IMG/VR virus record: IMGVR_UViG_3300023184_004984
Coordinates: 1-27,046 of that record
DNA: 27,046 nucleotides
Reading direction: 5' to 3' (one strand)
From: a virus
Shown here: piece by piece, positions 1-27,046 of the stretch
Position numbering within the stretch: the stretch's first letter is position 1
Layout of the letters: each line of letters starts with the position of its first letter
The notes under the pieces: model-generated
What the model was told of the DNA's origin: nothing
The model's database searches: none
The model's input: only the letters and a program-made list of their open reading frames with translations
Program-made: the position numbers and the translations under genes

Positions 1-297
1 AAGCCTGTCGCGTGGGCAATAATTGTAAAGACCATCATGAACTTGGAAGTTGAGTGGATCTGGACGTACTACTTCTACGCCTAGGCTCATCAGGGTTGTC
101 ACAAGACTATCTAAGTCTTCATTGGTTTCTTCAATTATCCGCTGGGGAACAGGACCACGTGGAACAGACGATTCTCGCCAGGTTGTTTTTTCTGATTCTC
201 TAGAGAACACAGTGTCGTTAACTGGCCAGTTAGCATCTGTTGCTGATCCTACCACTATACGTTTTAATGGACTCCATTCATTCCATGTTGATATCAT
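1..297 (-). CDS. Amidinotransferase family protein (glycine amidinotransferase-like), N-terminal part, cut by window edge
   Basis: The first 99 codons are present and the gene runs off the left edge. The protein starts MISTWNEWSPLKRIVVGSA, has an RPDP motif near residue 82 and ends in YNYCPRDRL. The NEW-x-PL-x-x-hydrophobic-VG start, the GV-x-V-x-RPDP segment and a PRD motif preceded by a Tyr/Asn stretch match the N-terminal half of glycine/inosamine-phosphate amidinotransferases. In the family these transfer the amidino group of arginine to an amine through a catalytic Cys. That Cys and the catalytic His lie in the missing part, so activity cannot be judged. The ATG overlaps the stop of the upstream oxygenase-like gene (ATGA), so it is probably the last visible gene of an operon with the sugar dehydrogenase. 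The substrate is unknown; arginine deiminase-type hydrolases share the fold. Confidence 0.8.
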   Translation of the reverse strand, partial: MISTWNEWSPLKRIVVGSATDANWPVNDTVFSRESEKTTWRESSVPRGPVPQRIIEETNEDLDSLVTTLMSLGVEVVRPDPLNFQVHDGLYNYCPRDRL

Positions 298-815
298 ATG
301 GTTCCTGTTAGTTGTAGTGTATAGCGATCAGTTCGGCCCATGTTGGCCGCCAGGTGCGGAAAGTCATCATGCCATGATACCCAATCCCCAGCATGCCATC
401 CGGTAACGGGTCTGCCATTCATTTCACTATAGTGTCCACTGGCCCAGTTTTCCAAGTACACAATAACACGTACCACAGTGGCAGTGTCTGGTACTGCATA
501 TATTTCTTTGAATTTAGTATAGGTATCACTGTGAGTGGGCAACACACAACCCGGAGTCATGCGATACACACTCCAACTCAAGTTCCGAAAAGGAAAAAAT
601 TCTGAGAACCGGCGCATCCATTCTGGCTCAGGCATACGCATGTCATACATGTCGCCAGTGAACTTTTTCTGTGTGTAGCCCAGGCCGCGCCATTCACTGA
701 GACTCACAGGATCATTAAAAGGCTCGTTAAAATAGGCCAAGTCTTGATGACGCAGACCCCACCAAGGCTCTACATGCCCCTGAGCCCAGGTGTTATTTGT
801 TACGGGTGTTGCCAT
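294..815 (-). CDS. 2-oxoglutarate/Fe(II) oxygenase-like (aspartyl/asparaginyl hydroxylase-type) protein
   Basis: 173 residues with the pattern of a double-stranded beta-helix oxygenase. There is an HSD metal motif (H95, D97), a strand RVIVYLENW, a turn GDWVSWHDDFPHLAANMG with a distal His (H154), and R164 ten residues later in DRYTLQLTG as the likely 2-oxoglutarate-binding Arg. In the family these residues hold Fe(II) and the co-substrate and hydroxylate proteins or small molecules. The first 80 residues are Trp- and Pro-rich without a recognised domain. The start overlaps the end of the upstream sugar dehydrogenase gene by 23 bases, and the stop overlaps the start of the amidinotransferase. 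The target is not deducible; a modified sugar or amino acid made by the neighbours is one possibility. A cupin-type non-oxygenase is the main alternative. Confidence 0.72.
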   Translation of the reverse strand: MATPVTNNTWAQGHVEPWWGLRHQDLAYFNEPFNDPVSLSEWRGLGYTQKKFTGDMYDMRMPEPEWMRRFSEFFPFRNLSWSVYRMTPGCVLPTHSDTYTKFKEIYAVPDTATVVRVIVYLENWASGHYSEMNGRPVTGWHAGDWVSWHDDFPHLAANMGRTDRYTLQLTGTI

Positions 816-2031
816 AATGGACCACTATCAGTCCTTCAATCATAGACAGTTTGCGCCAGGGATCAACAATCACACTTCCTCGAGGAATAGCACAGTAGGG
901 CAATGTATCAGGTTGATCACCGGTATACTCATATGTAATTTTGCGATTGTGTGCCCACAGTATCACAGTGGGTCCTGCCAGTTCAGTGATGACTTCTGTG
1001 GAATCATCTGCTAGTGGGTCAAGATAGCGCACGCTAAAGCCGGCTTCTTTGATGTAGTGGCCAACTAGTGTACTGTATGATCCAATACAGTAAGGCACAT
1101 CAGGCTTGTAGGCTTTGCCATGAATCACAATACTCATGCCATGTTGTTTGGCTTGATCTACCAAGAAGTGTGCAAGATTTTTTGCTTGAATCTCTCTGGC
1201 ATGCATCACTGTATCAAACAAATCGTAGCCAATGTCATACTCTTTGGCCAACCAACGCAATGCAATGTTGTCACGTGGATGGCAAGCACCTGCATCACCC
1301 ATACCGGCCGTCATGTACTTTGGGCCCATGATACGCATGGTGCTTCTTGCTAATGCATCTGTCACAACGTCCACATTGATGTTACCAATACGCAAGGCAA
1401 AGTCCTGGACCATATTGACCAGACCAACTTTGGCCGAAATAAATGTGTTATAGAAGATTTTGATTGATTCGCACTCGTCCCAGGTACCGATTTCATAGCG
1501 TGGATTATTTTGCATCACAGTATCGTACAGGTCTTTGAGTTCGCCAGCAACGCCATTCCAGGTACCATCTTCTGTGCCGATCATGATCATTTCTGGGTTG
1601 ACCATGTCCCACTTAACCGAGCCCATGGCAATTAGATAAGGATTGTACAAGAACTGGTGTTGCTTGTCCAACTGTGGATAAAACTTGCGTCGTGTGGTTC
1701 CTGGCAATACTGTGGAGATCAACACAACTTTTTTGGGTGATCGAGCATGAGCATTAACTTTGTTGATGGCATCGATCACAGCATCATGTCCAAAGTCTCG
1801 TGGCTCCATGTGACTCGATGGAACAGAACCATCATAACCTTCTGCGTGTGGAGTTGGTACGGCAATAAAGATCCACTCACTTTCGTTGACCAATTCGTCA
1901 ATGTCACAAACTTTTACTGACCCACTTGTTCGTGGGTAAATATCGTAGCCTCTTACTTCATGCTTTTCTGCCATGACTTCAGCACAATCTAGACCCAATT
2001 TGCCAATGCCAATAAATCCAATTTTTTTCAT
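793..2031 (-). CDS. UDP-glucose/GDP-mannose dehydrogenase family protein
   Basis: 412 residues, the usual length of nucleotide-sugar 6-dehydrogenases, which oxidise UDP-glucose, UDP-N-acetyl sugars or GDP-mannose to the uronic acid with two NAD+. An N-terminal Rossmann motif GFIGIGKLG (residues 5-13) is followed by FIAVPTP (55-61) and STVLPGTTR (106-114). The substrate-holding helix IKIFYNTF contains K191 and N195, and the catalytic Cys C250 lies in GDAGACHPRDN, matching the family GG-x-C-x-PKD motif. A C-terminal NAD/sugar domain follows. A good Shine-Dalgarno (AAAGGA) lies 9-10 bases before the ATG but inside the first codons of the divergent glycosyltransferase gene; the two start codons touch in CATATG. 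It leads an operon with the oxygenase and amidinotransferase. Exact sugar specificity is not readable. Confidence 0.9.
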   Translation of the reverse strand: MKKIGFIGIGKLGLDCAEVMAEKHEVRGYDIYPRTSGSVKVCDIDELVNESEWIFIAVPTPHAEGYDGSVPSSHMEPRDFGHDAVIDAINKVNAHARSPKKVVLISTVLPGTTRRKFYPQLDKQHQFLYNPYLIAMGSVKWDMVNPEMIMIGTEDGTWNGVAGELKDLYDTVMQNNPRYEIGTWDECESIKIFYNTFISAKVGLVNMVQDFALRIGNINVDVVTDALARSTMRIMGPKYMTAGMGDAGACHPRDNIALRWLAKEYDIGYDLFDTVMHAREIQAKNLAHFLVDQAKQHGMSIVIHGKAYKPDVPYCIGSYSTLVGHYIKEAGFSVRYLDPLADDSTEVITELAGPTVILWAHNRKITYEYTGDQPDTLPYCAIPRGSVIVDPWRKLSMIEGLIVVHYGNTRNK

Positions 2032-3354
2032 ATGAATGTTCCTTTAGATAATCTGTATAACTGGGTAGAAGGTTTGTTACCCGAGCCAGCAACTCTATAT
2101 ATATTCTACCCTCACGGGAGCAAAGAAATTTTTAATTTCCGTAAACTGAGAAAAACTTCCGATTTTGATATGTGTTCTAGTCCAGGAGTAATCATGCACG
2201 ATCAGGAACCATTGAATTGGAATGCCTATAACAGTTCACAAGATCATAGAAAAAACTGGGAATCCGAATTGACTGAGGTGTGTGAAATTGATTTGAAAAA
2301 AATAAAAATGCAATATTTTTCAAACTTTAATTTGAAATCTTATGCGTTATATAATTCCAATTTATTTGATTCTGCTATACTTGTTCATTCAGAAAAAAAT
2401 TCAGAAGATTTGGAAAAATACAAACAAAATGATTTTTTTTGCGTTCACTATTGGGCACATGCAGTGATTGCGAGAGATTGGTATAGATTTGCTGAAATTG
2501 ATTCGAGACTTGTGCGTGCCATTGGTAAAACTAATAATAAATTTTTAATCTACTGTAGAGACTGGAGTCATGGTAGAGAATACCGTTTGAAATTTTTAGA
2601 AATGTTAGTGCAAAACAACCTTGACACAGTCAGTCAAACAAGTGTGATGCATACTAATAGTGAGGGTATGAATTTTTTGCAGTATCAATTTAGCAATCCA
2701 AAATTAGAATTAACTAATCCCGAATTAATCAGTCAAATACCAAACAATACATTTGCAAGTGCCGCAAGCGCGGATTACAACTATTATGATTTTATTAATT
2801 CTGCAATCAGTGTAGTATTGGAAACAGTGTTTGATGATCAACGAATACATTTAACTGAAAAAACTCTCAGGCCTATTGCATGCAGTCATCCGTTTATTCT
2901 GGCAGCCGGTCCGGGTTCTTTAGAATACATTAGAAATTATGGATTTCAAACATTTGCACCTTGGATCGACGAATCTTATGATTTAGAAATTGATAGTGTA
3001 AAAAGATTAGAAAAAATTATACTGGCTATGAACAAAATACAAAATTTACAAGGTGACGAACTTTACATTTTTTCTCAAAATATTAAAAAAATTGCTGAAT
3101 TTAATAAAAAACATTTTTTTAGTGATGAGTTTTTTGATTTGGTTAAAGATGAACTAAAAACTAATTTAATTAGTGCATACAATTTAGTCAAGAAAACGCA
3201 AGGCAAACATTATTTGAAAATATTAGCCACTGCAAAAAAAAACAATCTAAAGCATCAATTGCAAGATAGGACAAAAAGAACACTACTACTTAGACAACTT
3301 CGACAGTCTTGTCCACGCGACCCGTCCAATCCTCAGGAAGATCCGTCTGTTTAA
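2032..3354 (+). CDS. Putative glycosyltransferase (fucosyltransferase-like LTEK motif), AT-rich, probably acquired
   Basis: 440 residues. The C-terminal half contains LTEKTLRPIACSHPFIL (from residue 274), then a GPGSLEYIRNYGFQTF segment and WIDESYD. This acceptor/donor-loop pattern resembles that of GT10-type fucosyltransferases and of uncharacterised phage glycosyltransferases. The N-terminal half has YPHGSKEIFNF and MHDQEPLNW but no clear motif. It is one of only two plus-strand genes and is far richer in A/T than its neighbours (bases 2281-2340 are 17% GC), with A/T homopolymers. No Shine-Dalgarno precedes the ATG, which abuts the dehydrogenase start. The last 21 residues run antisense through the end of the opposing gene. 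A frame change at an A9 run (3234-3242) would end the protein before that overlap. It may decorate a host or virion glycan. Confidence 0.65.
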   Translation: MNVPLDNLYNWVEGLLPEPATLYIFYPHGSKEIFNFRKLRKTSDFDMCSSPGVIMHDQEPLNWNAYNSSQDHRKNWESELTEVCEIDLKKIKMQYFSNFNLKSYALYNSNLFDSAILVHSEKNSEDLEKYKQNDFFCVHYWAHAVIARDWYRFAEIDSRLVRAIGKTNNKFLIYCRDWSHGREYRLKFLEMLVQNNLDTVSQTSVMHTNSEGMNFLQYQFSNPKLELTNPELISQIPNNTFASAASADYNYYDFINSAISVVLETVFDDQRIHLTEKTLRPIACSHPFILAAGPGSLEYIRNYGFQTFAPWIDESYDLEIDSVKRLEKIILAMNKIQNLQGDELYIFSQNIKKIAEFNKKHFFSDEFFDLVKDELKTNLISAYNLVKKTQGKHYLKILATAKKNNLKHQLQDRTKRTLLLRQLRQSCPRDPSNPQEDPSV

Positions 3355-3658
3355 ATGTTTGTATACGCCTATACATTTCAGTATAAAAACTGTTGAGTTC
3401 GCCGTGCCATTTGCCTGTTAGATGTGCAATAGCATCTTCGCAGTAACGCCAGTTGCGTTTTCTATATTCTATCATAAGATTCGAGTGTAAATCTTTAAGA
3501 CTTTCAACTGCCAGCATTTCTTCTATAGGAATAGTCTCAACCAGACAATATGCAGTCACAACTTCATTAGTTGGTAATAGATTGAAAGTATCCAATTCAA
3601 GAACTGTGTATCGAGCCTGCGCCTGTTGAGCCATTTCTGTTCCAAATATTATGTTCAT
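3290..3658 (-). CDS. Hypothetical phage protein (122 aa)
   Basis: 122 residues with no recognised domain. It contains an aromatic/charged central part (IEYRKRNWRYCEDAIAHLTG) and a Tyr/Phe-rich helix-like stretch (ELNSFYTEMYRRIQTF). Translation is supported by a good ribosome site (AAAAGGAAATGCA before the ATG) and by minus-strand orientation and base composition like the main phage genes. It converges on the plus-strand glycosyltransferase and overlaps its last 65 bases, and it is divergent from the metallophosphoesterase with only 24 bases between the starts. No function can be assigned. Confidence 0.65.
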   Translation of the reverse strand: MNIIFGTEMAQQAQARYTVLELDTFNLLPTNEVVTAYCLVETIPIEEMLAVESLKDLHSNLMIEYRKRNWRYCEDAIAHLTGKWHGELNSFYTEMYRRIQTFKQTDLPEDWTGRVDKTVEVV

Positions 3659-3682
3659 TGCATTTCCTTTTAAATATGTATC

Positions 3683-4486
3683 ATGACAATGACATTTGAT
3701 TTAATTTCCGACTTGCACTTGGAAACTTGGGATGAAGAAATAAACTTTTCTGGGCAGGCCACTAGTCCTGTGTGTGTAGTGGCTGGCGATATTGCTCGGG
3801 ATCATGCCCGTGTAAAAAAGTTTTTGAAACATGTTTCTGAGTGTTATGCCGCAGTATTTTACATAGATGGCAACGATGAGCATCGTTTTCAATTGGGTGA
3901 TCTAGGCACTAGTTATTCACGATTGAATCAAGCGATTCGTAGAATCCCGCGTGTGACTTATTTGCAGGACAATGTTGTGGTAATCGACGGTGTGGCCATT
4001 CTAGGTACCAATGGCTGGTGGGGGTTTGACTTAGATGAAAACCTGGATATTGAAGGTTCTAAACAATGGATGAAAAATCGTTATGAAGCAAGGCATCCTG
4101 AAGTTGTAGTTGACACACAAATGATCCAGGATGCCAGCAGAACAGATGCGGCTTACTTAGTGAGTAGTATACAAAGACTACAGACTCATCAAGACGTTAA
4201 AAAGATTGTGATTGTGACTCATACTGTACCAGAAGCAGAGTTAATCAAGCACGATATAGATCTAGCACACAAATATGATTTCAATTGCATGGGCAACAGA
4301 CTCATGCACATGGTACACACCAACGACACTGAGCGTAAAATACATACCTGGTGTTTTGGCCACTATCATGGCACAGTTGATCGTATGTTAAATGGCATAC
4401 GTTATGTCAACAACTGCCGTGGACGCGGTGATACACCACACCGTAAACATGTATATTATCCCAAACGCATTGAAATTGATTGGTAA
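3683..4486 (+). CDS. Calcineurin-like metallophosphoesterase
   Basis: 267 residues with the metallophosphoesterase signature in order: SDLHLE (D10, H12), VAGDIARD (D36), IDGNDEHR (N64), then IVIVTHT and CFGHYHG. These residues bind the two metal ions in phosphodiesterases and phosphatases of this family. The usual GNH[E/D] third block reads GNDEH here, so the proton-donating His is either moved (H67) or absent. A second in-frame ATG at 3689 is an equally good start, as no clear Shine-Dalgarno precedes either. It lies on the plus strand between minus-strand genes, and its stop codon touches the clpS stop. Phage members of the family are often annotated as DNA repair or nucleotide phosphoesterases; the substrate here is unknown. 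Confidence 0.85.
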   Translation: MTMTFDLISDLHLETWDEEINFSGQATSPVCVVAGDIARDHARVKKFLKHVSECYAAVFYIDGNDEHRFQLGDLGTSYSRLNQAIRRIPRVTYLQDNVVVIDGVAILGTNGWWGFDLDENLDIEGSKQWMKNRYEARHPEVVVDTQMIQDASRTDAAYLVSSIQRLQTHQDVKKIVIVTHTVPEAELIKHDIDLAHKYDFNCMGNRLMHMVHTNDTERKIHTWCFGHYHGTVDRMLNGIRYVNNCRGRGDTPHRKHVYYPKRIEIDW

Positions 4487-4795
4487 TTAAACTGTGTCAG
4501 GTTCAATCCTGACTTGAAGCGGAAAGTTCTGTGCCCTGGCACTCAGTGTGACTTCACCACCTTTTTGTTCGGCAATCTCAAATGGCAACACTGCCACAGT
4601 GGCCGATCCTGCATCGTGTATGTCCACTGTGATCTGTGCGGCCGTTTCTTCTGTGTATCCAAAGAATTCTATCAAGGTCTCCACAACAAATTCCATTGTG
4701 GTTGTGTTGTCGTTAAGATAGATAACCCGATACAGACTGGGTTCTTTGACGGAGTTTTTTGTTCTTGTTGCTACAACTGTTTCTGCTTGCGACAT
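4487..4795 (-). CDS. clpS: ClpS, N-degron adaptor of Clp protease
   Basis: 102 residues, about the length of bacterial ClpS. After a disordered N-terminal tail it shows LYRVIYLNDNTTTMEFVVET, then an alternating helix EETAAQITVDIHDAG. This matches the ClpS core that binds N-terminal Leu/Phe/Trp/Tyr residues and delivers proteins to ClpAP. The pocket residues N28, D29, M34 and H60 are kept (E. coli N34, D35, M40, H66). The residue matching E. coli M62 appears to be Thr (T56), and the D-Y-T-P segment reads N-T-T-T. A clear AAGGA lies 6 bases before the ATG. It is the last gene of the clpX cluster, preceded by a perfect hairpin at 4814-4838. No ClpA or ClpP is in the window, so it would act with host enzymes. 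Confidence 0.88.
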   Translation of the reverse strand: MSQAETVVATRTKNSVKEPSLYRVIYLNDNTTTMEFVVETLIEFFGYTEETAAQITVDIHDAGSATVAVLPFEIAEQKGGEVTLSARAQNFPLQVRIEPDTV

Positions 4796-4813
4796 GTCGA
4801 GTCCTTGTTGATT

Positions 4814-4838
4814 CAGTAGCGGGACCGCCCCGCTACTG
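4814..4838 (-). terminator. Perfect 10-bp hairpin between hsp20 and clpS
   Basis: Arms CAGTAGCGGG and CCCGCTACTG pair perfectly around a 5-base loop. It lies after the hsp20 stop (4855) and ends about 10 bases before the clpS Shine-Dalgarno. No U-run follows on either strand, so it is not a textbook intrinsic terminator. It may be a weak terminator, an mRNA 3-prime stabiliser for hsp20, or a processing site that sets the hsp20 to clpS ratio. Confidence 0.55.
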
Positions 4839-4854
4839 TATTTACACTATTATA

Positions 4855-5286
4855 TCAGGAAGTGTAGGTGATAGCAATGGTTTTAGGCTTGGCTGTTTCG
4901 GGCACAATACGTTCTAGACACACTGTGAGAATGCCGTCCTGGGCTATTGCTGATTTCACTTCCACATACTCTGCAAGTTGGAAACTGCGTGTAAACTTTC
5001 TAGCACTTATGCCATGATGTAGGTAGTTTACATTTTCTTCCGTGTGCTTTTCGCCGGTGATGACCAACTGACCTTCGTGGAAAGTCACGTCAACTTCACC
5101 TTGGCCAAAGCCGGCCACTGCCACGCGAATTTCATAACTGTCGTCACCTGTTTTGACAATGTCATAGGGTGGATAGTTGGTCTGCGCGGCGTGATCAAAT
5201 TGACTGACAATCCTGTCAAACAGGCGGTCCATGCCAATTGTGTTACGGTAGAAAGGGGTGAGATCTAGAGATGTGATTTTTGTCAT
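4855..5286 (-). CDS. Hsp20/IbpA-type small heat-shock protein
   Basis: 143 residues of the alpha-crystallin family, ATP-independent holdases that bind unfolding proteins. The start GMDRLFDRI and NYPPYDIVK are typical of IbpA/Hsp20. The crystallin domain follows with VAVAGFGQGEVDV, LVITGEK, YLHHGISARKFTRSFQLAEYVEV and DGILTVCLER, then a short C-terminal tail ending IAITYTS. A longer frame reaches back to 5337, but the ATG at 5286 has the only good ribosome site (AATAGGAG, 6-base spacing). A T4-type late box TATAAATA lies about 60 bases upstream, so it may be expressed separately from the clpX operon late in infection. Hsp20 genes are common in T4-like aquatic phages. Confidence 0.93.
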   Translation of the reverse strand: MTKITSLDLTPFYRNTIGMDRLFDRIVSQFDHAAQTNYPPYDIVKTGDDSYEIRVAVAGFGQGEVDVTFHEGQLVITGEKHTEENVNYLHHGISARKFTRSFQLAEYVEVKSAIAQDGILTVCLERIVPETAKPKTIAITYTS

Positions 5287-5345
5287 GTTTTTTCTCCTAT
5301 TAAGCAAGTTATGACTTTGTAGCCCGACCATCGGCACTACATGTG

Positions 5346-5353
5346 TATTTATA
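5346..5353 (-). promoter_or_regulatory. T4-type late promoter box TATAAATA upstream of hsp20
   Basis: On the minus strand the sequence reads GTGTATAAATACAC, containing the exact 8-base T4 late promoter consensus. There is no sigma70 -35 element at the expected distance. It lies between the end of the upstream hypothetical gene (5367) and the hsp20 start (5286), in one of the few real intergenic gaps. Function is inferred from the T4 consensus; the phage late sigma factor is not in this window. Confidence 0.6.
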
Positions 5354-5366
5354 CACGAAATCTCAT

Positions 5367-5624
5367 TTATTGTCTATTATTTCGGTCAGATACAACCACG
5401 TATCGATTTAATATGTCGCTTCCTTTGGGATTCCAACTCATTACAAAAAATTCATACAGTTTATCTTCTTCAAAACACACACGATGTGTGTACCTAACTG
5501 TTTTACTAGTGTAAGGGATATCATAACGCTCGCTCCATTGGGTCAGTTCACGTTTGATAGTTTGCAACATCATTCCGGCTGCCATACCGGCAGAACCAGT
5601 GGGCAGTTGGAATTCTATAAACAT
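5367..5624 (-). CDS. Hypothetical phage protein (85 aa)
   Basis: 85 residues, unrecognised. It has a small Gly/Met-rich helix (GSAGMAAGMMLQTIKREL), a stretch RYDIPYTSKTVRYTHRVCF and a strand-like FFVMSWNPKG, consistent with a compact alpha/beta fold. The ATG overlaps the stop of the bS21 gene (ATGA), so it is translated from the same mRNA as clpX and bS21. No signal peptide or membrane segment. Function unknown. Confidence 0.65.
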   Translation of the reverse strand: MFIEFQLPTGSAGMAAGMMLQTIKRELTQWSERYDIPYTSKTVRYTHRVCFEEDKLYEFFVMSWNPKGSDILNRYVVVSDRNNRQ

Positions 5625-5845
5625 CAGTACAGTTTTTTAGGCAGTTGTTGCTCTGCCAATTTTTTGCGCCAGCGATTTCGGGCCGCAGACTTTTTCCGTT
5701 TGCGAATGGTAGTGGGCTTTTCGTAAAATTCACGATCGCGAAGATCGTTTATGAGGTTGGATTCTGAAATTTTCTTTTTGAATTTGCGCAAGGCACGTTC
5801 AACATTGCCATCTTGTACCAGTACCGATCTTCCGTGTAGTTTCAA
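5624..5845 (-). CDS. rpsU: Ribosomal protein bS21
   Basis: 73 residues: after [20 protein letters not shown] comes [20 protein letters not shown], then [20 protein letters not shown]. This is the basic helical bS21 protein of the 30S subunit, which sits near the mRNA exit/anti-Shine-Dalgarno region and affects translation initiation. The frame is open back to a GTG at 5902, but the TTG at 5845 fits best. It gives the normal bS21 length and overlaps the clpX stop as TTGA, implying translational coupling. Viral bS21 has been described in aquatic and large phages; a virus copy could replace host bS21 on ribosomes and bias them toward phage messages. Confidence 0.9.
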
Positions 5846-7053
5846 TTTGTGCCCTCTAGTGCTGTAGGAATATTTACCAGACCGGGGCCAATTTCTACGC
5901 ACTTTATCCCCATGCCGGAATATCGTTTGAGGTGGTACATGTGTGGCATCAACACACGTTCCAATTCGCTATGCAGTCCGCGAGCACCTGTACGGCTCTC
6001 TAAAGTACGTTCAGCAATAGAGTCCAAGGCTGTGTCAGTAAACTGCAATTCCACTCCATCTTCAGCAAACAACCACTGGTATTGCTCAACAAAGTTGTTT
6101 TTTACACCTGTAAGAATATGCACCAAATCCTCTTTGGTGAGTTCTTGCAAACTCACCCAGTTGGGAAAACGTCCCACAAACTCTGGAATCATACCGTACT
6201 TGACCAAGTCATCAGGTGTGGTCAGTGCAAGATCTGTGTCAGCATCGCTTTTGACTCTGGCACCAAATCCGATGCTGGTGCCTTGCACACGATTTTTAAC
6301 AATCGAATCAAGTCCAACAAATGCACCGCCAGCAATAAACAATATGTTTCGAGTATCAATTTCGATCATGTCTCCTGACGGATGCTTGCGGCCACCACCT
6401 GCTGGTATGCGACACACTGTGCCTTCTACCATTTTTAGCAAGGCCTGTTGAACACCTTCTCCAGACACGTCTCTTGTGATACTGGCACTCTCGCCTTTAC
6501 GGGCTATCTTGTCAATTTCATCCACAAACACAATCCCACGCTGTGTTCGATTGATATCACCATCAGCGGCTGTGAACAATCTAGTGATCAAACTTTCAAC
6601 GTCGTCGCCCACATAGCCTGCTTCTGTGATACTGGTGGCATCCGCAATGGCAAATGGCACATCAAGATACCGTGCCACACTCTTGGCCAACAAGGTCTTG
6701 CCTGAACCAGTGGGACCTAGCATGAGTACATTGGCTTTTTCCATTTCTGGTTCAGTGGTGGTCTTATTGATACGTTTGTAATGATTCACAATGGCCACAC
6801 TCAGCATGATTTTGGCTGATTCTTGACCAATCACATACTGATCTAAATATTGTCGAAGCGCAATAGGATCAAGTTTCCTGGGTTCCTTGGCGGTCTCGGG
6901 TTTGGCTTGCGGATTTTCATCTATCAAGAGTCCTTGACAAAAATCCACACACTCATTGCAAATACCCACTTTTTCACCTACTATGAGTTTTCGAACTGAG
7001 TCTTTATGCTTGCCGCAAAAACTGCAAGTGTTGTGTAAATCAGATGCCATCAT
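5842..7053 (-). CDS. clpX: ClpX, AAA+ unfoldase of the ClpXP protease
   Basis: 403 residues, near full bacterial length. The N-terminal zinc domain has C10, C13, C32 and C35. Walker A GPTGSGKT is at 113-120 and the pore loop AGYVGD at 145-150. Walker B VFVDEID starts at V175, followed by the RKH loop (GRKHP, 221-225), the ClpP-docking tripeptide IGF at 261-263, and sensor II GAR at 356-358. Every catalytic element looks intact. In the family ClpX unfolds proteins and feeds them to ClpP; no clpP is in the window, so the IGF loop suggests docking on host ClpP. The start overlaps the stop of the upstream membrane protein, with AAAGGT before tandem ATGs. The stop overlaps the TTG of bS21. Confidence 0.96.
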
Positions 7054-8645
7054 GCACCTTTGGGGTTGTTTTGTAAGCGTTGTGCCACTTGTTCTCTTTC
7101 TGCATCATTCAGTAATTCGGGATCGTACTCGCCTGTGGTCAGTTTCTCAATAAGATGATCGATATAGGCTGTGTCATAAGCGTACTGATCACTGAGTCCT
7201 TTGTCAACCTCAATCCATTTGAGTCCATTGTATTTGTACAAGACACTGGGCATCTGATCCACTCTAATGAATGAATCTCCCTTGACAGGTGCATCAGGAA
7301 ATCGAATACCAAATCCTCTCAAACGACCAGTGCTGGAAATACTGCCGTCATTGTCTGCCTGGAGATTGATATAGCCTTGCCAAGGCAAAGTGTCTATTGC
7401 ACCTGTTTCATGAAGCCTTCTTTGTTCCTTTACGGTTTCACCTGGATGTTCTGCTTTCCACTGACGCTTGGCTTCTTTTTCAATGTCGGTTTCTCCACTA
7501 GGTGGTGTAAGATAATCTCCCGGACGTTCCAGACTTTGCAATTTGTCAAATTTTGATACCAAGCGTTCATCATTATACACTGATAGATCAGGTTCTGCAA
7601 CTATAGGAACATTGTCGGCAGGATTAGAGTTAGTAACTACAAATTGAATTGGTTCCTCACCATTGACATTGTCTAGCACATCACATTGTCTGTTAGGACA
7701 GAATAGACCAATACCCGGAGCATCCACTAGAGGTGTACCACACTTGTAACAAGGTATAGGGTCATCAGGTGGTTCTGTTGTAATTGTTTCTACAGATTCT
7801 TTAAGTTGTTCTACTTGTTGTTCTGTTAGTGGTCCATCATCAGGTTCATACTTAGGCACAGGATCATCGTGTATAAAGCCTCCTGTACCTTGTCGAGCCC
7901 ATTCAAACTGCTTGTTAGCGGCTAGAATAAGTGTGAGTGCTAGTGGATCAAACACCAGCACAATCATAATAATTACTAATCTTACCGCTCGTTCCAGTAT
8001 GTTTGAGTCCGGATTATCGCCATAGACCAAGGCGGCAATATATTTGATCGGGCCCACTTCCGCCTCGACCTTTCTAAATTCAACTGCAAGAGGCGCTCGC
8101 TCTTCGTTAAGTGTGGTAATCTTTTTTTGACTCTCTGCAATTTCCTGAAGTAGTCGACCACGCTCTTTCTGTTGACCCCGACGAATAGCAACTGCTTTGT
8201 CGGCACCTTTTTCATCTGTTGAGCGGCCCATAACTTGGTCCACTGCCTCGTCAAGTTGTTTAAGCGCCTTACGGTTTGCATCTATGTTCTCTCGTTCTAT
8301 CTTGATTTTTTCATCGTATATGGCTACCTTGGCTACAGCATCGCCTGATACTAAACTTTGATCTGAGTGGGCCTTGCTGAGATATCCAAAAATTCCCATC
8401 GAGGTCAACAACATGAGAAATGCTACTGCGGGTATTAGATACAGTTTGAATATGATGCCAGCACGTTTCCAGTTATTGTGCAACCAAACTGTGGCCACAA
8501 TCTTTCCTAGTTCCAAACTGGCACCCATGATGATCACAGGTATTGTGGCCGCGGAGAAAATAGCAGTGAGTCCTGCTACTGAATAATACGCGGCCACCAC
8601 ACTCAATAGCAAAGCAGTGGCCAAGATACCTAAACCAAATATCAT
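7050..8645 (-). CDS. Membrane protein with coiled coil and zinc ribbon, unknown function
   Basis: 531 residues. About three hydrophobic segments fill residues 3-90, a charged heptad-rich coiled coil spans roughly 103-195, and another hydrophobic segment lies at 221-243. A soluble C-terminal half then begins with acidic linkers and a four-Cys zinc ribbon (C299, C302, C316, C321). The rest is polar and hydrophilic with no known enzyme motif. The layout suggests an inner-membrane protein with a large cytoplasmic domain. It is the gene directly before clpX (ATGA overlap). The ribosome site is weak (AAAG). The function is unknown; a membrane anchor, an assembly platform or a host-takeover factor would all fit. 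Confidence 0.75.
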
Positions 8646-8651
8646 AGATCT

Positions 8652-8969
8652 TTATTTACCGGGTGGTTGTACCTGCTGAACAGCATGTTTAATGGCCACC
8701 CAGGTACCGAAAGCAGGATCTGGCACTTCAAACCACACACGTTCTTTTGTGTCTGGCGTGCTCCATATTTTAGCACGTTCCAACCTGCGTTTGACATGTG
8801 CCTGACCACGCCAATTGGTACCAAATTGTGCTCGGGCTTCTCGTATGATAGCATACCATGTTTCAGTGTCTGCTATCTCAAAATATAATTTGTACATGGG
8901 CAAGGCCGTTTGTCTAAGAGAATCAAGGGACTGAAGCGTGGAATCAGAGGCTTCGATATTGATAGACAT
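8652..8969 (-). CDS. Hypothetical phage protein (105 aa)
   Basis: 105 residues with no recognised domain. The middle is rich in Trp and Arg (YAIIREARAQFGTNWRGQAH, then VKRRLERAKIW), and the C-terminus is WVAIKHAVQQVQPPGK. The start is well supported by AAAAGGA 6 bases upstream. The gene ends 6 bases before the 531-residue membrane protein and begins 13 bases after a possible 34-codon ORF, so all of them probably share the transcript started at 9168-9197. Function unknown. Confidence 0.65.
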   Translation of the reverse strand: MSINIEASDSTLQSLDSLRQTALPMYKLYFEIADTETWYAIIREARAQFGTNWRGQAHVKRRLERAKIWSTPDTKERVWFEVPDPAFGTWVAIKHAVQQVQPPGK

Positions 8970-8982
8970 GTTTCATTCCTTT

Positions 8983-9087
8983 TCACTGAAGTTCCAAATG
9001 GGCATACACCGGGTACCAGCCGGTTTTGATCTGTTGCCAGATCTTGGTCAGTGTCTCAACCTTGTGGACATTACATCTACATGCCAC
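8983..9087 (-). CDS. Possible very small protein (34 codons, GTG start)
   Basis: The frame ends KVETLTKIWQQIKTGWYPVY followed by AHLELQ and a TGA 13 bases before the next gene. Its amphipathic, protein-like composition and tight spacing to the next start suggest real coding. The frame closes upstream at a TAA near 9130, and the only plausible start is a GTG at 9087 without a clear Shine-Dalgarno. It could therefore be a genuine micro-protein, the remains of a longer gene, or chance. No family recognised. Confidence 0.35.
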   Translation of the reverse strand: MACRCNVHKVETLTKIWQQIKTGWYPVYAHLELQ

Positions 9088-9167
9088 GGCAGTGTCGGGC
9101 CCGGGTTATCGAATCACCCCGCTCACTCCATTAGATCGCCACCATCACCTTGCTCATGCACAACGAC
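9088..9167 (-). other. Non-coding leader of the clpX transcript
   Basis: About 80 bases between the promoter at 9168-9197 and the possible 34-codon ORF. It holds only tiny frames (8-12 codons) and a GGGT/ACCC inverted repeat around an ATCGAAT loop near 9103-9119. Together with the small ORF it makes the longest stretch without a confident gene in the window (8970-9198). It does not fold into a recognisable tRNA. Confidence 0.4.
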
Positions 9168-9197
9168 ATTATACAAGGAAAGTGGTGGCAGTGTCAA
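9168..9197 (-). promoter_or_regulatory. Consensus sigma70 promoter upstream of the clpX cluster
   Basis: On the minus strand TTGACA, an 18-base spacer, then TATAAT: both hexamers are perfect. It lies directly after the stop of the 127-residue acidic protein gene and points toward the 105-residue protein, the membrane protein, clpX, bS21 and beyond. It would be read by host RNA polymerase without phage factors, which implies early expression. Confidence 0.85.
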
Positions 9198-9198
9198 G

Positions 9199-9582
9199 TT
9201 ACTCTTGTTCTAAACTCAGTGGTCCGTTAAACCAAGTTTCTGTGTCGTTGTTGGTCCAGCCTTCGTTTTCCCAACCGTCATAGGACTCTTCGTCCCAGAG
9301 TTCATCCATGCGTTCGCGTTCTTCTTCCGGCATGTCTTCAGGATACTCAACATCTGCCCAGCAACCATCATCCAAACTATCAAGTTCAAAGTCATAGTCT
9401 GTGGCAAATACTTCAAGTCCATCCGGATTGGCTAGGTCAATGTCAGGTCGCTCATCGCTTTCACAATAGACCTTGCCCCATCTAAAGCCAGTACTGCGTT
9501 TGATTGTTTGGCCATCTTTGGTCCAGAATTCAGTTTCTACTACGTTTTTCTTTTCAGCGGTTGTTAGTACCCACGTGGTCAT
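9199..9582 (-). CDS. Acidic hypothetical phage protein (127 aa)
   Basis: 127 residues, strongly acidic in the C-terminal half, with many Asp/Glu/Trp (DDGCWADVEYPEDMPEEERE, then ESYDGWENEGWTNND). The N-terminal part MTTWVLTTAEKKNVVETEFW looks like a small beta domain. The frame has an earlier ATG at 9594, but the ATG at 9582 has GGAG 6 bases upstream and forms an ATGA overlap with the upstream gene, so it is preferred. The acidic Trp-rich tail could mimic nucleic acid or bind a basic partner; this is speculation. No domain recognised. Confidence 0.7.
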   Translation of the reverse strand: MTTWVLTTAEKKNVVETEFWTKDGQTIKRSTGFRWGKVYCESDERPDIDLANPDGLEVFATDYDFELDSLDDGCWADVEYPEDMPEEERERMDELWDEESYDGWENEGWTNNDTETWFNGPLSLEQE

Positions 9583-9800
9583 TTGTAACTCCATATCTTG
9601 GTGTCAATATCTTGAATGAATTTTTTTGCCCATTTTACATATCCTCCATTAGTGTCGCTCCATGGACAATGCTGTTCCCATAGTGCTTTGGCTGCCGCAG
9701 GATCTGGGTGAGATTTTATCAACTGATCTACGTTGGGTCTGGTGACATATCCATTTATGCCCCAGTCATGTGACCCCAGTGCAGTTTCTAGTTCATTCAC
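9579..9800 (-). CDS. Hypothetical phage protein (73 aa)
   Basis: 73 residues, unrecognised. It contains a helix-like segment VDQLIKSHPDPAAAKALWEQ and ends WAKKFIQDIDTKIWSYK. An AGGA lies about 10 bases before the ATG. It is joined to the next gene by an ATGA overlap and starts 2 bases before the stop of the upstream Bax-inhibitor-like gene, so it belongs to the same operon. Function unknown. Confidence 0.65.
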   Translation of the reverse strand: MNELETALGSHDWGINGYVTRPNVDQLIKSHPDPAAAKALWEQHCPWSDTNGGYVKWAKKFIQDIDTKIWSYK

Positions 9801-9802
9801 TG

Positions 9803-10489
9803 TTACTTCCTATCGCCAAACAGTTGTAACAAGTTCAAGAACAAGTTGATAAAGTCCATGTACAAAGTCAACGCACCACGTACTTCTGCGGCATCACTGG
9901 TTTCATACATGAGTTCTTCGCGAATCTGTTGTGTGTCGTAGGCAGTGAGGCCTAGAAAAATAATAATAGCCAGTGCGGAGATCACCATCTGCATCACGGT
10001 GCTGCCAATAAAGATGTTTACAATACTGGCAATGCAGATGGCGATCAATCCCACAAACATGAACTTGCCCATGCTGTCTAAACTGCGTCGAGTAAAATAA
10101 CCATAGCCACTCATAACCCCAAACAGGATGGCTGACCCCATAAACGCACTCACAATTGATCCCATAGCAAACACAGCAAATATCATGGAGAAACTCAGGC
10201 CCATTAGAGCCGCAAAGCCATGTAGGCATAACTGTGCTACTGGCTTGCTTGGATTATTGCCTAGTACCATGCCAACAGCAAATATGGCTGCCAAGGGTGC
10301 AAAGATCACAATCCATTTCATTACTCCAGTAAAAAGGAACTGTAGCAATTCGGGTGTGGAGCCCACCACGTAACTCACAATCATGCTCACTACTACTGCT
10401 AGACTCATGTGAGCATACACACGCCCCATGGCTGTGTTGATTTCTTCTGCTGAACGATAGGTATCGTTGGCTAAACTTGTGCTAAACAT
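9803..10489 (-). CDS. Bax inhibitor-1 / YccA family membrane protein
   Basis: 228 residues, typical for the family, with about seven hydrophobic helices. The family end pattern is present: GLTAYDTQQI with a conserved Asp, then LTLYMDFINLFLNLLQLFG with a second Asp. In bacterial relatives these acidic residues form the pH and calcium sensor of the channel. E. coli YccA belongs to the same family and is a substrate and modulator of the FtsH membrane protease. The N-terminal tail before the first helix is about 25 residues. A very strong ribosome site (AAGGAGGAG) precedes the ATG, suggesting high expression. It follows a large phage hypothetical and is not far upstream of the clpX/clpS cluster. 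A role in FtsH or membrane-stress control is inference. Confidence 0.92.
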   Translation of the reverse strand: MFSTSLANDTYRSAEEINTAMGRVYAHMSLAVVVSMIVSYVVGSTPELLQFLFTGVMKWIVIFAPLAAIFAVGMVLGNNPSKPVAQLCLHGFAALMGLSFSMIFAVFAMGSIVSAFMGSAILFGVMSGYGYFTRRSLDSMGKFMFVGLIAICIASIVNIFIGSTVMQMVISALAIIIFLGLTAYDTQQIREELMYETSDAAEVRGALTLYMDFINLFLNLLQLFGDRK

Positions 10490-10530
10490 ACTCTCCTCCT
10501 TGGTTGGTAAATTCTACAATACAATCACAT

Positions 10531-11526
10531 TTAGGACACAATGTCCGAAAACTGTTCGTAAATCTGATCAAGTTCATCACGCAAAAACTGTTCATCTGGA
10601 TCATAGGCAATGCCTTGCCACTCTTTGATCTTGATTTCTTGGGCTTTGTCATAGTCTGCTGGTTCTGCCCAGGCACTGATCCAGTGTGTGCCAATCCATT
10701 TGGCTTGATGTGTATAACTGTTCTTGCCCGATGTACGTATCATATAGTTACCTTCGCGCACAGGGGTAATTTTCTTTGGAAACCATTCGGTCATTTGATA
10801 TTCAATATCATCCATGGTCGAGTACTTTTGCCAGGTGTTGGAATCTTTCACAAGATAGAAACCAAACTCCGAACCTTTACCATTAGTGTCACCGCCATAG
10901 TTGTCAATCTGTTCGCCGTCGTATTTGACACTGTTGATAATGTCGTTGCCATCAATCTCATCGTAGCCCAGTTCAAGTTTTGCAACATCAAATGGCGTCT
11001 TAAGAGGAATCTCGCCTTCAAAGAAAGTACCCTTCTCGTTGCTGACGGCAAAGAATACCACAGTGCCCACAGGCTGGCCACCAATCCAGTATTCTTCACC
11101 GCCGCCCCATTCAGGTTCAGGATTGCCGTCACTGTCTTCGTAGCCGGTGATATCTTCCAGACGCTTTTCGTAAAAGATTTGATCTTGTTCGTCCGTGATC
11201 TGTAGCGTACCGGCATTGCGGTCAACACCGTGTGCATGACAGATGTCATCACAGTCATAGTAACTGCCCGGAGTAAATGGCCACATTTCTTCGGGAATGT
11301 TGTTTTCTTCTGCGTAGTCTGAGTCCCAGGCAAAGTCGCTTAGGTTCAGTCTACGCTGTCTAAAGTAGTTGTAGATCTTGCGATCCACTGTGCCCATGAT
11401 GTACTCGCCACCGTAACCCCACAATTGAATCTTGTAGGTTCTAGGTGTGAATCGTAGCGTTTCCATCAACCGTTCATGTTCAGGATTGACTGTTTGTAAT
11501 TCTACTGTTTCTGGTTTTTTAGGCAC
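10531..11526 (-). CDS. Large acidic hypothetical phage protein (331 aa)
   Basis: 331 residues, acidic and rich in Tyr, Trp, Asp and Gly. It contains segments such as YKIQLWGYGGEYIMGTVDRK, EWGGGEEYWIGGQPVGTVVF and WFPKKITPVREGNYMIRTSG. The last suggests a small beta barrel or SH3-like module, but no named domain is recognised. The start is GTG at 11526 with AAGGAG in front, overlapping the upstream stop by 8 bases. No signal peptide or membrane helix. It ends 41 bases before the Bax-inhibitor-like gene. Function unknown. Confidence 0.75.
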   Translation of the reverse strand: MPKKPETVELQTVNPEHERLMETLRFTPRTYKIQLWGYGGEYIMGTVDRKIYNYFRQRRLNLSDFAWDSDYAEENNIPEEMWPFTPGSYYDCDDICHAHGVDRNAGTLQITDEQDQIFYEKRLEDITGYEDSDGNPEPEWGGGEEYWIGGQPVGTVVFFAVSNEKGTFFEGEIPLKTPFDVAKLELGYDEIDGNDIINSVKYDGEQIDNYGGDTNGKGSEFGFYLVKDSNTWQKYSTMDDIEYQMTEWFPKKITPVREGNYMIRTSGKNSYTHQAKWIGTHWISAWAEPADYDKAQEIKIKEWQGIAYDPDEQFLRDELDQIYEQFSDIVS

Positions 11527-11983
11527 TCTCGCTCTCCTTGTTAGATAGTTTTGCTACCATTAAAAAATGTTCATACGCCAATCGAACTGCTGGATTGGTT
11601 AACAGTTTGTCTGCTTCCTGTTGTAATGCTTTTAGGCCTGCTTCAGCAATCTCACGAGCACTGGCCTGTTCAAGGATTCTAGCATCTTCACCAAACACCT
11701 TGATCAAATGTTCCCAAGCCGCCTTTTGCTGTTGTGTAAGAGTTTTGGTCTTTGGTCTAATTTCACTGGCTTGGCGAATAGCATTGGTCATGGCAAACTC
11801 AGCCACACGGCTCGCCGCAATCATGGGAGCATAGGCAGGATCAATATTATATCGGGTAACCTGTCCACCAGGATAACACATCACAAGATGTGAGCCTTTT
11901 GTCATAGAACTAAAAATATCGTAATCGTTTTCAGCCACAGGCACATATCTGCGACCACGTTTTTTGTAGTAGATCTTTTTCAT
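11519..11983 (-). CDS. Conserved-type phage hypothetical protein (154 aa)
   Basis: 154 residues. A basic start MKKIYYKKRGRRYVPV is followed by a short beta part (GSHLVMCYPGGQVTRYNIDP) and then a long, mostly helical Ala-rich region (residues 55-150). This arrangement looks familiar from T4-like aquatic phages, but I cannot name a function. Start and stop overlap the neighbouring genes, so it sits in one continuous operon from 12844 to 9803. Confidence 0.75.
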   Translation of the reverse strand: MKKIYYKKRGRRYVPVAENDYDIFSSMTKGSHLVMCYPGGQVTRYNIDPAYAPMIAASRVAEFAMTNAIRQASEIRPKTKTLTQQQKAAWEHLIKVFGEDARILEQASAREIAEAGLKALQQEADKLLTNPAVRLAYEHFLMVAKLSNKESESA

Positions 11984-12420
11984 CGATAATTCTTGTCTAG
12001 TTTAGTGTTAGTCAAACCTGCTAGAGTTTGGAACTGATCCCAGGCTTCTTTTACCGCAGGACGAGATTCTAACTCTGAATCTGGTAGCACAGTTTCCAAC
12101 CATATTTCAGGACGACGGCTAGGCTTGGCACCAAACTTGCGTGGCTGATGCATCTTACCAGTGTCATACAGTTCTATGCTGACACTACGGAATTGATCCT
12201 CGTCATGATAGCCAGCCCATTCGGGATTGCTATGACTAAAGAAACCGCGACTGTAAGCATTTTCTGTGCCTCCGCCGTAGCCAATCCAAATGCTCTTCCA
12301 TTGTTCATCATTGTGCGGATCAAAATCCGTACGAGTGATCAGCACTAGTACATCATCAATGTCCACTTGACCGTCCACAATGTCGCGAACGCACCGACTA
12401 TAACTCAGTCCAATTTTCAT
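11980..12420 (-). CDS. Conserved-type phage hypothetical protein (146 aa)
   Basis: 146 residues beginning MKIGLSYSRCVRDIVDGQVD followed by IDDVLVLITRTDFDP, a combination familiar from T4-like aquatic phages though without known function. A Gly-rich stretch (IGYGGGTENAYSRGFFSHSN) and an Arg/Lys-rich segment (PRKFGAKPSRRPE) follow. The ATG overlaps the stop of a 31-codon gene (ATGA), and its own stop overlaps the next gene. Confidence 0.75.
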   Translation of the reverse strand: MKIGLSYSRCVRDIVDGQVDIDDVLVLITRTDFDPHNDEQWKSIWIGYGGGTENAYSRGFFSHSNPEWAGYHDEDQFRSVSIELYDTGKMHQPRKFGAKPSRRPEIWLETVLPDSELESRPAVKEAWDQFQTLAGLTNTKLDKNYR

Positions 12421-12512
12421 TGTGCTGTGTACCGACGCTGTTGCATCACACGCTCAATGGCTTTTCGAATGCGCCACTTGATGTAATGTAACCATTCATT
12501 TGGATGTATCAT
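12417..12512 (-). CDS. Small basic protein (31 aa)
   Basis: 31 residues: MIHPNEWLHYIKWRIRKAIE then RVMQQRRYTAQ. It forms a strongly basic amphipathic helix. The stop overlaps the next gene start (ATGA) and the start lies inside the end of the upstream 43-codon gene, the same packing style as the larger genes around it. The ribosome site is weak (GAAAG). Too short for family assignment; possibly an RNA- or membrane-binding peptide. Confidence 0.55.
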   Translation of the reverse strand: MIHPNEWLHYIKWRIRKAIERVMQQRRYTAQ

Positions 12513-12627
12513 TTTTTTCTACTTTCTTTTCAATAGGTGGCGGAAAATGTGGTTCAATCACATAGTGTGTGGCTGTCCACCAACCAAATGCTGTGATAAA
12601 ACCGTATAAAAATATTTCAACTATCAT
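12496..12627 (-). CDS. Small membrane protein (43 aa)
   Basis: 43 residues: MIVEIFLYGFITAFGWWTAT, then HYVIEPHFPPPIEKKVEKND and TSK. One N-terminal transmembrane helix ending in Trp-Trp is followed by a proline-rich, charged tail. AGGG lies before the ATG. It overlaps the upstream gene by 11 bases and the downstream 31-codon gene by 17 bases. Single-helix proteins of this kind are frequent in T4-like phages. Function unknown. Confidence 0.7.
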   Translation of the reverse strand: MIVEIFLYGFITAFGWWTATHYVIEPHFPPPIEKKVEKNDTSK

Positions 12628-12844
12628 CTTTTAACCCTAGAGTTCCTGGACTATGATCTAGTGTTGCACTAAACTCATCTTCATAAAAATATGCATCAGG
12701 ATCATCGATTACCACAGTCAGGTCACAGTGGCGCAAATCATAATCTACAAAGTTATGATCATTGTCATACACCCGAAAATAGTAGGTGCCATCAAAACGG
12801 TCTATCAAGTGACCGCGAACACCATTGGCTGATCGTGTTGTCAT
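12617..12844 (-). CDS. Hypothetical phage protein (75 aa)
   Basis: 75 residues, unrecognised. The N-terminal part GHLIDRFDGTYYFRVYDNDH, then NFVDYDLRHCDLTVVI, reads as a small beta barrel, followed by an acidic tail. AGGA precedes the ATG by 6 bases. The ATG directly follows the stop of the upstream small secreted-type protein. Function unknown. Confidence 0.7.
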   Translation of the reverse strand: MTTRSANGVRGHLIDRFDGTYYFRVYDNDHNFVDYDLRHCDLTVVIDDPDAYFYEDEFSATLDHSPGTLGLKDDS

Positions 12845-13036
12845 TTATGTCCTATCAACTTTTAGACAAATATATGCAGTTCGTTTATCTTGTTTTTGAC
12901 TCAATCGTTTTTGTTCTTGCTGACATCGGGTCCAAGAGTGATAATATTCAACCGATTGATATTCCAGTTGTGCAGGTCCGAAAGCACTGTGTGCTATCAT
13001 AACTGCTACTAATACAATATCATGTAAAGGTGTCAT
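12845..13036 (-). CDS. Small exported or membrane-anchored protein (63 aa)
   Basis: 63 residues. MTPLHDIVLVAVMIAHSAFG forms a hydrophobic N-terminus that could be a signal peptide or anchor, followed by a polar, basic region with two Cys (SWTRCQQEQKRLSQ and AYICLKVD) that could form a disulphide. An in-frame GTG lies one codon upstream, but the ATG at 13036 overlaps the ligase stop as TGATG with GGAG in front. Possibly a periplasmic or envelope-acting phage protein; function unknown. Confidence 0.6.
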   Translation of the reverse strand: MTPLHDIVLVAVMIAHSAFGPAQLEYQSVEYYHSWTRCQQEQKRLSQKQDKRTAYICLKVDRT

Positions 13037-14412
13037 CACACTTTCTCCCCTGCGTCAAAATCTCTAAATCTCAAGAACCGGGGGAATCGGAGGCTGTAGG
13101 TTCCGTCTTGATTTTGTGTGACTGCGTCCGCTTGGATTTCAACCAAGTGACCAAGTAACTGATCCCTACTGGCCCAATACTCATCACGAAGAGTATCACT
13201 AAACCCACTACCAACATTAACACGAATTCTACGGTCACGGTCTTCTCCTTCACAAATTATAGCACCCAACCGGTCTGCATTGCGACCAGTACCTTGTTCA
13301 AACCCTACAATTTCTAAATCAACTGAAATAACAGGTTTCCATTTCATCCAGTAGTCTGAACGTTTGCAGATATAAGGTGCATCTACTGATTTGATCATAA
13401 TACCTTCAAAACCTTCAGCCACACAATCTTCAGCATAACGTTGCATGATATCATGACCTTCTGCGGTATCCAAATCCACTCCCAGCCCTGAGACAACTTT
13501 CAAACTGCAAGGAGTATCCTGTAGGCGACCCCAGGCTTGCTCCAAAATTTCAAATCGTTTGTACTGTTGTGCATTCCAGTGACCACGTTGGAAGTCATCC
13601 AAGGGCATGATGTCAAAAATGTTGTAAACCATGCCTTCAGTTTGAGCATCACTCTTGCGATGTGCCTGCTTCATGAGTTTCTGGAAACTTTCTCCTGTGA
13701 CTTCACCATCCAACACAAAGCGGCCACCTGAACCAAGACCTCGTTGAAACACATCTCTGTGACGTTGGATGTCTCTAGCAATGTCAGGAAAGTTCACAAA
13801 CTCTTTGCCGTTGCGACTGAACAAACTCACGTTCATGCCTTGAACCACTGCCAGCACACGCACACCATCCAACTTGGGCTCAAGACGTTTGATGCCTGTA
13901 AGTTTCTTTGGTTGATCTGTAGAGTCCTGAGCCAGTTGACAAGTAAAAACAGGAATCTTATATTCTGTTTTGCCTAGTATTTTGTTCAAGGTCTTTTCTG
14001 AAATTCCACATCGCAGGTCTTTGATCATTACCCGTCGAGCAAGGTTGTTCCATTCTTCCGAGTCAAACTCTTGACTGATTGATTCAATGGCTTCTCTTGC
14101 ACTATTACCAGTGACAGATCTTGTACGCAAGGCTTCCAACAAGGCCCAAAAACTTGTCCAGGGGTTAGCCTGTCCAGATAAATTGTGTGTTTCGGGAACC
14201 TGACGAATGTTGAATGTGTAGAAAGGATTGTAGGCCTGGTAACAATTAAAGAGAAAACATTGTGCATCGGCACTGCCCAATCGGGCCGCCATCAGTGCTT
14301 TTTCAATTGTTTTTTCTTTGTGTATACGGCTGTCTGAAGTTTCTAGATCGCGTATCCAGCCTGCGGCCATTATACCGTCAAACCTTTCATTGGAGAAGTC
14401 TGTTTCACTCAT
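13036..14412 (-). CDS. lig: ATP-dependent DNA ligase (T4 gp30-like)
   Basis: 458 residues, close to T4 gp30 (487). Nucleotidyltransferase motifs are in order: motif I LEPKLDGVR with the adenylated Lys K180, motif III RFVLDGEV (231-238), motif IIIa YNIFDIMP (263-270), motif IV EGFEGIMIK (333-341) and motif V WMKWKP (355-360). An OB-fold C-terminus follows. The helical N-terminal domain (about 1-170) is like that of T4-type ligases. It seals nicks in phage DNA replication, recombination and repair. It starts 12 bases after the previous gene without a clear Shine-Dalgarno; AGTAAATA just upstream is only a partial match to the late box. Confidence 0.95.
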   Translation of the reverse strand: MSETDFSNERFDGIMAAGWIRDLETSDSRIHKEKTIEKALMAARLGSADAQCFLFNCYQAYNPFYTFNIRQVPETHNLSGQANPWTSFWALLEALRTRSVTGNSAREAIESISQEFDSEEWNNLARRVMIKDLRCGISEKTLNKILGKTEYKIPVFTCQLAQDSTDQPKKLTGIKRLEPKLDGVRVLAVVQGMNVSLFSRNGKEFVNFPDIARDIQRHRDVFQRGLGSGGRFVLDGEVTGESFQKLMKQAHRKSDAQTEGMVYNIFDIMPLDDFQRGHWNAQQYKRFEILEQAWGRLQDTPCSLKVVSGLGVDLDTAEGHDIMQRYAEDCVAEGFEGIMIKSVDAPYICKRSDYWMKWKPVISVDLEIVGFEQGTGRNADRLGAIICEGEDRDRRIRVNVGSGFSDTLRDEYWASRDQLLGHLVEIQADAVTQNQDGTYSLRFPRFLRFRDFDAGEKV

Positions 14413-14424
14413 ATATTTACTATA

Positions 14425-14868
14425 TTACCATGAACTGTTATAGAACACTTTTAAACCCATGAACAATTCGGCTCGGGCTTTCTTGACAAACTCAAGATCT
14501 TGATCTCGGTAGTAGTCATCTGCGTCCTCACCAAAGAAAAATCCTGATGTGGAGGGCAGTCGTTTTTTTAGTATATCTGCCTCAAGTGCATCTATATCCT
14601 CTCTAGTGAGTTCCAGTTCAACACCGTTAAAGGTGCTACCAAATGTACCTTCCTCAGGCGCCTTGCCTTCGGCGGCCAACCGGTCAATCCACAGTTCTTC
14701 CATCCAGCCGTGGAGGTTAGGATGCTTGCGCCAGTATGCAATTTCACGTGGCTTGGCAATATCAGGATTTACACTTTCTTTGAGTTCCGGATCCCATTCA
14801 GCGCCTTCATAAAAATCATTTTGTTGACCTGCACGAGCGGCGGTGTAAGCATACATGTCTAGTCCCAT
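14425..14868 (-). CDS. MGLDMYAY-type conserved hypothetical protein (147 aa)
   Basis: 147 residues beginning MGLDMYAYTA, a start seen in a widespread phage and bacterial family of unknown function. Further family-like parts are IAYWRKHPNLHGWMEELW and a C-terminal FVKKARAELFMGLKVFYN. A good ribosome site (AAGGAGA) precedes the ATG. It touches the upstream 54-codon gene. No enzymatic motif can be identified. Confidence 0.75.
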   Translation of the reverse strand: MGLDMYAYTAARAGQQNDFYEGAEWDPELKESVNPDIAKPREIAYWRKHPNLHGWMEELWIDRLAAEGKAPEEGTFGSTFNGVELELTREDIDALEADILKKRLPSTSGFFFGEDADDYYRDQDLEFVKKARAELFMGLKVFYNSSW

Positions 14869-15032
14869 TAGAGTTCTCCTTGTTGATGACGATATTCACG
14901 TTTGAGCCAATATTTGTACTTGGTAAAATATTCTTGCATAGGGTAAGTTGGCAAACGCCCAGTCCATTCTTCTATTTCAAGACAGTGGGCATACCAGCGT
15001 TCCTGTAACCATAATCTAAATGACATTTTCAT
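14868..15032 (-). CDS. Small basic aromatic protein (54 aa)
   Basis: 54 residues: MKMSFRLWLQERWYAHCLEI, then a Tyr-rich segment YPMQEYFTKYKYWLKREYRH. The frame extends upstream to 15104, but the ATG at 15032 overlaps the stop of a newly recognised upstream gene (ATGA), which decides the start; no Shine-Dalgarno is visible, consistent with coupling. Unknown function. Confidence 0.6.
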   Translation of the reverse strand: MKMSFRLWLQERWYAHCLEIEEWTGRLPTYPMQEYFTKYKYWLKREYRHQQGEL

Positions 15033-15178
15033 AAAGAACCAAACAGTTGATATGCAATCACAGCACCATTGTAGGCACTGAAGAAGATGTTGGCCCAGCC
15101 CCAACTGGGGCTGTTGTTTTCAAAGCACCAATCAGCAATACGCCAATTGAGCCAAACAAAAAAGGCATTGACGATCAT
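15029..15178 (-). CDS. Small membrane-associated protein (49 aa)
   Basis: 49 residues: MIVNAFFVWLNWRIADWCFE, then NNSPSWGWANIFFSAYNGAV and IAYQLFGSL. Two hydrophobic, Trp/Phe-rich stretches flank a polar turn, suggesting a helical hairpin or membrane-surface protein. The start overlaps the upstream stop (TAATG) and the stop overlaps the downstream start (ATGA), so it fills precisely an otherwise unexplained gap. No family recognised. Confidence 0.65.
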   Translation of the reverse strand: MIVNAFFVWLNWRIADWCFENNSPSWGWANIFFSAYNGAVIAYQLFGSL

Positions 15179-15540
15179 TACTGGTTGCCATAAACTGCTG
15201 AATACAGTGCGTCCACTTCAGCCTCTGTGGCGTCAGTTGACTTGACTTTGGCTTTGGACTTGACTGACTTGGCACGTACTCGAACAGTACGAGGTGCTTT
15301 GGCTTTTGTTTTAGGAGCCACTTCAGCCTCTAGTGCTGTACGAACTGCGTCAGACTTGGCAAAGCCAGATTCCAGCAAGAATGCAACGGCTTGAACCTTG
15401 TCCATTGCATACGGCAGTGGCACAATGTTTACATCAGTGTCGCCCAGTTTGGCCAATTGCTTGGCACGAGCATCAGAGTTAGCAAAACGAACTTTGAGTG
15501 CACCTTTGAGTACAGAAGTACCTGCGAAAGAATAAGACAT
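15178..15540 (-). CDS. Hypothetical protein with basic histone H1-like tail (120 aa)
   Basis: 120 residues. The N-terminal part (MSYSFAGTSVLKGALKVRFA to about residue 70) is compact. The following region (APKTKAKAPRTVRVRAKSVK, then SKAKVKS) is Lys/Arg/Ala-rich like a nucleic-acid-binding tail, and an acidic C-terminus ends it. A longer frame reaches 15639, but AGGAG lies before the ATG at 15540 and the promoter at 15571-15599 sits just upstream, which settles the start. DNA or RNA binding is an inference from charge. Unknown function. Confidence 0.7.
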   Translation of the reverse strand: MSYSFAGTSVLKGALKVRFANSDARAKQLAKLGDTDVNIVPLPYAMDKVQAVAFLLESGFAKSDAVRTALEAEVAPKTKAKAPRTVRVRAKSVKSKAKVKSTDATEAEVDALYSAVYGNQ

Positions 15541-15570
15541 AAAATCTCCTAAGTTGATGATTGAAACTGT

Positions 15571-15599
15571 ATTATAACCGAAAACGAATTTTTGGTCAA
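15571..15599 (-). promoter_or_regulatory. Sigma70-type promoter, copy 1 of 3
   Basis: Minus strand TTGACC, 17-base spacer, TATAAT. The -35 box contains the TGA stop of the upstream 65-codon gene (AGTTGACC). It starts a transcript with a short leader and AGGAG for the basic-tail protein. The spacer end TTTCGGT-TATAAT resembles copy 3 (GATCGGT-TATAAT). Confidence 0.85.
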
Positions 15600-15793
15600 C
15601 TATTGATTGTTGCAAAAGGACTACAGTCCTCTGCTTCACGCTGGTCTAGTTCTTGTGCCATAAACTCTTGTATGGCTTCGTCACGCACACTCTTGCTGGG
15701 ACTGCATTTCAGAGCCCAAAAAGCCCTTTCCAAGGCTTCGGTGCTCATTTCTGCCAATTCTGCGTGAAGGTCACTCATGCTCAATCTAGCCAT
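15596..15793 (-). CDS. Hypothetical small helical protein (65 aa)
   Basis: 65 residues with a helical pattern: MARLSMSDLHAELAEMSTEA, then LERAFWALKCSPSKSVRDEA and IQEFMAQELDQREAED. Start overlaps the upstream stop as TAATG. A second in-frame ATG (M6) is possible. The end of the gene forms the -35 box of the next promoter. Unknown function; possibly a small regulatory protein. Confidence 0.65.
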   Translation of the reverse strand: MARLSMSDLHAELAEMSTEALERAFWALKCSPSKSVRDEAIQEFMAQELDQREAEDCSPFATINS

Positions 15794-16068
15794 TATGCTG
15801 TCTCCTTCATAACATATTCAAACAAAATCCACTTGGCGCGGTTCAGCGTCTGGCGAGCGTCTTCGGCTCGCATGTAGTCGACTTCACCGTATTCGGTATT
15901 GACCATTTCTTGTGCGTCACTCATAAGACTAGCGGCCATCATAGCAGGACCAGAAAAGCGGAATGTTATGCTCTGCTCCACTGCTTCACGCATTTGTGCT
16001 TCAGTGCAACCGTACATACGAACTTGCTGAATTTCTTTGGTGCTAAGACCTTCAAATGCTGTTCTCAT
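15793..16068 (-). CDS. Hypothetical protein (91 aa)
   Basis: 91 residues, mainly helical: MRTAFEGLSTKEIQQVRMYG, CTEAQMREAVEQSITFRFSG, then a Met/Ala-rich AMMAASLMSDAQEMV, ending with an aromatic WILFEYVMKETA. Excellent ribosome site (AAAAAGGAG, 6-base spacing) after its own consensus promoter at 16098-16126. It is the first gene of a short transcript with the 65-codon gene. No domain recognised. Confidence 0.7.
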   Translation of the reverse strand: MRTAFEGLSTKEIQQVRMYGCTEAQMREAVEQSITFRFSGPAMMAASLMSDAQEMVNTEYGEVDYMRAEDARQTLNRAKWILFEYVMKETA

Positions 16069-16097
16069 CGCTGGCTCCTTTTTAACTGTATGTGCAT

Positions 16098-16126
16098 ATT
16101 ATAGCAAAATGGGGATTATTGGTCAA
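16098..16126 (-). promoter_or_regulatory. Sigma70-type promoter, copy 2 of 3
   Basis: Minus strand TTGACC, 17-base spacer, TATAAT. The -35 box again includes the TGA stop of the preceding gene (GGTTGACC). It drives the 91-residue gene with a short leader carrying AAAAAGGAG. Confidence 0.85.
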
Positions 16127-16356
16127 CCAAAGGCTCTGTACAGGCCTGATGCACCAATGCTGAGTGCCACAATGTTCACCAACAACTGTGGCTTATTTGC
16201 AACACGAATACTCCAGGCCATGAACAAAATTGTGCCCAGAAAAAATGCAAGAATGTTCCAAGGGTAGGCCGCAGGACCCACGGCATTGAGACTGTGGCCT
16301 GCGATGATAAACACCGCTCCGGACCACTGTAATATTTCATTGATTTCTAACTTCAT
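16123..16356 (-). CDS. Small multi-helix membrane protein (77 aa), possibly leaderless mRNA
   Basis: 77 residues with three hydrophobic segments: ILQWSGAVFIIAGHSLNAVG, WNILAFFLGTILFMAWSI and LLVNIVALSIGASGLYRAFG. The length and three-helix layout recall small transporter-like half-repeats, but no family is certain. The frame is open further upstream, but the -10 box of promoter copy 3 ends only 6 bases before this ATG. The message would therefore begin at or next to the ATG, and no Shine-Dalgarno could be transcribed. The TGA stop is part of the next promoter. Confidence 0.7.
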   Translation of the reverse strand: MKLEINEILQWSGAVFIIAGHSLNAVGPAAYPWNILAFFLGTILFMAWSIRVANKPQLLVNIVALSIGASGLYRAFG

Positions 16357-16362
16357 ACCTAT

Positions 16363-16391
16363 ATTATAACCGATCTTGAATATTTGGTCAA
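16363..16391 (-). promoter_or_regulatory. Sigma70-type promoter, copy 3 of 3
   Basis: Minus strand TTGACC, 17-base spacer, TATAAT, immediately downstream of the terminator at 16400-16424 and immediately upstream of the ATG at 16356. The extended -35 region TTTGGTTGACCAA is shared with copy 2. Confidence 0.85.
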
Positions 16392-16424
16392 CCAAAAGAA
16401 AAACCCTGCACAAGGCAGGGTTTT
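16390..16424 (-). terminator. Rho-independent terminator of the outer-membrane protein gene
   Basis: On the minus strand AAAACCCTGC, loop CTTGT, GCAGGGTTTT form a perfect 10-bp stem followed by TCTTTT. It lies about 50 bases after the stop of the outer-membrane-type gene and insulates it from promoter copy 3, whose -35 box overlaps the U-tract end. Confidence 0.9.
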
Positions 16425-16435
16425 GTAGTACTAGA

Positions 16436-16468
16436 GTATTACTTTTTTAGAGTAATACCAAAGTATTA
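16436..16468 (-). repeat. Overlapping inverted repeats in the 3-prime region of the outer-membrane protein gene
   Basis: GTATTAC (16436-16442) can pair with GTAATAC (16452-16458). The inner TAATAC (16453-16458) can pair instead with GTATTA (16463-16468) over a 4-base loop. The two stems are mutually exclusive. They lie between the stop codon and the terminator and may only protect the 3-prime end. Confidence 0.4.
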
Positions 16469-16472
16469 GTTT

Positions 16473-17015
16473 TTAGAATGCAAAGCCAAGACCAAGACCC
16501 CAAGCATTTTCCTTGATGTCTTGATAACTCTTGCTGGCATTGATGTTCAAATTGACTTTGTTTGCAACAGGAATTGAATATGTACCGAATGCCACTGTTT
16601 GATTTGTCATGGTCTGCTCTGTGCTACCAACACGAGTCTTTACACCAATCAGTGCGAAACCAGGGCCTGCTTTGATACCAGTGGTGGCTCCAACCAAACC
16701 GTAGTTGTATGCGGCACCACGGGCACCATTGGCACCATTGTCATGGCCCCACCCAACAAATGGAGTGATAGGACCCAGTGCCTTGCCGGCAGTCAATTCC
16801 AAACTGTTATACATACCACCTGAGGCTGATACAGAGGTGCGGCTTTGAAGACCGGCTTGAATGCCACCAATGTCTTTGCCAGCACGAACATATTGAACGG
16901 TGCTGTCTTGATAACCTTGTTTGCTTTGAACATGGTCAACATCCACAGATACGAAATCGGCTGCAAAAGCAGTACCGGAAATGGCCACGGCCAAGATTGC
17001 GAAGATTTTCTTCAT
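16473..17015 (-). CDS. Phage-encoded outer-membrane beta-barrel protein with signal peptide
   Basis: 180 residues. A clear Sec signal peptide MKKIFAILAVAISGTAFA is followed by cleavage before ADF. The mature part is made of alternating Gly-rich strands (SLELTAGKALGPITPFVGWG, YNYGLVGATTGIKAGPGFAL, IGVKTRVGSTEQTM) and ends AWGLGLGFAF. A C-terminal Phe in such a strand is the usual BAM-complex recognition signal of outer-membrane proteins, so an 8-strand-like barrel in the host outer membrane is likely. It is a stand-alone unit: AAAAGGA ribosome site, its own terminator, and a gap upstream. Some phages encode outer-membrane proteins that change the cell surface and exclude competitors; the role here is inferred. 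It has no homology that I can name. Confidence 0.82.
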   Translation of the reverse strand: MKKIFAILAVAISGTAFAADFVSVDVDHVQSKQGYQDSTVQYVRAGKDIGGIQAGLQSRTSVSASGGMYNSLELTAGKALGPITPFVGWGHDNGANGARGAAYNYGLVGATTGIKAGPGFALIGVKTRVGSTEQTMTNQTVAFGTYSIPVANKVNLNINASKSYQDIKENAWGLGLGFAF

Positions 17016-17093
17016 TTAGTTTTTCCTTTTAAAAAGATTGTGCTTTTTTTAAAAAACACAGAATAATATTTAGTAGAAACACGTATAAGGTGT
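17016..17093 (-). promoter_or_regulatory. Upstream region of the outer-membrane protein gene
   Basis: 78 bases, A/T-rich. On the minus strand it holds AAACAC-CTTATAC-GTGTTT (6-bp stem), then ACTAAATA, which matches the T4 late box at 6 of 8 positions, then TGTG with a T6/A7 run and CACA that can fold back, and the AAAAGGA ribosome site. No sigma70 -35/-10 pair is visible. A weak late promoter plus leader hairpin is the best reading. Confidence 0.4.
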
Positions 17094-18041
17094 TTATTTT
17101 ACCACTAAATTGGCTGCTTGTGCTGTAGTATACGTGGCTGGAATAAGATTTGCAACCGGATTGGGCGAACTGGACTGACTGGGAATGTTGGTATCTACAC
17201 CAATTCCTATGTTGTTGAGTACAACAAGATTTTGGCCTTCTCTCAAACAACCCACAATGGCCTGCCCGCCCAGCGTGTTTAAATCTGCCACCTGTTCTAA
17301 AAACCAAACAGGCCCGTTTTGTTCTTTGTCCAAACCGTAGGTAGGTAGACTTTCAACAAAACTCATGACTGGTCCTCGATCATTGGTGGTCAATTCGGCA
17401 ATGTTTATGCTGGCCAGCAACAAGTTGTCACTTTCGGTCAAGACCTTTTGGGCCATGGTATCAAATTCTGTGTTCATTGATGCCGTTTCAGTTGGAAAGG
17501 CTGTGACCACATTGCCAATCTCAATCACAGCATTGGGGATTAAACCGGTGCTGAATGCCACATCTGCATTGGCATACACACCTGCGGCGTAACCTGCAGG
17601 GATAGTAACCGGTCCTGATACAGCATTGCCGTACACACCATTCACAGTATTTTGCATTCTGGTGTATATGGTTGTAAGGTTTGCCAAAGCGCCCACATTG
17701 TCAAGCGAGTTTAGTGTGGTCACCACATTGGTCAATTGATCTATATAGGTAACACCCACTGCGGCGCCAAGCAGATCCGTAAGCACCAAGGTATTGCCTG
17801 TACCTGTGCCTGTGGCATAGGTGCTGGTGAAATAGGCAGCCACATTGGCTGGCACAGCCGTGGTCAAGGCATTGATTTGGTCCAGGTCCTTGGTAGTAAC
17901 CGTGGCCACAAAGGCAGCGGCCAACTGTGGCGAACTCAGTGTACTGACATTTTTTACCTGTTGCAGACTCACACTTATGGCCTTGCAGGCCAAGGCTTGA
18001 TCAGCAGGTATAATTTTGCTTAAACGTTCGTAGGTAATCAT
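17094..18041 (-). CDS. Predicted virion structural protein (315 aa)
   Basis: 315 residues, Thr/Ala/Asn/Val-rich and low in charge, without a signal peptide. Examples are LTDLLGAAVGVTYIDQLTNV, VTIPAGYAAGVYANADVAFS and a Ser/Pro/Asn tail SQSSSPNPVANLIPA. Composition and position after the PAAR tip gene and another large beta-rich protein suggest a baseplate, tail or fibre-network component. The start overlaps the upstream structural gene (ATGA). No catalytic motif is seen. The assignment rests on composition and context only. Confidence 0.6.
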   Translation of the reverse strand: MITYERLSKIIPADQALACKAISVSLQQVKNVSTLSSPQLAAAFVATVTTKDLDQINALTTAVPANVAAYFTSTYATGTGTGNTLVLTDLLGAAVGVTYIDQLTNVVTTLNSLDNVGALANLTTIYTRMQNTVNGVYGNAVSGPVTIPAGYAAGVYANADVAFSTGLIPNAVIEIGNVVTAFPTETASMNTEFDTMAQKVLTESDNLLLASINIAELTTNDRGPVMSFVESLPTYGLDKEQNGPVWFLEQVADLNTLGGQAIVGCLREGQNLVVLNNIGIGVDTNIPSQSSSPNPVANLIPATYTTAQAANLVVK

Positions 18042-19327
18042 GCTGGTACCACCGTTATGACATATCTTGGCAGATATTCCACAAGTTTACTGTTGACATT
18101 GCCAGTGGCATCTAGATAGATGGCTCTCAACTCACTGGCAGTATTTTGATTGTAGGTTCTCACAGTGAGGCTGGCAAAACTGTTGGGAAAGATTTTGACA
18201 GGATTCAACAAGTCGGCCATGGAATCCAGTCCAGGGTTTTGTGGCTGAGAGGTATTTACACCTGCCACTGGCAAAGTGATTTGCAAAATATCGCAAACCT
18301 GTTGTAAAGCCTGTCCTGTGACCAACTGCATTGCTCGATACAGTTTGGCTTCTTCCGTGTCAGTAAGTGTGGCATCAGGATCAGTAATGCGTTCAATTTG
18401 CGTGACAGTAAATCCCACTTGCCGGAGTGCTATGGTAATTCTGGGAGTCAAATTGGTCACTGTGGCCAACTGTCTAAACACTGTGCTAGGCAAACCAAAG
18501 TTGCCAAGATTGCCTATATCAATCAAAAATCCAAGTCTTGCCAAATCACTGCCAAAAGAAGGCAAGGCCAAATTTACATCGGTCAAGTTGCCACTGATCA
18601 AACTGTTCATAGAAGTAAAAGTGCTTCCCAAATAAGTTTGACTATTGACAGCAGTATTGATAAAATCATTATTTTGATTGATGTAACTCTGTGCTGACGA
18701 AAACACCTGAGCAAAAACTGTGACATTGCCTTGGCCAAGATAGGTATTACCAATGTCGGTAATGACACCAGTAAATCCCAAGATACTGTTGCCATAACTG
18801 GCAAATGATGGATTGGCGGTTATTGTGGTGTCAGGAACATCTTGATCAGGAGTGACGGTATAATCACCTGTACCACCGCCTCCACTGATATCGGCCGTGA
18901 TAAAAGTGTTGGCACTGGTTCCCACAGCACCTATTTGCAATCCTACATAAATGGGATTTGGTGCTGGTGTAGTTGTTACTGTGAGTGTATTGCCTGTGAT
19001 ATTACCGCTGAATGTGGTATAACTGTTGATAAATTCCGTTTGCAATCGTGGACCAAGCACGTTGCCAATGTTACTGGCATAGGCAGTGGGTGTGCTGTCT
19101 GCCAAGGCAGGACAACTATTGGCCGCCATGATTTCAAGACTATTCAACGTTGTTGGCGAAAGATTGGCATTGCCCACATTTCCCAATGCACCAAACAACG
19201 GAGTCAACAATGATGTACTGGTATAGGTAGAAATTGCATTTGAGAAATCAGTTGCTATGGCCACACCTTGATTGTTGCTGAGACTAGCACCTGCAATCAT
19301 TTGTAATGGGGTCAAGATTGAAGGCAC
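18038..19327 (-). CDS. Predicted virion structural protein with fibre-type domain (429 aa)
   Basis: 429 residues from a GTG at 19327, one base after the PAAR gene stop; the frame is open to 19369 but that would overlap PAAR. Residues about 107-171 read FSGNITGNTLTVTTTPAP, then YVGLQIGAVGTSANTFITAD and GGGGTGDYTVTPDQDV. This matches a beta domain widespread in phage tail-fibre and virion proteins (GNTLTV, then VG, then GGTGTYTV, ending TTITA). The flanks are Asn/Thr/Leu-rich and helical (TLNSLEIMAANSCPALADST; RAMQLVTGQALQQVCDILQI). Together with PAAR and the 315-residue protein it forms a late structural operon, probably part of the tail tip or associated spikes. Exact role unknown. Confidence 0.65.
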   Translation of the reverse strand: MPSILTPLQMIAGASLSNNQGVAIATDFSNAISTYTSTSLLTPLFGALGNVGNANLSPTTLNSLEIMAANSCPALADSTPTAYASNIGNVLGPRLQTEFINSYTTFSGNITGNTLTVTTTPAPNPIYVGLQIGAVGTSANTFITADISGGGGTGDYTVTPDQDVPDTTITANPSFASYGNSILGFTGVITDIGNTYLGQGNVTVFAQVFSSAQSYINQNNDFINTAVNSQTYLGSTFTSMNSLISGNLTDVNLALPSFGSDLARLGFLIDIGNLGNFGLPSTVFRQLATVTNLTPRITIALRQVGFTVTQIERITDPDATLTDTEEAKLYRAMQLVTGQALQQVCDILQITLPVAGVNTSQPQNPGLDSMADLLNPVKIFPNSFASLTVRTYNQNTASELRAIYLDATGNVNSKLVEYLPRYVITVVPA

Positions 19328-19328
19328 G

Positions 19329-19712
19329 TTATCTACCAATAAAAACAGTTTGGCTACCTGCAGCCACACTGGTACAATCTGTTATACTACTGCCAACGTA
19401 GGCGGCAGGTTTTCCATTAATGTACACGGTGCTGGAACCCTGTGCAATTTGTGGTGTATGACTTTTGCATTTTAGTAGTTTGCCAGCCACAGACAGTGCT
19501 ATGCCATAAGGTTGGGGTACAAAACTAGATCCTAAAGATGCCGCGGTTCCTGCCGCCGCGGCTGCTCCTCCGCCTTTTTTGTGTGCTGTGACTGAATCTC
19601 CTACCCGAGCCGCTGCCTTGCCATCAGTAAACACATCCTTGCTACCTTTGGCTATAGTAAAAGGCGAACAATGAGGCACACATTTGTCACTCTTTCTCGC
19701 GGCTGCTGGCAT
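19329..19712 (-). CDS. PAAR-domain tail-spike tip protein (T4 gp5.4-like)
   Basis: 127 residues in PAAR form. MPAAARKSDK is followed by a first metal His (H14), GSKDVFTDGKAAARVGDSVT with H44, then after an Ala/Gly-rich insert KCKSH (H85) and GSSTVYINGKPAAYVGSSIT with C113. Three His plus one Cys is the zinc site at the sharp tip of contractile tails and type VI spikes. The insert at about 48-80 is longer than in minimal PAARs. It caps the central spike that pierces the host outer membrane. The ATG lies inside the end of the upstream acidic gene with GGAAATAGAAT before it. Confidence 0.93.
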   Translation of the reverse strand: MPAAARKSDKCVPHCSPFTIAKGSKDVFTDGKAAARVGDSVTAHKKGGGAAAAAGTAASLGSSFVPQPYGIALSVAGKLLKCKSHTPQIAQGSSTVYINGKPAAYVGSSITDCTSVAAGSQTVFIGR

Positions 19713-19902
19713 ATTCTATTTCCATTAATCTTTCAAATCGGACCTGCCATTGATCAATTTCTTCATGATCTTGATCAGTGTGTGGACCCGGTGGTATTTC
19801 TGGAGCGAACTCTATCACATGATCAAACTTATCCGGAATTTGCTCGTACTTTGTATACTCAAACAATTTATCATCTTGCATGATCATAAAGCGATGTCCC
19901 AT
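19687..19902 (-). CDS. Small acidic hypothetical protein (71 aa)
   Basis: 71 residues, acidic: KFDHVIEFAPEIPPGPHTDQ, then DHEEIDQWQVRFERLMEIEY. AAAGG directly abuts the first ATG, which is too close; ATGs at codons 6 or 8 may be the true start. A late-type CATAAATA box lies just upstream. It overlaps the PAAR start by 26 bases, so it is co-expressed with the tail tip and might be a tail assembly helper. Function unknown. Confidence 0.6.
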   Translation of the reverse strand: MGHRFMIMQDDKLFEYTKYEQIPDKFDHVIEFAPEIPPGPHTDQDHEEIDQWQVRFERLMEIEYASSREKE

Positions 19903-19906
19903 CCTT

Positions 19907-19914
19907 TATTTATG
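19907..19914 (-). promoter_or_regulatory. Late-promoter-like box CATAAATA before the tail-tip operon
   Basis: Minus strand reads CCATAAATAAAGGATG: 7 of 8 positions of the T4 late consensus, in the 31-base gap between the Sm-like gene and the acidic/PAAR/structural operon. The start at 19902 would fall close to or before the transcription start, which favours an inner ATG for the 71-codon gene. Confidence 0.45.
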
Positions 19915-19933
19915 GAGCAAGAAATAGATGGTT

Positions 19934-20230
19934 TTAAACCATTTGGATGTTGGTTGTGCTGGTCATGTATTGGCTGGCAAACTGTTTATCTGAAGTCACT
20001 GCTACAGTAACAGTTGTTTTGCTCAAACCAATGGTCTTGTCTGGACTCACTGTGAACAGGTAAGGCAATAGTCCAGGACCGTTTGGACCCATAGCAATGA
20101 CCATGGGCTTGGTCAATCTGTAGTGTGTGTCAGTCTCTTTGTCTAATCGCGCCACAATCTCCTCACCTGATGTGAGTTTGAGTGTGACCACGTCGCCTTC
20201 AGCAAGACCTTTGTCAATTTCAAGTAGCAT
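19934..20230 (-). CDS. Sm-like fold phage protein (98 aa)
   Basis: 98 residues. GDVVTLKLTSGEEIVARLDK, ETDTHYRLTKPMVIAMGPNG, then LPYLFTVSPDKTIGLSKTTV follow the five-strand pattern of a small Sm/LSm-like barrel, and similar proteins occur in T4-like aquatic phages next to nrd genes. RNA binding has not been shown for these phage members to my knowledge. It overlaps the glutaredoxin stop by 11 bases and is the last gene of the nrd operon. No Cys or catalytic residues stand out. Confidence 0.65.
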   Translation of the reverse strand: MLLEIDKGLAEGDVVTLKLTSGEEIVARLDKETDTHYRLTKPMVIAMGPNGPGLLPYLFTVSPDKTIGLSKTTVTVAVTSDKQFASQYMTSTTNIQMV

Positions 20231-20450
20231 CTGTAAACCTTTTCTTTAATTCTGTAAATCCGCCCACAAGTTCATCATCTAGAAAAATTTGTGGTACTGT
20301 TCGTGCACCTGGCACAGCCGCCAGCAAATCTTCTTTGTCCCAACCGTCGTTGATGTTGCGTTCTTCATATTCAATGCCTTTTAGTTTGAGCAAGGCCTTG
20401 GCTTGATCGCAATAGGGGCATTGATTCTTTGACCATACAATGGCTTTCAT
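20220..20450 (-). CDS. grx: Glutaredoxin
   Basis: 76 residues, the size of small phage and bacterial glutaredoxins. It has the active site CPYC (C11, C14) after MKAIVWSKNQ, the TVPQIF cis-Pro motif at 51-56 and GGFTEL at 63-68, which bind glutathione. It would re-reduce the phage ribonucleotide reductase NrdA through its C-terminal Cys pair. The frame extends to 20531, but AAGGAG lies before the ATG at 20450, which is the true start. Confidence 0.95.
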   Translation of the reverse strand: MKAIVWSKNQCPYCDQAKALLKLKGIEYEERNINDGWDKEDLLAAVPGARTVPQIFLDDELVGGFTELKKRFTDAT

Positions 20451-20469
20451 ATTATTCTCCTTATAGTTG

Positions 20470-20901
20470 TTATTGGTGGTATGTTTTAGCGAAGATGTCT
20501 TTTTTGACCACGCCATAGTCTCCAGGGCCATGACGTACTATATAGTCATTGCCACGAGTGTAATTTAAGGTTTCACCCCATGACGTTTTGACTGCACCGT
20601 TGTGATCTGCCAGTTTGGCTGTTTTTACAATCTTCTTAGGAGTGGCTGTGCCATCTCGGTTGTCATCATACAAACCAGCAAATTTTTCCGGTGGAATAGG
20701 ATACTGTTCGCCATTGGGACCTGTGATGATTTTGTATCCGGCTTGGTACTTCACAGGGCCTTCTAGAGTGTTTATCATACCCGGAGTTTCAGCCGTGGCA
20801 TAGATCACTGGCGAGGCTTTTTTATATGTTTCAAAGCCGCCATCACGAAACCAAGCGTCAGTGAGACCTTGGTCTTCCATTAAGTTAATTAACGTTCTCA
20901 T
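20470..20901 (-). CDS. Conserved-type hypothetical protein of the nrd operon (143 aa)
   Basis: 143 residues. The C-terminal part NYTRGNDYIVRHGPGDYGVV, then KKDIFAKTY, resembles a small domain with a PGDY-V-V pattern found in various phage and bacterial proteins of unknown function. The middle has YKIITGPNGEQYPIPPEKFA. It overlaps the nrdB stop by ATGA and ends 19 bases before glutaredoxin, so it is part of the nrd operon and may relate to nucleotide metabolism. Confidence 0.65.
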   Translation of the reverse strand: MRTLINLMEDQGLTDAWFRDGGFETYKKASPVIYATAETPGMINTLEGPVKYQAGYKIITGPNGEQYPIPPEKFAGLYDDNRDGTATPKKIVKTAKLADHNGAVKTSWGETLNYTRGNDYIVRHGPGDYGVVKKDIFAKTYHQ

Positions 20902-22001
20902 AGTTCAGGTAATTCCTCATAATCAACCTCCCCGTCGAGGACACCAATAACATAGTTAGTTGACTCGTTCTCCTGTAAGGCGGTTTGTTTTTTGCTGGTG
21001 TCCACATGCTTGGTGAACCAAGGTATAGGTGTTGAACGTGGATGATCTTGTGTGTACTTGATGCCAATCTCTTTGAGTGCATTGAATGCTGTAAAGTCCA
21101 CAAAGTCTTTGAGAATGTTTGCATTAAGACCAATCACTGGACCTTTGTTGAACAAGTAGTCAGCCCAGGCTTTTTCTTCACGTATCACGTCCAGGTACAT
21201 TTGGTACACTTCGGTTTCGCACTCGGCTTTGACAGCGGCAAAGCGTGGATCTTCTTTGATGACCTGATTGATCAACCATGCGGTCCACTCTTTGTGCAAC
21301 ATTTCGTCCTGCAGGATCAATGAGATAATGTTGCCGTTGCCAATAAAGATCTTGTTCTCTACCATGGCCAAACTTGTGGCAAAACTTACCATGAAGCGGA
21401 ATGCTTCCAGTGCATAACTTGCGTTCAGTGCCAACCAAATGGCTCGGATATAAGAATCATCCGAAATCAAATCAAACCCCAGTTCCTTCTTGCAATTCAT
21501 TTGATGCAAGTCATCATAATATTTGCCCACGCTCGAGGCCATGTCCACAATCTCTTGTGTGTCATGAATGGTGTTGAACACATCCTTAGGCACGTTGTAG
21601 ATATTACGAATGATGTGACTGTAACTGCGACTGTGGATGTTGGTTTCAAAGAATGTCCAGTTGTAGACTAGTGCTTCTAGTTCAGGAATAGAGATTACAG
21701 GCGTAAAGATTTGACTTGGGCCGCGGCCTTGCAAACTGTCTAGTGCTGTTTGACGTAACAAGTTTGATGTAAAGATATGCTTGACTGTGTCACTAGCATC
21801 TTTGAAGTCTTGTGCATCTTTGGTCAAAGATATTTCTTCTGGTACCCAAAAGAATCCACGTGCTTCTTGCTCGTACTTGACGAGTTTGTTGTACTTGACT
21901 TCTTCAAATCGTTGTACTGTTACAGGACCTGCCGGATCTAGAAACATCTTTCTATTGAGATAATCAGTTTTTGTTTTTAAATTGTATTGTTGTTTGCTCA
22001 T
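20898..22001 (-). CDS. nrdB: Ribonucleotide reductase class Ia, beta subunit
   Basis: 367 residues. Diiron and radical residues by pattern: D88 (LDSLQGR), E119 and H123 (FFETNIHSRSY), radical Tyr Y127, E199 (YALEAFRF), E233 and H236 (QDEMLH). It makes the tyrosyl radical passed to NrdA for reduction of NDPs. The C-terminal tail GEVDYEELPEL is the usual NrdA-docking peptide. One oddity is that E119 and H123 are four residues apart, where the family has E-x-x-H. D88 to E119 and H123 to Y127 have normal spacing. The ribosome site is weak (GGT); the gene follows a 63-codon membrane protein by 7 bases. Confidence 0.95.
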   Translation of the reverse strand: MSKQQYNLKTKTDYLNRKMFLDPAGPVTVQRFEEVKYNKLVKYEQEARGFFWVPEEISLTKDAQDFKDASDTVKHIFTSNLLRQTALDSLQGRGPSQIFTPVISIPELEALVYNWTFFETNIHSRSYSHIIRNIYNVPKDVFNTIHDTQEIVDMASSVGKYYDDLHQMNCKKELGFDLISDDSYIRAIWLALNASYALEAFRFMVSFATSLAMVENKIFIGNGNIISLILQDEMLHKEWTAWLINQVIKEDPRFAAVKAECETEVYQMYLDVIREEKAWADYLFNKGPVIGLNANILKDFVDFTAFNALKEIGIKYTQDHPRSTPIPWFTKHVDTSKKQTALQENESTNYVIGVLDGEVDYEELPEL

Positions 22002-22008
22002 TGTGTTG

Positions 22009-22200
22009 TTACCAGTGTCTAACGGTGTTGGCTATAATAAAGCCACAAGTTATAACATGTATTATAACCCAAAACGTTTTGAAGAACAAGGCTATCCGGG
22101 CCTCTCGCAAGGTCAAGATAGGCACATCCGGACGATCATGATCACTCTCGCCCATCAAGTGCCCAGTGGCCCGGGCCCATATACGTTCAAAACTGTTCAA
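22009..22200 (-). CDS. Small membrane protein between isocitrate lyase and nrdB (63 aa)
   Basis: 63 residues: [20 protein letters not shown], a linker [18 protein letters not shown] and one transmembrane helix [20 protein letters not shown], ending VRHW. The start is TTG and overlaps the isocitrate lyase stop as TTGA. The soluble part is well composed and of the sort found in T4-like aquatic phages beside nrdB; no function is known. It could tether an nrd-related complex to the membrane, which is speculation. Confidence 0.7.
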
Positions 22201-23429
22201 TGGAATTGATCCGCTTCGGTTGAATTCCGGTTGGCCACAGTTGATGTGGCTCCTACCGCTTCACTCACAGCATCAAAGTAACTGACGCCAACTTCACGCT
22301 GGTGCTTGACTGTGGTAAAGCCACGCTCTTGTGCCGCAAACTCACGCTGTTGCATTTCTGCATAGCCAGCCATGCCACGTTGCTTGTAGGCTTCAGCCAA
22401 TTCAAAGGTGGCCAAGTTAACTGAATGAAAACCAGCAAGTGTTATGAACTGGAATCGGAACCCCAGTTCGCCCAATTCACGTTGGAATGTTTCACACTCG
22501 TCTTCACTTAAAAACTTACGCCAATTAAAACTAGGGCTACAGTTATAAGCAAGCATTTGGTCCGGAAACTGAGCATGGATAGCATCTGCGAATTTCTTAG
22601 CCTGTGCGATATCAGGTGTGCTAGTTTCAAACCATAAGAGATCAGCGTAAGGGGCATAAGCAAGACCTCGGCTAATACATGCATCAAGACCATTTTTAAA
22701 TTTGTAAAAGCCTTCTTCAGTGCGCTCATTGATAATAAAGTCCCGGTCTAATGGATCATGGTCACTGGTGATCAGTGTGGCTGACTCTGCGTCTGTTCGT
22801 GCCATGATAACTGTGTCTACGTCTGCCACATCTGCAGCCAGTCGTGCGGCATTGAGTGTGCGAATCATTTGCCCTGTTGGAATCAATACCTTACCACCCA
22901 AGTGTCCGCATTTCTTTTCTGAACTCAATTGATCCTCAAAGTGTACGCCTGCGGCACCTGCTTCAATCATAGCCATCATTAGTTCATATGCGTTTAACGC
23001 ACCACCAAAACCCGCTTCAGCATCTGCTACAATTGGAAGGAAGTAATCCGTAGTGTCTGCTGGAATTGCGGCTGTTGCTTCGTATGCCTCTAGTGTTTGG
23101 ATTTGATCAGCACGACGGAAAGCATTGTTGATACCTCGAACAACTTTTGGCACTGAGTCAACTGGATATAAACTTTGATCAGGGTATGTTTGATTGGCTG
23201 TGTTGTTGGCACCAGCCACTTGCCATCCACTCAAGTAAATTGCTTGCAGGCCGGCCTTGGCATGTTGCACAGCCATTTGCCCATTGTAAGCACCCAGTGT
23301 ATTGACGTAGGGTTCATTGGCCAGCAACTCGCGTAGTTTATGTGCTCCACGACGTGCTAGTGTGTGTTCAATTTGTACGCTACCTTGTAGTCGTCGAACT
23401 GTTTCTTGTGTGTAATTGCGTTTTTTCAT
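22197..23429 (-). CDS. aceA: Isocitrate lyase
   Basis: 410 residues, slightly shorter than E. coli AceA (434) but complete. It has [17 protein letters not shown] (135-143) with metal-binding Asp, the catalytic loop [15 protein letters not shown] with C174 (171-185), MARTDAES, and the substrate-binding NCSPSFNW (296-303), followed by ITLAGFHS. The enzyme splits isocitrate into glyoxylate and succinate, bypassing the CO2-releasing part of the TCA cycle. The start at 23429 is set by AAAGGA; the frame reaches 23474 but overlaps the methyltransferase. It lies inside the nrd operon of an evident phage, and its composition is like the other core phage genes rather than the AT-rich insert next to it. 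No malate synthase is in the window. Confidence 0.96.
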
Positions 23430-23448
23430 TTTTTTCCTTTGTGTAATA

Positions 23449-24117
23449 TTAGATAATTTTTTTATATTGACCATTATTTTTTACAATCTCAATGTAGTAA
23501 ATAAAATTCGATCGTGGTGAATCGAAAAAGTTGTTACTTAAAAACCAATCATTTATTTTAAGTCCTGCACCTTCTATCATATTTTTAAAGGTGTCAGGAC
23601 GCGATCCAGCCAAATTTTCTTGTAATAAAATTATACCATTGTCAGTGAGATGGGATGCAATATTATCAAAAAAGTTTTGATGTATGGACCAATCTTTATC
23701 TAGTATAATTCTATTTCTGTGCCATTCATCATGAATTGATTTAGAAAAATGAGGCGGATTTCCAATCACCAAATCAAATTTTCTGTCAGATGGCATCAAT
23801 GATAAATCTTCTAACAACAATGCTTCCACATTAAAAAGTTGATTTTGATGAGCAGTATTGCGAACACAAGCAATCGCAGGATAATAAATATCACTACACG
23901 TTAACGATTGACATAATCCATGATCTAGTAAATCAAATCCAATAAATGCTGGACCAGAACACCATTCATATGCTGTTTTGAACACTTTTCCTGGGTAGCG
24001 ATTTTTTAATACCTCAGAATAATCAGTTCCAAAAGTAGTGCCGCCGCCATCCATTTCATAGGTATATTCCACAGTAAATTTTGATTTACCGGTAGTATAC
24101 CATGACAATTTTTTCAT
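23449..24117 (-). CDS. SAM-dependent methyltransferase with NPPH motif, AT-rich
   Basis: 222 residues. Motif [15 protein letters not shown] (51-64) for S-adenosylmethionine is followed by an acidic end of strand 2 (TCSDIYYP), VEALLLEDL, and the catalytic NPPH (120-123) in [10 protein letters not shown]. This is the N-P-P-aromatic type used on exocyclic or amide nitrogens (HemK/RsmC/N6-adenine group). Strand IV and the end ([21 protein letters not shown]) complete the fold. The target could be protein Gln, RNA or DNA. Its base composition is AT-richer than nrdA and aceA on either side, suggesting insertion into the operon. Ribosome site AAGGG. Confidence 0.82.
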
Positions 24118-24127
24118 TCAATTTCCC

Positions 24128-26446
24128 TTAAAGTTTGCATGCTTCACAATCCTCGCCCTCAAGGTCAAAGTCAATAACTTCAAGTGGTGCGGCTTCAGCA
24201 GTTTGTTTACTACCTGCTTTGTTGATCAGGCTGTAGTAGAATGTCTTCAATCCCCAATAATGTGCCTGCATCAAGTTTTTGGCAATCAAAGTGGTTGGTA
24301 CTTTGCGGTCAGGGAAGTGTGCTGGATTGTAGAATGTGTTTGTGCTGATGCTTTGATCAACATAGGCCGCCAACACAGCCGCAGTTTTTAAATATCCTGC
24401 ACAGTCTTTTTGTGCCCACATCATTTGATACCGGTTTTTTAACTTTTGGTACTCAGGCACAACTTGTGTCAGGCTGCCTGCTTTGCTTTCTTTTACTGAG
24501 ATCAGACTCATGGGCATTTCAATGCCATTGGTTGAGTTAATTACCACCGAACTTGACTCTACCGGAGCAATGGCCATCAGTGTGGCATTGCGTACACCAT
24601 AACTGCGCATCTCCGCACGTAGGCCCTCCCAGTTCAGTTCAGGTGTAAAGTCCGTGAGTTCATTGACCCCGGCGCTACGTCTCTCCCAAGGAAAGACACC
24701 TTTACCGTACCAGGTCCGGTCACTATCTTTGCAACGGCCGCGTTCCTTTGCCAGTTCAACCGTAGCCTCTGTAAGGTAGTAGGCTTGGTGTTCCATCCAA
24801 GATTTGACCTCTCCAAGAGCATCTTTATCACCATACGAGAGTCCGCGCTTGGCATGCCAGTAAGCAAGGTTAGTAATGCCGATACCAAGCGGCTGAATTT
24901 CGTCATTCGAGAGTTGACTCTGGATCGATAGGAAGTCTTGGTAGTCGAGTATGTTACATAGACTGCGTTGCAAAATTCTGCAAGCACGACGCATGTCTTC
25001 AGGATTACGGAACGCACCCCAGTTGATGGATCCCAAGGTGCATAGTGCAATGCGACCTGTTGCATCATCCAGTCTTTTAAACGGTTTGGTAGGTAAGAGA
25101 ATTTCACAGCAAAGGTTACTCTGATAAATGGTATGGTATTCAGTATCAAACGGTCCTTGATTCTGAACGTTGTCAATAAACACAAGATAGATGCGTCCTG
25201 TGTCAGTGCGCTCTTTGAGTATGCCTGACTTGAACACTTCTTCAGCACTCATTACTTTGGTACGCAGGTCTTTACGCTTTTCGTATTCCGTATAAAGTTT
25301 TTCAAAGCGTTCAGTGTTAGAGTAGAATGCTTCATAGAGATCGGGTACCTCATTGGGGTCAAAGAAAGTGATATTCTCTTTGTTCTTGAAACGACGCCAA
25401 AAGAAAGCAGACAGAACCACCCCGTAGTCCATATGTCGAACTCTTGTTTCTTCGGTTCCTTGATTGTTCTTGAGAACAATAAGGTCATCGAACTGATGAT
25501 GCCATATGGGATAAAAAACAGTTGCACTTGCATTACGAATACCACCTTGTGAACATGAACGTAAATCACCAAACCACTTCTTTAAAAAAGGAATCATGCC
25601 TGTGTGCATGATCTCGCCACCACGTATGGGTGAACCTAAGGGACGTAGTCTGCCAATCTCCAGGCCAATGCCTGCACGTTTTGACGCATATTTGGCCATC
25701 ATCTCACCTGATGCGAAAATACTATCCAGGTCATCATCACTGCGAATAAGCACACAACTTGAAAACTGCTTTGTAGGAGTACCAAGACCGGCAAGCACAG
25801 GAGTAGCAAGAGTAAACAGACCATCGCTTGCGGCATTATAGTATTCTTTGATGTATCGCATTCTTGCTGTGTTTGGTTCTTCGCTGTGGAACACTGTGGC
25901 GGCGGCGACCATGTATCTGACTTGTGGTGTTTCATAAATTTCCTTGGTGGAGCGATTACGCACAAGATACTTTTCAATTAGTTGTTCCACTGCGGCATAG
26001 GAATACTGTTCGTCTTTCACATGATCAATCATGTCATTCATGCGATTCCAGTCTTCTTCACTATACCACTCCAACAGTTCAGGAGTGTACAAACCCGTGG
26101 CTACGTTTTTCTTTACAATGTCGTACAAGTGTGGAGGATCGTAGGAGCCATACACATCTTTACGCAACATACTCAAACGTTGTTTACCTGCTACATATTG
26201 ATAATTGGTGTGCCCAACATCAGGATTTGATTCTACGTCAATCAAGTCCACTATGGCCCTTAGAGTGATACCGTCAATTTCTGTGGTTGTGATTCCATCA
26301 TAAAAGTGAAGTTGGGCTTTGATTTCAATCATTGATTGGCTTACATCTGCTATGCCTGCGCAAACTTTTGCAATTTGTGCCTGCCATTTTTCCAATGCCA
26401 ATGGCTCGCGAGTTCCATCACGTTTTTGTACTGTTATTTGCTTCAT
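24128..26446 (-). CDS. nrdA: Ribonucleotide reductase class Ia, alpha subunit
   Basis: 772 residues. The N-terminal ATP cone (VQKRDGTREPLALEKW onward, 1-70) gives allosteric on/off control. The active-site Cys pair is C231 (QFSSCVLI) and C469 (IALCTLGS). The thiyl-radical Cys C446 and E448 lie in SNLCCEILLPT, where E. coli has NLCLE. The Tyr pair Y737-Y738 (KTFYY) carries the radical, and the C-terminal shuttle Cys are C767 and C770 (DCEACKL). All catalytic residues are present. The frame runs back to 26542, but the ATG at 26446 overlaps the upstream stop (ATGA) with GGA in front. It is the first enzyme of the nucleotide operon that continues with methyltransferase, aceA, nrdB and glutaredoxin. 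Confidence 0.97.
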   Translation of the reverse strand: MKQITVQKRDGTREPLALEKWQAQIAKVCAGIADVSQSMIEIKAQLHFYDGITTTEIDGITLRAIVDLIDVESNPDVGHTNYQYVAGKQRLSMLRKDVYGSYDPPHLYDIVKKNVATGLYTPELLEWYSEEDWNRMNDMIDHVKDEQYSYAAVEQLIEKYLVRNRSTKEIYETPQVRYMVAAATVFHSEEPNTARMRYIKEYYNAASDGLFTLATPVLAGLGTPTKQFSSCVLIRSDDDLDSIFASGEMMAKYASKRAGIGLEIGRLRPLGSPIRGGEIMHTGMIPFLKKWFGDLRSCSQGGIRNASATVFYPIWHHQFDDLIVLKNNQGTEETRVRHMDYGVVLSAFFWRRFKNKENITFFDPNEVPDLYEAFYSNTERFEKLYTEYEKRKDLRTKVMSAEEVFKSGILKERTDTGRIYLVFIDNVQNQGPFDTEYHTIYQSNLCCEILLPTKPFKRLDDATGRIALCTLGSINWGAFRNPEDMRRACRILQRSLCNILDYQDFLSIQSQLSNDEIQPLGIGITNLAYWHAKRGLSYGDKDALGEVKSWMEHQAYYLTEATVELAKERGRCKDSDRTWYGKGVFPWERRSAGVNELTDFTPELNWEGLRAEMRSYGVRNATLMAIAPVESSSVVINSTNGIEMPMSLISVKESKAGSLTQVVPEYQKLKNRYQMMWAQKDCAGYLKTAAVLAAYVDQSISTNTFYNPAHFPDRKVPTTLIAKNLMQAHYWGLKTFYYSLINKAGSKQTAEAAPLEVIDFDLEGEDCEACKL

Positions 26447-26874
26447 TGTTGTCCGAGTTGTAGTTTTATTTGTTGTTGCGTCACGCTGTGCAGGGGCTTG
26501 ATCAGCCCTGGATTGATATTTAACACCTGTTGTGAGTCCCAATTCAATATATATTTCCTATCCTGGACCAGGACTAAATTACCTTGATCCGATTCAGCCA
26601 ATACTGAATCCTGCAGATCTAGTCGATCCAGCAGAGTTATAGTATACAGCATTCCCAGCCCACGAGCAAGATCACAATAGATATTGTCGCTCAAAAGTTC
26701 CCAGGGATCGGGCCATTTTGCTTGATCGTCCCAGTGCAGATGATAGGCTCGCCAAGGTGCTCTGAACCACCAAGCATTGATTTCGACAACGGCTTGATCT
26801 AAGGATGCATGTTGAACACATTGACGAAGAACGCCCCACGCATGCAGACGTTGTTCAAAGGTAGCGGGCCACAT
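26443..26874 (-). CDS. Conserved-type hypothetical protein, Trp-rich (143 aa)
   Basis: 143 residues: MWPATFEQRLHAWGVLRQCV, then AVVEINAWWFRAPWRAYHLH and WDDQAKWPDPWELLSDNIYC. The combination of WWFRAPW and WPDPW is familiar from T4-like aquatic phages but carries no known function. The ATG overlaps the stop of the upstream fibre-like gene (TGATG), and the stop overlaps the nrdA ATG. This places a hypothetical gene exactly at the border between structural and nucleotide genes. A TTG one codon earlier is the alternative start. Confidence 0.7.
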   Translation of the reverse strand: MWPATFEQRLHAWGVLRQCVQHASLDQAVVEINAWWFRAPWRAYHLHWDDQAKWPDPWELLSDNIYCDLARGLGMLYTITLLDRLDLQDSVLAESDQGNLVLVQDRKYILNWDSQQVLNINPGLIKPLHSVTQQQIKLQLGQQ

Positions 26875-27046
26875 CAAACTTGGAAGTAACTGATGGAGTA
26901 ATAAAGGGTTCCTGTAACACCTGTTGATGTGCTGGTGTAACCAAAAGAAATTGTGCTGGCAGTTTCAGATACATTTATGGTTACCCCAGTTGCTCCGTTT
27001 TGCACAGCATCGGCATCAGTGTAACCGAGCGTGCCACCTGTACCGT
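26874..27046 (-). CDS. C-terminal end of a fibre-like virion protein, cut by window edge
   Basis: The last 56 residues are visible: GTGGTLGYTDADAVQNGATG, then VTINVSETASTISFGYTSTS, ending TLYYSISYFQV. Gly/Thr/Ser-rich alternating beta strands without Lys or Arg are typical of phage fibre or decoration proteins. The gene runs off the right edge. Specific identity cannot be given. Confidence 0.65.
   Translation of the reverse strand, partial: GTGGTLGYTDADAVQNGATGVTINVSETASTISFGYTSTSTGVTGTLYYSISYFQV

Follow-up and report, generated by a model that had tools for sequence, protein, structure and literature searches.

A small β-barrel gene of an uncultured phage forms an insulated unit in a locus that appears to exchange one outer-membrane barrel for another, and the explanation that best accounts for it as a whole, to which we give a probability of about 60%, is that a swappable phage barrel remodels the outer membrane of the infected cell in the manner of a porin, with exclusion of rival phages as the most probable benefit. 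The gene lies in a 27,046-nucleotide stretch of DNA (the window: positions 1 to 27,046 of IMG/VR record IMGVR_UViG_3300023184_004984; Table 1). The original prediction had placed an insulated outer-membrane protein gene at 16390-17015. That range holds the gene and its terminator and barely reaches the promoter-like site of the next gene, but it was given without a strand; the ORF is on the minus strand.

Table 1 Features of the barrel gene and its surroundings in the window
Feature	Position	Strand	Details
NB1, two overlapping ORFs of 315 and 443 aa	17094..19369	−	Conserved; marks the slot's upstream border; 443-aa ORF with uncertain start
CTAAATA, similar to T4-type late promoter	17067..17073	−	52 bases 5′ of the start codon
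5′ UTR hairpin	17040..17059	−	RNA fold z −2.0, weak
Shine–Dalgarno AAAGG	17025..17029	−	Read from sequence
ORF of type A barrel protein	16473-17015	−	180 aa
Signal peptide	16962..17015	−	Codons 1–18, cleavage AFA/AD; invariant Ala16 and Ala18
Mature ten-strand β-barrel, predicted (type A body)	16473..16961	−	Phe end; stop codon included
Two inverted repeats	16426..16468	−	3′ UTR, TAATAC-4-GTATTA type; within the 27-kb window only here
Intrinsic terminator	16400..16424	−	Hairpin 3′ of the barrel gene
Sigma-70-like promoter of next gene	16363..16391	−	TTGACC-17-TATAAT, directly after the terminator

Signal peptide and predicted fold

The protein starts with a cleavable Sec signal peptide, MKKIFAILAVAISGTAFA, followed by AD, identified by its sequence pattern and by the cleavage rule of signal peptidase I (SPase I); positions −3 and −1 relative to the cleavage point are Ala in every one of 29 homologues. 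The homologues comprise two families of small barrels, type A, to which the window protein belongs, and type B. All 68 distinct members end in Phe (45/45 type A and 23/23 type B), the aromatic end expected of barrels, and none has a cysteine in its mature part. Gly makes up 15% of the mature residues of type A versus 6% in other genes. When 910 other ORFs of the collected loci, each 100 aa or longer, were examined, just one had both a signal-like start and a Phe end. The signal peptide, Gly richness and C-terminal Phe on which the original prediction relied are thus all borne out, and at levels well above chance.

AlphaFold2, with 12 homologues as input, predicts for the window protein an up-and-down barrel of ten antiparallel strands (mean pLDDT 86, pTM 0.76), with short turns of 2–4 residues on one side, taken as periplasmic, and loops of 3–10 residues on the other. 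The predicted outward loops are moderately variable among homologues. All PDB matches to the model at E ≤ 0.001 are membrane β-barrels, including NspA, OpcA, OmpX, porins, autotransporter domains and designed barrels such as TMB10_163; many superpose with a large r.m.s.d., and the matches serve to assign the fold class rather than to name one relative. The gene product is very probably an outer-membrane β-barrel. The barrel prediction suggested earlier as a check gave a barrel, and the claimed export to the outer membrane is well supported by computation, through the predicted fold, the barrel-only PDB matches and the Phe end.

A soluble, β-rich periplasmic protein, the outcome named beforehand as speaking against the prediction, did not turn up. 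Such a protein might be suspected because no curated family matches the window protein and because hydrophobic alternation in the strands exceeds that of shuffled strands only moderately (2.01 versus 1.29). The membrane-barrel fold matches, the invariant Phe end, the cysteine-free mature parts and the presence of porins in the same slot (see below) make it extremely improbable. The OmpX and OmpW families, also proposed for a search, do not fit: membership in the OmpX, OmpW or Ail-Lom families is contradicted by the ten predicted strands, compared with eight, and by the absence of any Pfam match up to E 1.

Expression signals and insulation

The gene has candidate signals of its own on both sides. 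Upstream, the CTAAATA of the window is a putative late promoter, judged by its sequence. Of 67 homologues, 17 have the motif [CT]TAA[AG]TA in the 90 bases upstream and 26 have a sigma-70-like site in its place; in all, a promoter-like site precedes 43/67 barrel genes versus 163/824 other genes. Relatives also have hairpin-like 5′ UTRs, which differ in sequence from that of the window, and AAAAGGAAAAA at the Shine–Dalgarno site is common to many of them.

Downstream, 33/45 type A and 23/23 type B genes (56/68) have a terminator after them, compared with 49/845 other genes (6%) at the same loci. The layout of a promoter directly after the terminator recurs downstream of many relatives. Near-consensus TTGACC-17-TATAAT sites, each with 11/12 matches, are repeated on the minus strand of the window (16391-16363, 16126-16098 and 15599-15571). 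The 3′ UTR and terminator together fold with a z of −7.1. The two inverted repeats of the 3′ UTR, TAATACTTTGGTATTA and TAATACTCTAGTACTA, are seen too after type B genes and after the 365-aa porins described below; they are possibly an RNA stability or sRNA element, and an Rfam search returned no match at the gathering score.

These frequencies confirm that the gene has its own terminator and is insulated, as had been claimed. Its description as an independent, moron-like unit is likewise well supported by computation: in addition to its promoter-like site and terminator, the gene is missing at the same site in three distant relatives and present in many other neighbourhoods.

A probable slot for barrels

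In close relatives, the gene order is NrdB, glutaredoxin, PAAR, NB1, barrel and DNA ligase. NB1 has no Pfam match. It is a single ORF of about 640–690 aa in most relatives and is split into two overlapping ORFs in the window and in both L022 and L026; L020 has a similar split. Used as bait, NB1 samples the locus independently of the barrel, so that the result is unbiased by it. In all 21 contigs with an NB1 of at least 58% identity and a readable next ORF, that ORF encodes a barrel with a signal peptide, either type B (about 180 aa) or a porin of 293–302 aa. The 293–302-aa proteins match Pfam Porin_4 (up to 8.6e-24) and also porins of solved structure, Omp32 among them. Scanning for the leader pattern revealed further proteins of 365 aa in the same slot (Porin_4 at 1.5e-32), at loci where the adjoining NrdB and ligase are about 92% and about 84% identical, respectively, to those of the window. 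Type A occupies the slot in the window and in a second case (L005, L006 and L055). The next gene is not a barrel in the distant NB1 relatives L180, L181 and L183 (NB1 33–38% identity). We conclude that the locus is probably an exchangeable porin-type slot. The porin search recommended earlier thus had a divided outcome, with full porins in the slot of relatives but no porin family matching the window protein.

The position of the gene downstream of PAAR and NB1, which are possible virion genes, together with the late-like motif of the window copy, could also indicate that the barrel is a virion part, or a lysis aid that loosens the outer membrane. This is improbable, given that the gene is found in many unrelated neighbourhoods, that its own promoter region parts it from NB1 and a terminator follows it, that full porins substitute for it and that distant NB1 relatives have no barrel there.

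Exchange of the mature body

Comparison of the window with L022 and L026 reveals where the slot occupants differ. DNA identity is about 81–82% from 2.4 kb upstream through base +58 of the gene; the DNA of the mature protein is unalignable; and identity resumes at about 83%, from +537 (the gene end) for L022 and from +568, ahead of the terminator, for L026. In L020, the type A body of the window is likewise replaced by unalignable sequence. Between the window and its type B relatives, the upstream NB1 proteins are 87–90% identical and the downstream gene 84–90%. The leader of the window gene has its nearest counterparts among type B genes (DNA identity as high as 89%), and its body is closest (79%) to that of L050, a type A gene with a different signal peptide (leader 61%) in another neighbourhood. 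Similarly, the leader of L055 is 94% identical to that of a type B gene and its body 79% identical to that of L052. The simplest reading of these alignments is that the mature body has been replaced under a fixed leader. Divergence in place is ruled out for the window and L055, the bodies of which resemble type A genes elsewhere far more than they do their slot neighbours. An assembly chimera is unlikely, as the breaks coincide with functional boundaries and two metagenomes contain the second type A case as identical sequence.

The common leader is a property of the slot. Universal conservation of the leader is ruled out, because across type A the signal peptide varies more than the body; the first homologues were recruited through the leader peptide, which biased that sample.

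Relationship of the occupants

Type B is also predicted to have ten strands, with the same topology as type A (pLDDT 84.6). Its structural matches listed are membrane β-barrels, the most similar being the small channels KdgM and NanC. The types therefore share a predicted fold, and evidence of common descent is suggestive for type B and the porins only. With signal peptides removed, types A and B hardly align (hhalign probability 11%), type B aligns with porins over the C-terminal part (probability 81%) and profile comparison gives no alignment between type A and porins. A score of 3e-12 between types A and B was inflated by the signal peptide. The mature profiles gave no support for a derivation of type A from a porin. 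The window protein has no match to the Porin_4 profile; the score of one type A member, 20.6 bits, stays below the cut-off of 27, and the ten strands predicted for the window protein compare with sixteen in Porin_4.

Family and distribution

Scans of IMG/VR, which yielded 48 loci and then 80, place type A, with at least 45 distinct proteins, in uncultured phages, on contigs of up to 374 kb. The gene is present once in 20 of 22 larger records searched whole and more often in two; these records were picked as carriers of the gene, and the figure speaks only to its usual single copy. Of 13 carrier contigs, 5 have a T4-type capsid, and all 5 lie outside the slot group; the carriers therefore need not form one clade. 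Type A and type B genes stand in tandem on one 374-kb phage contig (L087, about 6001-7165). The two types also occur together in record G004. Because types A and B co-occur in some phages, the bodies are not strict alternatives.

Among isolated phages there was no match to type A, type B or the 365-aa porin. No type A relative turned up in a scan of bacterial genome contigs, the reach of which was restricted by its pattern matching, and none among 369 genomes of one bacterial class searched with the type A profile. As a positive control, the 365-aa phage porin retrieved bacterial porins from the same genomes, so the search is able to detect proteins of this kind. Weak bacterial matches were rejected as signal peptides or other proteins (PagL-like and opacity-like barrels). 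No family in Pfam, PHROGs, NCBIfam or PADLOC covers the window protein, and a PHROGs match at E 0.03 lies chiefly over the signal peptide. As the mini-barrels have no bacterial relative in the sampled genomes, they could have arisen in phages or be porins reduced to the extreme. From the resemblance of the slot porins, we would guess that the hosts are Betaproteobacteria.

The window also contains an isocitrate lyase gene at 22197-23474 (−) (Pfam ICL, 1.6e-105) and, at 4487-10489 (−), host-like stress and proteolysis genes (ClpS, Hsp20 and ClpX) with a Bax-inhibitor-like membrane protein.

Proposed role of the barrel

We propose that the barrel gene is transcribed as its own unit and that the host Sec system would export the protein, which we infer is inserted into the outer membrane by the host BAM machinery. 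The slot would swap the mature body for another small barrel or a full porin while the leader and terminator stay. The common job of the occupants would be to remodel the outer membrane of the infected cell much as porins do, and a nearly loop-free barrel that replaces, or stands beside, host porins acting as receptors could protect the cell from rival phages.

Since all slot occupants are outer-membrane barrels, porin-like remodelling of the surface is their most likely role; the sharing of one slot by different barrels and full porins favours a porin-related function. For the window protein itself, which matches no porin family, this role leans on the shared slot. Receptor masking, altered permeability and superinfection exclusion, the roles put forward in the original prediction, all stay candidates. 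Superinfection exclusion is our tentative choice for the main benefit, at somewhat less than even odds. The short loops and the wholesale replacement of the body fit an escape from recognition by rival phages. Against it, loop variability is moderate, below the hypervariability expected from a surface arms race, type A and B bodies coexist in some phages, and a late-like promoter, as in the window's subgroup, would be ill suited to early exclusion. PADLOC returned no defence-system match for the window protein. A stronger version, in which large phages have a dedicated slot where at least four body types, with phage-specific ten-strand mini-barrels at one extreme and full porins at the other, are swapped from the cleavage site to the gene end, hiding the cell from rivals, is more doubtful still.

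The main rival to exclusion is permeability. The barrel could be a diffusion pore, an auxiliary metabolic gene product that feeds the infected cell with nutrients or ions once host porin synthesis stops. Porins are the slot's other occupants, the type B fold is most similar to small channels, the phage of the window has metabolic genes, among them one for isocitrate lyase and one for ribonucleotide reductase, and OmpL, a porin of marine phages, adjoins ammonium transport genes (PMC8115048). On this view so small a ten-strand barrel would have to conduct usefully, and plain permeability does not need repeated swaps of unrelated bodies; we regard this explanation as possible but rather unlikely.

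Comparison with known systems

The closest counterparts come from a viral structure library, in which two proteins of uncultured Caudovirales phages share the predicted fold of the window protein: A0A6J7WKY7, uncharacterized (57% identity, TM 0.94), and A0A6J5TAD3, a 'Porin domain-containing protein' (25% identity, TM 0.75). Both names are automatic, and the records give neither a function nor a genomic slot. The trimeric porins of Betaproteobacteria (Porin_4, for example Omp32 and PorB) have family members that share the slot in related phages; they are about twice as long as the window protein, other family members of which match them only below threshold.

Phage genes for outer-membrane proteins were known before, mostly as unexplained extras. 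The lambdoid prophages carry NmpC (DLP12) and Lc, which we take to be the porin of phage PA-2; these too are phage genes for outer-membrane barrels, likened to the window gene by description. The DLP12 porin transcript gives rise to the IpeX RNA, which controls OmpC (PMC12197685), and may serve as a precedent for tying a phage porin to the loss of a host porin. OmpL is a viral porin of marine phages, a β-barrel of unknown substrate (PMC8115048); like the window protein, it is a phage-encoded barrel, but it differs in its linkage to ammonium transport and in its presumed Bacteroidetes hosts. The unexpected feature here is a probable fixed slot, filled in some phages by a ten-strand mini-barrel and in others by a full porin. 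Such a slot makes the reasons for rebuilding the host surface testable, because a single assay could set its occupants side by side.

Among the best structural matches, NspA, OpcA and KdgM are natural small barrels, bacterial and with different loops or strand numbers. The designed barrel TMB10_163 (target-normalised TM 0.65 for type A and 0.78 for type B) is artificial, and the resemblance is one of fold only; natural ten-strand barrels with minimal loops, as predicted here, would be of interest to protein designers.
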